64,000 bases of DNA from Verminephrobacter eiseniae EF01-2 (GTDB lineage: Bacteria; Pseudomonadota; Gammaproteobacteria; Burkholderiales; Burkholderiaceae_C). The notes below the pieces were generated by a model. It searched no databases. It saw only the letters and a program-made list of their open reading frames with translations, and was not told where the DNA came from. This document shows positions 1 through 64,000 of the stretch, piece after piece. Position 1 is the first letter of the stretch. Each line of letters opens with the position of its first letter. Both the position numbers and the translations under genes were made by a program. Location of the stretch: positions 4,948,501 through 5,012,500 of the forward strand of contig NC_008786.1 in the NCBI RefSeq assembly GCF_000015565.1, given 5' to 3'.

Positions 1-600
<600 letters not shown>

Positions 601-624
601 ATCTGAAAGATATAAGGAGACCCC

Positions 625-1614
625 ATGTCACGCCTCGTTTGCCGTCATTCTTGGCTGTGGCTCGTCGCATTGGCGAGCGCAGCCTGCTGGGCCCAGGGCG
701 CAGCCCCCGCGGCATGGCCGAACCAGCCCCTGAAGATCATCGTCGGCTTTCCGGCCGGTTCATCCCCCGACCTGACCGCGCGCCTGTTCGCCGAACCTCT
801 GTCCAAGGCCCTGGGCCAGCCCGTGATCGTCGACAACAAGGTGGGGGCGGGCGGCAACATTGCCGCCGATGCCGTGGCCAAGGCGCGCGATGACCACACC
901 ATCGGCCTGATGATCAATGGCAACCTGACCATCGCCAAGCAACTGAACCCGGCCCTGCCCTATGACCCGCTCCAGGATTTCGCGCCGCTGAGCCTGATCG
1001 GCACCGCCCCGCTGGTGCTGACCGCGCCCGTGGACCCGTCTGGCGTATCCGCCAGCGCCCGGGACTTTTTCGCCGCCGCCCGCAAAGGCGGCGACCGTTG
1101 GAATTACGGCACGCCGGGGGTGGGAACGGTGGGCCATATCGGCACCGAACTGCTCAAGTCGCGCAGCCGCATCAACCCGGTGCATGTGCCCTACCCCGGC
1201 TATGCGCAGGTGGCCAGCGCGCTGCTGGGCGGGCAGTTGCAGATGGCGCTGCTGCCCCCGGCATTGGCGCAGGCCCAGGTGCGCGCCGGCAAGCTGCGCG
1301 CGATTGGCGTCACGTCTGCCGGACGCAGCCTGCTGGCCCCGGAACTGCCGAGTCTGGCGGAAGCCGGCATCGAGGATTTCCAACTCGAAATCTGGAATGC
1401 CTTTGCCGCCCCGGCGAGCATGCCCGCCGCCATTCGGTCCAGGCTGGCCGCGCTGATCGGCGACCTGGCCCGCAGCCAGGAAATGCGCGACAAGCTGTTC
1501 CAGCAGGGCTGGCAGACGGTCGGCTCCTCGCCCGAAGGGCTGGCCAACCGCATCCAGGCCGACGCCCGGCTGCTGGGCGGCGTGATTGCCGCGCACCGGA
1601 TCGAGGCCCGGTAG
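625..1614 (+). CDS. Bug-family periplasmic substrate-binding protein (TTT family)
   Basis: A 329-residue secreted binding protein of the Bug/TctC family, the solute receptors of tripartite tricarboxylate transporters. A Sec signal peptide of about 25 residues precedes the mature start AAWPNQPLKIIVGFPAG. The family motifs VIVDNKVGAGGNIAADAVAKA (about 66-86) and the PYPGYAQ region are present. An AAGGAGA ribosome site lies 5-6 nt before the ATG. No TctA/TctB membrane genes are nearby, which is usual for Burkholderiales, where these receptors are numerous and mostly orphan. Ligand unknown, probably a small carboxylate. Confidence 0.88.
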   Translation: MSRLVCRHSWLWLVALASAACWAQGAAPAAWPNQPLKIIVGFPAGSSPDLTARLFAEPLSKALGQPVIVDNKVGAGGNIAADAVAKARDDHTIGLMINGNLTIAKQLNPALPYDPLQDFAPLSLIGTAPLVLTAPVDPSGVSASARDFFAAARKGGDRWNYGTPGVGTVGHIGTELLKSRSRINPVHVPYPGYAQVASALLGGQLQMALLPPALAQAQVRAGKLRAIGVTSAGRSLLAPELPSLAEAGIEDFQLEIWNAFAAPASMPAAIRSRLAALIGDLARSQEMRDKLFQQGWQTVGSSPEGLANRIQADARLLGGVIAAHRIEAR

Positions 1615-1623
1615 GCGGCGACC

Positions 1624-2901
1624 ATGCCCGCCTGCGCCGGCCCGCAAGCCCCCGGGGCTGCCCCGGAAACGCCCGCCACCGGCCTGCTGCTGACCGGTGG
1701 CGGCGCCCGGGCCGCCTACCAGGTCGGGGTGCTGGAGGCGATTGCCGACCTGCGCCGGGTCTGCGGGGCGGGGCGCCAGGCGAATCCCTTTCCGATCATC
1801 ACCGGCACCTCGGCCGGGGCCATCAACGCGGCGGCGCTGGCCTCGGGCGCCGACCACTTCGACCGCGCGGTGCAGCGCATGGCCCGGGTCTGGCGCCAGA
1901 TCCATGCCGCGCAGGTGTACGGCGCCGATTCGCTGAGCGTGATGCGCAGCGGCGCGCGCTGGCTGACGCTGATGTCGCTGGGCTGGGCCTTGGCCCGCTG
2001 GCGGCGCATGCGCCCGCGCTCGCTGCTGGACAACGCGCCGCTGGAACGGCTGCTGGTCCGCATGGTGCCGCTGGCGCGCCTGCCCAGGCTGATCCGCAAG
2101 GGGCATCTGAGGGCGCTGGCCGTGTCGGCATCGAGCTACAGCTCGGGCGAGCATGTGACTTTTTTCGAGTCGGCCGAACCGATGCAGCCCTGGGTGCGCT
2201 CGCAGCGCAAGGCCATGCCGGATCGCATCACGCACCAGCACCTGCTGGCCTCCTCGGCCATCCCGTTCATCTTTCCGGCCAAGGGCCTCACGGTGGACGG
2301 GCACACCGAGTATTTCGGCGACGGCTCGATGCGCCAGTCGGCCCCGATGGCGCCCGCGATCCACCTCGGAGCGGAGCGCATTTTGGTCATTGGCGCGGGC
2401 CGCATGCACGAGCCCAGGGACGACACCGGCGCCAGCCCCGCCGCCGGCTACCCGACGCTGGCGCAGATGGCGGGGCATGCACTGTCGAGCATTTTTCTCG
2501 ATGCGCTGGCGGTCGATGTGGAGCGGATGCAGCGCATCAACCAGACCCTGGCGCTGATTCCCGAAGAACGGCGCCGGCACAGCGCGCTGCGCCCCATCGA
2601 ACTGCTGGTGATTGCCCCCTCGCAGCGGCTCGACGCCATGGCCGCGCGCCATGTGGGCGACCTGCCCGCGCCGATTCGCACCATGCTGGGCGCGCTCGGC
2701 GTCAGCGCCAACATGGCCGACGTGCGCGGCGCGGCGCTGGCCAGCTACCTGCTGTTCGAGGCCGGCTACACGCAGGAACTAATGGCCCTGGGCCGGGCCG
2801 ACACCCTGGCCATGCGCAGCCAGGTCTGCCGCTTCTTCGGCTGGAGCGATAGCGGCGCGGCCATCCCGGCGCGGCACCGGGGCAGCGCGGCAAACGCCTA
2901 A
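1624..2901 (+). CDS. Patatin-like phospholipase family protein
   Basis: A 425-residue patatin-domain protein. The oxyanion loop is GGGARAAYQ (25-33), the nucleophile elbow is GTSAG (61-65, Ser63), and the catalytic Asp is in the DG motif near residue 233 (YFGDGSMRQ). These are the three elements of the patatin Ser-Asp dyad, so lipid acyl-hydrolase activity is expected. No signal peptide is apparent, suggesting a cytoplasmic or membrane-peripheral enzyme. It starts 9 nt after the Bug gene and ends just before metG. Substrate and physiological role are unknown. Confidence 0.88.
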
Positions 2902-2936
2902 AATTGCCGGCTTCGCCCGAGAAAGCCGCCCCCACC

Positions 2937-5012
2937 ATGCCGTCGACACGCAAGCTCTTCGTCACCACCGCCCTGCCCTACGCGAATGGCCCGTTCCACC
3001 TCGGCCACCTGATGGAGTACATACAGGCCGACATCTGGGTGCGGTTTCAGAGGATGCAGGGCCACGAAGTGAACTTCGTCGGCGCAGACGACACCCATGG
3101 CGCGCCGATCATGATTGCCGCCGAAAAAGCCGGCAAGACGCCACAGCAGTTCGTGGCCGACATTGCGGCAGGCCGCAAGCCGTACCTGGACGGCTTTCAC
3201 CTGAGCTTTGACAACTGGCACAGCACCGATGCGCCGGAGAACCACGAACTGGCGCGCCAGATCTACCGCGACCTGCGCGACCGCGCCGATGGTTCGCTGA
3301 TCGAGCGGCGCAGCATCGAGCAGTTCTTCGACCCCGGCAAGAGCATGTTCCTGCCCGACCGCTACATCGTCGGCGAATGCCCGCGCTGCCACGCCAAGGA
3401 GCAGTATGGCGACAACTGCGAGCAGTGCGGCTCGGTGTATGCGCCCGCCGAACTGATCGACCCGGTCTCGGCCCTGTCCGGCGCCAAGCCCGAGCTCAGG
3501 AGTTCCGAGCATTTCTTCTTCAAGCTCTCCGACCCGCGCTGCGTGGAGTTTCTGCAGCGCTGGACGCAAGACGGCAAACTGCAACCCGAGGTGGCCAACA
3601 AGGTCCGGGAATGGTTTGGCCTGCGCAGCAACCCCGACGGCAGCTGCAGCGAGGGCCTCGATGACTGGGACATCAGCCGCGATGCGCCCTACTTCGGCAT
3701 CGAAATTCCCGATGCGCCGGGCAAATACTTCTATGTCTGGCTCGACGCGCCGGTGGGTTATCTGGCGGCGCTGAAGAACCTGCTGGAAAAGCGCGGCCAA
3801 AACTACGACGCCTACATGGCCGACCCGGCGCTGGAGCAGTACCACTTCATCGGCAAGGACATCGTCACCTTCCACACCCTGTTCTGGCCCGCGATGCTGC
3901 ACCTGAGCGGGCGCAAGACGCCGGACAACGTGTTCGTGCACGGCTTTTTGACCATCAACGGCGAGAAGATGAGCAAGAGCCGTGGCACGGGCCTGGACCC
4001 GCTCAAATACCTGAGCCTGGGCATGAACGCCGAGTGGCTGCGCTACTACCTGGCGACCAAGCTGAGCGCGCGCAACGAGGACATGGACCTCGGCACCGAG
4101 GACTTCATGGTGCGCGTGAACAGCGACCTGATCGGCAAATACGTGAACATTGCCAGCCGCGCTGCGGGCTTTTTGACCAAGCGCTTCGCCGGCCGGCTGA
4201 CCAGCGACTTCGGCGCCGCCGGCCTGGCCCTGCTGGCCGATCTGCATGGCGCCCGCGACACCATCGCGCAGTGGTACCAGGCGCGCGAGTTCGGCAAGGC
4301 GACGCGCGAGATCATGCTGCTGGCCGACAAGGTCAACGCCTATGTCGACCGGAACAAGCCCTGGGAATTGGCCAAGGATGCAGCGAACGGGCAGGCGCTG
4401 CACCAAGTCTGCTCGGTGCTGATCAACGCCTTCGCCACGCTCACACGCTACCTGTCGCCCGTGCTGCCCGCCCTGGCCCGCGCCGCGCAGGACTTTGTCG
4501 GCCAGGACATGCAGCGGTGGGATGCGGGCGGCGCTGTGCAGGCCATCGCGCCCTACCAGCACCTGATGCAGCGCGTGACGCCCGAGCAACTGGCCGCCCT
4601 GTTCCAGCCCCCGGCCGCTGCGCAGATCGCCGCTGCCGGCGCGCAAGAACCCGGCGGCCTGGCCCTGGCCCCCGGCATCGGCATCGACGACTTCGACCGC
4701 GTCGACCTGCGCGTTGCGCTGATCGTCGACTGCGCGGCCGTGGCAGGCTCGACCAAGCTGCTGCGCCTGACACTGGACATCGGCGAAGGCCGCCAGCGCC
4801 AGGTGTTCAGCGGCATCGCCAGCGCCTGCCAGCCGGCAGATCTGATCGGCAAACACACCGTGATGGTGGCCAACCTGGCGCCCCGCCGACTGAAGTTTGG
4901 CGTGAGCGAAGGCATGGTGCTGGCCGCCAGCCATGGCGACGAGAAAGCCAACCCCGGCATCTACCTGCTCGCGCCCGGGCCCGGCGCCAAGCCCGGCATG
5001 CGGGTGCGGTAG
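2937..5012 (+). CDS. metG: Methionine--tRNA ligase
   Basis: Methionyl-tRNA synthetase of 691 residues, charging tRNA-Met in the cytoplasm. The class I signatures are HLGH (21-24) and KMSKS (344-348). A zinc knuckle is formed by Cys148, Cys151, Cys161 and Cys164. The C-terminal EMAP/tRNA-binding OB domain starts near residue 582 ([15 protein letters not shown]), as in the long MetG form. The ATG at 2937 is chosen because [19 protein letters not shown] matches the family start; an in-frame TTG at 2904 would only add an unlikely 11-residue tail. It converges on the sensor kinase with a 9-bp gap. Confidence 0.97.
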
Positions 5013-5021
5013 GGCGGGCCA

Positions 5022-7235
5022 TCAGATGGCCGGCGCGCCGGGGTCGTTGCCGGCGAGCAGGCCCTGCACCGTGGCGCACAGTGCCTGCACATCGTCGGGT
5101 TTGTGGATCAGCGCCCGCGCGCCTTCGGCCAGCGCGGCCTGCTCGATTTCGGCCGTCACATGGCCCGATGTCAGGGCCACGGGCAGTTCCGGGCGGATCG
5201 AGCGGGCTTCACGCACCAGATCGACGCCGCAGAAACCGGGCATGTTGTAGTCGGTGACCAGCAGGTCATAGTCCTGCGGCGCAGCGCGCAATGCGGCGCG
5301 GGCCTGGCGCGGGTCGCTGTAGCCGCTGACCGCATAGCCCCGGCGGCGCAGCAGGCGTTGCACCAGAAACACCAGGGCCGGGTCATCGTCGACATACATC
5401 ACATGCGGCTGCCTGCGTGGCACGCTCTCCGCCAGGCCCGGCGTGCGGCTCGGCATGTCGGCCGAAGCGTTGGCCGGCGCGCTGCCCGGAGTGTTGCCCG
5501 AAGTGTTGCCCGGAAAAAGGGCGGGCGCGACCGGTTCCGGCCCGGCCGCTGCCTGCTGCGCGCTGCCGGGTGCCACCGGAAAGTACAGCGTGAAGCAACT
5601 GCCCTGGCCGGGCCTGCTGTGCACGGCAACGCTGCCCTCGTGGCTGCGCATCACGCCATGCACGACGGCCAGGCCCAGGCCCGTGCCCTGGCCGACGGGC
5701 TTGGTGGTAAAGAAAGGCTCGAAGATGCGCTCCAGCGTGGCCGCGTCCATGCCGGGGCCGGTGTCGCGCACGCTCAGTGCCACGTAGTCGCCGGGCGCCA
5801 GGCCCAGCCGCTCGATCAGGTGCTGGTCGGCCGACACCGTGGCGGCCTCGACATGGATGCTGCCGCGCCCGCTGCCGATGGCATGGATGGCGTTGGTGCA
5901 CAGGTTCAGCAGCGCCTGCCCGACCTGCGTGGCATCGGCCAGCACCCATGGCAGGCCCGGTTGCAACTGCATCTGTAGCCCGATGGCAGGGGGCAGGGTG
6001 ACGCGCAACAGGCGTTCGGTGTCGTGCACCATATCGGCGAGCGACAAGACCGAGCGCTGTGGCGGCTGGTTGCGGCTGAAGGTCAGGATCTGGCGCACCA
6101 GATCACGCGCGCGGCGGCCGGCCTTGTCGATTTCGAGCAGGCTTTGCAGCACCGGCGAGTCTGGCGCGCAGTCGGCCTGGGCCAGCGCCACGTTGCCGAG
6201 GATGGCGCCCAGGATGTTGTTGAAGTCGTGCGCAATGCCGCCGGCCATCGTGCCCACGGCCTGCATCTTGTGCGACTCGCGCAACTGCGCCTCCAGTTCG
6301 TTGCGCTCGGCCTCGGCCTTTTTGCGGCCCGTCAGGTCGCGCGCGAAGACGGTGGTGGTCTGGCCCTGGGCATGGCGCTCGAACGACAGGCTCACCTCCA
6401 GCGCCAATGGCTGGCCGCTGGCGCTTTGCGCCATCATCTCCCGGGTGCCGCTGCGGGCCTGCGCCAAGACCGCAGCGGCATCGGGCAGGAAGCGCTCCAG
6501 CCGGCTGCCCAGCGCGTCGCTGGCGTGGCACTGGAACAATGCCGCCGCCCGGGGGTTGAACACCGTGATGCGCTGGTGCTGGTCGACGCAGACGATGGCA
6601 TCGAGCGCCGCATCGATCACGGCGGCCAGCCGCTTCTGGCTGGCGTGCAACTGCCCGTTGCGCTGTTGCAGCGCGCGCGCGCTGCGCTGCAACGCCTGCC
6701 GCTCGGCCAGCAGCGGGCCTTGGTCGATCACTGCGCACAGGAACTGCGGCAGGGCATCCTGGGGCGCCTCGATGCGCGCAATATGCAGGTCGCCGGTGAT
6801 GCGCCCGTCCGCGCCGATCGCAAACACCACCTCCTTGGCCTGGCTGTGCCCCTGATTCCGGGCCTGGGCAAAGGCGGCCTGCACACGCGGCGCATCCTGG
6901 GCGCGCACGAAAGGCAGCAGGGCCGTCAGCGGCCGGTCGCGTTCACCGGGTTGAAAACAGCGGTGCGCCATCGCATTCGCCTGCACCACCACGTCATGCG
7001 AATCGAGCACCATCAGCGCCAGGGGCACGCTGGCAAACAATGTCTCGAAGCGCTCGTAGGTGCTCTCGGCCACGGCCTGGCTGTAGCGCAAGACCTCGTT
7101 TTGGCGCTCGAGCTCGGCCACCAGGGCCTCGGCAGACAGGCCGGCGGCAGGCGCGCGCTGCGCCGCAAGGGGTGCGACGGGAGCGAGATGCCGCCACGCA
7201 GCGGGGTCGAGAAAAGACAGATCGGGTTCAGTCAT
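5022..7235 (-). CDS. Hybrid sensor histidine kinase / response regulator with PAS domains
   Basis: A 737-residue soluble hybrid kinase. Two PAS-type segments occupy about residues 50-320. The HisKA motif GTMAGGIAHDFNNILG follows with phospho-acceptor His336. The HATPase core has the N box (LLNLCTNAIHAIG), G1 (DTGPGMD) and G2 (GTGLGLAVVHG). A C-terminal receiver has the acidic pair VDDDP and phospho-acceptor Asp662 (VTDYNMPG). No transmembrane helix is seen, so it should sense a cytoplasmic signal. A low-complexity linker rich in Pro/Ala/Gly/Asn separates kinase and receiver. No DNA-binding regulator is adjacent, so the output is unknown. Confidence 0.92.
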   Translation of the reverse strand: MTEPDLSFLDPAAWRHLAPVAPLAAQRAPAAGLSAEALVAELERQNEVLRYSQAVAESTYERFETLFASVPLALMVLDSHDVVVQANAMAHRCFQPGERDRPLTALLPFVRAQDAPRVQAAFAQARNQGHSQAKEVVFAIGADGRITGDLHIARIEAPQDALPQFLCAVIDQGPLLAERQALQRSARALQQRNGQLHASQKRLAAVIDAALDAIVCVDQHQRITVFNPRAAALFQCHASDALGSRLERFLPDAAAVLAQARSGTREMMAQSASGQPLALEVSLSFERHAQGQTTTVFARDLTGRKKAEAERNELEAQLRESHKMQAVGTMAGGIAHDFNNILGAILGNVALAQADCAPDSPVLQSLLEIDKAGRRARDLVRQILTFSRNQPPQRSVLSLADMVHDTERLLRVTLPPAIGLQMQLQPGLPWVLADATQVGQALLNLCTNAIHAIGSGRGSIHVEAATVSADQHLIERLGLAPGDYVALSVRDTGPGMDAATLERIFEPFFTTKPVGQGTGLGLAVVHGVMRSHEGSVAVHSRPGQGSCFTLYFPVAPGSAQQAAAGPEPVAPALFPGNTSGNTPGSAPANASADMPSRTPGLAESVPRRQPHVMYVDDDPALVFLVQRLLRRRGYAVSGYSDPRQARAALRAAPQDYDLLVTDYNMPGFCGVDLVREARSIRPELPVALTSGHVTAEIEQAALAEGARALIHKPDDVQALCATVQGLLAGNDPGAPAI

Positions 7236-7295
7236 GACGAGACGCCACCCGATCTGCCCGCCAGCGCGCTGCCGCAGATCCGCCGGGGGCGGGTG

Positions 7296-9647
<2,352 letters not shown>

Positions 9648-9707
9648 GTGAACTCCTTTGTTGCTTGCCTGGTCAAGGGATGACTGTAGATCGGGATCGA
9701 TGTCCTG

Positions 9708-10067
9708 TCATGCAACAGGTTCGCTGACGCATTGCAGCGGGTGGCCGGCCTTGAGCGCGGCATCGAGCACTTGATCGACCTTGGTGGCAGCGACATCGTG
9801 TGAATACACGCCGCAGATGCCCTTGCCGTCGAGGTGGATTTTCAACATGATCCGGGTCGCGGTTTCGCGGTCTTTGCTGAAGAACTCCTGCAGCACCACG
9901 ATGACGAACTCCATCGGCGTGTAGTCATCGTTGAGCATCACCACCTGGTACATCTGCGGCGGCGGGGTCTTTTCGGGGCGGCGCTCGAGCACGACCGCAC
10001 CGCCATCATCGGGCGCTGGCCGCGTGGCGGGCGGCAGGGTGGGTGCTCGTGTTGCCATGAAATTCAT
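9708..10067 (-). CDS. clpS: ATP-dependent Clp protease adaptor protein ClpS
   Basis: A 119-residue adaptor that binds the ClpA N-domain and delivers N-degron substrates. The conserved core [17 protein letters not shown] with the downstream [13 protein letters not shown] segment is intact. The reading frame stays open far upstream, but that part is a shadow of dnaE. The start is placed at the MNFMATRAP methionine (10067); the methionine at 10058 is an alternative. The N-terminal 35 residues are Pro/Ala-rich linker. It forms an operon with clpA. Confidence 0.95.
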
Positions 10068-10128
10068 TTTAGCGACCCGCGCGGCCGGCTGCTGCAACAC
10101 CAGCGGTTGCCGCAGCCAATATTTGCTT

Positions 10129-13100
10129 TCATGCCGCGCCCGCAGCATCGTCGTACACCACGCGCGCAGAGCCGGCCTGCTCCGTCCAGGCCGCCAACGC
10201 GGCATCGCTGGGGTAAAAGCCGGCACTCTCGCCCAGTTGCAGTTCGGCGACAGCGGCCACATCCTCGGCGCTGCAGCGCAGCCCGATGCGCACGCGCAGT
10301 CTGTGCAGCAGCGGCTCGCCCTCGTCCGTCTCCTCGCTGCGCGGCGCGAATTCGCGCACCAGGCGCGCAATGTCGGGCAGTTTGTCGGGCGCTTTGTCCC
10401 GCAGCACCACATGCAGGTACTTGCCGAACCGGCAGCGCGCTGCGGCCAAGTCCCATACCTGCTGCACCTTGAGCCGCAGCCCGCCGCTGAAATGGTCGGG
10501 TTGCAAGCGCCCTTGCAGCACCACGAACTCGTCTTCCTTGAGTTGCTGGCGGTGCCTGTCGAACAAAGCCTCGTCCGCAGAGCTTTCGATGACCCCCGTT
10601 TTGTCGTCCAGCCGGAACAGGGCCAGTTTGCCGCGCTGGCCGTTGATGACGCGCAAGTCGCAGACGATGCCCGCCAGCACCTGGGGCTCGCGGCTATCGG
10701 TCAGTTCATCGATCGCCGTGCGCACGAAACGCCGCACCTCGGCGGCCACTTCGTCGAACAGATGGCCCGACAGGTAAAACCCGACAGCGGTTTTCTCCTG
10801 CATCAGTTGCTCCCTGATGCCCCAGGGGGCGGCGCCCACCAGTTCCGGCTCCTGCTGGCTCGACCCATGGGCGTCAGCGCCCATCATGTCGAACAAGCTG
10901 CCCTGGTTCACGTTGGCCAGCGTGGCCGCAGCGAAATCGAAGGCCCGGTCGATGGAGGCGACCAGCGCCGCGCGGTGGCGCTCGATGGAGTCGAAAGCCC
11001 CGGCCTTGATCAAGGCTTCGACCGTGCGCTTGTTCAGGCGCGCGCGATCGACGCGCACGCAAAAGTCGAACAGGCTCTTGAACGGTCCGCTGCAGGCGCC
11101 CCGTGGCCCCTCCCCGCGCCCTTCGCGGGCGGCCACGATGGCTTCTATGGCCTGCTGGCCCGTGCCTTTGATGGCCCCCAGACCGTAGCGGATGATCTTG
11201 TTGCTGACCGGCTCGAAGCGATGCCCGCCCCGGTTCACGTCCGGCGGCTCGAACGCCAGGCCCATCTTGCGGGCATCCTCGAACAACACCTTGAGCTTGT
11301 CGGTGTCGTCCATTTCGACGGTCATGTTGGCGCAGAAGAACTCGGCCGTGTAATGCACCTTCAGCCAGCCCGTGTGGTAGGCCAGCAGGGAGTAAGCGGC
11401 AGCGTGCGACTTGTTGAAGCCGTAGCCGGCAAACTTCTCCATCAGGTCGAACACCTCGTCGGCTTTCTCCTGGCTGAGTCCTTTTTCCGCCGCCCCCTTG
11501 CGGAAGATGGCGCGGTGCTCGGCCATCTCCTCGGCTTTTTTCTTGCCCATGGCCCGGCGCAGCATGTCGGCGCCGCCCAGGCTGTAGCCGCCGAGCAACT
11601 GGGCGGTCTGCATCACCTGCTCCTGGTAGACCATGATCCCGTAGGTCTCGGCCAGCACCGACTCGACCAGCGGGTGCGGGTAGAGCACCGGCTCTTTGCC
11701 ATTTTTGCGGTTGATGAAGCTCGGTATCAGGTCCATCGGGCCGGGGCGGTACAAGGCGTTGAGCGCGATCAGGTCCCCCAGCCGGCTCGGGCGCGCCTCT
11801 TTGAGCATGCCCTGCATGCCCCGGCTTTCAAACTGGAACACCGCTTCGGTCTGGCCCTCGGAGAACAGGCGGTAGGTCGGCCCGTCGTCGAGCGCGATCG
11901 CGTCGTAGCTGAAGTCCTGCTGCCCCTTGTGGCGCCCGACGATGAACTCGCGCGCAAGCTGCAAAATCGTCAGCGTGGCCAGGCCCAGAAAGTCGAACTT
12001 CACCAGGCCGATGGCCTCGACATCGTCCTTGTCGTACTGGCTCACGGCCGATGCGCTGCCAGGCGGCTGGTACAGGGGGCAAAAGTCCGTCAGTTTGCCC
12101 GGGGCGATCAGCACCCCGCCGGCGTGCATGCCGATGTTGCGCGTCAGGCCCTCGAGCTTTTGCGCCATCTCGATCACGGTCCTGACATCCTCTTCCTTGC
12201 GCATCCGTTCGGCCAGTTGCGGCTCCAGCTCCAGCACGTAGTGGTTCTTGTCGCCTTCCTTTTTCGGGTTGGGCGGGTACTGCAACGTGTACGAGATGCC
12301 GGGCTTGGCCGGCACCAGTTTGGCGATGCCATCGCAGAAGGTGTAGCTCATGTCCATCACCCGGCCCACGTCGCGGATCGCGGCCTTGGCGGCCATGGTT
12401 CCGAAGGTGGCGATCTGGCTCACGGCGTCCTTGCCGTACTTGTCCTTGACGTAATCGATCACGCGGTCGCGGTTGGCCTGGCAAAAATCGATGTCGAAGT
12501 CCGGCATCGATACCCGTTCGGGGTTCAGGAAGCGCTCGAACAGCAGTTTGTATTCCAGCGGGTCGAGGTCGGTGATCCCCATGGCATAGGCCACCAGCGA
12601 GCCGGCGCCGGAACCGCGCCCCGGCCCGACCGGGCAGCCATTGTTCCTGGCCCACTGTATGAAGTCCCCGACGATCAGGAAGTAGCCCGCAAAGCCCATC
12701 TCGACGATGGTCCCGATCTCGAACTCCAGGCGCGCGAGGTAGCGCGGGCGCTGCTGCTCGCGCTGTGCCGGCTCGGGGTACAGGCACAGCAGACGCTGCT
12801 CGAGGCCGTTGACCGAGGCGACGCGGAAATAGGCCTCGATCGGCATGCCGCCGGGCGTGGGAAAGTCCGGCAACTGCGGCTTGCCCAGCACCAGCGTGAG
12901 GTTGCAGCGCCGGGCTATTTCCACCGTGTTTGCCAGGGCCGACGGCAGGTCGGCAAACAGCCGCTGCATCTCGGCCGCAGACTTGAAATACTGGTCGCGG
13001 GTGAATTTGCGCTGCCGGCGCGGGTTGGCCAGGATGTCGCCTTCGGCGATGCAGATCCGGGCCTCATGGGCCTCGTAGTCGTCGGCACGGGCAAACTGCA

Positions 13101-13689
13101 CCGGGTGCGTCGCCACCACCGGCAGGCGCAACCGCGCCGCCAGCGCGGCCGCAGCCGCGACATGGCTTTCATCATCGGCGCGGCCGGCACGCTGCAATTC
13201 GATAAAGAAGCGGTGCGGGAACATCCCCGCCAGCCGCAAGGCCGTCTCGGCAGCGCCGGCGTCATCGCCTTTGAGCAAAGCCTGCCCCACGGGGCCGGCC
13301 TGCGCCCCGGCCAAGACGATCAAGCCCTCGGCCAACTCCTCCAGCCAGGCCCAGTGGCACAGCGCCTGGTTTTTGACGACCCCACGGGTCCAGGCGCGGG
13401 TCAGTAGTTCCGACAGGTTCAGGTAGCCCTGGTGGCTTTGCACCAGCACGATCAGGCGCGCCGGCGCTGCGCCGGCGGGTCCCGGCAGAAAAATCTCGGC
13501 GCCGACGATGGGCTTGACGCCCTGGCTGCGGGTTGCCTTGTAGAACTTGACCGCGCCAAAGAGGTTGTTCAGATCGGTGATGGCCAGCGCCGGCTGGCCA
13601 TCGGCAGCGGCGGCCCGGGCCACCTCGTCGATCCGGTTGGTGCCGTCGACGACGGAAAATTCGGTGTGCATGCGCAGATGGACAAACAT
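10129..13689 (-). CDS. dnaE: DNA polymerase III subunit alpha
   Basis: The replicative polymerase catalytic subunit, 1186 residues. An N-terminal PHP domain ([17 protein letters not shown]) is followed by the Pol III palm with the catalytic triad in PDFDIDF (Asp397, Asp399, Asp401). Then come the helix-hairpin-helix region and a C-terminal OB fold ([17 protein letters not shown]). The start at 13689 gives [12 protein letters not shown], matching the usual DnaE N-terminus; the open frame continues upstream to 13935 without homology. It lies upstream of and co-directional with clpS, 61 bp apart. Length is normal for a betaproteobacterial DnaE1. Confidence 0.97.
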
Positions 13690-13825
13690 GGCGCCATTGT
13701 AGGAAGCCCGACCAGGAAGCCCGACGGCAGCCCTGCCGGGCGCCCGCCTGCCGCCGCTACAATGCCGCGCAGGCCCGTGTTCCCGCCTGTGTTTTCCGTG
13801 TTCCATTTGCCGAAAGCCGCCTGCG

Positions 13826-14623
13826 ATGCTGCCCGCCCCACTGCCCCTGGTTTCTGCCCTGCTGCTGGCAGCCCTGCTGGCTGCATGCTCGAGCACCACC
13901 GAAGACCGGACGGCGGGCTGGAGCACCGAACGCATCCGCGCCGAAGCGCAGGACGAGATGAGCAGCGGCGCCTATGACAAGGCCGTGCCGCTGCTGGAAA
14001 AGCTCGAAGGCCGCGCTGCCGGCACGCCACTGGCGCAGCAGGCCCAGATCGACAAGGCCTATGCACACTACAAGTCCGGCGAAAAAGCCCAGGCCGTGGC
14101 CACGCTGGATCGCTTCATGAAGCTGCACCCCGTCAGCCCGGCGCTGGACTATGCGCTGTACCTCAAGGGCCTGGCGAACTTCAACGACAACCTGGGCCTG
14201 TTCTCGTTCATCTCGCGCGAAGACCTGTCCGAGCGCGACCAGCAGGCCGCCAAAGACTCCTTCGAGGCGTTCAGGGAACTCGTCAACCGCTTTCCGCAAT
14301 CGCGCTACGCGCAGGATGCACGCCAGCGCATGACCTATATCGTGAACTCGCTGGCGCAGTATGAGGTGCATGTGGCGCGCTACTACTACCTGCACGGCGC
14401 CTATGTGGCGGCCATCGGCCGCGCCCACTTGGCCCTGTCCGACTACCAGGGCGTTCCGGCGCAGGAAGAGGCGCTGTACATCCTGATCCAGTCCTACGAT
14501 GCGCTGGGCATGACCGCGCTGCGCGACGACGCGCGCCGGGTGATGGACAAGTCCTACCCGCAAAGCAGCTTCATGAGCGGCGGCTTCAAGCGCCGGCAGG
14601 AGCCGTGGTGGAAGATCTGGTAG
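13826..14623 (+). CDS. bamD: Outer membrane protein assembly factor BamD
   Basis: A 265-residue lipoprotein of the BAM complex (also called ComL/YfiO), needed to fold beta-barrel proteins into the outer membrane. The signal peptide ends with lipobox LLAAC, giving acylated Cys21. The following TPR-like repeats (EQDEMSSGAYDKAVPLLEKL-type) and the conserved RYAQDARQRM and HVARYYYLHGAYVAAIGRA segments are characteristic. Its 3' end overlaps the convergent helicase gene by 38 bp. Confidence 0.93.
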   Translation: MLPAPLPLVSALLLAALLAACSSTTEDRTAGWSTERIRAEAQDEMSSGAYDKAVPLLEKLEGRAAGTPLAQQAQIDKAYAHYKSGEKAQAVATLDRFMKLHPVSPALDYALYLKGLANFNDNLGLFSFISREDLSERDQQAAKDSFEAFRELVNRFPQSRYAQDARQRMTYIVNSLAQYEVHVARYYYLHGAYVAAIGRAHLALSDYQGVPAQEEALYILIQSYDALGMTALRDDARRVMDKSYPQSSFMSGGFKRRQEPWWKIW

Positions 14624-16793
14624 CGCCGGCGGCGCAGGCAGCACCACGGGCAAGGGCCAGCAAGGCGGCCTCGAATTCGTCCTCCGATGCCAGTTTCCGC
14701 ATGGGCGGCAAGGCGGCCAGCAGGCGTTTGCCATAGCCCATGGTGAGCAGCCGGGTGTCGCCGAGCACCAGGATGCCGCGGTCCGATTCACGCCGGATCA
14801 GGCGCCCGGCGCCCTGCTTGAGCGCCACGGCGGCCTCAGGCAGCGCATAGTCCTTGAACGACCGGCCCCCGGCCTGGTCGATGCGCCGCATGCGCGCCTG
14901 AACCAATGGATCGCCCGGCGGCGGAAACGGCAGTTTGTCGATGACCACCAGTTGCAAAGCCTCCCCGGGCACGTCGAAACCCTCGCGGAACGTGGCCGAT
15001 GCGACCAGGATGCAGCCCGGCTGGCCATTGTCTGCGCCTGCGCGAAAGCGCTCCATCAGCCGCCGCTGGGGCCACTGGCCCTGCACCAGCACCTGCAGCC
15101 GCGCGCCCGGGGCGGCGGCGAACTGCTGCTGGAGCGCCGCGCCAATGGCCCGCAGGGCCTTGAGCGTGGTGGTCAGCACCAGCGTGCGCCCGCCCAACTG
15201 CTCTGCGGCCTTGCCCACCCATAGCGCCAGCGCCGGGCTGTGCGCCGGACTCGCCGGCGCGGGCAAATGGCGCGGCACGTACCAGGCGGCCTGCGCGGCG
15301 TAGTCGAACGGGCTGGCGACGCGCAAAATTTCCGCATCCTGCAGCCCCGCCCGCTGCGTGAACCAGCTCAGTTGCTCGTCCTCGCCCAAGGTCGCCGAGG
15401 TGAAAATCCAGGCCCTGCCCGGGCCTGCGGCGGGTTTCTCCGGGCTATCGCCTCCCGCCGGCGGCGCCAGCAGACGCTCGCGCATGACCTGGGCAATGTC
15501 CAGCGGCGACTCGATCAGACGCAGTTGCGCAGCCACCTCCACCCAGCGCACCGCGTCGGGATGCGCCGGGCCGCAGAACCGGGCCAGGGCATCGAGCAAC
15601 TCGCAGCCCCGCTGGTGCAGGCGCAGCAGGTCCGGCGCCATCTCGCTGACCGGCGCCAGCGCCGAGCAGGCCTGCGCGCCCGCCGATGCAACGCGCTGCA
15701 GCGCGCTCTGCCACGCCTGGGCTGGAACGCCTTGCGGTGCCGGCTCCGGGTCGGGAGCGCCCCGTGGCGCCCATTCTCGATCCGAAACGCCTTGCCCTTG
15801 CGGTGCCGACGAAACGCCTTGCGGCGATTCGTGCCCCCAATGCAGCCGGGTCCCGGCCGGCAGCGCTGCGGCCACCAGGCGCAGATCGCGCGCGGCCAGT
15901 TCCAGCCCGGCGGCCAGCCCGCTCCAGTCCGCCAGGCCACGGGCATGCCGCAGGCCGGCCACCAGCAGATCCCGGCCGAAGTCCAGCAGTTGGCCGGTAG
16001 ACAGTTGCGCGCCCAGGAATTGCACCCCGGTCTCGTTGATCTGGTGCGCCTCATCGAACACCACCACGCGCACCGTGGGCAGCAGTTGCGCCAGACCCGA
16101 CTCGCGCAGCGCCCCATCGGCAAAGAAAAGATGGTGGTTGATGACCACCATGTCGGCGGCCAGCGCCTCGCGCCGCGCCCGGTGCACATGGCAATCACGA
16201 AACCGCGGGCAGGGCGTGCCCAGGCAATTCTCGCGGGTCGATGTGACCAGGGGCAGCACCGGCGAGCGCTCGTCCAGCCCCGTCAGTTCCGCCAAATCCC
16301 CCGCCAGCGTGTGGCGCGACCAGTCCTGCACGCTGGCCAGCGCGCGCGCCACGCCAGGCTCTTGGGCCAAGGCATCCTGGCGCGCCAGTTCCATGCGGTG
16401 CAGGCACAGATAGCTGGCGCGGCCCTTGAGCAAAGCCATGCGCACGGGCAGGCCCAGCGTCCGCGCCAGGCCGGGCAGGTCGCGCGCGAACAACTGGTCT
16501 TGCAACACCTTGGTGGCCGTGGACAGCAAAACCCGCTCGCCACTGAGCAGCGCCGGAACCAGATAGGAAAAGGTCTTGCCCACCCCGGTGCCCGCCTCCA
16601 CCACCAGGCGGCCGCCGGCGGCCATGGTCCGCGCCACGGCCATGGCCATCCGGGTCTGCCCCGGTCGCGGTTGAAAATGCGCATCGGCCTGCGCCAGCAC
16701 GCCGCCCGGGGCAAAAACCCCGGCCACCATGTCAGCCAGCGCCGTCGGCGCATCCAGGCCCGCAGGCTCGGTGGGCCCGAGCGGCGGCTCCAT
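14586..16793 (-). CDS. ATP-dependent DNA helicase, DinG/YoaA (XPD-like) family
   Basis: A superfamily 2 helicase of 735 residues. Walker A is EAGTGVGKT (about 66-74) and Walker B is VVFDEAHQI. Cysteines in the segment CLGTPCPRFRDC, with one further upstream, fit the XPD/DinG 4Fe-4S cluster. C-terminal motifs include VASATFREGFDVPG and GAGRLIRRESDRG. The start at 16793 (MEPPLGPTEPAG) is chosen over the longer frame to 16952, which has no homology. Such enzymes unwind structured DNA and R-loops. An insert near residues 320-370 carries imperfect tandem repeats rich in Pro, Gln and Gly (about 15720-15840), probably a disordered linker. Confidence 0.9.
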   Translation of the reverse strand: MEPPLGPTEPAGLDAPTALADMVAGVFAPGGVLAQADAHFQPRPGQTRMAMAVARTMAAGGRLVVEAGTGVGKTFSYLVPALLSGERVLLSTATKVLQDQLFARDLPGLARTLGLPVRMALLKGRASYLCLHRMELARQDALAQEPGVARALASVQDWSRHTLAGDLAELTGLDERSPVLPLVTSTRENCLGTPCPRFRDCHVHRARREALAADMVVINHHLFFADGALRESGLAQLLPTVRVVVFDEAHQINETGVQFLGAQLSTGQLLDFGRDLLVAGLRHARGLADWSGLAAGLELAARDLRLVAAALPAGTRLHWGHESPQGVSSAPQGQGVSDREWAPRGAPDPEPAPQGVPAQAWQSALQRVASAGAQACSALAPVSEMAPDLLRLHQRGCELLDALARFCGPAHPDAVRWVEVAAQLRLIESPLDIAQVMRERLLAPPAGGDSPEKPAAGPGRAWIFTSATLGEDEQLSWFTQRAGLQDAEILRVASPFDYAAQAAWYVPRHLPAPASPAHSPALALWVGKAAEQLGGRTLVLTTTLKALRAIGAALQQQFAAAPGARLQVLVQGQWPQRRLMERFRAGADNGQPGCILVASATFREGFDVPGEALQLVVIDKLPFPPPGDPLVQARMRRIDQAGGRSFKDYALPEAAVALKQGAGRLIRRESDRGILVLGDTRLLTMGYGKRLLAALPPMRKLASEDEFEAALLALARGAACAAGATRSSTTAPAGA

Positions 16794-16917
16794 CGGCGGC
16801 TCGCAAGGTGGGTGAAAACCGGGTTTCAAGGCGCGGCCGCAAACATGGAGAAAGAAGCAAGTGTTACAAGCGGGTGGATAATACGTCTTTATCCTGCCGT
16901 CTACGGCTGCCCTGTGC

Positions 16918-17775
16918 ATGTCCGGCGCCCACGACCACATCTGCATGAGCAAAACCTACCGACTGACCGCATCCACCGCCATCCACAAAGGTGACCGGGA
17001 ACACCAGCAAGACCAGGTGACACTGATCGCCCACGCGCGGCACAAGGGCTGCGTGCTGGCGGTGGTCGCCGATGGCATGGGCGGGCGCAGCGGCGGGCGC
17101 AAAGCCTCCGACCAGGTGATGATGACAGCGCGGCAACTGTTCGAGCGCTACTCGCCCGATACCGACGACCCGCTGGACCTGCTCGCGCGCATCGTGCAAG
17201 AGTCCCATATCGTCATCCGGCTGACCGCGATCTCGTCCGAGCAGGAGCCCCACAGCACGATTGCGGCCTTTCTGATCAACCCGCAGGGCGACTGCCACTG
17301 GATGCACGCGGGCGACTCGCGCATCTACCATTTCCGGGGGGCCGAACTGGCGTTTCGCACCTGCGACCATTCCTATGTGCAGGAACTGGTCAGCCGGGGC
17401 GAACTGACCGAGGAGCAGGCCAATGATCACCCGCAATCGAACATCCTGATCCACTGCCTGGGCGCCGACAGCGATCCCCCGCTGACCAGCCATCTGATTG
17501 CGCAGTTGCAGCCGGGCGATGCGCTGCTCGCTTGCAGCGACGGTGTCTGGCATTACTTCACGACGGCCGAGCTGGCCGCCGTGGTCGATGCGCTGTCACC
17601 CCGGGAAGCAACGCAGATACTGATAGAAAAAGCCCGCACCCGGGCCCGTGGGGATGGCGACAACCTGTCGCTGGTCATCGTCAAAATCGAAGCGCGACAG
17701 GAAGAAGAAACCATACCGGCCAGCCTCCCCCCTCTGGCCGCGCATGAAGGGCCCTCCCCGGTGCGCACCGGCTGA
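16918..17775 (+). CDS. PP2C-family protein serine/threonine phosphatase
   Basis: A 285-residue PPM-type phosphatase. The metal-binding motifs are VVADGMGGRSGG (Asp52), MHAGDSRIYHF, LACSDGVW and GDNLSLVIV, spread over the full domain, so the enzyme should be active on phospho-Ser/Thr proteins. The segment VSRGELTEEQANDHPQSN matches PstP/Stp-like relatives. The ATG at 16918 is used; ATG 16945 (MSKTYRLTAS) is an equally plausible start. No partner kinase is adjacent. Confidence 0.9.
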   Translation: MSGAHDHICMSKTYRLTASTAIHKGDREHQQDQVTLIAHARHKGCVLAVVADGMGGRSGGRKASDQVMMTARQLFERYSPDTDDPLDLLARIVQESHIVIRLTAISSEQEPHSTIAAFLINPQGDCHWMHAGDSRIYHFRGAELAFRTCDHSYVQELVSRGELTEEQANDHPQSNILIHCLGADSDPPLTSHLIAQLQPGDALLACSDGVWHYFTTAELAAVVDALSPREATQILIEKARTRARGDGDNLSLVIVKIEARQEEETIPASLPPLAAHEGPSPVRTG

Positions 17776-17859
17776 TTCCACCAAGGGCCTTGGCAACTCA
17801 TCATTTCTCGATTCCATTTCCATCGAGACTTTCGCAAATCATGACGAGTGGCTGCACCC

Positions 17860-18240
17860 GATTGCTCCCATGAGAAATCCCATGGTGGGGCGGTGATGAT
17901 TCGAGGCGCAGCCGATCACCGTCCGCTTCGAAGCGCCAGGTGCCCGAGCCAAGCTGCGGCGAAGTGCGCTCGATGATCGTCAGCAGCATTTCGACGTCGC
18001 CGCCGCTGTGCGCCAGGTAGGCGCGCGCGCTGTCCGAGCCTTGCCGGTGCACTGCCTGTTCCAGCGCGCCTGAGTGCACGGGTGTCCGGCGGCAGCAGGC
18101 GAAACATGGCCATCAGTGCATCGGGCCGCAGCAGTAAATAGCGGCGCGCTCCATCGTGCTCCATCGCGCAGTTCGCCCGCAGCATCGTCGCAGACGAGCC
18201 TGTCCTTGAACGCCGGCACCGGCTCGCCTGCATCAGCCAT
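17860..18240 (-). pseudogene. Frameshifted gene, probable V4R/hydrocarbon-binding-type protein
   Basis: Three consecutive reverse frames together give one protein-like sequence. It starts MADAGEPVPAFKDRLVCDD at 18240, continues as ARRYLLLRPDALMAMFRLLPPD, then ALEQAVHRQGSDSARAYLAHSG through ERTSPQLGSGTWRFE. The first shift coincides with a 10-bp tandem duplication (GCTCCATCGT/GCTCCATCGC at 18148-18167). The second lies near 18070. The pattern resembles small V4R-domain proteins, but that is recalled similarity, not a search. It sits just downstream of the racemase-fold gene and was probably the last member of that operon. Confidence 0.6.
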
Positions 18241-19021
18241 GGTTCAGGAACTCATCCAGCGTCTTCTCGTTCGGCAGCGCGAACCCGGAGTGCGCCACGC
18301 GGCTGGTGACTGCGGCACCCAGGCGGCGAAGATTCACCGCCATTTCGGCGGCCTTCAGCACCACGGTCACACCGTTGACGATGGGCGCGCCGTCGACATG
18401 GGCGCCCGGTGCGCCGAAAAGCATCATGGGAATGCCGCCGGTGGGCACGATGACGTCGGCACCCGCGTCCATCAACCGGCGGGCTTCGCGCACAAACACC
18501 TGTTCCAACTCCGCCTTCTTCTCGGGCGAGGCAAAGGCCTCCATCCAGTCGGCCATCGTGGCGTTGACGGCGCGAATCCCGGCCACACGCCGCTCCAGGC
18601 CGTAGCGCCGTACCTGGTCTGCATGCGTCGGGATGAAGGCGTGGTTGATGGCCAGCAGCCCCAGCTTGCGCCCGAGCGTGCAAGCGTGCAACAGGCTGGT
18701 CTCGCCCAGCCCCAGCACCGGGATGTTCACCGAGGCGCGCGCCTCGTACAGGCCGACATCCTGGAAGTGGTTCATGAAGAACACGTCGTAGCTCTCTCGC
18801 TCGGCGCGGATCGCGTTGCGGATCACCTCGCGCGAGAAGCGAAACTCGGACAGCGCATGCACGGTGGTGACGGAGGGCGTGGTGGTGTGGAAATCGACCT
18901 CGAACGCCGGGTCGACACAGGCCTGCATGTGCGGCAGCAACTGCGCCAGATAAGTGCGGTGGCCCACATGGTCCGTGGCGCCCTGCGCCCAGATGCGGAA
19001 CTTGATCCTGGATGCATTCAT
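18233..19021 (-). CDS. Asp/Glu/hydantoin racemase-superfamily protein
   Basis: A 262-residue protein with the fold markers of the Asp/Glu/hydantoin racemase superfamily, for example YDVFFMNHFQDVGLYEAR, IPVLGLGETSLLHA and DAGADVIVPTGGIPM. In hydantoin racemases the two catalytic cysteines sit in the positions here occupied by His/Phe (MNHFQD) and Gly (PTGGIP). Both therefore appear to be missing, so classical racemisation is doubtful. The start at 19021 gives MNASRIKFRIW. It is the third gene of an operon with an FAD oxidase (2-bp gap) and an aldolase, pointing to catabolism of a hydroxy- or amino-acid. Confidence 0.8.
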   Translation of the reverse strand: MNASRIKFRIWAQGATDHVGHRTYLAQLLPHMQACVDPAFEVDFHTTTPSVTTVHALSEFRFSREVIRNAIRAERESYDVFFMNHFQDVGLYEARASVNIPVLGLGETSLLHACTLGRKLGLLAINHAFIPTHADQVRRYGLERRVAGIRAVNATMADWMEAFASPEKKAELEQVFVREARRLMDAGADVIVPTGGIPMMLFGAPGAHVDGAPIVNGVTVVLKAAEMAVNLRRLGAAVTSRVAHSGFALPNEKTLDEFLNHG

Positions 19022-19023
19022 GC

Positions 19024-20412
19024 TCAGATCACCTTTCCGGGGTTGAGGATGCCCTTGGGGTCCAACGCGTTCTTCACAGCGCGCATCGCCGCCAGTTCTG
19101 CGGGGCTGCGCGTGTGGCCCAGTACCTTGCGCTTGAGCAGGCCGATGCCGTGCTCGGCAGAAACGGCGCCGCGGTAACGCCGTGTCAGGTCGTACACCCG
19201 TTCTTCGATCTGCGCGCGGGTCTCCGGCCGGCCGCCGTCGGCATGCGCGATCACATGCAGGTTGCCGTCGCCAAGATGGCCGTAGACCAGGGCGGTGCCG
19301 TTCGGCCAGTGCTCGCGCAGCAGGGCTTCGCACTCCAGCGCAGCGCGGCCGATGTCCGCGATCGCAAAGCTCACGTCGAACGCCGCCATGCCGGGCAACA
19401 GCACAGGCAATTGCGCTGTGGCATCGCGCACCGCCCACAGCGAGCGAGCGTCCGTGCTGGAGCGCGCTACGGCGGCATCCTCGATCACGCCTTCTTCCAG
19501 CATGCGGGCCAGGAAGTCATCGAAGGCCGCAGGGTGGTGCACATCGTCGGCGCCTGCGCTTTCCATCAGCACATTCATCGCGTGACGGCCCGGCAACGGT
19601 GCGCGCAATCCCTTGACCTTCTCCATCATGAAGTCGAGGTAGCCGGGCCACATCACCTCGAAGGCCGACACGCCCCCCGGTAGTTCCGCCTGCGCGCGCT
19701 GCAGCAGCGCGGTCACCGCTTCGTAGTTCGGCAGGCCGCACCAGGCGGTGGACACCGACCGTGGCTGCGGATGCAGCTTCAGCACCACGCGCGTGACGAT
19801 ACCCAGCGTGCCTTCGGCCCCGGCCAGAAGGTGGCGCAAGTCGTAGCCGGTGTTGTTCTTCACCATCTTGTGCAGGCCGCCGATCACGCTGCCGTCGGCG
19901 AGCACCGCCTCGATGCCCAGCACCTGGTCGCGCATGGTGCCGTAGCGGATGACTCGGTTGCCTCCGGCATTGGTGGAGAGGTTGCCGCCAATGGTGCATG
20001 TACCGCGCGCGCCCAGGTCCAGTGCGAACAGGAAGCCGGCGGCCCCGGCGGCTTCCTGCACCGCCTCGAGCGTGCAACCGGCCTGCGCGGTGAGCGTGCC
20101 GGAGATCGCATCGACCTCTTCGACTGCGTTCATGCGCTCCAGGCTCACCGCGACTTCGCCGGGAGCGCAGCAAGCGCCGCCAGCAAGGCCCGTCAGACCG
20201 CCTTGCGCAACCACTGGCTGCCCGAACTCGTTGCAGATGTGCAGCATGCGCGCCAGTTGCCCGGTGCTGTATGGCCGCAGCAGAGCGCGCGGCACGCTGG
20301 CCGGCACGCCGCTCCAGTCGCCGTGACGCCGGTCAGGGATGCCGAGGCCGGTGGCCACGAGATCGGCGCCGAGCACCCGGATCAGGGCATCGATGGCTTG
20401 TTCATTGCGCAT
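19024..20412 (-). CDS. FAD-binding oxidoreductase, GlcD / D-lactate dehydrogenase-like
   Basis: A 462-residue FAD-linked 2-hydroxyacid dehydrogenase of the VAO/PCMH superfamily. The FAD-binding segment has VVAQGGLTGLAGGA and GGNLSTNAGGNRVIRYG. The C-terminal substrate domain ends with VSAEHGIGLLKR, the usual site of catalytic His. Members oxidise glycolate, D-lactate or D-2-hydroxyglutarate to 2-oxoacids with electrons passed to the quinone pool or ETF. Genes for a separate iron-sulphur subunit are absent. The gene lies between the aldolase and the racemase-fold protein, so its oxoacid product may be the aldolase substrate or product. Confidence 0.88.
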   Translation of the reverse strand: MRNEQAIDALIRVLGADLVATGLGIPDRRHGDWSGVPASVPRALLRPYSTGQLARMLHICNEFGQPVVAQGGLTGLAGGACCAPGEVAVSLERMNAVEEVDAISGTLTAQAGCTLEAVQEAAGAAGFLFALDLGARGTCTIGGNLSTNAGGNRVIRYGTMRDQVLGIEAVLADGSVIGGLHKMVKNNTGYDLRHLLAGAEGTLGIVTRVVLKLHPQPRSVSTAWCGLPNYEAVTALLQRAQAELPGGVSAFEVMWPGYLDFMMEKVKGLRAPLPGRHAMNVLMESAGADDVHHPAAFDDFLARMLEEGVIEDAAVARSSTDARSLWAVRDATAQLPVLLPGMAAFDVSFAIADIGRAALECEALLREHWPNGTALVYGHLGDGNLHVIAHADGGRPETRAQIEERVYDLTRRYRGAVSAEHGIGLLKRKVLGHTRSPAELAAMRAVKNALDPKGILNPGKVI

Positions 20413-20438
20413 GTGGGGAAGGTCTTTCGTCTGGAAGG

Positions 20439-21194
20439 TCAGGACCGGGCCGCCTGCACCGCCTCGGCGAAGCCGCGTGCGGCCAGGCCGATGTCATTGG
20501 CGACCACGGCCAACTCGTAGCCCTCGGCGAACGCCTGCCGGGCGGCGACAGCGTCGGAGGTGAACAGCCCGCAGGGAAGGCCCTGTTGGTGGGCGATGTC
20601 GCGGATGCGCGCGCAGCAGGCCTTCAGTTGCCCGGGGCTGGCATCCGGCATCGACAGTTGCAGGTCGCCAGTGCCGACGAAGATGAAGTCGATGCCGGCG
20701 ACGGCACAGATCGCCTCTGCGTTCTGCGCACCCAGCGCGGTCTCGATCATCGCGCCTACAGCAACATGCCGGTTGACGGCCAGCATGCTGTCGGCACCCG
20801 CCAGCAGCGGCCGCACGCCGCCGCCCGAGCGCCTGCCCTGCGGCGGATAGCGGCTGGCGCCGGCCAGGACGCGCGCATCGTCCGCGCTTTCCACCAGTGG
20901 CGCCATGACTGCGGCCACGCCAGCATCGAGCGCGGCGCCGACGGCCGGCGCCGAAAAATCGGCCGTCCGCGCAATGACGGAAGTGCACACCCCCGCAATG
21001 CCTGCGGCGGCCTCGAGCGATCCGCGCTCCCACAGGCCATGCTGGAGGTCGAGCACGATGGCGGCCGGCACGGACCGTGCGGCGATTTCGGCCAGCGCAG
21101 CGCTGCCGAGGGCCAGCCACACCAGGGGCAGCACCGTGCCACGTTCCAGCCGAATCTTGAAGGGATGCTCGAACGGCGGTGCTTGCGAGTTCAT
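20439..21194 (-). CDS. HpcH/HpaI aldolase family protein
   Basis: A 251-residue class II aldolase of the HpaI/GarL type, which cleaves 2-keto-3-deoxy acids to pyruvate plus an aldehyde. Visible family features are IVLDLQHGLWE (catalytic His with nearby acid), the metal-ligand region MIETALGAQNAEAI and FVGTGDLQLSM. The start at 21194 (MNSQAPPFEHPF) follows a promoter-bearing intergenic region; the longer frame to 21284 would run into the promoter. It is the first gene of the operon and diverges from the GntR regulator. Confidence 0.88.
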   Translation of the reverse strand: MNSQAPPFEHPFKIRLERGTVLPLVWLALGSAALAEIAARSVPAAIVLDLQHGLWERGSLEAAAGIAGVCTSVIARTADFSAPAVGAALDAGVAAVMAPLVESADDARVLAGASRYPPQGRRSGGGVRPLLAGADSMLAVNRHVAVGAMIETALGAQNAEAICAVAGIDFIFVGTGDLQLSMPDASPGQLKACCARIRDIAHQQGLPCGLFTSDAVAARQAFAEGYELAVVANDIGLAARGFAEAVQAARS

Positions 21195-21265
21195 GGGGGG
21201 AAGCGCTCCACTGCTTTTCGCCCCGGCCACCACGGCCGGGAATCGTGCTTGAAGCGGTTGACAAC

Positions 21266-21295
21266 AGTATATTGTTCGTGTCACATTGAAGTCAA
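21266..21295 (-). promoter_or_regulatory. Predicted sigma70 promoter of the aldolase operon
   Basis: On the reverse strand TTGACT (21290-21295) and TATACT (21266-21271) are separated by 18 bp and point at the aldolase gene at 21194. Each hexamer matches the sigma70 consensus at five of six positions. Confidence 0.6.
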
Positions 21296-21298
21296 TGT
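21283..21298. promoter_or_regulatory. Candidate GntR operator
   Basis: A perfect inverted repeat, ACATTGA-AG-TCAATGT, covers the -35 box of the aldolase promoter. A second, imperfect palindrome AACAGTATATTGTT (21263-21276) covers the -10 box. The divergent GntR-family gene makes these the natural repressor sites, by inference. Confidence 0.5.
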
Positions 21299-21467
21299 CC
21301 AGTCTTGTCCTTCAAGCCTGAACCCAGTTGGAAACCACTGGCAAAGCGAGGAAGCAGCTTCTGCAAACGGAAAATTGCGTTTCGTGCCCGCTTCGGCGGT
21401 CATTTTCAGAGGAAAAAAACGTGAATCGAATGCCGGATCAAGATCAAACCGTATACGGAAACCCATC

Positions 21468-22163
21468 GTGGCTCGTTCAACCTCGCCTTTGAAGGACTTG
21501 CCGGCGGCGCAGCCGCAGAGCCGCCAGAGCCTCAGCGCCATCGCCTACGACGCCCTGCGCGGCCGGCTGCGCACCGGCCTGGTGACGCCGGACGATCGCA
21601 TGGTGGATATCGAGATTGCGGCGCAGTTGGGCATGTCGCGCATGCCCGTTCGCGAGGCCCTGCTGCAACTGGTGGCAGAGGGCGTCCTGGTCAGTACCGC
21701 GCGCGGCTATCGCATCCCCGCCCTGGATCCGAAGGACGTGATGGAAGTGTTCGAACTGCGCAAGCTGCTGGAGCCGCGTGCTGCGGCGCTCGCCGCTCGC
21801 GACCTGTCGCGGGCGGGCATCTCGCAGTTGAGCGCAGCGCTGAGCGAGGCCAGGGCCGCCCAGGCCCCGGAGGATTTCCCGCGCCTGTTCCGCGCCAACG
21901 TGGATTTCCGTGAGACCTGGCTGGGCGCCGTGCGCAACAAGCGGCTGGCGGCGATGATCATGCGTTGTTCCGACCAGGTGTTGACCGTGCGGATGTCCAC
22001 CTTGCGTGGGTCCGGTATCCATCCGGTCGTGGTCGCCGGGCTGCAGGATCTGTATACGAGCTTTGCACGCCATGACTCGGTCGCCGCGCACGACAGCATG
22101 TTCAGGTTCGTGCTGGCGGCAGAGAGCGCCTACGTAGCCCTGAGCGCAACGAGCAAGCCATGA
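21468..22163 (+). CDS. GntR-family transcriptional regulator (FadR/VanR-like)
   Basis: A 231-residue regulator. The N-terminal winged helix-turn-helix spans LSAIAYDALRGRLRTG through MSRMPVREALLQLVAEG and VSTARGYRIPAL. It is followed by an FCD-type all-helical effector domain (VMEVFELRKLLEPRAAALAA). The GTG at 21468 is the best start because no ATG precedes the HTH in frame; the frame stays open far upstream only as a shadow. Divergent from the aldolase operon and upstream of the ABC transporter, it probably represses one or both in response to a carboxylic-acid ligand. Confidence 0.87.
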   Translation: MARSTSPLKDLPAAQPQSRQSLSAIAYDALRGRLRTGLVTPDDRMVDIEIAAQLGMSRMPVREALLQLVAEGVLVSTARGYRIPALDPKDVMEVFELRKLLEPRAAALAARDLSRAGISQLSAALSEARAAQAPEDFPRLFRANVDFRETWLGAVRNKRLAAMIMRCSDQVLTVRMSTLRGSGIHPVVVAGLQDLYTSFARHDSVAAHDSMFRFVLAAESAYVALSATSKP

Positions 22164-22175
22164 ACGCCGTCCCTA

Positions 22176-22335
22176 GTGTCGCGTCACCGATCATCTGTCG
22201 GTCTGCGCTGGCCATCGAAGCGCATCGCGGCGTTGCATCGCTTGCCAATACAGCTCGGTATGGGCAAGCGATGCGCCTTGCGCTGCGCTCCGATGGCTGC
22301 GCGCAGCCTACGACATCTGATCCGTGACGCGACAC
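22176..22335. mobile_element. Miniature inverted-repeat element, copy A
   Basis: A 160-bp non-coding element whose ends are GTGTCGCGTCAC and its inverse GTGACGCGACAC, extending as imperfect inverted repeats of about 50 bp. The centre carries another hairpin based on GCATCGCTTGCC. The left flank is C-TA-G, and the right flanking TA has decayed to CA. A second copy in inverted orientation lies at 40404-40562. It lies between the GntR gene and the binding-protein gene. Confidence 0.85.
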
Positions 22336-22403
22336 CAGGTCGCACCACGCACCACCGCTGCGCGACGGTTCGCACTCCCCTTCACCCGGAAGAGAAATGC
22401 ACC

Positions 22404-23993
22404 ATGACAGATTTCCAGTTCCCGCGCCCCCGGGATGCCGAACTCCAGCGGGCGTTGCAGGACCCGGCCCGACGCCATCTGCTGCTCGGCGCACTGGCTG
22501 CCGGTGCGGGCGCGCTCCTGCCGTGGCAGATGGCCGGCGCGCAGACCGTGGGCAAGTCGACCCTGGCGATCGCCTACCCGGTGGATGTGCCGACATGGGA
22601 TCCGAACGCGCTGTCCATTCCCGCCATCCAGAGCCTGTATCAGTCGGTATTCGATTCGCCGTTGCGCTACTCACCGCAGTTGAAGCTCGAACCGCGCCAG
22701 GTCAAGGAGTGGAAGTGGCTTGACAACCAGGCCACCCGTCTCGCGATCACCCTGCGCGACGACATCCTGTTCCACGACGGCACGCGCATGACGATGGCCG
22801 ACGTCCGCTACAGCTTGGCCGAGCGCGCGCAGGCCGACAAAAAGCTGCTGGTCGGCGGCATGCTCAACACCCTCAGCGATATCGAGCTGAGCTCGCCGAC
22901 CAAGGGCGTCATCGTGTTCAACCGGCCGACACCGGCCGCCCCGATCTACCTGGCCTTTCTTGCCGTCTACGTGGTGCCCAGGGCCTACATGGAGAAGGTG
23001 GGAGCCGAGGGCTTCAACGCCAAGCCGATCGGCGCCGGCCCCTACCGGATGGTGGAGCACCAGCGCGGCTCGCGCATCGTGCTGGAAGGCTTCGACAAGT
23101 ACTGGGGCGGCGCGCCCCCGATCAGGCAGGCGGTGTTCCAGATCGTGCCGGAAGGCTCGGCGCGCGTCGCGCTGGCCGAGTCCGGGCGGGTCGGGATGGC
23201 CACGCAACTGCCGATGCGCGAAGTGCATCGGCTGGCGTCGAAGACCGGCATCGTGACCAAGGCCTATCCCGTCTCGGAGGTCTACATGATCCGGATTCCC
23301 AACTACGTCAAGCCGATGGACAACGATCACGTGCGTGCGGCCATGCACCTGTCCATCGACAAGGCGGCCCTGTCCAAGGCGTTCTACGACGGCGTCGCCA
23401 AGCCGCTGTCGGTCATGGCGCCCGAAGGCACGCCCTCCCATGTGCCCGATTTCCACTTCCCCCACGACAAGAACAAGGCCATCGATGAACTGAAGGCTGC
23501 CGGCTTCAGCCCTGCCAACCCGGTGTCCTTCACGCTGCTGTCCACCAACGGCGTGTTCCCGAACGACTACGACATGGCGCGCGCCATCTCTGGCATGTGG
23601 AAGGCGGTGGGCATCAACGCCACCATCGAGGAAACCACGCCGGCCAAACTGGTCGAGGCGGCGCAGAACGGCAAGCTCGCGGGCCCGCTCCTCTACAACT
23701 GGGTCAACAGCACCGGCGACCCGGAGAACTATGCCGGCCGCATCTTCGACCCGCGTCTGCGCTTCTCGACCTGGAAGGACATGTCGCTGGCCCCGCGCAT
23801 CGATGCCCTGATGACCGAAGTCGACGAGGCCAAGCGCATGGCCGGCTACAAGGCCCTCAACGTCGAATCATCGCGGCAATCCTGGGCCATCCCGCTGCTG
23901 CAGGCCGTCGCCACGGCGGCGTATTCGTCGGCGCTGCAGCCCACCCTGTTCGACAACGGCTACATCCTGCCGGCTGACATGAAGTACCGCTGA
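22404..23993 (+). CDS. ABC transporter substrate-binding protein, family 5 (peptide/opine type)
   Basis: A 529-residue periplasmic receptor of the DppA/OppA class. A twin-arginine-like leader (RRHLLLGALAAGAGALLPW) ends near residue 48. The family signature region includes VKEWKWLDNQATRLAITLRDDILFHDGTRM. The start at 22404 has a GGAAGAGA site 8-9 nt upstream; the open frame before it reads through the miniature element. It is first in a receptor-permease-permease-ATPase order. The ligand may be a peptide or the compound handled by the neighbouring aldolase operon. Confidence 0.92.
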   Translation: MTDFQFPRPRDAELQRALQDPARRHLLLGALAAGAGALLPWQMAGAQTVGKSTLAIAYPVDVPTWDPNALSIPAIQSLYQSVFDSPLRYSPQLKLEPRQVKEWKWLDNQATRLAITLRDDILFHDGTRMTMADVRYSLAERAQADKKLLVGGMLNTLSDIELSSPTKGVIVFNRPTPAAPIYLAFLAVYVVPRAYMEKVGAEGFNAKPIGAGPYRMVEHQRGSRIVLEGFDKYWGGAPPIRQAVFQIVPEGSARVALAESGRVGMATQLPMREVHRLASKTGIVTKAYPVSEVYMIRIPNYVKPMDNDHVRAAMHLSIDKAALSKAFYDGVAKPLSVMAPEGTPSHVPDFHFPHDKNKAIDELKAAGFSPANPVSFTLLSTNGVFPNDYDMARAISGMWKAVGINATIEETTPAKLVEAAQNGKLAGPLLYNWVNSTGDPENYAGRIFDPRLRFSTWKDMSLAPRIDALMTEVDEAKRMAGYKALNVESSRQSWAIPLLQAVATAAYSSALQPTLFDNGYILPADMKYR

Positions 23994-24035
23994 ACCGGCC
24001 TCGCCCACTGACAGGCCGCGCGCAGGATCCACCAC

Positions 24036-25052
24036 ATGTTCCCGCTCATTTCCGCGATCGTCCTGCGCCGGCTGCTGCTGGCCATCCCGACCCTGCTGCT
24101 GTTGTCGCTGGTGGTGTTCGTCGTGCTGCGCATGCTGCCGGTGGATCCGCTGGTGCTGCTGCTGCCGGCATCGGCCACGGCAGCGGATGCCGCAGTGCTG
24201 CGGGAGCAGCTCGGTTTCGACAAGCCCGTGCCGCAGCAATTCCTCATCTGGCTGTGGCAGGCATTCAACGGCAACCTGGGCACCTCGATCAACTTCCGCC
24301 AGCCGGTCGCCCACCTGATGCTGTCCTCGCTGCCGGCGACGCTGGAGCTGACGCTGGCCGGCCTGCTGCTTGCGCTTGTGATCAGCGTGCCAGGCGGCGT
24401 GCTGGCCTACGCGCTCTACCAGCGCCGGCGCGAAACCGCCGCAGACCTCGCGGTGGCATCGATGCAGTCAATCCCTTCCTTCCTCTGGAGTCTGTTGCTG
24501 ATCCTGACCTTCGGCGTGCTGTGGCCCGTGCTGCCCTTCAGCGGGCGGGTCGGCGTAGGCGTTGCGCTGCCCGACATCACCGGCTTCGCCGTCATCGACC
24601 TTCTGCTGGTGGGGCGCTTCGATGCCTGGCTCACGGCGCTGTCGCACCTGCTGCTGCCGGCGCTGGCCCTGGCCCTGGGCTTCGCGCCGCTCGTGATCCG
24701 GGTGCTGCGCTCCAGCCTGATCGACGCCGCGAGCGAGCCCTACGTGGAAGCGGCGCGGCTGCGCGGGCTGTCGGAAACGCGCATCGTGTGGCGCCACATG
24801 CTGAAAAACGCGGCGCTGCCCACGGTCACCATGATCGGCGTGCAGTTCGGCTTCCTGTTCGGCGGCGCGTTGCTGGTGGAAATGATCTTCGGCTTCCCCG
24901 GCGTCGGGAACCTGATGGTGCAGGCGGTCAGGGGCAACGACCTGCCATTGATCCAGGGCATTGCCCTGATCTTCTGCGTGCTGATGCTGGCGATCACGGT
25001 GATCGTCGACGTTCTGTATGCCGTGTTGAACCCGCGACTGAGAACGCCATGA
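24036..25052 (+). CDS. ABC transporter permease, DppB type
   Basis: A 338-residue inner-membrane permease with an N-terminal anchor helix (RRLLLAIPTLLLLSLVVFVVL) and about five further helices. The binding-protein-dependent transport EAA loop reads YVEAARLRGLSETRIVWRHML. It pairs with the next gene, which it overlaps by ATGA. Confidence 0.93.
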   Translation: MFPLISAIVLRRLLLAIPTLLLLSLVVFVVLRMLPVDPLVLLLPASATAADAAVLREQLGFDKPVPQQFLIWLWQAFNGNLGTSINFRQPVAHLMLSSLPATLELTLAGLLLALVISVPGGVLAYALYQRRRETAADLAVASMQSIPSFLWSLLLILTFGVLWPVLPFSGRVGVGVALPDITGFAVIDLLLVGRFDAWLTALSHLLLPALALALGFAPLVIRVLRSSLIDAASEPYVEAARLRGLSETRIVWRHMLKNAALPTVTMIGVQFGFLFGGALLVEMIFGFPGVGNLMVQAVRGNDLPLIQGIALIFCVLMLAITVIVDVLYAVLNPRLRTP

Positions 25053-25972
25053 CCGCGACGGCAATGCCCACCTCGCCGGCCCCGACGGCCCCGACGACCC
25101 TCTGCGCTGGCGTCACCTGCGGCGCGTTGCGCCAGTTGGGTCGCCAGCCGCGCGTGTGGGTGGGCGGCAGCATTCTTTTGGTGATGCTGTCGTTGGCCGT
25201 GTTCGCGCCCTGGGTGGCGCCGCACGACCCACTGGAACAGGACCTGCTGCACATGCTGACGCCGCCGATGTGGGCGTCGGGGGGCGACGCCGCTTTCCCC
25301 CTCGGGACCGACGGCCTGGGTCGCTGTGTGCTGTCACGCGCCATCTACGGCGCGCGCGTGGCCTTGACCGTGGCCGTCGTCGCAGCGCTGGGCTCGATGC
25401 TGCTCGGCAGCACCCTGGCAATGCTGGGGGGCTACTTCGGCGGCGTGGTCGATCGCGGCATCAGCTACGTGGTCGACCTTTGGATGTCGTTCCCACCCGT
25501 GGTGCTATCGCTGATCCTGCTGGTCGGCCTCGGCACAGGCGTGGACAAGGTGATCCTGGCGGTGGTGCTGGTGGACTGGACGCGCTTTTGCCGCGTGATC
25601 CGGGCCGACGTGCTGGTCACCCGCCGCCGTGACTATGTGCTGGCGGCTCGGTTGCTGGGCTTCAGCCATCTGCGCACCATGCTGCGCGAAGTGCTGCCGG
25701 CGGTAGTGCCGTTGATGATCACGCTGTTCTCCATCGAGATGGGCATCGCCATCGTGGTGGAGGCGACGCTGTCCTTCATCGGCCTTTCGGTGCCGGCGCA
25801 GGTCACCACCTGGGGTCAGATGTTGGCGGACGCTCGCACCGACATGCAAAGCGCCGCCTGGGTGATGCTGGTTCCGGTCGCCTGCATCATCCTCACGGTG
25901 CTGGGCTGCAACCTCTTCGGCGACGGTGTCCGTGTCGCGCTGGACCCGCGGCTGCGCCTGCGCAGCGAATGA
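25049..25972 (+). CDS. ABC transporter permease, DppC type
   Basis: A 307-residue permease. It has the DppC N-terminal anchor (VWVGGSILLVMLSLAVFAPWVAP), the conserved HDPLEQD and FPLGTDGLGRCVLSR segments, and the EAA loop DYVLAARLLGFSHLRTMLREVLP. The ATG at 25049 overlaps the stop of the upstream permease, indicating translational coupling. The two permeases form the heterodimeric channel. Confidence 0.93.
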   Translation: MTATAMPTSPAPTAPTTLCAGVTCGALRQLGRQPRVWVGGSILLVMLSLAVFAPWVAPHDPLEQDLLHMLTPPMWASGGDAAFPLGTDGLGRCVLSRAIYGARVALTVAVVAALGSMLLGSTLAMLGGYFGGVVDRGISYVVDLWMSFPPVVLSLILLVGLGTGVDKVILAVVLVDWTRFCRVIRADVLVTRRRDYVLAARLLGFSHLRTMLREVLPAVVPLMITLFSIEMGIAIVVEATLSFIGLSVPAQVTTWGQMLADARTDMQSAAWVMLVPVACIILTVLGCNLFGDGVRVALDPRLRLRSE

Positions 25973-25973
25973 C

Positions 25974-27830
25974 ATGCTCGGCATCTCCCATCTCACATTG
26001 ACGGCCCGCCGCAGTGGCGCGAAGGTCGACTTGCTGCGCGACATCTCGCTCACCCTGGAACGCGGCAAGGTCCTCGGGCTGGTGGGCGAGTCCGGCGCCG
26101 GCAAGAGCATGATCGGCCGTGTGATCGCCGGCCACACCCCGGCTGGCTTCGAGATCACGCGCGGCAGCATCATGTTCGATGGTCTGGATCTGCTGACGCT
26201 GGACAGCAAGACTTGGCGCCAACTGCTGGGGCGGCGCATTGCTTTCGTGCCGCAGGAACCGCTGACGGCGTTGAACCCGGTGCTGACCATCGCCCAGACC
26301 TTCGACGAGCACCTCGCGCACCTGGGGGTGCCGTCCCGAGAGCGGCAGCGCTCGATGCTGCAGCAGTTGGAATCGGTGCATCTGCCGAAGCCCAACGAGT
26401 TGGCCGAGCGCTACCCGCACGAACTCTCGGGCGGCCAGTGCCAGCGCGTGCTGATCGCGATGGCTTTCGTCGCCAACCCGGCGCTCATCGTCGCCGACGA
26501 GCCAACCACCGCGTTGGACGTCGTCAGCCAGGCCAACGTGCTTCAACTGCTCGCCGGGCAGAGGCGCATTCATCACACGGCGATGCTGCTGATCACGCAC
26601 GACCTGCGGCTGGCGGCCCACGTGTGCGACGACATCGCCGTGTTCTACGCAGGCGAGCAGGTCGAATACGGACCCGCGCGCGCAGTGCTGCGCCGCTCGC
26701 GCCACCACTACACCTGGGCGCTGGACCACGCCACGCCCGACGTGCATGGGCCGCAGCGCCTGCTGCCGACCCTCGGCGGCCAGATGCCGGGCGTCGCGGC
26801 GATGGGAGCCATCACCGGCTGTCGCTTCGCCGCGCGCTGCCCGCAGCGGCAGCCTGCCTGCACGCAGGAGCCGCCCGCCCTGGTCGAACAGGCTGCCGGG
26901 CACTGGGTCCGATGCATCGCGCCGCGGGAACTCACGGCGAACCATGCGCCCGCCGACGACAGCCACAGTGGGGCTTGGAAAGTGCCGCGCGGCGACCCCG
27001 CTGCGCCGCCGCTGGTGGAACTCCGGGACGCGACGCTGCGCTACTCCGCGCGCCGGGGCCTGCTGGGTCGGCGCAAGGTGCACAACATCGCCGTCAACCG
27101 GCTCTCGCTGAAGGTGCAGCCCGGGGAGTTCGTCGGCATCGTGGGGGAAAGCGGCAGCGGCAAAAGTTCGGTGGCGCGGCTGATCGTCGGCGCCGAGTCG
27201 CTCACCAGCGGCCGGCTGCTGGTGAATGGGCAGGAACGGTCGAGTGCCCACGCCCTGCGGCTCACGCGCGAGCAAGTGCAGATGATCTTCCAGGATCCGC
27301 ACTCCGCGCTGAACCCGCGCCGCTCTGTGTTCCGGCTCCTGACCCAGGCCTACGAGTCCGACCAGATGGCGGCGAAGCTCCAGCGCAACCCGCGCGAGCA
27401 GCATGCCCGCCAACTGCTGAACGACGTCGGAATGCCGCAGGACGCGCTCACGCGCTTTCCAAGTCAGCTTTCGGGCGGGCAAAAGCAGCGCGTGAACATC
27501 GGTCGGGCTTTGTGTGTGATGCCCCAACTGTTGGTGGCCGACGAAATCGTATCCGGGCTTGACGTGTCGGTGCAGGCCCAGGTCCTGAACATGCTGATCG
27601 AACTGGGACGGCGCCACGGCATCGCGCTGGTGTTGATCTCGCACGACCTGTCGGTCGTTCGCTACCTGTGCTCGCGGGTGGTCGTGATGCAGCGTGGCGA
27701 CGTGGTCGAGGAGGGCGAAACCGAGGCGGTATTCGCCAATCCGCGACATCCCTACACCCGTTTGCTGCTCACCTCGGTGCCGCCAGCGGACCCGTCTGTC
27801 GCCTGGCCGCCTGCGCCAGTGGCGCATTGA
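25974..27830 (+). CDS. Fused double ATP-binding protein (DppD-DppF type)
   Basis: A 618-residue protein with two complete ABC domains in tandem. The first has Walker A GESGAGKS (about 40-47) and signature LSGGQCQRV. The second has Walker A GESGSGKS (about 391) and signature LSGGQKQRV. Between them lies the oligopeptide-specific cysteine motif CRFAARCPQRQPAC. Separate DppD and DppF subunits are normally used; here one chain supplies both sites. It begins 1 nt after the permease stop, closing the operon. Confidence 0.93.
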   Translation: MLGISHLTLTARRSGAKVDLLRDISLTLERGKVLGLVGESGAGKSMIGRVIAGHTPAGFEITRGSIMFDGLDLLTLDSKTWRQLLGRRIAFVPQEPLTALNPVLTIAQTFDEHLAHLGVPSRERQRSMLQQLESVHLPKPNELAERYPHELSGGQCQRVLIAMAFVANPALIVADEPTTALDVVSQANVLQLLAGQRRIHHTAMLLITHDLRLAAHVCDDIAVFYAGEQVEYGPARAVLRRSRHHYTWALDHATPDVHGPQRLLPTLGGQMPGVAAMGAITGCRFAARCPQRQPACTQEPPALVEQAAGHWVRCIAPRELTANHAPADDSHSGAWKVPRGDPAAPPLVELRDATLRYSARRGLLGRRKVHNIAVNRLSLKVQPGEFVGIVGESGSGKSSVARLIVGAESLTSGRLLVNGQERSSAHALRLTREQVQMIFQDPHSALNPRRSVFRLLTQAYESDQMAAKLQRNPREQHARQLLNDVGMPQDALTRFPSQLSGGQKQRVNIGRALCVMPQLLVADEIVSGLDVSVQAQVLNMLIELGRRHGIALVLISHDLSVVRYLCSRVVVMQRGDVVEEGETEAVFANPRHPYTRLLLTSVPPADPSVAWPPAPVAH

Positions 27831-27959
27831 GGCAGTCTGCCTGACACCCTTCGACGCACCGTTGCCGCAGGAGGCTTGAGTGCCATGACCAACAGCCCGC
27901 TTCGGAGCGGAAAGGAAGGCCATCGCAGGGACTTGTTTGGCGTCGCCATCGATCCCGAC

Positions 27960-29021
27960 TTACTGCGCCGCAATGCGATCGAGAATCTTGCCTTCGCGCT
28001 GCTCCAGACCGGCAGGAATCGGCGGGAACCATCTGACGTGCGCGATGGCTTGCGGCGAGTAGATGCGTTCCAGGCTCTTGCGCAGCTTTTCCGAGGCAAA
28101 ATCCTGCGCGCCCACCGAGGCCGTCATATTGCCGGACGACTGCATGATGAGCGCGGCGTTCTCTGGCCGCATGACGAAATCCACCCACTTGTAAGCGGCC
28201 TCGTCGGCCCGGCCCTTGGCGGGTAGCACGAAGGTATCGATCCAGCCCAGCGGGTTCTTGTCATAGCCGGTGTCCATGCCCTCTTCCTGCAACTTGATGG
28301 CATGCAAATCCCACCCCTCGGCGGCCACGACTTCGCCGGAGCGCATCATGTTCAGCAGATCGTCGGAGTTGTTCCAATAGGCTTTCACATTGGCTTTGCA
28401 GGCCGCCAGCTTTTGCCCGGCGCGGTCGATGATGCCCTGATACTTGTCCGGCTCGCCATAGGCAGCAAAGGGGTCATCGCCATTGGCAAACGCCATCAGA
28501 ATCAGCGCGGGCCTCCGGATGCGCATCGTCACCTTGCCCTTGTGGGCATCGGCGCACAGGTCGGCGATGCTCGACACATTGGGCGCCTTGGCATGGTTCG
28601 TCAGCACGCCCAGGGTGCCCCAGGTAAAAGGCAGCGCATAGACCTTGCCGGCGATGGTGGCGCTGGCCTTGGCCGCCTCCAGCAGGCTGGGAGTGAACTG
28701 CTGGAGCTTGACCTTGGACAGATCCAGCGGCTTGTAGATACGAAAATCCGCCTGCGGCCCGACAATCCGGTCGTGGCTGGGCTGCGCCAAGTCAAACCCG
28801 GCGCCGCCGGTGGCGCGCAGCCTGGAGATGATGTCCTCATTGTTCGAGAGCGTGATTTGCACATCGATGCCGGTTTCCTGCTTGAACTTTTTGACCAACT
28901 CCGGCGGCGCGTAATTGCCCCAGGTCAGCAATCTGAGGGTTTCGGCAGATGCGGTGGCAGTGGCGGCCAGGCCCACCAATCCTGCCAGCACACTGGCAAG
29001 GTAATGCTTCGCTTTCGTCAT
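27960..29021 (-). CDS. Spermidine/putrescine-type ABC substrate-binding protein (paralogue 1)
   Basis: A 353-residue periplasmic binding protein of the PotD class. The signal peptide ends ASA before ETLRLLTWGNYAPP. It has NNEDIISRLRATGGAGFDL, YALPFTWGTLGVLTN and the SGEVVAAEGWD region. A strong AAAGGAGA site precedes the ATG. It is very similar over its whole length to the next upstream gene. No potA/B/C genes flank it, so it must share a membrane complex encoded elsewhere. Confidence 0.88.
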   Translation of the reverse strand: MTKAKHYLASVLAGLVGLAATATASAETLRLLTWGNYAPPELVKKFKQETGIDVQITLSNNEDIISRLRATGGAGFDLAQPSHDRIVGPQADFRIYKPLDLSKVKLQQFTPSLLEAAKASATIAGKVYALPFTWGTLGVLTNHAKAPNVSSIADLCADAHKGKVTMRIRRPALILMAFANGDDPFAAYGEPDKYQGIIDRAGQKLAACKANVKAYWNNSDDLLNMMRSGEVVAAEGWDLHAIKLQEEGMDTGYDKNPLGWIDTFVLPAKGRADEAAYKWVDFVMRPENAALIMQSSGNMTASVGAQDFASEKLRKSLERIYSPQAIAHVRWFPPIPAGLEQREGKILDRIAAQ

Positions 29022-29187
29022 GGCTCGATCTCCTTTGGGTTGACACAAAATTTCATCGGACTTTTCATCCCGCTTTGCCCACACCTGCTGCCGGCATTGC
29101 CCCTGCCCCGGCGAGCGGAATGGCAGACATCATGCGCCATGCGTCTGGCACATCCAGGCACATGCCCAGGCCATTGCAGCCCTGCAC

Positions 29188-30246
29188 CTACTGCGCCGCG
29201 ACGCGATCGAGAACCTTGCCCTCGCGCAGTTCCAGGCCGGCGGGAATTTGCGGGAACCACCTGATGCTGGCAATCGCTTGCGGCGAATAGATGCGTTGCA
29301 GGCTTTGGCGCAGCTTTTCAGGGGCCACATCCTGCGCACCCACCGAGGCCGTCATATTGCTCGACGATTGCATGATGAGCGCGGCGTTCTCTGGCCGCAT
29401 CACGAAATCGATCCATTGGTAAGCGGCACCATCGGCCCGGCCCTTGGCGGGCAGCACGAAGGTATTGATCCAGCCCAGCGGGTTTTTGTCATAGCCGATG
29501 TCCATGCCCTCGCCCTGCAACTTGAAGGCATGCGAATCCCAGCCCTCGGTGGCCACGATTTCACCGGAGCGCATCATGTTCAGCAAATCGTCAGAGTTGT
29601 TCCAATAGGCTTTCACATGGGCTTTGCAGGCTGCCAGCCTTTGCCCGGCGCGGTCGATGATGGCTTGGTACTTGTCCGGCTCGCCATAGGCGGCAAAGGG
29701 GTCATCGCCATGGGCAAACGCCATCAACATCAGCGCGGGCCGCCGGATGCGCATCGCCACCCGGCCCTTGTAGGCATCGGCGCACAGGTCGGCAATGCTC
29801 GACACCTTGGGCGCCTTGGCATGGTTCGTCAGCACACCCAGAGTGCCCCAGGTAAAAGGCAACGCATAGACCTTGCCGGCGATGGTAGTGCTGGCCTTGG
29901 TCGCCTCCAGCAGGCCGGGGGTGAACTGCGAGAGCTTGACCCGGGACAGATCCAGCGGCTTGTAGATACGAAAATCCGCCTGCGGCCCGACAATCCGGTC
30001 GTGGCTGGGTTGCGCCAAGTCAAACCCGGCGCCGCCGGTGGCGCGCAGCCTGGAGATGATGTCCTCATTGTTCGACAACGTAACCTGCACCTCGATGCCG
30101 GTCTCTTGCCTGAATTTTTGCACCAGCGCCTCTGGCGCCAGGTCGCTCCAGGTCAGCAGTCTCAAGGTCTCGGCGGAGGCGACGCTTGCGGCAGCCGCCA
30201 GGCCCACCAAGCCCGTCAGCAAAACAAGCCGCTTCATTTTCATCAT
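29188..30246 (-). CDS. Spermidine/putrescine-type ABC substrate-binding protein (paralogue 2)
   Basis: A 352-residue tandem paralogue of the preceding gene, with the same leader architecture (ASA before ETLRLLTWSDLAPE) and near-identical ligand-pocket segments. Differences cluster in the signal peptide, the first mature 30 residues and scattered surface positions. The 166-bp spacer between the copies, plus an individual ribosome site for each, suggests a duplication kept as two expressed genes. Start placed at the double methionine 30246. Confidence 0.88.
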   Translation of the reverse strand: MMKMKRLVLLTGLVGLAAAASVASAETLRLLTWSDLAPEALVQKFRQETGIEVQVTLSNNEDIISRLRATGGAGFDLAQPSHDRIVGPQADFRIYKPLDLSRVKLSQFTPGLLEATKASTTIAGKVYALPFTWGTLGVLTNHAKAPKVSSIADLCADAYKGRVAMRIRRPALMLMAFAHGDDPFAAYGEPDKYQAIIDRAGQRLAACKAHVKAYWNNSDDLLNMMRSGEIVATEGWDSHAFKLQGEGMDIGYDKNPLGWINTFVLPAKGRADGAAYQWIDFVMRPENAALIMQSSSNMTASVGAQDVAPEKLRQSLQRIYSPQAIASIRWFPQIPAGLELREGKVLDRVAAQ

Positions 30247-30368
30247 CGTCGCGTCTCCATTGACATGCTTCCTGTCCGACTGCTCTTGCAGGGCGCTGCC
30301 TGCTTGGCCCCGCACCCCGGATGGCAAGCGCTAAGCTACGCCAACAGTGGCTTGGCACAAATACCCAT

Positions 30369-30691
30369 TTTGAAAAAATATGGCAGTCCATTTTTGATGA
30401 AGTGTGGGGTGTCGCGCTGGAGCACAAAGCATGGCATCCGAGCGTGCCAAGACCGAGGGCGCCAAGATTCACTGGGGCTATGTGGCCGGCACAAAGACCA
30501 GATCAAAGTGTTCTACTTACCCAGCCAAGGTCCCGAACCCCATCCCGACGAACGACTTAACGCCCATGCCTTGGACCCACGGATATTCGGCTTTGCCTTC
30601 ATCGTGGCCGGTGTCGTCGTTCTGAATATCAGTGCACGCTGGTGCTGGCATGTGGGTGCACCATCATAATGGACTGCCATTTTTTCCAGAA
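30369..30691 (+). pseudogene. IS630-family relic with terminal inverted repeats
   Basis: The inverted ends share TGGCAGTCCATT (30382-30393) and AATGGACTGCCA (30669-30680), with similar A/T-rich flanks. Inside, the forward frame near 30487-30573 reads HKDQIKVFYLPSQGPEPHPDERLNA, a decayed form of the IS630 C-terminal IEVFYLPSYSPELNPDE motif carrying the last catalytic acid. The N-terminal two thirds of the transposase are missing. The rest of the 30247-30826 gap holds nothing recognisable apart from the region before the next gene. Confidence 0.65.
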
Positions 30692-30826
30692 TGGACGTTT
30701 GGATTCAGTCTATTTTGAGTAGAAGATAGCATCCCCGATGGCCCAATGGCACGGCGGCTCTCGGATGGCCACGCTGATTGCAACGGGCCGTCATGAGGAG
30801 CGATACCCGGCCGGAGTAAATACGTA

Positions 30827-31930
30827 ATGAAAATCAATCGTCTCGAGACATTCAGCAACAGGCACGTTGGCTTTGTGCGTGTCACCACCGATACCGGTCT
30901 GCAAGGCTGGGGGCAGATGTCCACCTATAACGCGGATATCACGGCGCAGGTGTTTCATCGGCAAATCGCGCCCTGGGCTTTGGGCGCGAATGCCCTGGAT
31001 ATTGAGCATCTGGTCAATATCATCCCGGAGCGTGAGCACAAATTCCCCTGTTCCTATTTATTTCGCGCCTTGGCCGGTCTGGACACCGCGCTGTGGGACT
31101 TGCGCGGCAAGTTGGAGCAAAAGAGCGTCTGCGAACTGTTGGGCGGCCAGCCGCGTGCCTTTCCGGTTTATGCGTCGAGCATGAAGCGCGACATCACGCC
31201 CGAGAATGAGGCTGCGCGGCTGTCCAGACTGCGCGACGCACATGGTTTTGGCGCCTTCAAATTCCGCGTCGGCAAGGAGTGCGGCCATGACCAGGATGAA
31301 TGGCCGGGGCGCACCGAGGCGATTGTCCCGACCATGCGCCGCGCACTCGGTGATGGCGCGCGTTTGCTGGTCGATGGCAATAGCTGCTACACACCGGCCA
31401 AGGCGATTGCCGTCGGGCGCATGCTGGAAGAGCACGGCGTCGTCCACTTCGAGGAGCCTTGCCCCTATTGGGAACATCGCTGGACCAAGGAGGTCAAGGA
31501 AAGCCTGAAACTCGACGTGACCGGCGGCGAGCAGGATTGCGACCTGACGTTGTGGCAATACGCGATCGATCAGCGGGTGGTGGACATCGTGCAGCCCGAT
31601 GTTTTTTACATCGGCGGCGTAACGCGCATGCTGAAGGTGGCGCGCATGGCGGAGCAGGCGGGCCTGAAGGTGACGCCGCATTCGGCCAATCACTCGCTGG
31701 TGACACTGGTGACGCTGCACATCATGGGTGCACTCAAGAATGCCGGGGATTATGTCGAATACTCGATCGAAGGCGCAGACTATTACCCATGGGAACAGGG
31801 GCTGTTCCGCAACTATTTGAACGTCAAGGACGGCAAGGTGCAGATTCCCTCCGAGCCGGGCTGGGGCCTGGAAATCTGCCCGCAATGGCTGGAAAAATCC
31901 CGTCACGCCGTCAGTGAGGTGCAGGCATGA
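30827..31930 (+). CDS. Mandelate racemase / muconate lactonizing enzyme family protein
   Basis: A 367-residue enolase-superfamily enzyme, probably a sugar-acid dehydratase or racemase. Metal ligands are Asp183 (LLVDGN), Glu209 (HFEEPCP) and Glu235 (GGEQD). The base candidates are Lys in FKFRVG and His285 (TPHSANHS). A His here resembles galactonate/gluconate-type dehydratases more than classical mandelate racemase. It is coupled by ATGA overlap to an aldehyde dehydrogenase, suggesting a short oxidative pathway. Confidence 0.9.
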
Positions 31931-33417
31931 ACCCCTCCCTCGACGCACTGATCACCGAATTTCGCAACACCGGCACACTCAGCGGCTTGCCGTGCGCGCA
32001 ATTCATCGACGGCGCTTATCAGGCTGGCGCGACCAGCGCTGCGCTGGAGAGCTTCGACCCCGGCAGTGGCCGTGTCTTTGCGCAATTTGCCGCCGGCGGC
32101 GAGGTCGAGGTCGATGCGGCCGTGCACGCTGCAAAGCGCGCCTTGCCTGCCTGGAGCGAGACCGCGCCCGCCGAGCGCAGCCGCGTGCTCTGGGCCATTG
32201 CGCAGCAGGTGCGCCAACATGCCGACCGGCTGGCGCTCATCGAGTGCCTGGATAGCGGCAAGCGGCTTGGCGAGGCCCAGGGCGATGTGCGCGGCGTGAT
32301 ACGCGCCTTCGAGTATTACGCGGGCGCGGTAGACAAGATGCAGGGGGACAGCTTTCCGCTCGGCAAGGACTACATCGGCTTTACCGTCGAGGAGCCGATC
32401 GGCGTTGCGGCGCAGATCATCCCTTGGAATTACCCGGTCGGCACCGCCGCGCGCGGCATCGCTCCGGCACTGGCCGCCGGTTGCACCGTGGTTGCCAAAC
32501 CCGCAGAGCAAACCCCCTTGTCGGCGTTGCTGTTGGCCGAACTGGCCAGCGCCGCCGGCCTGCCTGCGGGCGTGCTCAACGTCGTCACCGGCACTGGCGC
32601 GGCGGCGGGCGCAGCGCTGGTAGCGCACCCGGGCATTGGCCACATCACCTTCACCGGTTCGGTCGCCACCGGGCAACGGGTCATGCGCGCCGCCGCCGAC
32701 AACGTGACGCGCGTGCTGCTCGAACTGGGCGGCAAATCACCGCTGGTCGTTCTGGCCGACTGCGATGTCGAGCAGGCGCTCGATGGCGTACTCGGCGCCA
32801 TCTACGAGAACGCCGGGCAGATCTGCTCGGCAGGCTCGCGCCTCATCATCGAACGCAAACTGCATGGCAGCTTCATGGCGCGGCTGCTGGAGCGGGTCGG
32901 CAAACTGGGGCTGGGTCACGGCCTGGACCAGCCGGATGTCGGCCCGGTCAATTCGCTGCTGCATCTGAACCGCATACACGAGCATGTCGCCACCGCCGCC
33001 GCGCGCGGCAATGCGGTGCTTGCGGGCGGCAGCATCGCCCAGCCCGCGAACGCGCCGGGCGGATGGTTTTATCGCCCCACGGTGATCGAGGCACGGTCGG
33101 CGCAAGACCCGGTGGTGCAGGAAGAAATCTTCGGCCCGGTGCTGGTGGTGCAGCAAGCCGACGATCTGGAACAAGCCATCGCACTGGCCAACGGCACCGA
33201 CTACGCGCTGGTGGCAGGCATTTACACCAGAGACATCACGCAGGCTTACCGCTTCGCCCGCCGTGTCGATGCCGGGCAGGTCTACATCAACGAATACTTC
33301 GCCGGCGGCATCGAAGTCCCGTTCGGAGGCAACCGCAAATCCGGCTTTGGCCGTGAAAAAGGTCTGGAAGGAATCAAGAGCTATTGCAAGCTCAAGAGTG
33401 TGGTGGCGCGGGTTTAG
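31927..33417 (+). CDS. NAD(P)-dependent aldehyde dehydrogenase
   Basis: A 496-residue class I/II aldehyde dehydrogenase. The active-site Glu266 is in LLELGGKSP and the nucleophile Cys300 in GQICSAGSR. The NAD-binding FTGSVATGQ and the C-terminal [15 protein letters not shown] are intact. It oxidises an aldehyde to the acid, probably a product linked to the preceding enolase-family enzyme. The TAG stop lies exactly at the edge of the downstream IS relic, but the C-terminus ending LKSVVARV has normal family length. Confidence 0.93.
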
Positions 33418-33879
33418 GGCGTATCAACAATCAATGGACTATATCCATATTCGGCTCTTTGAATGAATAGGAGCCCAAGATGCAAGAAGTCAGAAAACTA
33501 CCATGTGATGAACAATGGGAGAAATTATCTCCGTCATTACCGGGCAAGCCGAGCGATCCTGGTGCGACCGCCCAGGCCAATCGACTATTTTTGGAAACGG
33601 TGTTGTGGATCATGCGCACGGGTTCACCATGGCGAGACTTGCCTGCAGAATTGGGCACCGTGCGACGGCGGTCATTCCACCCAGGCGCAATCGTGTGGTG
33701 CAGCGAAGTCATGATCGACATCTGTACAAGGAGCGCAATGTGGTCGAGCGTTTTTTTAATCGGATCAAGCAATTCCGAAGAATCGCAACTCGTTATGAAA
33801 AGCTGGCGCGTAACTACCTGTCGTTTCTCAATCTGGTTTGTACTTATATCTGGATTACTTGATTGTTAACATGCCCTAG
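33415..33879 (+). mobile_element. Internally deleted IS5-family element
   Basis: Imperfect terminal inverted repeats (TAGGGCGTATCAACAATCAA at the left; rightward inverse of TAGGGCATGTTAACAATCAA) bound 465 bp. An N-terminal transposase piece starts at 33480 (MQEVRKLPCDEQWEKL ... MRTGSPWRDLP). After about 33660 a different frame gives the C-terminal piece NVVERFFNRIKQFRRIATRYEKL to 33862. The central DDE core is gone, so this is a dead non-autonomous copy. Confidence 0.8.
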
Positions 33880-34001
33880 CCGGTGTTTTCGGTTTTCTCA
33901 GTCCAGGCGCACACCGCCCGGTAGGAATCCCTGAAGATCAGATGACGCGGCTTGGCCGTTCCTTCGCGCTCAATATGTGCTGGCTCCTGATCAAGAACCA
34001 T
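33876..34001 (-). CDS. Short unidentified ORF or gene remnant
   Basis: A 41-codon reverse frame starts MVLDQEPAHIEREGTAKP and ends TEKTENTG at a TAG that lies on the IS5-relic boundary. The amino-acid composition is protein-like, and it may be the truncated C-terminus of a gene cut by the IS. No family was recognised. Confidence 0.25.
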   Translation of the reverse strand: MVLDQEPAHIEREGTAKPRHLIFRDSYRAVCAWTEKTENTG

Positions 34002-34058
34002 CTCGCGCGAATTCCACAGCTATGAACCTCGCGACTTAAATGCACAAGGACCAACAAC

Positions 34059-35063
34059 ATGCCGTTTGAGATCAGGCCCTGGGAAGCGATTGCGGAAAAC
34101 TACGGATGCACAATTCTGCTCGGCAACGGTGCCAGCATCTCCGTCAGTCCGACCTTCTCCTACGGCTCGCTGCTGCAACATGCCGCCGAGTACAACCTGC
34201 TCCCCGTGGATGCTCAGCGGTTGTTCAAGTTCTTTCGGACCAACGACTTCGAGCTGGTTCTTCGTATCGTCTGGCAGGCATCAAACGTCAATCGTTTACT
34301 ACAAATTCCGGACGAGCGGACCCATGCCGCCTACGTGGGTCTTAGGGACTGCCTCATCCAAACAGTCCGCGACATTCATCCGGAGCATGGTGCGGTAAGC
34401 GCCCACCTGCCGAGCATCTATCAATTCCTGAAGCGGTTCAGAACCGTCATCTCGCTCAACTACGACCTGGTGGTGTACTGGGCTATGACCTACGGGTTGG
34501 CCATCGACGACCAGCATGCGTTCAAGGACTGCTTTGTGGGAGGTGGCACCTTCAACGATGACTGGCAGCGATTCAGGCAGCCGATCCGGAGAGAACGTTC
34601 AACCTCGCTGGTGTTCTATGCGCATGGCAGTCTGGTGTTGTGCCGAAACCTGGTCGAGCAGGAGCGCAAGATCCACAACCTTCAGGACGGGCTGCTGGAG
34701 GCGGTCCTGCAGCGCTGGCAAAACGGAGAGGTCGTGCCTTTGTTCGTGAGCGAGGGAACGTGGCGGCAGAAAGTTACTTCCATCCAAAACAGCTACTACC
34801 TCTCCACCGTATACAGAGAGGTGCTGAAATCGCAGCGGGACACGCTGGTGGTTTATGGCTGGGGCTTCGCCAAGCAAGACATTCACCTACTGCAACGAAT
34901 GAAAGACACCGGCATCAATCGTGTGGCGGTGTCAGTATTTGGAGGGGGTCAGGCGTACTGCAACCGGGTCTTCCAGACGATCCGCGACGAATTGGGAGCA
35001 CATGTCAAGGTGGAGTTCTTCGACAGCGAGAGCCCCGGTTGCTGGATTCATCCAGCTCACTAA
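34059..35063 (+). CDS. DUF4917 family protein, SIR2-like
   Basis: A 334-residue protein matching the DUF4917 pattern. It has LLGNGASIS (20-28), the SLNYDLVVYWAM motif (Asn134, Asp136), FYAHGSL (His189), then PLFVSEGTWRQK, and VYGWGFAKQDIHLL (265-278). The glycine loop, N-x-D and H-G motifs are arranged as in SIR2-like NAD-consuming effectors of phage-defence systems, but enzymatic activity is not established. Base composition appears lower in GC than the flanks. A co-directional gene begins 26 bp downstream and is truncated by an IS630 element, so the pair looks like a damaged two-gene cassette between mobile elements. Confidence 0.82.
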   Translation: MPFEIRPWEAIAENYGCTILLGNGASISVSPTFSYGSLLQHAAEYNLLPVDAQRLFKFFRTNDFELVLRIVWQASNVNRLLQIPDERTHAAYVGLRDCLIQTVRDIHPEHGAVSAHLPSIYQFLKRFRTVISLNYDLVVYWAMTYGLAIDDQHAFKDCFVGGGTFNDDWQRFRQPIRRERSTSLVFYAHGSLVLCRNLVEQERKIHNLQDGLLEAVLQRWQNGEVVPLFVSEGTWRQKVTSIQNSYYLSTVYREVLKSQRDTLVVYGWGFAKQDIHLLQRMKDTGINRVAVSVFGGGQAYCNRVFQTIRDELGAHVKVEFFDSESPGCWIHPAH

Positions 35064-35089
35064 ATGGTGGAAAACCTAGGAGCCGCGCT

Positions 35090-35266
35090 GTGTCATCAAT
35101 GCTAGACAGGTTCTACGAGCGTTCCGCCCATCTGAACGTATTGCTGAACAGCAATCCTGCCGAGGCGGTAAAACAGGCCAGGGAGATCAATCTCAATCTC
35201 GATACGGATGAGCGTTGCAACATGATGGGTCTGCGAACAGCTATCCTAGTGGACTGTAATTATTGA
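35090..35266 (+). pseudogene. Truncated partner gene downstream of DUF4917
   Basis: A frame opens at GTG 35090, seven nucleotides after AGGAG (ATG 35099 is alternative). It encodes a helical, TPR-like stretch including LDRFYERSAHLNVLLNSNP and EINLNLDTDERCNMMGLRTAIL. It is interrupted at codon 53 by the IS630 element at 35249 and ends on an IS-derived stop at 35266. Sequence beyond the IS (36060 onward) does not obviously resume it, so the 3' part has probably been deleted. The family was not recognised. Confidence 0.6.
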
Positions 35267-36019
35267 ATCAGGAGTAATTATCCGAGTTGTGTCGAAGTAC
35301 TTCCACTTCACGGACTTGGGTTGCTCGTTGTACTTGCGGATGTAGCGCATGAGCTTTCTCTTGAGATCGGGTACCGAGATGAATACGCCGCGAGCGATCC
35401 TGAAGTACTCAAAGCCATGACGCTCGGCACGCCCCGGCGTGAGCGGCAGCACCGGGTCTTTGCGATCGAGCGCCTGAATCGCCGTCTTCTCGTCGACGCT
35501 GAAGACGGCCGCATGCTGCGGCGGGTTCAGATACAAGCCGATGACATCGGCTGCCTTGGTTTCAAAGTCCGGATCGTTGGAGGCGAGATAGCCTTCGAGC
35601 CGATGCGGTTTGAGTCCGTGCTTGGCCCAGATGCGCGCCACGGTCATGTGCGAGATGTCGCCACCAAGTTCGGCAGCGAGCTTGCGCGTGGACCAGTGCG
35701 TGGAACCATCGGCGGGCTTGTGCATGGTCGTGCGCGCCAGCACACGCGCCTCCAGGCGGTCGGTGACCTTGTAGCGCTGGCGGCCGGCATGGCGAGAAAA
35801 CAAGCCTGCCAAACGGTCAGCGGCGAAGCGCTTGCTCCAGAGAGCAATGTAGCTGTCATTGCAATCGAGCTTGGCCCTGATGGCGCTCCAGGTCAGTCCC
35901 TCGGCAAGCAGCAAGATCAGACGCGCACGACGCGCCAAATCCGCTCGAACGGACCTTCCATTGGCTTGCTGGCGCAGTTCCACGATTTCGGCTTCGGTCA
36001 AGTTCATCGTGTCCTCCAA
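35246..36019 (-). pseudogene. IS630-family transposase with in-frame internal deletion
   Basis: A 257-residue open frame from 36019. The N-terminal HTH (MNLTEAEIVELRQQANGR), the linker and the first catalytic Asp (VFSVDEKTAIQALDR) are present. After RAERHGFEYF the sequence jumps to IARGVFISVPDLKRKLMRYIRKYNEQPK, the C-terminal end. Roughly 100 residues that carry the second and third acidic residues are missing, so it cannot be catalytically active. Confidence 0.85.
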
Positions 36020-36057
36020 GGAGGTAATTTACTATCTATTTAAACGTTATGGACCAC
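35249..36057 (-). mobile_element. IS630-type element inserted at CTAG
   Basis: Terminal inverted repeats begin GTGGACTGTAA (left) and GTGGTCCATAA (right, read inwards). The element is flanked by TA duplicates at 35247-35248 and 36058-36059, each within CTAG, the known IS630 target. Its 809 bp carry only the deleted transposase. Confidence 0.8.
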
Positions 36058-36140
36058 TAGCCATGCAGGCCGCGACCGTGGGCTTGGATTTCGCTGGTCG
36101 ACCCGCTGCCGCAGGCAGGCCATCGGCCTTCAAGGCGCGT

Positions 36141-37238
36141 TCAGCGCGTCTTGGCCGGCTTGCGACGAATCGCACCCTCGAAGACGGGGCCGGTGCTCTG
36201 GCGCACCACGAGACCCACATGCAGTGGCACGCGCTCGGGCTGCGCGGCGCCGCGCAGCCGCGCAATGAGGTACGCGCCGGCCTGTTCCCCCATCTCGCGG
36301 ATTGGCAGCCGCACGGTGGTCAGCGGCGGATGCAGGTAGGACGCGAAGTCGTTGTCGTTGAAGCTGATGATCGACAGCGCACGGGGAACCTCGATGGCGG
36401 CGCGATCGAGCGCCGACAAGGCGCCAGCCGCGAGGTAGTCGTTGCCGCACACCACCGCAGTGGGCCGGTCGGCGCGGTCCAGGTCCTCGATGATCTGGTC
36501 CATGGCCGCGTAGCCTTGCTCGAAGCCGTAGTCGGTCTCGATCATGGCGGCCTCGCAAATCGTCATGCCGCGCTTGGCAACTTCCACCGTGAAGCCGTGA
36601 AAGCGGCGCTGCGCGCGCGCGTTGTCGCCGGTGCGCCCGCCGATGAATCCAAGGCGCTGGTGGCCCAGTGCCGCGAGGTGCGCGACCACCAGCGCCGCAG
36701 CCTCTCGTTCGCTGAAGCCGACCGCATGGTTCACCGATTCCGGGGGCGCCCACATCAGAACGAAGGGTATGCGCGAGGCGGGGAGCATGGGTAGTGCATG
36801 GGTCAGCTGCTCTTCGCCCAGCAGGGCCACGGCGTCGACACCGCGTTCGAGCAATGTCCGAAGAATGGCCGGCTCTTTGCTGAGTTTGTGCTCGGGCGCC
36901 GAGAGCAGCAGCGTGTACCCGTGCGCAGCCAGCCGGGTTTCGAGCGCCTGAATCATGGTCGGGAACGAAGAACTGCCGAATCGGGGGACGATGGCTCCGA
37001 TCGTCATGGTGCGTCGCATGGCGAGCGAGCGCGCTGCGCCGTTGGTCACGTAGCCGAGCCGCTCGACCGCCGCCATGATTTGCATGCGCGTCGTCGGGCG
37101 GATCATCTCGGGCCTGGACAACGCGCGCGACACCGTGCCGGGGGACACGCCGGCCAGCATGGCCACATCGGCGAGCGAGACGGCGCGCCCGGCATTTCCG
37201 GCCAAGGCGAGGGAGGACGAAGCGGGATGACGCGGCAT
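36141..37238 (-). CDS. LacI-family transcriptional regulator
   Basis: A 365-residue repressor. The helix-turn-helix is VSLADVAMLAGVSPGTVSRALSRPEMI followed by the hinge LGYVTNGAARSLAMRR, then a periplasmic-binding-protein-like sensor domain (TIGAIVPRFGSSSFP ... LGFIGGRTGD ... ALSIISFNDNDFASY). The start at 37238 (MPRHPASSS) is chosen; upstream frame has no homology and overlaps the operator region. It is divergent from the ABC operon and is the natural ligand-responsive regulator of the two operons carrying the matching operator. Confidence 0.92.
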   Translation of the reverse strand: MPRHPASSSLALAGNAGRAVSLADVAMLAGVSPGTVSRALSRPEMIRPTTRMQIMAAVERLGYVTNGAARSLAMRRTMTIGAIVPRFGSSSFPTMIQALETRLAAHGYTLLLSAPEHKLSKEPAILRTLLERGVDAVALLGEEQLTHALPMLPASRIPFVLMWAPPESVNHAVGFSEREAAALVVAHLAALGHQRLGFIGGRTGDNARAQRRFHGFTVEVAKRGMTICEAAMIETDYGFEQGYAAMDQIIEDLDRADRPTAVVCGNDYLAAGALSALDRAAIEVPRALSIISFNDNDFASYLHPPLTTVRLPIREMGEQAGAYLIARLRGAAQPERVPLHVGLVVRQSTGPVFEGAIRRKPAKTR

Positions 37239-37374
37239 GGTGGACTGGTTTCCGGACGGCAAGCAGCCAGCATCGTAATGCAAGCGCAAGCGCAAGCGCG
37301 TTCGCTGCTGCGCATGACCTGCTGGGGATATCCCTAGTTCATGGGCTGATCCGCCATGCGCACAATCTCCAAAA

Positions 37375-37388
37375 TGCAAACGCTTGCA
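37375..37388. promoter_or_regulatory. LacI-type operator 1
   Basis: TGCAAACGCTTGCA fits the LacI/GalR family consensus TGNAANCGNTTNCA exactly. A TATAAC -10-like box follows at 37389-37394, so binding would occlude the promoter. A further partial site AACGCTTGCAT lies at 37392-37402, and TGCAAGC half-sites lie near 37279-37299. Confidence 0.75.
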
Positions 37389-37470
37389 TATAACGCTTGC
37401 ATTTAACGCTTCCACGGCCCTGCGCGGTGCGTGGAAACATCTCGCCACCTTGCCTGAAGGGGAAAACAGC

Positions 37471-38499
37471 ATGGCCCTTTTCACCACACTGCGCCGTCTT
37501 TGCCGGCAGGGCGCGCGCTTCGGTGCGCTGACTGCCATCGGCGCTGTCCATTGGGGGAGCGCGCAGGCGCTGGATGTGCGCGTGGCGCGCCAATATGGTG
37601 TGGCCTATATCCCGCTGATGATCATGCAGGAGCAGAAACTGATCGAGAAGCACGCCGCCAGGTTGGGCGTGAAGGATGTCAACGTGGTCTGGCAGCAGTT
37701 CTCCGGCGGCGCGGTCATGAACGATGCCTTGCTGTCCGGCAACCTTGACTTCGCAGTGGTCGGTCCGCCGCCGTTTCTGACCATGTGGGCGCGCACGCAA
37801 GGCTCACGAAATCAGGTGCTGGGAATCGCGGCGCTGAACACGATGCCGATGTACCTGATGACGCGCAATCCGGCGATCAAGTCCGTCAAGGACTTTACGC
37901 CGAAGGACCGGATTGCGGTTTCCGGCGTCAAGGTGTCGACACAGGCTGTGGTGCTGCAAATGGCGGCCGCACAGGCCTGGGGCATCGGGGAGTTCGACCG
38001 CCTCGACAAGTTGACGGTGGCCATGCCGCTGTCCGACAGCATGGCGCTGATGCTGTCGGGCAAGAGCGAGATCACGGGGGATTTCACGGTGCCGCCCTTT
38101 TCCCATCGGGAGATGAGAGCCGGGATGAAGCCGGTCATCGATACCTTCTCGGTGCTGGGCGGCCCGAGTTCGACCAACGTGATCTACACCACGAAAAATT
38201 ACCACGACGCCCATCCGAAGATGGTCCAGGCTTTCTTGGCCGCGTTGCGCCAGGCGCAGCGTTCGATTGCCGAGAACAAGACAGCGGCGGCAGCCGTCTA
38301 TCTCCGGCTTTCCGGTGACAAGGAGACGCCGGAGAACATCGTCGAGATCCTGAACGACCCGCAGATCAGCTTCGACAGCACCCCGCGCGGCATCATGGGT
38401 TTCGCGAAGTTCATGTACGAGACCGGGGCCATCAGGGTGCAACCCGCATCGTGGAAGAGCCTGTTCATTGCCGCGCTCGACGGGGAGGCCGGAAATTGA
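37471..38499 (+). CDS. ABC transporter substrate-binding protein, TauA/SsuA/NrtA type
   Basis: A 342-residue periplasmic receptor with a leader ending near ALA in SAQALDVRVAR. Typical features are YGVAYIPLMIMQEQKLIEKH, SGNLDFAVVGPPPFL and FTPKDRIAVSGV. Start 37471 has a GAAGGGGA site 7 nt upstream. The class binds sulfonates, nitrate or aromatic acids. It is first in an ABC operon controlled, by inference, by the divergent LacI gene. Confidence 0.9.
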   Translation: MALFTTLRRLCRQGARFGALTAIGAVHWGSAQALDVRVARQYGVAYIPLMIMQEQKLIEKHAARLGVKDVNVVWQQFSGGAVMNDALLSGNLDFAVVGPPPFLTMWARTQGSRNQVLGIAALNTMPMYLMTRNPAIKSVKDFTPKDRIAVSGVKVSTQAVVLQMAAAQAWGIGEFDRLDKLTVAMPLSDSMALMLSGKSEITGDFTVPPFSHREMRAGMKPVIDTFSVLGGPSSTNVIYTTKNYHDAHPKMVQAFLAALRQAQRSIAENKTAAAAVYLRLSGDKETPENIVEILNDPQISFDSTPRGIMGFAKFMYETGAIRVQPASWKSLFIAALDGEAGN

Positions 38500-39293
38500 A
38501 GCCCGATGCTGGCGCTGGCAGTTCCGCGCCTTTGCTGGCGGTGCAGCGGGTCACGCTGCGCTACGTCAGCGAAGGGCGCACGGTGACTGCGACCGAGAAC
38601 GTGAGCTTCGACATCCGGCAGGGTGATCGCCTGGTGCTGCTCGGCCCCTCCGGGTGCGGCAAGTCGTCCTTGCTGAAGGCGATCGGCGGCTACCTGTGGC
38701 CGGAGTCGGGCAGCATCCGCCTGCGCGGCACGCCCGTGCGCGCGCCGGGGCCGGACCGGATGATGGTTTTTCAGGAGTTCGACCAGTTGCTGCCCTGGAA
38801 GACCGTTCTCGGCAACGTGGTGTTCGCGCTCGAATCTTCCGGTCGTTGGCACGGCCAGGCGGCACGCGCACGCGCGGCGCAGGCCATCGCCAGTGTCAAG
38901 CTGGGCGACTTCGGCGACGCCTATCCGCACATGCTGTCGGGCGGCATGAAGCAGCGTGTCGCGATTGCGCGCGGTATGGCGATGGAGCCCGAGATCTTGC
39001 TGATGGATGAGCCTTTCGCCGCACTCGATGCGTTGACCCGCGTCGCCATGCAGGATGAGCTTTTGCAGTTGTGCAACGAAACGCGCTTTACGGTCGTCTT
39101 CGTCACCCATTCGATCCAGGAGGCGATCCGCATAGGAAGCCGGATCCTCTTGCTGTCGCCGCACCCCGGCCGGGTGAAGGGCGAGGTAACGAGCGATGGC
39201 AAGGATCGGGTGCACCCGTCCGGGCAGCGCCTGTCGGAGATAATCCACGAGAGCCTTTTCGCCACCGCGCCAGGGCCGCAGGAAGCCGTATGA
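38496..39293 (+). CDS. ABC transporter ATP-binding protein, TauB/SsuB type
   Basis: A 265-residue ATPase with Walker A GPSGCGKSS, signature LSGGMKQRVAIARG and Walker B ILLMDEP. The TTG at 38496 overlaps the upstream TGA (TTGA) and has GGGGAGG seven nucleotides before it, so it is preferred to the longer frame at 38451. It energises the adjacent permease. Confidence 0.9.
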   Translation: MKPDAGAGSSAPLLAVQRVTLRYVSEGRTVTATENVSFDIRQGDRLVLLGPSGCGKSSLLKAIGGYLWPESGSIRLRGTPVRAPGPDRMMVFQEFDQLLPWKTVLGNVVFALESSGRWHGQAARARAAQAIASVKLGDFGDAYPHMLSGGMKQRVAIARGMAMEPEILLMDEPFAALDALTRVAMQDELLQLCNETRFTVVFVTHSIQEAIRIGSRILLLSPHPGRVKGEVTSDGKDRVHPSGQRLSEIIHESLFATAPGPQEAV

Positions 39294-40102
39294 GCAGCAT
39301 GCGAACCATGGCGCTTGCCGCCCGGCCGGTTCGGGGAGCGCCCATTTTCCGGAAGATCGCGATACTGCTGGCCATCGGACTGATCTGGGAGGGCTACGGC
39401 CGATGGCTGAACGACGACCTGATCTTCCCGACGCTGCTGCAGACGCTGCACAGCTTTGCCGGAGGAACGGTCTCGGGCGTGATCCCCCGGCGCGCCGGAT
39501 ATTCGCTGATGATCCTGCTTCAGGGGTACGCCATCGGCATCGTCCTGGCCATGCTGCTGGCGGGCTTGGCGGCCACGACGCGCATCGGCGCCGATCTGCT
39601 GGACTTGCTCTGCGCGCTCCTGAATCCGTTGCCGGCCATTGCCTTGCTGCCGTTGGCGTTGATGTGGTTCGGACTGGGCAATGGCAGCCTGGTGTTCGTG
39701 CTGGTGCATTCGGTGGTCTGGCCGATGGCGTTGAACGTGCACTCCGGCTTCCGCGCTGTGTCGCCGACGCTGCGCATGGTGGGGCACAACTATGGTCTGC
39801 GCGGCTGGCGCCACACCGCCGCGATCCTGGTTCCCGCCGCCTTTCCCAGCCTGCTGGCGGGACTCAAGATCGGTTGGGCCTTCGCTTGGCGCACTTTGAT
39901 CGCCGCCGAACTGGTTTTCGGGGTCAGTTCAGGCTCGGGCGGACTGGGTTGGTTCATCTACGAACGCAAGAACCAACTCGACATCGGGTCGGTGTTCGCG
40001 GGCCTTCTTGGCGTCATCCTGATCGGGCTGATCGTCGAAGGCGTCCTGTTCCGCTGGGTCGAGAACAGGACCGTGCGACGCTGGGGCATGCAGACGGCGT
40101 GA
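39290..40102 (+). CDS. ABC transporter permease, TauC/SsuC type
   Basis: A 270-residue inner-membrane permease with about six helices. The EAA-like loop reads MVGHNYGLRGWRHTAAILVPAAFPSLLAGLKIGWAF in part. ATGA overlap with the ATPase indicates coupled translation. It completes a three-gene uptake system for an unknown anion. Confidence 0.9.
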   Translation: MSSMRTMALAARPVRGAPIFRKIAILLAIGLIWEGYGRWLNDDLIFPTLLQTLHSFAGGTVSGVIPRRAGYSLMILLQGYAIGIVLAMLLAGLAATTRIGADLLDLLCALLNPLPAIALLPLALMWFGLGNGSLVFVLVHSVVWPMALNVHSGFRAVSPTLRMVGHNYGLRGWRHTAAILVPAAFPSLLAGLKIGWAFAWRTLIAAELVFGVSSGSGGLGWFIYERKNQLDIGSVFAGLLGVILIGLIVEGVLFRWVENRTVRRWGMQTA

Positions 40103-40403
40103 TTCCATTTCCAAATCGTTCGTGCAAGCGAAAGCAAAGCGCAGACAGCACGAATGCACGGCAAGCGACGCCGGCAAAGTGCACGGATGATTCAGGAATG
40201 GAATGAGATGAAGCGCCGGAAAACCGCATCCGGGCGATACGGTTTCCCGAGCGGGTGGCCGCGATGGCCGAAGGGTCGATACGGCGCGCCGGGATTGCGT
40301 GCGGCATCTTGCGCCGCGTGACGCCCAGCAGCGGTCGGGTGCAGGCCGTCGCCGACCTCGGCGGCGGCGCAGCGCCCGGCGGGCTGATCGCACCCGGCGG
40401 CTA

Positions 40404-40562
40404 GTGTCGCGTCACGGATCAGATGTCGTAGGCTGCGCGCAGCCATCGGAGCGCAGCGCAAGGCGCATCGCTTGCCCATACCGAGCGTATTGGCAAGCGA
40501 TGCAACGCCGCGATGCGCTTCGATGGCCAGCGCAGACCGACAGATGATCGGTGACGCGACAC
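40404..40562. mobile_element. Miniature inverted-repeat element, copy B
   Basis: A 159-bp copy, nearly identical to the reverse complement of copy A at 22176-22335. It is flanked on both sides by TA within CTAG (40402-40403 and 40563-40564), consistent with IS630/Tc1-type integration. The remaining 40103-40403 and 40563-40824 sequence has no convincing gene. Forward frames on either side of the element (ending LIAPGG before it and ADPA after it) are open, but no family was recognised. Confidence 0.88.
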
Positions 40563-40824
40563 TAGGCCATGCATCGCATCCCCGGGCCGGCTCGCCACAC
40601 GACCAATCCCTGCCCCGGTGGCCCGGACAAGCACACCGCCTGCGCCACCCTGCCCGGTACGGGCCGGCCCATCACCCCCATCACCATCGACGACGGACCC
40701 GCTGCGGGCCTGCGACGGGCCGACCCGGCATGACACAGCGGCCGACCGCGCCGCGCTGAGTCGGCTGTGCCGGGTATTGGGGATTCCACCAATGAAAACT
40801 TTGTCCGTCGTCGCGTAATCTATA

Positions 40825-40838
40825 TGCAATCGCTTGCA
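40825..40838. promoter_or_regulatory. LacI-type operator 2
   Basis: TGCAATCGCTTGCA is an exact match to TGNAANCGNTTNCA. It differs from operator 1 at a single base and lies 80 bp before the TPP-enzyme start. A weaker similar site, TGCAAAGGCTTGTA, follows at 40871-40884. Confidence 0.72.
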
Positions 40839-40917
40839 TTCATGATGAAAAATACATTCATTGAATACGATGCAAAGGCTTGTATCGATCGCATCGCGAC
40901 CAGATCCAGGGAAACGA

Positions 40918-42600
40918 ATGACCACCACCAAGAACGCGCTCGTCCGCACGCTGCTCGAATGTGACGCCACCCATGCATTCACCTTGCCGGGCCTGGGCAT
41001 CACATGGATGCTCGATGAGTTCCATGGGGTGCGCGACCGCTTGCGTGTCGTGCTCACGCGCAGCGAGCAGATCGCCTCGGTCATGGCGCAGGTCTATGGC
41101 AGGCTGACCGGGCGTCCGGGTGTCTTCATGGGACAGGGGCCCTTTGCGGCCAGCACGGGCGCCTTCGGTATTTTGGAAGCGCACTTTGCCGGCTCGCCGA
41201 TGGTGGTGCTGACCGACACCTCCTGCTATGACGGCTTTGGCATGTACGGCGTCTATCAGACCATGACGGGCGACTACGGCGCTGCGGACGTGCGCACGGT
41301 CATGGGCACGATGACCAAGTACACCGGTTATGCGACCGAACCCCATGAGGCGGTGTACGGCTTGCAGATGGCTTTCAAGCACGCACAACTGCCGCGCATG
41401 GGCCCGGCCGCGCTGGTGCTGAAGTCGCCCATCATCCGGCGCGAGATGCAGGACGACCCGCGCGTCCATCTCCATCCTTCAGAGGGCTACCTGCGCCACA
41501 CCCCGGCACGCCCCGATGCCAATGGCGTCGCCCATCTGGCGCAGATGATCGCAGAGGCCCGCAACCCGGTCATCCTGGCCGGGCAGGGCGTGCAGACCGA
41601 TCGGGCGCGCGCCTTGCTGGCACTGGTCGCGCAAAAGGCCGGTCTGGCGGTGGCCACCAGCTATAACGGCAAGGGGGTGATCGACGAAACGCTGCCGGTC
41701 GCGGTGGGCATGCTCGGAACCTGGGGCAGCCGCAGCGCCAACCGCATGCTTGGCGGCGCTGACCTGGTGGTGGCACTGGGTGCCAGCCTCGGGCCGGACT
41801 ACCTGCGTTTCCGCGACAAGGGTTTGATCGAGCCGGGCCGCCAGCGCATCGCCCATGTCGACATCGATGCGCGCCATGCCGGCTGGGTCTACCCGGTCGA
41901 TCATGCGCTCACGGGTGACGCCGCCGATGTGCTGGAGATGCTGGCCGACAAGTGCCTGGGCGAGGAAAACAAGCAGGCGCGTCTCGGCAAGATCGCGCAG
42001 AACAACCAGGAACACGGCTTCGGCGTCATGCCACCGACCGAGGCCGCCAGCGGCACGCTGCACTACGCCGACATGGTGCGCGTGCTCGACCGCGTGCTCA
42101 CGCCGCAGGACATGCTGGTGCTCGACGCGGGCAACAGCCGCATCTGGGTCACCAGCATGTTGCGCCTGCGGACCCCCGGCCAATTGGTGGTCCCCGGTGG
42201 CATCGGCGGCATGGGCTGGGGCCTGCCGGCGGCGGCAGCGACCAAGCTCGTCCATCCGGAGCGCAACACCATCTGCGTGATCGGCGACGGCGGCGCGGCG
42301 ATGACGCTCAGCACGCTCGCCACCTGCGTACAGGAACACCTGCCGATCACCGTGGTCGTGGCCAACAACCAGGGCCTGGGCATGGTGCGCGACAACATGA
42401 AGGGCCGCCGCATCGCAGTCGATTTCTCGCCGATGGACTTTGCGCAGATCGCGCGCGGCATGGGTTGCATCGGCGTTCGCGTCGACAAGGCCGATGCGCT
42501 GGAAGACGCCATCGCAGCCGCCCGCAGCGCCGATCTGCCGACGGTCATCGACCTGGCCATCGACCCTGCGGCCAGCCACATCGCGGCCTCGGACTACTGA
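40918..42600 (+). CDS. Thiamine pyrophosphate-dependent enzyme (acetolactate-synthase superfamily)
   Basis: A 560-residue TPP enzyme with Pyr, central and PP domains. The conserved Pyr-domain Glu is residue 50 (TRSEQIASVMAQ). The TPP/Mg motif runs from GDGG (about 456-459) to NN (about 483-484). The start at 40918 (MTTTKNALVRTLLE) is preferred to 40861, which would place the second half-operator inside the coding region. It may be a decarboxylase, ligase or C-C lyase; the substrate is not deducible. It is first in an operon with two SDRs and a Bug protein. Confidence 0.88.
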   Translation: MTTTKNALVRTLLECDATHAFTLPGLGITWMLDEFHGVRDRLRVVLTRSEQIASVMAQVYGRLTGRPGVFMGQGPFAASTGAFGILEAHFAGSPMVVLTDTSCYDGFGMYGVYQTMTGDYGAADVRTVMGTMTKYTGYATEPHEAVYGLQMAFKHAQLPRMGPAALVLKSPIIRREMQDDPRVHLHPSEGYLRHTPARPDANGVAHLAQMIAEARNPVILAGQGVQTDRARALLALVAQKAGLAVATSYNGKGVIDETLPVAVGMLGTWGSRSANRMLGGADLVVALGASLGPDYLRFRDKGLIEPGRQRIAHVDIDARHAGWVYPVDHALTGDAADVLEMLADKCLGEENKQARLGKIAQNNQEHGFGVMPPTEAASGTLHYADMVRVLDRVLTPQDMLVLDAGNSRIWVTSMLRLRTPGQLVVPGGIGGMGWGLPAAAATKLVHPERNTICVIGDGGAAMTLSTLATCVQEHLPITVVVANNQGLGMVRDNMKGRRIAVDFSPMDFAQIARGMGCIGVRVDKADALEDAIAAARSADLPTVIDLAIDPAASHIAASDY

Positions 42601-42608
42601 GCGTGGCC

Positions 42609-43328
42609 ATGAAGCCCGTCGCCATCGTCACCGGTGGGTCCAGCAACATCGGCTGGGCCTGCGTGCAACGCTTCTGCGCCGACCACCGGGTGCTGATCGC
42701 CGATCTGCAGCCGCCACAGGCGCCACTGCCCGAAGGCGTGTCCTTCATCCAGACCGATGTCACCAGCCAGGCGCAGTGCGCCGCGCTCATACAACGAGCG
42801 GCGACGCAGGGCGCGCTTGCGGCCTTGGTGCATTCGGCAGCGATCACCGCAGAGGCCAAGCCCTTCGATCAGATCGATGCAGCCGAATGGCACCGGCTAC
42901 TGGAGGTCAACCTCACGGGCAGTTTCCTGGTCGCGCAGTCGGCCATTGCGCTGCTTCGCCGCAGCCGTGGGGCGATGGTGTTGGTCTCGTCGCGCGCCGC
43001 GCGCACCGGCTACGCCGCGCTCACCGCATCGGGCAGCGGGACCAAGCCGCACTACTGCGCATCGAAAGCCGGGGTGTTGTCGCTGGTGAAGTCATTGGCC
43101 GTTGAACTGGCCGGTGACGGCGTGCGCGTCAACGCTGTGGTGCCGGGCGCGATCGAGGGCGCCATGATCCCGCAACAGCGCTGGGCCGAACTCTCGGCCC
43201 GCATCCCGCTGGGCCGCCTCGGGCTTGCGGCCGAGGTGGCAGATGCAGCCCATTACCTGTGTTCCAGCGGCGCCCGGTACGTGACAGGCCATGCGCTCGA
43301 CATCAACGGTGGCACATGGATGAACTGA
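42609..43328 (+). CDS. SDR-family oxidoreductase
   Basis: A 239-residue short-chain dehydrogenase. The nucleotide-binding motif is TGGSSNIG (8-15) and the active site YCASK has Tyr149 and Lys153, with an upstream VSSRAART serine. The C-terminus LDINGGTWMN is typical. It starts 8 nt after the TPP enzyme; GTG 42603 is an alternative start. The partner substrate is likely the product of the TPP enzyme. Confidence 0.9.
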   Translation: MKPVAIVTGGSSNIGWACVQRFCADHRVLIADLQPPQAPLPEGVSFIQTDVTSQAQCAALIQRAATQGALAALVHSAAITAEAKPFDQIDAAEWHRLLEVNLTGSFLVAQSAIALLRRSRGAMVLVSSRAARTGYAALTASGSGTKPHYCASKAGVLSLVKSLAVELAGDGVRVNAVVPGAIEGAMIPQQRWAELSARIPLGRLGLAAEVADAAHYLCSSGARYVTGHALDINGGTWMN

Positions 43329-43350
43329 AGCCACGCAAGAAGGAGACTCC

Positions 43351-44364
43351 ATGATGAACATGCCCAGCCAGACATCGCGCCGCAGCGCGCTGAAGGCCCT
43401 GGCCCTCGCGGCCGGCACCCAGGCGGCGGCCAGCCTGCCGGCGATCGGCCAGACGCAGCCCGCCTACCCAAGCCGGCCGGTGCGGCTGATCGTGCCTTTC
43501 CCGCCCGGCGGAGCGACCGACATCGTCGCGCGCGCCATCGCCGAGCGCCTGCAGGCGGTGCTCGGCCAGCCCTTCGTGGTCGACAACCGCAGCGGCGCCA
43601 GCGGCAACATCGGCATGGCGGAAGCAGCGCGCGCGCCGGCCGATGGCCACACGCTGGTGCTCGGTGCGCCGCAGACGCTGACGATCAACCCGCTGCTGTT
43701 CAAAAAGGGCCCGGGCTTCGACGTTGCCCGCGACTTCGCGCCGATCATCGTCGTCGCATCGGTTCCGAACGTCTTGGTGGTCGCCAACAAACTGCCGGTG
43801 AAAACGACGCAAGAACTGATCGCCTACGCACGCCGCCACGTTGGCAAGCTGAGCTACGGCTCGTCCAGTGTCGGCGGCACGCCGCATCTATCGAGCGAGA
43901 TGTTCAAGACCATGACCAGCACCTACATCGTGCATGTGCCTTATCGCGGCAGCGCACCGGCGCTGCAGGACCTGATTGGCGGGCAAATCGACATGATGTT
44001 CGACAACCTGCCGGCCTCGCTGCCGCACATCAGGGCCGGCAGCGTGCGCGCGCTGGCCGTGACCACGCTAAAGCGCTCCCCCTCGGCGCCGGACCTGCCG
44101 ACGCTCGACGAATCGGGCGTAGCGGGCTTTGACTCGCAGGGTTGGTTTGCGCTGCTGGCACCCTCCGGCACGCCGAACCAGATTCTTGAGCGCATCAATG
44201 CAGAGGTGAACAAAATTCTGCGCACGGCCGATTTCCGTGCGCGGATGGAGCGGATGGGCGCCGAGACGGCAGGGGGCTCGATGGATGATTTGAAGCAGCG
44301 CATCCACAGCGAAAGCGAACGCTGGGGCAAGGTCATCCGCTTGGCCAACATCACCGCAGATTGA
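43351..44364 (+). CDS. Bug-family periplasmic substrate-binding protein
   Basis: A 337-residue TctC-like receptor with a Tat-like leader (SRRSALKALALAAG). The mature start is QPAYPSRPVRLIVPFPPGG, followed by the family motif FVVDNRSGASGNIGMAEAARA. A GGAGA site precedes the ATG. It sits inside the enzyme operon, so it may capture the same substrate, although no TctA/B genes are present. This operon plus the TauABC-like one would give two uptake routes under one regulator. Confidence 0.9.
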   Translation: MMNMPSQTSRRSALKALALAAGTQAAASLPAIGQTQPAYPSRPVRLIVPFPPGGATDIVARAIAERLQAVLGQPFVVDNRSGASGNIGMAEAARAPADGHTLVLGAPQTLTINPLLFKKGPGFDVARDFAPIIVVASVPNVLVVANKLPVKTTQELIAYARRHVGKLSYGSSSVGGTPHLSSEMFKTMTSTYIVHVPYRGSAPALQDLIGGQIDMMFDNLPASLPHIRAGSVRALAVTTLKRSPSAPDLPTLDESGVAGFDSQGWFALLAPSGTPNQILERINAEVNKILRTADFRARMERMGAETAGGSMDDLKQRIHSESERWGKVIRLANITAD

Positions 44365-44372
44365 GGCCACCC

Positions 44373-45209
44373 ATGAGTTCAAAGGGCATTGATTTTGGCC
44401 ACGCGGGGCCCCTGCGCGAGGCCGATCCTGCGCGCAACTGCAAGCGCTTTTCCGGGCGTGCGGCGCTGCTCACGGCCGCAGCACGCGGCATCGGTCTGGC
44501 CTGCGCGCTGCGGCTGGCGGCCGAAGGCGCAACGGTGTGTGTCACCGACCGCGACGAGGACGCGCTGGCCGAAGCCGCGGCGCTGGCGCAGCAGGCTGGA
44601 CTGACGCTGCACACCAGCGTCATGGATTCGTCCGATGTGCTCGACACCGCGACCCGCATCGAGACCCTGCAGCAGTTGCTCGGCCCCTTCGACATCCTGG
44701 TCAACAACGCCGGCGGTTCGCTGCACACGCCCTACCACTTCATGGACGAGACCGACGCGCACTGGCAGAGCGTGATCGAGCTCAACATGTTGAGCGCCGT
44801 GTGGAGTTGCCGCGCAGTGCTGCCGGGCATGGTCGCGCGCGGCGTCGGGCGCATCGTCAACTTCGGCTCGAAGGCGGGCCGCTTCGGAAGCCTGATTGCC
44901 GGAGCCAACTACGCCGCCGTGAAGGGCGCGATGGCCTCTTTGACGCGCCAGCTCGCGCTGGAATACGGCGCGTATGGCATCACGGTCAATTGCATCTGCC
45001 CCGGCATCGTGATGACGGCGCGCACGCGCAGCCTGTGGAGCGAGCGTCGCACGCCTGCCGAGCGAGCGCGCGTGCTGGACGAGATTCCGCTCAAGCGGCA
45101 TTGCGAAGTCGAAGATGTCGCGGCCAGCGTCGCGTTCCTGGCTTCGGACGATGCCGCTTTCATCACCGGCGCCACGCTCGATCTCAACGGCGGTCAGGCC
45201 ATGGCGTGA
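44373..45209 (+). CDS. SDR-family oxidoreductase with altered nucleotide motif
   Basis: A 278-residue short-chain dehydrogenase. The usual TGxxxGxG motif reads TAAARGIG, with Ala replacing the first Gly. The NNAGG motif, the FGSKAG serine and the NYAAVKG Tyr/Lys active site are present. The C-terminus is LDLNGGQAMA. It starts 8 nt after the Bug gene at ATG 44373 and closes the operon. Confidence 0.88.
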   Translation: MSSKGIDFGHAGPLREADPARNCKRFSGRAALLTAAARGIGLACALRLAAEGATVCVTDRDEDALAEAAALAQQAGLTLHTSVMDSSDVLDTATRIETLQQLLGPFDILVNNAGGSLHTPYHFMDETDAHWQSVIELNMLSAVWSCRAVLPGMVARGVGRIVNFGSKAGRFGSLIAGANYAAVKGAMASLTRQLALEYGAYGITVNCICPGIVMTARTRSLWSERRTPAERARVLDEIPLKRHCEVEDVAASVAFLASDDAAFITGATLDLNGGQAMA

Positions 45210-45371
45210 ACCCCGAACGGCCGCCCGAAGGTGCTCATGCCGCAGCCGAAGGCGGGGGTACTCCAGTGAGCCATTTCATTGGGGAGTGCCGACGACGCGG
45301 TGCCGGCGCGCTCTGCCGGCGCGCAGGCGCGTCCAGGCGCGGATTCAGGGATTCAGCAACCGTCTTGAAAG
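45210..45371. other. Intergenic stretch abutting an IS110 element
   Basis: The 160-bp stretch is GC-rich. A forward frame from GTG 45204 stays open to 45415, inside the IS110 pseudogene, but shows no recognisable protein features. It is possibly the truncated start of a gene cut by the insertion. Confidence 0.3.
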
Positions 45372-46348
<977 letters not shown>

Positions 46349-46656
46349 CGCCCCTGCTTGTACATGCGAAGTCAAAACTTCCTGCAACCGTTCGGGCTGA
46401 GGACGAGAGACGGGGCATGCGCCACCTACTGATACTGATACACGGACTTGGAAGTCCCAGGAGAGCTCGGGCTGCACGCCCGCGCCAAACCAACCGGGCC
46501 GGGCCCAGGCCCGGGCTGTGGACATGTGGACGATGCGCTGCGCGCACCGGCCGACGCCATGGACAACTCTACGAGTTGCCCACCGCGCCAGCCTTCGACC
46601 ACATCCCCACAGCCTTGCACGACCACGTTTATTTCCCCGTGAAATGAAGATCCAAG
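46349..46656 (-). other. IS110 upstream non-coding region
   Basis: There is no convincing gene. A GC-rich hairpin CCGGGCC/GGCCCGG (46494-46500 and 46508-46514) is present. The segment GAGCTCGGGCT is shared with the region upstream of the IS110 copy at the left edge. It could be the guide-RNA-bearing end of this element. Confidence 0.3.
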
Positions 46657-46658
46657 GA

Positions 46659-46986
46659 TTCAGTTCAACTGCGCACCCGGATCGTGCTGCTTGCTGCGCG
46701 TGGCGCCACGGACAAGAACATCGCGCCAAGCCTGGACATCGATCGCCGAGTCTCAGCGCGCTCGCTATCCCACTGCCTCGACGTCCTGATCACTCGACCG
46801 CACGCAGCCAGGTCTGCCCATGGAGCGTGGGCACGGCAAGCTGCCATCGCTGAATACATCGCGGCGCACAACGCCAACCCCAAGGCATTCATCCGGACGG
46901 CCAAGGTATCGGCCATTCTGGCCAGGGTTGTCCGGGCTTGGGACCCTCTTGGAAAAGATCGCTTCCATTGGGCGTACTGCACTTGA
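46659..46986 (+). pseudogene. IS630-family transposase relic
   Basis: The forward frame joins an N-terminal HTH piece (QLRTRIVLLAARGATDKNIA) to a C-terminal piece (AAIAEYIAAHNANPKAFI ... TAKVSAILARVVRA) with the catalytic centre missing. Both match the ends of IS630 transposases of the type QGLTDKNIA and NPKPFVWTAKA. The relic ends at the promoter of the following LacI gene. Confidence 0.75.
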
Positions 46987-47011
46987 CAAACAAAATGACT
47001 ACGAATACATT
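46983..47011 (+). promoter_or_regulatory. Predicted sigma70 promoter before the LacI gene
   Basis: TTGACA at 46983-46988 is a perfect -35, then 17 bp, then TACATT (46 match) at 47006-47011, four of six to the -10 consensus. The -35 box lies at the end of the IS630 relic. Confidence 0.55.
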
Positions 47012-47026
47012 TTGATCTTCAGATAG

Positions 47027-48082
47027 ATGCAGGCACCACTTGAAGCCATGGTTTTCGATCGATTGAAGTCCGTCACGAGTCAGGACGTTGCCCATGCAGC
47101 CGGGGTTTCCCAGGCTACTGTCTCGCGCGTGTTCGCCAAGCGCGGCAATGTGCAGCCGATAACGGCCGAGCAAGTGCGCCGTGTCGCTGGCGAACTGGGT
47201 TATCGGCCGAACGTCATGGCGCGCGCCATGCGCACCAGCCGTACCGGCACAGTCGGTATCGTGGTGTCGCGTCTCGGCAATCCGCTGTATCCGCTGATGC
47301 TGCAAACGCTGGGTCCGAAGATGGTCGATGCGGGTCTGCGCATGGTGGTTTGGAGCGTCGACGAGAGCGATGAGACGTGCGCGATCGATGCGATCAAGGA
47401 GCGCTCCGTCGATGGCGTGTTGATGATGACGGCCACGGCCGAGTCCTCGGCCTTGCGCGAGGTCGTCAAATCCGGCTTGCCGGTGGTGCTGATCAACCGC
47501 GTGGTCGATGGTTTGCCACTGGATCAAGTGGAGTCGGACAACCGTGCCGGAGGGACCTGCGTGGCGCACTACTTCGCGGCGACCGGCCGGCGGCGCATCG
47601 CGTTGATCGGAGGGCCGCAGGCACCCAGCACCATCCGCAACCGTGACCTTGGTTTCCGAGACCAACTCGCTGCGCTTGGCGCACCGCTGAAAAAGCAGTT
47701 GACGGCTTATGTCGAGAACTTTTCATACGCGGCGGGGTTTGCCGCCGCCATGCGTCTGCTCGAACTGGCCACACCCCCCGACGCCATCTTTTGTGCCAAT
47801 GACGTGTTGGCTCTTGGTGCCCGCGATGCCGCGCGACGGCGCGGTGTCCGCGTGCCGGAAGACCTCTGGCTGGTCGGTTATGACGACATTGACATGGCGG
47901 CCTGGGATGCTTTTGACTTGACCACCATTCGCCAACCCATCAATGAAATGTGCCAGATCGCCACCGACTTGCTCGTCGCGCGCATCGGTGGCTCCACCAA
48001 GACCCCGGGCAAGACCGTGGTGCCCAACGACCTGATCATCCGCGGCTCTACGGGGCGCCACCCTTTCCCCGCTTTGGGCTAA
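47027..48082 (+). CDS. LacI-family transcriptional regulator
   Basis: A 351-residue regulator with HTH VTSQDVAHAAGVSQATVSRVFAKRG and hinge LGYRPNVMARAMRTSRT, followed by the sugar-binding-like domain (VGIVVSRLGNPLYP ... IALIGGPQAPST ... LVGYDDIDMAAWD). ATG 47027 leaves almost no leader after the predicted promoter, so ATG 47048 (MVFDRLKSV) is a realistic alternative. It heads the sugar-type ABC/oxidoreductase operon, which it probably controls. Confidence 0.9.
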   Translation: MQAPLEAMVFDRLKSVTSQDVAHAAGVSQATVSRVFAKRGNVQPITAEQVRRVAGELGYRPNVMARAMRTSRTGTVGIVVSRLGNPLYPLMLQTLGPKMVDAGLRMVVWSVDESDETCAIDAIKERSVDGVLMMTATAESSALREVVKSGLPVVLINRVVDGLPLDQVESDNRAGGTCVAHYFAATGRRRIALIGGPQAPSTIRNRDLGFRDQLAALGAPLKKQLTAYVENFSYAAGFAAAMRLLELATPPDAIFCANDVLALGARDAARRRGVRVPEDLWLVGYDDIDMAAWDAFDLTTIRQPINEMCQIATDLLVARIGGSTKTPGKTVVPNDLIIRGSTGRHPFPALG

Positions 48083-48129
48083 GGGCTACGCCCGTCGAAC
48101 TGCATCCATCAAAACCAACGGAGACAACG

Positions 48130-49428
48130 ATGAACATCACGCGCGCCCGGTTTCTGAAATCCACCATTGGCGCCAGTCTGGCGCTGTCCCAGCCGTTGCG
48201 CGCACTCGCAGCGCCGACCCAACTCAAGGGCACGGTGACCTATCTCACCTACGAGTCGCTGCCAACCACCAAGAAGGTGATTGGCGACCTGTTCGCCGAG
48301 ATCGAGGCGGCCAACCCTGGTTTGAAAATCAAACCGCTATTCACGTCGCCAGAGGCCGTGCGCAAGCAGGTGTCGTCCATGTTGCAGAGCCGCACCGCAC
48401 CGGACATCGTCAATCTCGACATCGAAGACGCGCTGCTGTACTCGCGCGGCGGATTGCTGGCGCCGATCAACCCATTGACTGCGGTCCTGCCTGACGCATG
48501 GCGTGTGCGGCCGGACGGCAAGAACGATTTTTTCGTGCCCAACGGCATCAAGTTCACCTACTCGTGGTATCGCGCCGACCTGTTCGAGAAAGCCGGGTTG
48601 CAGCCCCCAAAGACTTGGGATGAGTACGAGAGGGCGGCGGCCAAGCTCACGGGCAGCGGCCAGTACGGCTGCATCATCAACAGCAACACCAGTGGCGATA
48701 ACCCGGTCAGCGCGTTGTACAGCTATGCCATGTCCAATGGCGTGACCTTCTTCGATGACGAAGGCAACCTCTTGTTCGACCAGGGCGAGAACCGCAAACG
48801 CTTGGTGGAAACGCTTGCCTTCCTGCAGCGCATGTCCAAGTACTCGCCGAGCACTACCAACTTCGCTTGGGCAGATGTGATGAATTCGTATGCATCGGGC
48901 AGGATCGCGATGGCCGACTACATTGGCGCGCGCTTCTTCGCGGTGGTATCGCAGAACAACGCCGAGATTGCGAAGGTCACCAAGCCCTTTGTCCAGCCTT
49001 ACGGCATGGCTGCGGCCAATCGCCTGTCTGCCGAGGGCTACATGGTTTTCAAAGATTCGCAGAATGTCGAGTCGGCCAAGGCCATCATCCACTACCTGCG
49101 CGAGGGTCAGCGCTATTACGAGTTTCTTTGGTCCATTCCGATGCATGTATTGCCGGTGGCCAAGAAGGATTTCGAAGGTCCTTACCAAGCCAATGAATAC
49201 GTCAAAAGCAAGCCCGAAATTTCCCGGGTCATTTCCGAGGCATGGGACGGTTCGCGCAACCCGGTGTTCGACCTCACGGGCAAGAAACCCGCTTGGCAGC
49301 GCGCCAAGGTCTATACCAGCACGATCTACAACAAGATGCTGGCCAATGTGATTCAGGGCGGCATCGCGCCGGACGCGGCTGTGACCGACGCGGCGCAAGC
49401 AGCCCGCGCCCTGCTCAAGTTCGCCTGA
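48130..49428 (+). CDS. Extracellular solute-binding protein, family 1 (sugar type)
   Basis: A 432-residue periplasmic receptor of the MalE/UgpB class. A signal peptide (FLKSTIGASLALSQPLRALAA) precedes PTQLKGTVTYLTYESLP. The conserved middle FVPNGIKFTYSWYRADLFEKAGLQPPKTWDE is clear. A GGAGACA site lies upstream. It is the receptor of the MalFGK-like system that follows. Confidence 0.92.
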   Translation: MNITRARFLKSTIGASLALSQPLRALAAPTQLKGTVTYLTYESLPTTKKVIGDLFAEIEAANPGLKIKPLFTSPEAVRKQVSSMLQSRTAPDIVNLDIEDALLYSRGGLLAPINPLTAVLPDAWRVRPDGKNDFFVPNGIKFTYSWYRADLFEKAGLQPPKTWDEYERAAAKLTGSGQYGCIINSNTSGDNPVSALYSYAMSNGVTFFDDEGNLLFDQGENRKRLVETLAFLQRMSKYSPSTTNFAWADVMNSYASGRIAMADYIGARFFAVVSQNNAEIAKVTKPFVQPYGMAAANRLSAEGYMVFKDSQNVESAKAIIHYLREGQRYYEFLWSIPMHVLPVAKKDFEGPYQANEYVKSKPEISRVISEAWDGSRNPVFDLTGKKPAWQRAKVYTSTIYNKMLANVIQGGIAPDAAVTDAAQAARALLKFA

Positions 49429-49439
49429 ACAGGGCCGAC

Positions 49440-50342
49440 ATGCGCAGCCGACGCGCCAGGAGCGAGGGGAACTCCCGCCTGGATTTCATCAGCGTGTCCT
49501 TCACGCTCGTGGTCTTGGTCTTCATCGTGGTCATGATCATCCCGGTGGCTTGGGCGATTTTGCTGGGCTTCACGCACAGCGGTCCGTTTCAGGCCGGCAC
49601 GACCTACGCGGGGCTGGACAACTACCGCGCCGTGCTGGCCGATCCGGCGTTCTGGCGCGCGCTGGGCATAGGTGCCAGCTATGCAATGCTTACCACCGCG
49701 TTGGAAATGGTGTTGGGCGTGGGCATCGCCATCTTGCTGTTCAAGTCGGGCCAACCGATCTTCACCAGCCTCGCGCTACTGCCCTACATGATTCCGACGG
49801 TCACCACGGCGCTGGTTTGGCACTGGATGACCAACAACCTCTACGGCATCGTCAATCATCTGCTGCTCCAAAGCGGGTTGGCCGACATGCCGGTTGATTT
49901 CGCAGGGCACGGCGCCTGGGCTTTCGGCCTTGTCACGGTGGCCAGCGTCTGGCAGTTCACGCCCTTCGTGATTCTGGTGACCTTATCAAACCTCGGCACG
50001 ATCGAGCGCAGCGTCCATGAAGCCGCATACATTGACGGGGCCAACTGGTGGCAGCAGGTAGCGCGCATCACGCTGCCCATCATCCGCACCTCGATCTTGT
50101 TGATATTGCTGTTGCGCGGCATCTGGATGTTCAACCGATTCGACGTGATCTGGCTCTTGACGGCCGGCGGGCCGCTCGGAGCCACGAGCACATTGCCGAT
50201 TTACGCTTACGAGCGCGCCTTTGGCGACAACAGCTATGGACCAGCGGGCGCCACCTCGACCATCATCTTCGGCATTTTACTGGTGCTGGGTATCGTCTAT
50301 ATGCGCCTGTTCCAGCCCGACAAGGAGGTCGCCCGTGGCTAA
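49440..50342 (+). CDS. Sugar-type ABC permease, MalF/UgpA class
   Basis: A 300-residue inner-membrane permease with about six helices and the EAA loop SVHEAAYIDGANWWQQVARITLPII. It starts 12 nt after the receptor gene, and its stop overlaps the GTG of the next permease. Confidence 0.93.
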   Translation: MRSRRARSEGNSRLDFISVSFTLVVLVFIVVMIIPVAWAILLGFTHSGPFQAGTTYAGLDNYRAVLADPAFWRALGIGASYAMLTTALEMVLGVGIAILLFKSGQPIFTSLALLPYMIPTVTTALVWHWMTNNLYGIVNHLLLQSGLADMPVDFAGHGAWAFGLVTVASVWQFTPFVILVTLSNLGTIERSVHEAAYIDGANWWQQVARITLPIIRTSILLILLLRGIWMFNRFDVIWLLTAGGPLGATSTLPIYAYERAFGDNSYGPAGATSTIIFGILLVLGIVYMRLFQPDKEVARG

Positions 50343-51162
50343 GAAGATAACGCTGGCCCGGGCCGCGCCGACGACACTGCTGGTACTCTGGCTGATCCCC
50401 ACGCTGTTCCCGTTTTACTGGATGCTGAAGTCGGCCCTGGGCCACGCGCAGGACGTGTACAAACCGTCGCTCGGCATACAAAACGCATCACTCGATAATT
50501 TCGTCAGCCTTCTATCGAGCACCCACTTCCTTGCCAACGCGACCAACAGCCTGAAGGTCGCGCTGGCCGCCGCATGCGTGGTGATGGCGTGCAGCGCGTT
50601 GGGCGGCTACGCGCTGGCGCGCATGCGTTTCAAACACAAGACACTGCTCGCGCAGGTGGTCCTGTTCTCCTACATGTTCCCGGAAATCTTGCTGGGCATC
50701 CCGTTTTTTGCGATGTTCCAGAAGATCGGACTGCTCAACTCGCTGTCCGGGTTGGCCTTGGCGCATGTCACGCTGAGTCTACCGTTCGGTCTGTGGTTGA
50801 TGTGGCAGTTCTATCAGTCGTTGCCGATGTCATATGAAGAAGCCGCGCAGATCGACGGCGCGAGCAAGTTCCAGACCTTTTATCGCATCATGCTGCCGCT
50901 TTCAATTCCGGCGCTGGCTGCAGTATTCATTTTTGGCTTTGCGGCTTCGTGGAACGACTATGTCCTGGGCCTCATGCTGATCCGCGACGACCAGATGTTC
51001 ACGCTACCGATCGCCATGAGCCTGTTCGTGCAGCAGATGGATTTGAACTGGGCGCTCATCCAGGCTGCCAACGTGCTTTTGGCACTGCCTGGGCTGCTGC
51101 TTGTGTTGTTCGGTCAAAAGTACCTCGTGCGTGGCTTGCAGACCAGCGGTCTGGCGAACTGA
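50335..51162 (+). CDS. Sugar-type ABC permease, MalG/UgpE class
   Basis: A 275-residue permease with the EAA loop SYEEAAQIDGASKFQTFYRIMLPLS. The GTG at 50335 is the start: AAGGAGG lies seven nucleotides before it, and it overlaps the MalF-like gene by 8 bp. It pairs with the preceding subunit. Confidence 0.93.
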   Translation: MAKKITLARAAPTTLLVLWLIPTLFPFYWMLKSALGHAQDVYKPSLGIQNASLDNFVSLLSSTHFLANATNSLKVALAAACVVMACSALGGYALARMRFKHKTLLAQVVLFSYMFPEILLGIPFFAMFQKIGLLNSLSGLALAHVTLSLPFGLWLMWQFYQSLPMSYEEAAQIDGASKFQTFYRIMLPLSIPALAAVFIFGFAASWNDYVLGLMLIRDDQMFTLPIAMSLFVQQMDLNWALIQAANVLLALPGLLLVLFGQKYLVRGLQTSGLAN

Positions 51163-51201
51163 GCGGCACTGCGGTTTTGCTGATTGACGCTGGAGATTTT
51201 T

Positions 51202-52830
51202 ATGCGTTCCGTAGAAACTGATTACGTAGTCATCGGCGCCGGTTCAGCCGGCTGCGTACTTGCCAACCGTTTGTCGGCCGACCCGGTCAATCATGTCGTC
51301 GTGCTTGAGGCCGGGGGCGTGGACCGCAACATCTGGATCCACATACCCATCGGCTACGGAAAGACTTTCTTCGACAAAGAGATCAACTGGATGTTCAAGA
51401 CCGAGCCCGAGCCGGCCTTGGGTGGGCGCGCCATCGATCAGCCACGCGGCCGTGTGCTTGGTGGATCCAGTTCCATCAACGGCCTGCTCTACGTGCGCGG
51501 CCAAGCTCAGGACTACGACGGATGGGCCGCGTTGGGCAACTTTGGCTGGGGTTTTCCGGACGTGCTGCCGTTCTTCAAGCGCGCCGAAGATCAACAGCGC
51601 GGTGCCGATGCCTGGCATGGGGTTGGTGGCCCGTTGTCCGTGAGCGATCTGCCCGAGCCTCATCCGATCGCAGATGCCTTCATCGCTTCTGCGGAGGCCA
51701 ACGGCGTGCCACGCAATCCGGATTTCAATGGGAGCAGGCAAGAAGGCGTGGGCTACTTTCAGGCGACGGCGCGGCGTGGCCTGCGCAGGAGCACGGCGCG
51801 AGCGTATCTGCATCCGGTGATGACGCGCTCCAACCTGCAGGTACAGACCGGCGCGCAGGTCGGCCGCATTCTGCTGGAAGGTGCCGGCGATGCATTGCGT
51901 GCCGTCGGCGTGGCCTATGTCAAGGACGGGCGCGAACAGCGCGTGATGGCAAGGCGGGAAGTAATTCTGTCGGGCGGTGCGATCCAATCACCGCAGATTC
52001 TGCAACTGTCTGGCGTCGGTCCGGCCGCGCTGCTGCGCCAACACCGGATTGCTGTAGTGCGCGACCTGCCCGGCGTCGGCGCAAACCTGCAAGACCACAT
52101 GCAGGGACGCTTGATCTATCAGACCCATGCGCCGATCACGCTCAACGACGACATGATGGGCATCGCCGGACGCATCCGGATCGGGCTGCGCTACATGTTG
52201 CAGCGCAAGGGCCCGTTGGGTTGGTGGGCGGGGGTGGCAGGCGGCTTTGCGCGCACCCGCCCGGATCTGGACCGTCCCGACATCCAGTTCCATCTCTACC
52301 CTTTTAGCACCGACCGCAAAGACAAGCCTGCGCTGCACAGGTTCTCGGCCTTCACGCTCACCGTATGCCAACTGCGACCGTACTCGCGCGGCTCAGTTCA
52401 TATCCAGAGCGCAAATCCGCTACAGGCGCCGGCAATCCGGATGAACTACCTCAGCGACCCGCGCGACATCGAGGTGCTGACCAGCGGGCTCGTGCTGGCC
52501 CGCCAGATCGCAAGCACCGCACCACTGGCCGGCCTCATCAAGACCGAGCGCAGCCCGGGCATTGAGGTGACGTCACGTGCCGGCTTGCACAAGTTTCTTC
52601 GGGAAAAGGGGATGTCGGTGTACCACCCGGTCGGGACCTGCCGCATGGGCGCGTCGGCCGACTGTGTGGTGGACGAGCGGCTGCGCGTGCATGGCATCTC
52701 GGGCCTGCGCGTGTCTGATGCGTCCATCATGCCCACCCTCATTTCCGGCAACACCAATGCACCGGCCATCATGATCGGCGAGAAAGCCGCCGACATGATT
52801 TTGACCGACCAATCCGGCAAGGCTGCTTGA
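51202..52830 (+). CDS. GMC-family FAD oxidoreductase (alcohol/choline dehydrogenase-like)
   Basis: A 542-residue glucose-methanol-choline oxidoreductase. The FAD motif is VIGAGSAGCVLANRL, GMC signature 1 is GRVLGGSSSINGLLYVRG and signature 2 is SGGAIQSPQILQLSGVGP. The active-site pair is His475 (YHPVGTCRMG) and Asn519 (SGNTNAP). It oxidises an alcohol to an aldehyde, feeding the aldehyde dehydrogenase that follows 1 nt downstream. Lack of a signal peptide suggests a cytoplasmic enzyme. ATG 51202 is chosen over 51184. Confidence 0.92.
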   Translation: MRSVETDYVVIGAGSAGCVLANRLSADPVNHVVVLEAGGVDRNIWIHIPIGYGKTFFDKEINWMFKTEPEPALGGRAIDQPRGRVLGGSSSINGLLYVRGQAQDYDGWAALGNFGWGFPDVLPFFKRAEDQQRGADAWHGVGGPLSVSDLPEPHPIADAFIASAEANGVPRNPDFNGSRQEGVGYFQATARRGLRRSTARAYLHPVMTRSNLQVQTGAQVGRILLEGAGDALRAVGVAYVKDGREQRVMARREVILSGGAIQSPQILQLSGVGPAALLRQHRIAVVRDLPGVGANLQDHMQGRLIYQTHAPITLNDDMMGIAGRIRIGLRYMLQRKGPLGWWAGVAGGFARTRPDLDRPDIQFHLYPFSTDRKDKPALHRFSAFTLTVCQLRPYSRGSVHIQSANPLQAPAIRMNYLSDPRDIEVLTSGLVLARQIASTAPLAGLIKTERSPGIEVTSRAGLHKFLREKGMSVYHPVGTCRMGASADCVVDERLRVHGISGLRVSDASIMPTLISGNTNAPAIMIGEKAADMILTDQSGKAA

Positions 52831-52831
52831 T

Positions 52832-54265
52832 ATGCACACCTATCCTGAACTGGGCTTGTTCATCGACGGACAGTGGCATCTCGCGCAAGGTCGCAATACC
52901 GAACCGGTCATGGACCCTGCCACCGGTCGAGTATTGGGAAATCTGCCCCATGCCAGCAAGGCTGACCTCGAGCACGCATTGCAAGCCGCGCAGCGGGCCT
53001 TCATCCAATGGCGCAAAGTGCCCGCCAGCGAACGTGCCAACATCCTGCGCCGCGCCGCTGCGCTGGTGCACCAACGCCGCGACACCATCGCCCGCACACT
53101 GACGCTGGAGCAGGGCAAGCTATTGACCGAAGCACGGGACGAGGTAGATGCCGCAGCCGACATCATCGAGTGGTCGGCCGAAGAAGCCCGCCGCATCTAC
53201 GGCCGCGTGATCCCAGGCCGCAGGCAGGACATCACGCAGATGGTGGTGCACGAGCCCGCAGGACCGGTGGCCGCGTTCACCCCCTGGAACTTCCCGGCCA
53301 GCACGCCGTCACGCAAGATCAGTAGCGCCCTCGCGGCGGGTTGCACGGTCATCCTGAAAGCGTCGGAGGAAACACCCGCCACGGCTGTCGAATTGGTGCG
53401 CGCGTTTGCAGACGCAGGCGCACCCGCTGGCGTGATTGCTCTCGTGTTTGGCGTGCCGGAACAGGTGTCGCAGCGGCTCATTGCCAGCCCGATCATTCGC
53501 AAGATTTCGTTCACCGGCTCGATCCCGGTAGGCAAAGCTCTGACGCGATTGGCTGCGGATGGCCTCAAGCGCGTGACGATGGAACTGGGTGGCCACGGTG
53601 CCGCGCTGGTGTTCGCCGATGCCGATGTGCTGCATGCCGCGCGTACCTTGGCCGCCGGACGTTTTCGCAACGCCGGCCAAGTCTGCATCGCGCCCAGCCG
53701 TTTCTTCGTGCATGAACGGGTACTTGATCTCTTTACTGCCGAGTTCGTTCGCGCAGCGCAAGCCACGCAAGTCGGCGACGGGCTGGACGCCACGGCCACG
53801 ATGGGCCCGCTGGCCAGCGAGCGCCGCGTGCAAGCCATGCAGGCAATCGTCGCCGATGCGCTGGCGCGCGGCGCCACCTTGGCCTGCGGCGGTCGGCGCA
53901 TCGAACGGCCTGGCTGCTTCTTTGAACCCACTGTGGTGTTGAACCCTGCGCCCGACTGTCGCCTGATGCAGGAGGAACCGTTCGGCCCCATCGCCCCGAT
54001 CGTGCCTTTCAGCGATCTGGACGAGGTGCTGGCGCACGCCAATGCGTTGCCCTATGGCCTGTCAGCCTATGTGTTCAGCCAGAACATCGGCACCGCCATG
54101 GCCGCTGCGCGCGGCTTGGAGGCGGGCATGGTCGCCATCAACAGCCTGTCGCTGGCGCTGACCGAAACGCCGTTCGGTGGCGTGAAGGCAAGCGGCCTGG
54201 GCCACGAGGGCGGGACCGAGGGCGTCCAAGCCTACACGGTCAAGAAATTCATCAGTCTGGCCTGA
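52832..54265 (+). CDS. NAD(P)-dependent aldehyde dehydrogenase
   Basis: A 477-residue enzyme similar to succinate-semialdehyde/glycolaldehyde-type dehydrogenases. Glu251 is in MELGGHGAALVF and catalytic Cys285 in GQVCIAPSRF. FTGSIPVGK and PFGGVKASGLGHEGG are intact. It should oxidise the aldehyde made by the GMC enzyme. It sits between that gene and the transporter ATPase in one transcription unit. Confidence 0.93.
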   Translation: MHTYPELGLFIDGQWHLAQGRNTEPVMDPATGRVLGNLPHASKADLEHALQAAQRAFIQWRKVPASERANILRRAAALVHQRRDTIARTLTLEQGKLLTEARDEVDAAADIIEWSAEEARRIYGRVIPGRRQDITQMVVHEPAGPVAAFTPWNFPASTPSRKISSALAAGCTVILKASEETPATAVELVRAFADAGAPAGVIALVFGVPEQVSQRLIASPIIRKISFTGSIPVGKALTRLAADGLKRVTMELGGHGAALVFADADVLHAARTLAAGRFRNAGQVCIAPSRFFVHERVLDLFTAEFVRAAQATQVGDGLDATATMGPLASERRVQAMQAIVADALARGATLACGGRRIERPGCFFEPTVVLNPAPDCRLMQEEPFGPIAPIVPFSDLDEVLAHANALPYGLSAYVFSQNIGTAMAAARGLEAGMVAINSLSLALTETPFGGVKASGLGHEGGTEGVQAYTVKKFISLA

Positions 54266-54282
54266 CGACAAGGAGGCACGAA

Positions 54283-55341
54283 ATGGCTTCTCTCGAACTG
54301 CGGGACATCCGCAAAACCTACGACAAGATCGAAGTCATCAAGGGCGTGTCGCTGTTCATCCGCGACGGCGAGTTCGTCGCTTTCGTCGGGCCATCGGGCT
54401 GCGGCAAATCCACGCTGCTGCGCATGATGGCGGGCCTTGAAGATATCAGCGCGGGTCAGCTACGCATAGGGGCGCGCCTGATCAACGATGTGCCGTCCAA
54501 GGACCGGGACATCGCCATGGTGTTCCAGAACTATGCGCTGTATCCGCACATGACCGTGGCGGGCAATATGTCGTTTGCGCTCGAATTGCGCGGCGAGACG
54601 AAGGCCGAAATTGCCAGACGGATCGAGAAGGCGGCGGCCATATTGGGACTGTCGCAATTGCTGGAGCGCTTGCCGCGCCAACTCTCTGGCGGGCAGCGCC
54701 AGCGCGTAGCCATGGGCCGTGCCATCGTGCGTGATCCGCAGGTCTTTTTGTTCGACGAGCCGTTATCTAACCTGGACGCCAAGCTGCGTGTGCAAATGCG
54801 CACCGAGATACGCCAATTGCACGACCAGCTCAAGGTCACCATGGTCTACGTCACGCACGACCAGACGGAGGCCATGACGATGGCCGACCGAATCGTCATC
54901 CTGCGCGACGGTGTGATCGAGCAAGTCGGGGCACCGCTGGAACTGTACGACCACCCGACGAGCCAATTCGTGGCGGGCTTCATTGGCTCGCCGTCCATGA
55001 ACTTCTTGAGCGGCAACGTGGCCGGAGACGGCTTCGTCTCCAGTGGAGGATTGCGCCTGCCGCTACCGGCCCATGGTGCGGGCTGCGAAGGCCAAAGCGT
55101 CGTTTACGGGATTCGCCCCGAAAACCTGCACCTTGGCGCTGACGGCCTGCCGTTCGAGGTCGTGACCGTAGAGCCCATGGGATCGGAGACTCAAATCGTC
55201 GCGCGCCATCAGAAAGAGGAGGTGGTGTTCACTCTGCGAGAGCGCAATCTGCCACGGCGCGGCGAGACCGTGCTGTTGCGGGCCGATACGCAACATGTCC
55301 ATCTGTTCCATGCCGACACTGGCGCGGTGGTGCAGGCATGA
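54283..55341 (+). CDS. Sugar-type ABC ATP-binding protein, UgpC/MalK class
   Basis: A 352-residue ATPase with Walker A GPSGCGKS (36-43), signature LSGGQRQRVAMGRA, Walker B VFLFDEPLSNLDAKLR and a C-terminal TOBE/OB regulatory domain. The AAGGAGG ribosome site is strong. It serves the MalFG-like permeases six kilobases upstream in the same operon. Confidence 0.94.
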   Translation: MASLELRDIRKTYDKIEVIKGVSLFIRDGEFVAFVGPSGCGKSTLLRMMAGLEDISAGQLRIGARLINDVPSKDRDIAMVFQNYALYPHMTVAGNMSFALELRGETKAEIARRIEKAAAILGLSQLLERLPRQLSGGQRQRVAMGRAIVRDPQVFLFDEPLSNLDAKLRVQMRTEIRQLHDQLKVTMVYVTHDQTEAMTMADRIVILRDGVIEQVGAPLELYDHPTSQFVAGFIGSPSMNFLSGNVAGDGFVSSGGLRLPLPAHGAGCEGQSVVYGIRPENLHLGADGLPFEVVTVEPMGSETQIVARHQKEEVVFTLRERNLPRRGETVLLRADTQHVHLFHADTGAVVQA

Positions 55342-56669
55342 ACCGATCTCCCTCCTTGGCCGCCATCAGCGAACCGCCGCGACAGACGCCCGTGCGCCAC
55401 CTGGTGGACGTGCTGGTGGTCGGTGGCGGCAGCGCCGGCCTGATGGCCGCCGTGGCCGCAGCGCGCCAGGGCGCGCGCGTATTGTTGGTCGAGCGTAACG
55501 GCTATCTGGGCGGCACGCTGTCCATGGTCACCCTGGGCAGCTTCTGCGGCCTGTATACCGTAACCGAAACCGAAGTGATCCCGGTGGTTGGCGGCATGGC
55601 GGCTGAGTTCACAGAGCGCTTGGCGCATTGGGGCGGGCCGCGCGAGCCGTTGCGCTGGCTGCAAACCGCCTCGCTCCCATACGACCCGACGCTGGTCAAA
55701 CTGGCCGCCGATGAGCTCGTGCTGCAAGCCGGCGTGCAACTCGCCTTTCACTGCCTGGCCGTTGGTGTGCTGCGGGAGGATCAACATGTGCGTGGCGCCA
55801 TCTTTGAAGGTCGCGATGGCCGCTGGGCCTGCGCAGCGCATGTCGTGATCGACTGCACGGGCGATGGCGACATCGCCGCCCTGGCCGGGGCCGATTTCGA
55901 GCACGACCCGCAGGTCATCCAGGCACCCACAACCATGTTTCGCTTGGGCGGTGTGGACGTGGCGCGCGCCAGTGCGTTGAACCGCGACGAGCTGCGGCGC
56001 CACCTCGAGCAGGCCGTGGCCTGCGGCCTCAATCTGCCACGCACCAGCGGCGGCGCTTTCAGCGTCCGGCCCGCCAGCATGCACCTGAATATCACCCGAG
56101 TCGTCAAAGACGGTCGCGCGCCTGACCCTCTGGACACGCAGGAGTTGACCGATTCGGAAGTGCAGGGCCGACGACAGATCAGCGCCTACCTGAAAGCTTT
56201 TCGCCGCTTCGTTCCCGGCTATGAGAACTGCTTCATCGAGGACATTGGCGCACAAATCGGTGTGCGCGAAAGCCGCCGCGTGCGCGGCGACTATTGGCTC
56301 ACGCAGCACGACGTGCTCAACCAAGGCCGCTTTCGCGACGCGGTGGCGTGCAGCGCATGGCCCATGGAGGAGCATGGCGTGGGCCGCGCCACGCTCTGGC
56401 GCTTTCTCGCACCAGGCACCTATTACCAACTGCCTTACCGAATGATGCTGCCCGCCGGCCTTCATGGCTTGCTCGTGGCGGGGCGCTGCGCCTCGGCCTC
56501 GCATGAGGCCCACGCATCGATGCGGGTCGCCGCCGTGTGCATGGCGCTGGGTGAAGCCGCCGGCGTGGCCGCCGCGCAGGCGGTTGCGGCGGGTGTCATG
56601 CCGCGTGACATCGACACCGATGCGTTGCGCCGGACATTGCGCGCACAAGGCGCGATCCTGGGCGACTGA
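55338..56669 (+). CDS. FAD-dependent oxidoreductase (FAD_oxidored type)
   Basis: A 443-residue flavoprotein. The Rossmann motif VDVLVVGGGSAGLMAAVAAARQG is followed by LLVERNGYLGGT, and the second motif VVIDCTGDGDIAALAG is typical of the family annotated as FAD-dependent oxidoreductases with unknown substrates. A C-terminal VAGRCASASHEAHASMR segment completes the FAD site. ATGA overlap with the ATPase gene implies coupled translation. Its place between transporter and dehydratase suggests oxidation of a pathway intermediate. Confidence 0.88.
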   Translation: MNRSPSLAAISEPPRQTPVRHLVDVLVVGGGSAGLMAAVAAARQGARVLLVERNGYLGGTLSMVTLGSFCGLYTVTETEVIPVVGGMAAEFTERLAHWGGPREPLRWLQTASLPYDPTLVKLAADELVLQAGVQLAFHCLAVGVLREDQHVRGAIFEGRDGRWACAAHVVIDCTGDGDIAALAGADFEHDPQVIQAPTTMFRLGGVDVARASALNRDELRRHLEQAVACGLNLPRTSGGAFSVRPASMHLNITRVVKDGRAPDPLDTQELTDSEVQGRRQISAYLKAFRRFVPGYENCFIEDIGAQIGVRESRRVRGDYWLTQHDVLNQGRFRDAVACSAWPMEEHGVGRATLWRFLAPGTYYQLPYRMMLPAGLHGLLVAGRCASASHEAHASMRVAAVCMALGEAAGVAAAQAVAAGVMPRDIDTDALRRTLRAQGAILGD

Positions 56670-56696
56670 GTTCCCTCACTTCGATACCCGAATCCG

Positions 56697-58385
56697 ATGA
56701 GAAACTACCGTTCCAACTTCGAGCCAGGCACCACCCGGTGGGCCATTCGCCGTGCCCAATGGCGCGCGCTGGGCATCCCGGAATCCGATATGCACAAGCC
56801 AAAGATCGCCATCATCAACTCGTCCTCTGAGATGTCGATCTGTTTCAGCCATCTGGACGAAGTGGCCGGGATCGTCCGGCAAGCAATCCTCGACGCCGGC
56901 GGTCTGCCCTTCATCGTCAAAACGACCGCGCCAAGCGACTTCATTACCGGCGCCGGTCGTGGTGGGCGCTACCTGATGCCAGCGCGCGACCTGCTGGTCA
57001 ACGACATCGAAGTGGCTGTCGAAGGCGCGGTGCTGGACGGCATGGTCTGCTTGAGCAGTTGCGACAAAACCGCGCCGGCGCATCTGATGGCCGCAGCGCG
57101 GTTGAACATTCCGTCGATTCTCGTGATCGGTGGTTACCAGGGCTGTGGCCAGCGCGCGGGCCGGCCGGTCGATATCGAAGACGTTTTCGAATCCGTCGGC
57201 GCACTGGCTGCCGGCAAGATCAGCATCCAGGACATCACCGACCTGTCCGAGGTCGCAGTGCAAGGCCCGGGCGTGTGCGCGGGGATGGGCACGGCCAACA
57301 CCATGCACATCATGGCCGAGGCATTGGGCATGGCGCTGCCGGGTAGCGCGCCGGTGGCTGCACGCAGTGCGCGCATGAAGGAACTGGCGCGCGCTGCCGG
57401 GCGACGCATCGTAGGCCTCGTCGATGAGGACCTCCGTCCCAAGGACATCATGACGCCTGCGGCGTTCGCCAACGCGATCCGTGTCGGCCTGGCAGTCAGC
57501 GGCTCCATCAACCTGCTGCGCCACCTGCAAGCCATCGCCACGGAGGGCGAGATCGACGTGGACATGTTTCAACTCATGGATGCGCTGGGTCGCAGTGCGC
57601 AGGGCACCCGGGCCGTTCCACTGCTTTGCGCGATCAAGCCCAATGGGCCTGGCCGTATCGAACACCTCGAAGCGGCCGGCGGGGCCATCGCCGTGATGAA
57701 AGAACTCGAATCGCTGCTGGACGCCGAAGTTCTTACCGTCACCGGGCGCACGCTGCGCGAGAATCTGGCGGGCATCGAAGTGCTGGACGCACAGATCATC
57801 GGCAGCCTGACCCGCCCCATAGGCCCTGGCCCGTCTGTGGTGATCCTCAAGGGCAGCCTGGCGCCCGATGGTGCGGTGATGAAGCTCGGGTTGGGCGGCA
57901 AGCAGAGCGCGTTCCGGGGCGTCTGCCGCGTATTCGAAAGCCAGGAAGATGCGATGGCGGCGCTTTCCAACGGGGAAATCACGAGCGGACAGGTGATCGT
58001 ACTGCGCGGCTTGGGCGCGCGCGGAGGACCGGGCGTGGCGTCGGCCTCGTGGTTCGTAGCGGCAGTCAATGGGGCGCATTTGGGCGACGATATCGCCGTC
58101 ATCACCGACGGACAGTTCTCGGGGTTGAACCACGGCTTCACGATTGGGCAGGTGCTGCCCGAGGCGGCGGACGGTGGCCCGATTGCGCTGGTGCGCGACG
58201 GCGACACCGTGGCCATCGACATCGCCGGACGCACGGTAGACCTGCTGCTCGACGCCTGCGAGTGGCAAGCCCGCCGCGCGGCGCTCGCACCGTTCGTGCC
58301 GGGTGAAAAGAAAGGCTGGCTCAGCCTGTATCAGCACCTGGTGCAGCCGCTGTCCAAGGGCGGCACGTTGAAAGCAAGAGGCTGA
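56697..58385 (+). CDS. IlvD/Edd-family dehydratase, probably sugar-acid dehydratase
   Basis: A 562-residue iron-sulphur dehydratase. The three cluster cysteines are Cys49 (MSICFSHL), Cys122 (LSSCDKTAP) and Cys194 (GVCAGMGTANTM), the pattern of dihydroxy-acid and pentonate/hexonate dehydratases. The RYLMPARDL and SNGEITSGQVIVLRG segments are also characteristic. In this oxidative sugar operon it is more likely to convert an aldonate to a 2-keto-3-deoxy acid than to serve branched-chain synthesis. It ends the cluster. Confidence 0.9.
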   Translation: MRNYRSNFEPGTTRWAIRRAQWRALGIPESDMHKPKIAIINSSSEMSICFSHLDEVAGIVRQAILDAGGLPFIVKTTAPSDFITGAGRGGRYLMPARDLLVNDIEVAVEGAVLDGMVCLSSCDKTAPAHLMAAARLNIPSILVIGGYQGCGQRAGRPVDIEDVFESVGALAAGKISIQDITDLSEVAVQGPGVCAGMGTANTMHIMAEALGMALPGSAPVAARSARMKELARAAGRRIVGLVDEDLRPKDIMTPAAFANAIRVGLAVSGSINLLRHLQAIATEGEIDVDMFQLMDALGRSAQGTRAVPLLCAIKPNGPGRIEHLEAAGGAIAVMKELESLLDAEVLTVTGRTLRENLAGIEVLDAQIIGSLTRPIGPGPSVVILKGSLAPDGAVMKLGLGGKQSAFRGVCRVFESQEDAMAALSNGEITSGQVIVLRGLGARGGPGVASASWFVAAVNGAHLGDDIAVITDGQFSGLNHGFTIGQVLPEAADGGPIALVRDGDTVAIDIAGRTVDLLLDACEWQARRAALAPFVPGEKKGWLSLYQHLVQPLSKGGTLKARG

Positions 58386-58853
58386 ACCCATGCCCTTACA
58401 CACAACTTCCCCCCGCATCCTGAAGCAAGCGCATATGCTCAACACCCTGCACAAAATCCCTGACCCGGGCAAAGCCAAGCCAGAGCGATTTGACGCCGGG
58501 CTGTCCATCGCACTTGCGACCCAGGAAGCCGCCGAGCATGGCGATTTGCCGCATGAGACTGACCACGGTGGAGTTTCCGGGGGACGCGATGATGTTGCGG
58601 GCGCAAGATGGCGGCGTCACGGTGGCCATTCCGATCCGCATTCAACGCTATAGCGGACGGCGACAGGTGGTTGTGCCACAGGGCATTTCTGCTTCGCTGA
58701 ACGGCCAACGTGCTCCGACGGCGTTGCAAGTGGCCCTGGCCCGTGGTCACCGTTGGCTGCGGCAGATTGAGGGCGGGCAAGCACGCAACCTCGCGGAAAT
58801 CGCGGATCGAGAAAAGATGACCTTGCCCCTGGAATCCGTACCCCATAGCGGAG

Positions 58854-59786
58854 TCACGAATTGGCTTGCTTGGCCTGAGCCGCATGCCAGTCTTGCTCGA
58901 ACCGCACCGGGCTGACGTACGCCAGCGTGGAGTGCAGCCGGGTGCGGTTGTACCAGAGTACCCAGGCGATGACCTCGTCCTTGGCCTGGCGCCGCGTCAC
59001 GAAGCGCTGCCCATGCAGTCGCTCCACCTTCAACGAACCGAACAGGGTCTCGCTGCAGGCGTTGTCCCAGCAGTTGCCCTTGCGGCTCATCGAGGCCGTG
59101 ATGCCGCACTGGACGAGCACGTCCCTGAAGTCCTCGCTGGCGTATTGGCTGCCCCGGTCGCTGTGCAAGATCAGCCCGGCATGCTTGCGCGGATGGCGCT
59201 TGAACCAGGCCATGCGCACAGCATCGATGACGATGTCGCGCGTCATGTCCTCGCGCAGTGACCAGCCCACCACCTGGCGGCTGAACAGGTCGATCACCAC
59301 GGCCAGGAACAGCCAGCCTTCGTCGGTTGCGATGTAGGTGATGTCGCCCACCCAGACCTTGTCGGGTTCGGCCACATCGAACTGTCGATCCAGCAGATTG
59401 GGGGCGATCGGCAGGTCATGCTTGCTGTCCGTGGTGACCTTGAAGCGGCGCTTGCCCTTGGCCCGGATGCCGTGCAGTTGCATGAGCTTGCGCACCCGCT
59501 CCTTGCCCACCCGGATGCCCCTGGCCAGCAGTTCCTTCCACGTGCGCGGCCAGCCGTAGCCGCCCCGCGTTTCGGCGTGGATCACCTCGATGTGCACCAG
59601 CAGCGCGTCGTCGCTGAGATGGTGCCGCTGGGCCGCGCTGGCTCTACGAACGAAGTGTTCGTGGTAGCCGGTGATGCTGGCCTGCAGGACTCGGCACTGC
59701 ACAGAGATCGGCCACGCCTGGCGGTTGCGGTGAATGAAGGCGTACTTCAGCTCTGCGCTTTCGCGAAGTACGCCGTCGCTTTTCCC
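58854..59786 (-). CDS. IS3-family transposase OrfB
   Basis: The integrase part of the transposase with an IS3-type DDE core: VWVGDITYIATDEGWLFLAVVIDLFSR (first Asp), ILHSDRGSQYAS (second Asp) and SRKGNCWDNACSETLFGSLK (Glu). The frame is open back to the shift site and is probably made as an OrfAB fusion by -1 frameshifting at AAAAG (reverse complement of 59779-59783). An ATG at 59702 could start a separate OrfB. Confidence 0.93.
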   Translation of the reverse strand, partial: GKSDGVLRESAELKYAFIHRNRQAWPISVQCRVLQASITGYHEHFVRRASAAQRHHLSDDALLVHIEVIHAETRGGYGWPRTWKELLARGIRVGKERVRKLMQLHGIRAKGKRRFKVTTDSKHDLPIAPNLLDRQFDVAEPDKVWVGDITYIATDEGWLFLAVVIDLFSRQVVGWSLREDMTRDIVIDAVRMAWFKRHPRKHAGLILHSDRGSQYASEDFRDVLVQCGITASMSRKGNCWDNACSETLFGSLKVERLHGQRFVTRRQAKDEVIAWVLWYNRTRLHSTLAYVSPVRFEQDWHAAQAKQANS

Positions 59787-60040
59787 AAGATGTCACGCTC
59801 CATCTTCACGCGTGCCAGCTCCGCGCGCAGCCGGCTGATCTCCATCTGCTCGACGCTCACTGCCTTGCTGTCAGCGCCTGTGAGCTTGCCCAGGCGATCC
59901 GCCTTGACCCAGTTGAACAGCGTCTGCTCCACCACGCCCAGCGTCCTGGCCGCCGCTGCGATGCTCTGGCCGCCATGGACCAGCCGCACCGCCTCCTGCT
60001 TGAATTCCAGCGTGTAGCGCGCCCGCACTGTCTTCGTCAT
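59747..60040 (-). CDS. IS3-family transposase OrfA
   Basis: A 97-residue DNA-binding protein: helix-turn-helix YTLEFKQEAVRLVHGGQSIAAAARTLG ... EQTLFNWVKA, followed by a leucine-zipper-like helix ISRLRAELARVKMERDILGKA. The start at 60040 (MTKTVRARYTLEFK) matches the family. The stop at 59747 lies beyond the frameshift site into OrfB. Confidence 0.93.
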   Translation of the reverse strand: MTKTVRARYTLEFKQEAVRLVHGGQSIAAAARTLGVVEQTLFNWVKADRLGKLTGADSKAVSVEQMEISRLRAELARVKMERDILGKATAYFAKAQS

Positions 60041-60318
60041 TTCCGTTTTCCTTGCTTGCATTGAACCACTCAGCAAGGGATACGTTTTTCGGGGGCAGGG
60101 TCAAGATCGACCGCAGCTACGTGAGCCGCATGGTCAACCTGACGACCTTGGCTCCGGACATCCAGGCCGCGATCCTCGACGAGACTTTGCCCGAAGAAGT
60201 GGTGCTCTTCGATCTGGCCATCGACGCGCCGCTGTGCTGGCAGGCACAGCGCCAGCGTGTTGCCAATGTCGTCTCCAATGTTCGTGCGGGCAAAACACAG
60301 CCTGCTGCGCAGACTTGA

Positions 60319-60697
60319 CGGAATTCTTTCTCTCGCTGTTTTTACGATGCTGCCCGATGCTCGAAAAAACATCCGTGGTCGCCACCATGCGTAAGTCATT
60401 GATTTTGCAGGACCCGTCCTTGCGGACTTGGCCGTTTGCGCGTCCGCAGGGAGTAGAGAAAGAGAGAGGAAAAACGGGTCAGAAACGCCAAAATCAGGCC
60501 TCGCGGTGGGTGGCCAAGTCCGCAAGCCCAAGTGAAAAACCCCGCCAGGCTTGAGTCGTGACGAGGTTGATCGAAATGCAAAGAGAGTGTCTTTGCAAGT
60601 TTTAGTGGTGGTGGAATACGGAACTGAACCCAAAACCACTTTTGAGGATCGAGCGAACGATTGACAATGCTTGTAACCTTACTGCGGATTGGATTCC
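60319..60697. other. Intergenic region with a long inverted repeat
   Basis: No convincing gene. CTTGCGGACTTGGCC (60419-60433) recurs exactly inverted as GGCCAAGTCCGCAAG (60512-60526), 78 bp apart. The segment may be the remnant edge of the mobile module that carried the HTH gene. Confidence 0.4.
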
Positions 60698-61876
60698 TCA
60701 TGAACTTTGGTGCATCCGCATCTGATGAAGCTGATCCAACTTAGCGAACACGGTTGCCAGTGCATAGCCAACCAACACCAGCACCGCCATAGACTCTATG
60801 CCGAAAACATCTATGACCACGCCTGTGAGTACTGGGCCAGCCATTTGGCCTGCTGCGCATGCGATGGTTGCCACTGCGAGGGCACTGGGTCCCACATCGG
60901 CATCCACACGCTCGCGGGCATAGGCACTGGCTACAGCGGGCGCGGCTGTCAGCCCTAGGCCCACAAGCATGGCACTGGCAATCGCAAAGCCATTGCCAGT
61001 GCCCAGAGACGCCAGGGCACCCAGTGCGCCAATGGCAACGGTCGCCGTCATTGCATGCGGGCGCAGCCGCCCTCGCATCAGCAAGGGCATTGCCAACGAG
61101 CCGACCGCCGCCGTCACGCCGAAGGCCGTCCACAGCCACGCCGCCGAGGTTAGCGTACCGGCCAGGCCCTGCACCAGGCGCGTCAGCGCGAAGGTGGCAT
61201 AAACGAAGTACGCGAACCCGTAAAGCGCGTAGGCCACTAGCAGGTAGGTGGAGTCGCGCAGCTGGCGCAGTCCGTCGATCATGCGCACCTTGTGTGCTCC
61301 CGCCCGCGCCGCCGCATAGGGCGGAAAGGGCACAAGCCCGGCTAGGACCGCAATGACAAGCGCGGGCGCCGCACACACCATAGAAACCGTGCGCCAACGG
61401 CCTGTCTGCTCCAGCGCCCAACTACCTGCCGGCGCTGAAATCACCATGCCCAACGCGACGCCGGTCCAGATGACGGCGCTGACCAACATCCACCGCCGCG
61501 GCTCTACCGACTCCAGCGATGCGCCGAGCGCACTGAGCACGCCCAGCCCGGTGGACAGCCCAAGGAACACCCGCACCGCCGCCAGCATCTCGACCGAGGC
61601 AGCTTGCGCCTGCACCACCAAGCCCAGCGCGACCAGCAGATGCGCCCACACGAAGACTGAGCGCCAGCCCAGGCGACGCAACACCAGCGGCGCCAGCATC
61701 GAGCCGACCAGGTAGCTACCCAAGTGTAGGGTAGCAATCATTCCGTACAGCCCGAACGTGCCGGGCAGCTCGGCCTTCATCGCCGGCAGGGTCAGGCCAA
61801 AGCCCAGCCGAGTAACGCCGATATCCACCGCCAGCGCAGCCGCCGCGAGCGGCAAGATCAGCCGACCGGTGTTCAC
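60698..61876 (-). CDS. MFS transporter, YbfB/YjiJ family
   Basis: A 392-residue major facilitator with about 12 hydrophobic helices. The YbfB-type start LPLAAAALAVDIGVTRLGFGLTLPAM and the loop WMLVSAVIWTGVALG are visible. Its ATG overlaps the stop of the upstream decarboxylase gene. It is likely an exporter or importer for the amine or amino acid of that enzyme. Confidence 0.87.
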   Translation of the reverse strand: MNTGRLILPLAAAALAVDIGVTRLGFGLTLPAMKAELPGTFGLYGMIATLHLGSYLVGSMLAPLVLRRLGWRSVFVWAHLLVALGLVVQAQAASVEMLAAVRVFLGLSTGLGVLSALGASLESVEPRRWMLVSAVIWTGVALGMVISAPAGSWALEQTGRWRTVSMVCAAPALVIAVLAGLVPFPPYAAARAGAHKVRMIDGLRQLRDSTYLLVAYALYGFAYFVYATFALTRLVQGLAGTLTSAAWLWTAFGVTAAVGSLAMPLLMRGRLRPHAMTATVAIGALGALASLGTGNGFAIASAMLVGLGLTAAPAVASAYARERVDADVGPSALAVATIACAAGQMAGPVLTGVVIDVFGIESMAVLVLVGYALATVFAKLDQLHQMRMHQSS

Positions 61877-63330
61877 CGGGCGCTGAGCTGGTCGCCCATG
61901 GCCAGCACTTCGCGCACCAGCAACTCGGCGTCGGCGATCTCTGTGTTGGGGCCGACAAAGGCTGGGCGGATCACAAATTTCTCGTCTACAACCGCGCTAG
62001 ACGGCACCGATAGCCCACGCGCACGGATGCCCTTGAGCACCGCTTCGTTGAACTTGTCCAGCACCGTCGATGGCTCGCGGCTTGAGCCTGCGGGGATGTA
62101 GCGGAAGCAGCAGATCGACAGCTCAGGCTCCGCCACCAACTCCAGCCGATCGTTCATGCGCACCAGCTCCGCCACACGGCGCGCGCAGTCCAGGTGGCGG
62201 CGCACGCGCGCGCGCATGCCGTCCATGCCGATTTCCTTGAGTGCGGCCCACACAGTCAGGCTGCGCGAGCGTGCCGAGAAATCGACCGAGCTGTAGAGCG
62301 AGCCCTCGCCGAACTCGTCGAAGGGCGAGCCCACGTCGGCACGCGTGGCGGGATCGAAGTGGTGGAAGTCTGGCCGCCCGATCACCAGCGAGCGCTGCTG
62401 CAGTGCGCCGTCGCGCACGATGGCCGCCCCGCAGCCCAGCGGCACCGCCATCCATTTGTGCGGGTCCACCGCCAGCGAGTCGATGGCACCCATGTCGCCG
62501 TACAGCGAACGCACCCGCTCATCGAGCACGCCGAAGCCGCCGTAGGCGCCATCGACATGCAGCCAGACGCCGCGGTCATGCGCGATGCGCAGCATGCGGT
62601 CCACCGGGTCCACCGTGCCGGTGCGTACATCGCCTGCGGTGGCGATCACCGCCACGGGCGTGCAGCCGGCGGCGATGTCGGCGTCGATCATGCGCTCCAG
62701 CGCTTCGCTATCCGCGCGGCGGCGGCTAGCGTCCATCGGGACGGTTCGCATCGCGACCGCGCCCAGCCCCAGCACGGAAAGCGCGCGTACGCCCACATCA
62801 TGCAGGCTGGCGGTGGCATAGACACGCGGCTGGGGGATACAGCCCGCGCCCTGCTCGGTGGGGTTCACGCCGATGCGCTCGCCCGCATGCTGGCGCGCTG
62901 CGCCCAGGCAGATGAGGTTGGCCACAGCGCCCCCGCTGGTAAAGGTGCCGCCTCAGTGCGGCCCCATCTCCAGCATCTCGCCCATCCAGCTGAGCGCCTG
63001 CATCTCCAGGAAGTTGCCAGGCCAGGCGTACCAGCGCTGAGCCGCCACCAGACTGGCCACGAAGCCGGCCACCGCAGGCACCACGGAGGGCATGGTGGTG
63101 ATCCAGCCAGAAAAGCCCGGCGAGCCGATGCGCAGGCCATTGGGGATGACCACCTCGTTGAGCACATCGAGCACCGCCTGGGCGCCCTGCCCCTGGCGCG
63201 GTAAAGACTCGTTAAGCGCGGCGCGCCAGACTGAGCGGCGCCCCGTGGGGTCGGGGCCTTCCTCGAAGCGCAGAAACGTCTCCAGGGGCCCGAGCACCTG
63301 TTCAACGGCAGCGCTCAGGCCGGTGGTCAT
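61873..63330 (-). pseudogene. PLP-dependent aromatic amino-acid decarboxylase family, broken by in-frame TGA
   Basis: One continuous reverse frame of 486 codons encodes a group II PLP decarboxylase. The N-terminal part has VIPNGLRIGSPGFSGWITT and QALSWMGEMLEMGPH. A TGA at 62953-62955 follows, then GGTFTSGGAVANLICLGAAR. The PLP lysine lies in VDPHKWMAVPLG, preceded by WLHVDGAYGG. All family motifs otherwise survive, so the mutation is recent or the stop is a sequencing error. Start at ATG 63330. The gene is in an operon with the MFS gene. Confidence 0.85.
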
Positions 63331-63419
63331 GGCTGCCTCGGTGCTGGGGCGCCGGTCAAAGGGACTGGTGGGTGGCACGAATGCGCTCCTCTTGGGGTGT
63401 TGTTGGTTTTTTGGGGGGT

Positions 63420-64000
63420 TCAGGGCGCCGAATGCGCGATTGGCGGGCCGAAGAAACCGGTGACGCGGCGGATGCGCCCGTCCCGCGCGAACTCGACGAC
63501 GTCGAGGCTCTCGGGCAGCAGCGTGCCATCGACCTTGACAGCGCGCCAGTTGAAGCGGCCGCTGTAGTGATGCACATCCACCGTGCTGGTTCGCTCGATG
63601 TGGCCACCCGCGTACTTGGCTTGCACCTGCGCGATGTAGTCCACGAGGGCGGCGCGACCCTGCGCGAGCTTGGCCGGGTCGCAATACACGCCGTCATCGG
63701 TCATGACCTGCGCCAGCTTCTGCATGCGCCGCTCGGCGTCGGGCTCGTTCCAGGCGGCGACATAGGCGTCAATGCAACGTTCGGCCTGCGCCGCGCCGAT
63801 GCGCGGATCGCCCAACGGCGGGCGGCCTGGCTCCTTCAGGTAGGCATCGGCGTCTTCGGGGGTGTACCTGTCCTTGAAGGCGAAGGCCAGCGGCGTTGCG
63901 CCGTGCGAGCGCAGGTACTGAAGCCGGTCCAGCGCCTCTTCCAGCGTCGGGGTATGCCCGGCCGGAATCCACCACATCGCCACGCCGGGTTCCATCGGTG
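63420..64000 (-). CDS. DUF3291-like / SnoaL-like fusion protein (may extend past the right edge)
   Basis: A 191-residue reverse frame from ATG 63995. The first 50 residues (MWWIPAGHTPTLEEALDRL, RSHGATPLAFAFKDRYTPED) resemble the C-terminal part of DUF3291 proteins. The rest (CIDAYVAAWNEPDAERRMQKLAQ, VDYIAQVQAKYAGGHIERTS) is a SnoaL/NTF2-like cone domain. Since DUF3291 normally has a longer N-terminus and the frame stays open to 64000, the gene probably starts outside the window. It precedes the decarboxylase by 89 bp on the same strand. Confidence 0.7.
   Translation of the reverse strand, partial: PMEPGVAMWWIPAGHTPTLEEALDRLQYLRSHGATPLAFAFKDRYTPEDADAYLKEPGRPPLGDPRIGAAQAERCIDAYVAAWNEPDAERRMQKLAQVMTDDGVYCDPAKLAQGRAALVDYIAQVQAKYAGGHIERTSTVDVHHYSGRFNWRAVKVDGTLLPESLDVVEFARDGRIRRVTGFFGPPIAHSAP

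Follow-up and report, generated by a model that had tools for sequence, protein, structure and literature searches.

A probable remnant of a horizontally acquired defence island with a SIR2-like DUF4917 gene in Verminephrobacter eiseniae EF01-2

SIR2 effectors occur in Lamassu systems, and PrrC is coupled to its host restriction operon. The protein family DUF4917 (PF16263), labelled as a family of unknown function, is already known to PADLOC as the defence candidate PDC-S21, a label that we read as that of a one-gene candidate, and a search of the accessible papers for DUF4917 and PDC-S21 found no tested function. Also close to the locus described here are SIR2-HerA (Nezha), the Lamassu-like ABC-3C systems with MC6 and CTD10 components (PADLOC PDC-M68), and the HEPN proteins of the LA2681 family, for which a TPR fusion is listed in PMC3710099.

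We analysed 64,000 nucleotides of the V. eiseniae EF01-2 genome (contig NC_008786.1, positions 4,948,501 to 5,012,500), hereafter the window. The results indicated that it probably holds the decaying remains of a modular defence island that had been acquired horizontally; one seemingly intact gene for a SIR2-like, putatively NAD-depleting protein survives in it (Table 1). The DUF4917 protein of the window matches both PF16263 and PDC-S21 over nearly its whole length. The SIR2 protein of SIR2-HerA was the best match of its predicted model in a structure comparison; however, the identity to SIR2 chains was 10-16% with a large rmsd of 4-7 A, and the adjacent gene in relatives encodes a TPR-like and HEPN protein, not HerA. 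No HerA ATPase gene was present beside DUF4917 among the ORFs scanned in the window (IS elements and metabolic genes) and in close relatives (ABC-3C, C260 and TPR-HEPN genes). The ABC-3C system corresponds to what the cassette has lost on its left side; it is intact in close relatives but absent from the window, and its three genes are also found without DUF4917. The intact partner gene of the relatives resembles the LA2681-type TPR-fused HEPN proteins in matching PF18733 and keeping R-x4-H, whereas in the window the HEPN part is gone. The components of the island are all of known kinds, and the remnant is a fairly ordinary one.

Table 1. Features of the remnant and its borders (positions in the window)
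Feature	Position	Strand	Remarks
IS5/IS4-type element relic	33417..33876	+	both ends present, internally deleted
C260, 3' stump (codons 212-259 of 260)	33876..34019	+	tblastn 91.7% over 48 aa, E=1e-24
DUF4917 gene	34059..35063	+	334 aa, predicted SIR2-like fold, apparently intact; PADLOC candidate PDC-S21
AGGAG, ribosome-binding-site-like	35078..35082	+	7 nt before GTG 35090; read from sequence
TPR-like + HEPN_LA2681 gene, 5' stump	35090..35248	+	53 of 519 codons, none of the HEPN domain
IS630-type element, internally shortened	35249..36057	-	between TA dinucleotides 35247-48 and 36058-59
Right flank of IS630 element	36060..36140		no match to the rest of the HEPN gene

In a Pfam search, PF16263 covered the ORF as a whole profile (E=4e-159), and PDC-S21 gave a nearly full-length match (1e-122). 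The reading frame is open and the motifs are complete. No Pfam family besides DUF4917 matched the protein at E up to 10, and no sequence match to the DUF4917 alignment was found among PDB chains at the same limit. The canonical sirtuin profile (PF02146) was likewise unmatched at E up to 10, and the protein was therefore not classed as a canonical sirtuin. Because no other family matched, the link to SIR2 rests on fold and motifs. The GNGAS, NYD and HG motifs that an earlier note had read as SIR2-like were borne out: the predicted model has a SIR2-type Rossmann fold, NYD and HG are invariant in all 33 members compared, and GNGxS is kept in 32 of them. The conserved N/D and H residues are the putative counterparts of the residues that carry out catalysis in SIR2 proteins of solved structure. 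On the predicted model, the product is probably a SIR2-like, putative NAD-depleting effector. DUF4917 thus gains a predicted SIR2-type fold and, from its neighbours, a defence context. The dN/dS ratio was 0.075-0.165 in pairwise comparisons with 8 relatives, a low value that is mostly a trace of selection before the damage, and the native upstream region of the gene has been lost in this stretch.

We propose that DUF4917 would act as a self-sufficient SIR2-type effector, which may be switched on by infection or by the failure of a neighbouring system. Once active, it would hydrolyse NAD+, and the infected cell would no longer support the phage. In intact relatives, the HEPN gene would be an RNA-cleaving module of its own, and the stump of it left in the window would be non-functional.

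Both break points of the remnant lie at IS elements. Everything before C260 codon 212 is lost on the left, where the IS5-type relic lies at the break, and everything beyond HEPN codon 53 is lost on the right, where the IS630-type element lies. The relic abuts the stop codon of an aldehyde dehydrogenase gene on one side and the C260 stump on the other; it retains an N-terminal part matching PF13340 (2.9e-14) and a DDE C-terminal part matching PF13586 (1.2e-8) in different frames, and is about 377 bp shorter, in its middle, than other copies in the same genome. The IS630 element, with a transposase ORF at 35246-36019 on the minus strand (NF033545, E=8.5e-30), is about 293 bp shorter internally than other copies in this genome. 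When its right flank was compared with the four intact HEPN relatives, none matched, and the only loci matching it were in the window's own genome. Because the remainder of the HEPN gene does not continue in this flank, the island has truly lost its right part, and a plain interruption of the partner by IS630 was rejected. The apparent pair in the window is what remained after flanking DNA had been lost. The composition of the remnant is foreign: the GC content was 0.566 for DUF4917 and 0.509 for the partner stump vs. 0.650 for the window, whose three lowest-GC 1-kb bins start at 33001-34501. Searches with flanking genes in 12 relatives did not reveal the old empty site, as none of them has a close counterpart of the aldehyde dehydrogenase at the border (best 45%).

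Most of what the earlier note had described locally was confirmed, namely a DUF4917 gene followed 26 bp past its stop codon by a partner with a good ribosome site, an IS5 relic on the other side, and a composition more AT-rich than that of the neighbours. Its statement that an IS630 copy cuts the partner after 52 codons held as to the element at the end of the stump, but 53 codons remain and the remainder of the gene is gone. The likeliest start is the GTG listed in Table 1, which aligns with codon 1 of intact relatives; tblastn aligned 55 codons, the last two being the IS end by chance. The C260 stump had been overlooked in that note.

The whole partner gene is present in four relatives (L002, L005, L006, which is from the environmental species Acidovorax benzenivorans, and L007) and encodes 519 residues with a TPR-like part and a HEPN domain of the LA2681 type (PF18733, E=2e-36 in L006). 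R431 and H436 of its R-x4-H motif are invariant in 37 aligned sequences. A HEPN domain with R-x4-6-H was absent from the stump and present in the intact relative L006. The HEPN domain of the intact copy had been missed in the earlier note, and the partner as a TPR gene alone was rejected. The predicted model of the whole protein was poor (pLDDT 65.5); over roughly residues 1-240 it is for the most part helical and confidently predicted, and over the HEPN half it is not. Of the 30 sequence matches of the protein in the PDB (E up to 1), around residues 136-177, most were to designed TPR proteins; the TPR part of OGT also appeared.

In close relatives, the cassette runs on one strand in the order ABC-3C triad, C260, DUF4917 and, in some, the TPR-like and HEPN gene. 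The triad consists of a 306-aa CTD10 protein, an ~83-aa MC6-type middle component, for which the MC6 profile was tested on a plasmid homologue, and a 573-aa DUF2326 ATPase; neither the ATPase nor the CTD10 gene was found in the 64-kb window. Whole C260 genes, for which a Pfam search gave no match at E up to 10, precede DUF4917 in the nine close loci (L002-L010), and the triad-C260-DUF4917 order was seen in all 8 of these with upstream sequence. The position of DUF4917 right behind the triad and C260 would also fit a functional link. Under such a link, DUF4917, perhaps with C260, would be an extra effector arm of an ABC-3C or Lamassu-like system, in which recognition of foreign DNA by the SMC-like ATPase would set free both the CTD10 component and the SIR2 NADase. 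The SIR2 effectors of Lamassu systems speak for it, as does one DUF4917 protein found beside an ABC-3C set in both an E. coli and a K. pneumoniae locus; however, the set at those loci differs from the triad and lies on the other strand. In addition, the same triad (86% ATPase identity) occurs on two plasmids without C260 or DUF4917, the triad ATPase was not found at 25 other DUF4917 loci, and the 8 loci were all found via DUF4917, are closely related and may represent one event. We consider this arrangement unlikely, and each module of the cassette also occurs apart from the others.

More distant members of the family sit in different defence surroundings. DUF4917 is rare and patchy: three draws of 399, 369 and 398 genomes contained 6, 11 and 14 genomes with it, respectively, with the window's genome counted. 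We read 17 of the 27 non-window genomes with a match, two of which share a genus; the other 10 were dropped for a partial, weak or split match or for belonging to the genus of two read ones. L040 and L043 carry an identical DUF4917 protein. Genes of the type I hsdS/hsdM type were same-strand neighbours in 6 of the 17 genomes (L025, L026, L028, L031, L033 and L036); L028 additionally has an Abi_2 gene, and L025 a Schlafen-type gene. The enrichment in defence neighbourhoods that the earlier note had proposed to look for was found, with PADLOC family totals of 226 vs. 12 in the control, both inflated by redundant models. A single hsdS matched 76 PADLOC models and another 81, and ORF counts per family are the fairer measure; the output gives families, not ORFs (25 of the 226 are listed), and the neighbouring ORFs were called by a crude longest-ORF script.

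The repeated occurrence of DUF4917 next to hsdS in type I restriction operons raises a specific idea, that by analogy with PrrC a SIR2 effector might back up restriction, as a suicide gene that fires when restriction is blocked. However, the restriction-linked members are only remotely related (about 24-45% identity), type I genes were not seen next to DUF4917 within the clade of the window, and such co-location also fits loose clustering in defence islands, which leaves the coupling doubtful. A broader version is similarly improbable, namely that DUF4917 is a plug-in SIR2 NADase joined to whichever DNA-sensing defence the host has, type I restriction in distant members and the ABC-3C/Lamassu-like ATPase in the window's clade, with NAD loss following failure of the first line and the TPR-HEPN RNase doubling it in some cassettes.

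The earlier note had favoured a dedicated two-gene system. In such a system, DUF4917 and the TPR-HEPN protein would act jointly, the TPR part sensing and the SIR2 and HEPN parts killing. The two genes are indeed adjacent on the same strand in an operon-like arrangement, with gaps of 26 bp in the window and 19-72 bp in four close relatives, and the close HEPN relatives whose context was read are those found through DUF4917. But 5 of the 9 close relatives lack the partner, one of them keeping only the final 23 codons, and a search of the 25 other loci (L022-L046, flanks of 1.5-9 kb) did not find it. In the family draw of 399 genomes, DUF4917 was found in 6 and a HEPN relative in 8, the latter count being based on at most 3 scored candidates per genome and possibly missing relatives; the two sets share only the genome of the window, which has no more than a stump of the HEPN gene. 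HEPN relatives without DUF4917 also exist, those whose context was read being distant or fragments. Co-occurrence of intact homologues thus holds in some close relatives and not across the draw, and a dedicated pair is very unlikely. That DUF4917 has no role in defence and is a common metabolic enzyme or NAD-dependent deacylase carried by mobile DNA fits the sirtuin-like fold and the unproven function of the family but, given its patchy distribution and its enriched defence neighbours, is hardly credible.

No relative of DUF4917 or of the HEPN gene was found in viral contigs, and no DUF4917 match in phage records. Neither the 519-residue HEPN gene nor C260 had a match in E. coli genomes at blastn sensitivity; close relatives of both were found under the names P. 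aeruginosa, with many contigs, K. pneumoniae and others. Integrases are present at the L002, L006 and L008 loci.

The stretch between the aldehyde dehydrogenase and LacI-type regulator genes of the window (4,948,501-5,012,500 of the contig, in a 5.6 Mb genome) is probably what remains of a modular defence island in decay, and one DUF4917 gene in it still appears intact. From left to right, these borders enclose an IS5/IS4-type relic, the last 48 codons of one gene, DUF4917 itself in intact form, the first 53 codons of another gene and an IS630-type element that has been shortened. The damaged cassette between IS elements described in the earlier note is a real sequence feature, with the IS5 relic on its left and the IS630 element on its right. 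The DUF4917 protein covered the whole PF16263 profile (E=4e-159) and matched the PADLOC defence candidate PDC-S21 (E=1e-122), and the SIR2 part of the earlier interpretation stands as a predicted SIR2-like fold. DUF4917 is already on PADLOC's candidate list. The AT-rich composition noticed previously was confirmed, with a GC content of 0.566 for the gene versus 0.650 for the window. The same gene has a GC content of 0.538-0.563 in eight relatives, and this shared low GC fits the expectation for a travelling gene.

Features of the window and of the DUF4917 locus of Acidovorax benzenivorans (L006)
Feature	Location	Strand	Assignment or place
Adjacent gene 1	window 27960-29084	-	solute-binding-protein-like (by eye)
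Adjacent gene 2	window 29188-30327	-	solute-binding-protein-like (by eye)
Aldehyde dehydrogenase gene	window, ends 33417		left border of stretch
C260 gene end	window 33876-34019		C260 residues 212-259
DUF4917 gene	window 34059-35063	+	334 aa
LacI-type regulator	window, ends at 36141	-	right border of stretch
Second low-GC stretch	window 59747-60700		GC 0.559 at 60001-61000
306-aa protein	L006 4288-5208		upstream of DUF4917 in relatives; ABC-3C C-terminal domain CTD10 (domain scan, L006)
Middle component, ~83 aa			upstream of DUF4917 in relatives; MC6-type (profile run on plasmid homologue)
573-aa DUF2326 ATPase	L006 5450-7171		upstream of DUF4917 in relatives; PADLOC PDC-M68B, distant LmuB match (L006 scan)
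C260, 260 aa	L006 7185-7967		upstream of DUF4917 in relatives; without known family

A scan of genome contigs revealed nine close DUF4917 relatives (89-93% identity) in Lysobacter, Acidovorax, Pseudothauera, Thauera, Paraburkholderia and four metagenome-assembled genomes. Eight of them have upstream sequence, and in each of these DUF4917 was preceded on the same strand by C260 and an ABC-3C (Lamassu-like) triad of 306-aa protein, middle component and ATPase; the contig of the ninth (L005) starts 130 bp ahead of C260 and therefore falls outside this count. PMC10586767 takes the Lamassu superfamily to include ABC-3C, and PMC12409362 gives DdmABC an ABC-3C layout. In L006, CTD10 was matched twice, at the C terminus of the 306-aa protein (5.9e-26) and at residues 273-399 of the ATPase (4.4e-30), suggesting that the two proteins may share or swap that part. 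Downstream of DUF4917, four of the nine relatives carry a 519-aa gene after a gap of 19-72 bp. Its L006 copy matched HEPN_LA2681 (PF18733, E=2e-36), and R-x4-H was invariant among 37 aligned sequences. It resembles LA2681 HEPN, of which a fusion to TPR is listed in PMC3710099. A fifth relative (L010) retains just the last 23 codons of this HEPN gene, and in L008 a transposase gene splits DUF4917 itself.

What the window retains is a severed part of this gene order. The C260 end, 92% identical to the intact gene, abuts the IS5 relic, the HEPN gene runs into the IS630 element with its first 53 codons left, and past that element the DNA showed no match in the intact relatives. These stumps and the unmatched flank indicate that the island was lost outright on either side, beyond a simple interruption. 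Several longer copies of each element exist elsewhere in the genome, in which 41 IS630-type and 16 IS5-type matching stretches were counted, full and partial, including the window's own; element-linked island loss may therefore be common there. In E. coli, IS1 splits DUF4917 in 8 of 30 records among the matches listed (36 genomes matched; hits H58-H65). Together with L008, this suggests that loss of DUF4917 by insertion is recurrent.

The dedicated DUF4917 and partner pair proposed in the earlier note did not hold as a conserved unit in the loci read. The HEPN gene, present in 4/9 close relatives, was found in 0/25 further DUF4917 loci (17 genomes and 8 annotated records; flanks mostly 5-9 kb, down to 1.5 kb at contig ends), nor did tblastn at 1e-4 detect the triad ATPase, the 306-aa protein or C260 there. 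In family draws from 399 genomes, DUF4917 occurred in 6 and a HEPN519 relative in 8, the window's own genome being the only one on both lists. Four loci carry HEPN relatives without DUF4917, each of them either distant, at 28-37% identity, or a fragment, at 62% over 138 aa. At least 76 of 120 listed HEPN clusters, and 30 of 120 listed for DUF4917, were at least 77% identical to the query; as an indirect sign, this suggests that the HEPN gene may travel more widely than DUF4917, though the two families may differ in rate. C260 also occurs without DUF4917, near-whole at five loci and as fragments at two. A functional link of DUF4917 to the ABC-3C set would agree with the triad preceding it in every close relative with upstream sequence, but we consider it unlikely, as plasmids of Enterobacter and Polaromonas (ATPase identity 86% each) and Phaeobacter (51%) carry the triad but neither C260 nor DUF4917. 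Moreover, all nine relatives were found via DUF4917 and are closely related to each other, so their common gene order may reflect one event. The picture suggested by these sequences is that the triad, C260, DUF4917 and HEPN would be separate modules stacked in one island.

The DUF4917 family is located in defence islands. We compared 98 ORFs flanking DUF4917 with 97 ORFs elsewhere in the same 17 genomes (27 besides the window's own had a match, of which 10 were left out). The neighbours matched 226 PADLOC families (E up to 1e-10) and the controls 12. Because redundant type I models inflate such totals (one hsdS alone matches 76), counting ORFs gives a fairer comparison: up to 8 neighbour ORFs matched a type I specificity model and up to 7 a methylase model, versus at most 3 control ORFs per family. 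Enrichment, which the earlier note had suggested checking, was thus borne out. Six of the 17 genomes (L025, L026, L028, L031, L033, L036) have a same-strand hsdS- or hsdM-type neighbour, with hsdS immediately upstream in five; these distant DUF4917 genes sit within type I restriction operons. In two other genomes the neighbours are RmrA (L034) or PD-Lambda-2 genes (L035). The gene row around DUF4917 further includes an Abi_2 gene in L028 and a Schlafen-type gene in L025. Two of the annotated loci, one each from E. coli and K. pneumoniae, have a retron Eco8 set close to DUF4917, together with an ABC-3C set unlike that of the close relatives. The remaining annotated loci were less telling, the neighbours listed for three of them (L041, L045, L046) being arsenic, housekeeping or mixed toxin-antitoxin genes. 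In L026, a weak, sub-cut-off HEPN-like gene separates DUF4917 from a methylase-specificity fusion.

In the open-access articles searched, DUF4917 was found named only in the gene table of an Arcobacter plasmid; no article there named PDC-S21, joined SIR2 with hsdS and embedding in type I restriction-modification, or combined Lamassu, SIR2, HEPN and LmuB. C260 had no match in Pfam, NCBIfam or PADLOC; a protein search returned 721 homologues in varied contexts, and on one plasmid it adjoins restriction and GTPase-associated genes.

Elsewhere in the window, the two adjacent solute-binding-protein-like genes share 86.5% identity over 327 residues, indicating a tandem duplication. On the minus strand, the second low-GC stretch contains a short ORF that resembles, by eye, an IS3-type transposase.
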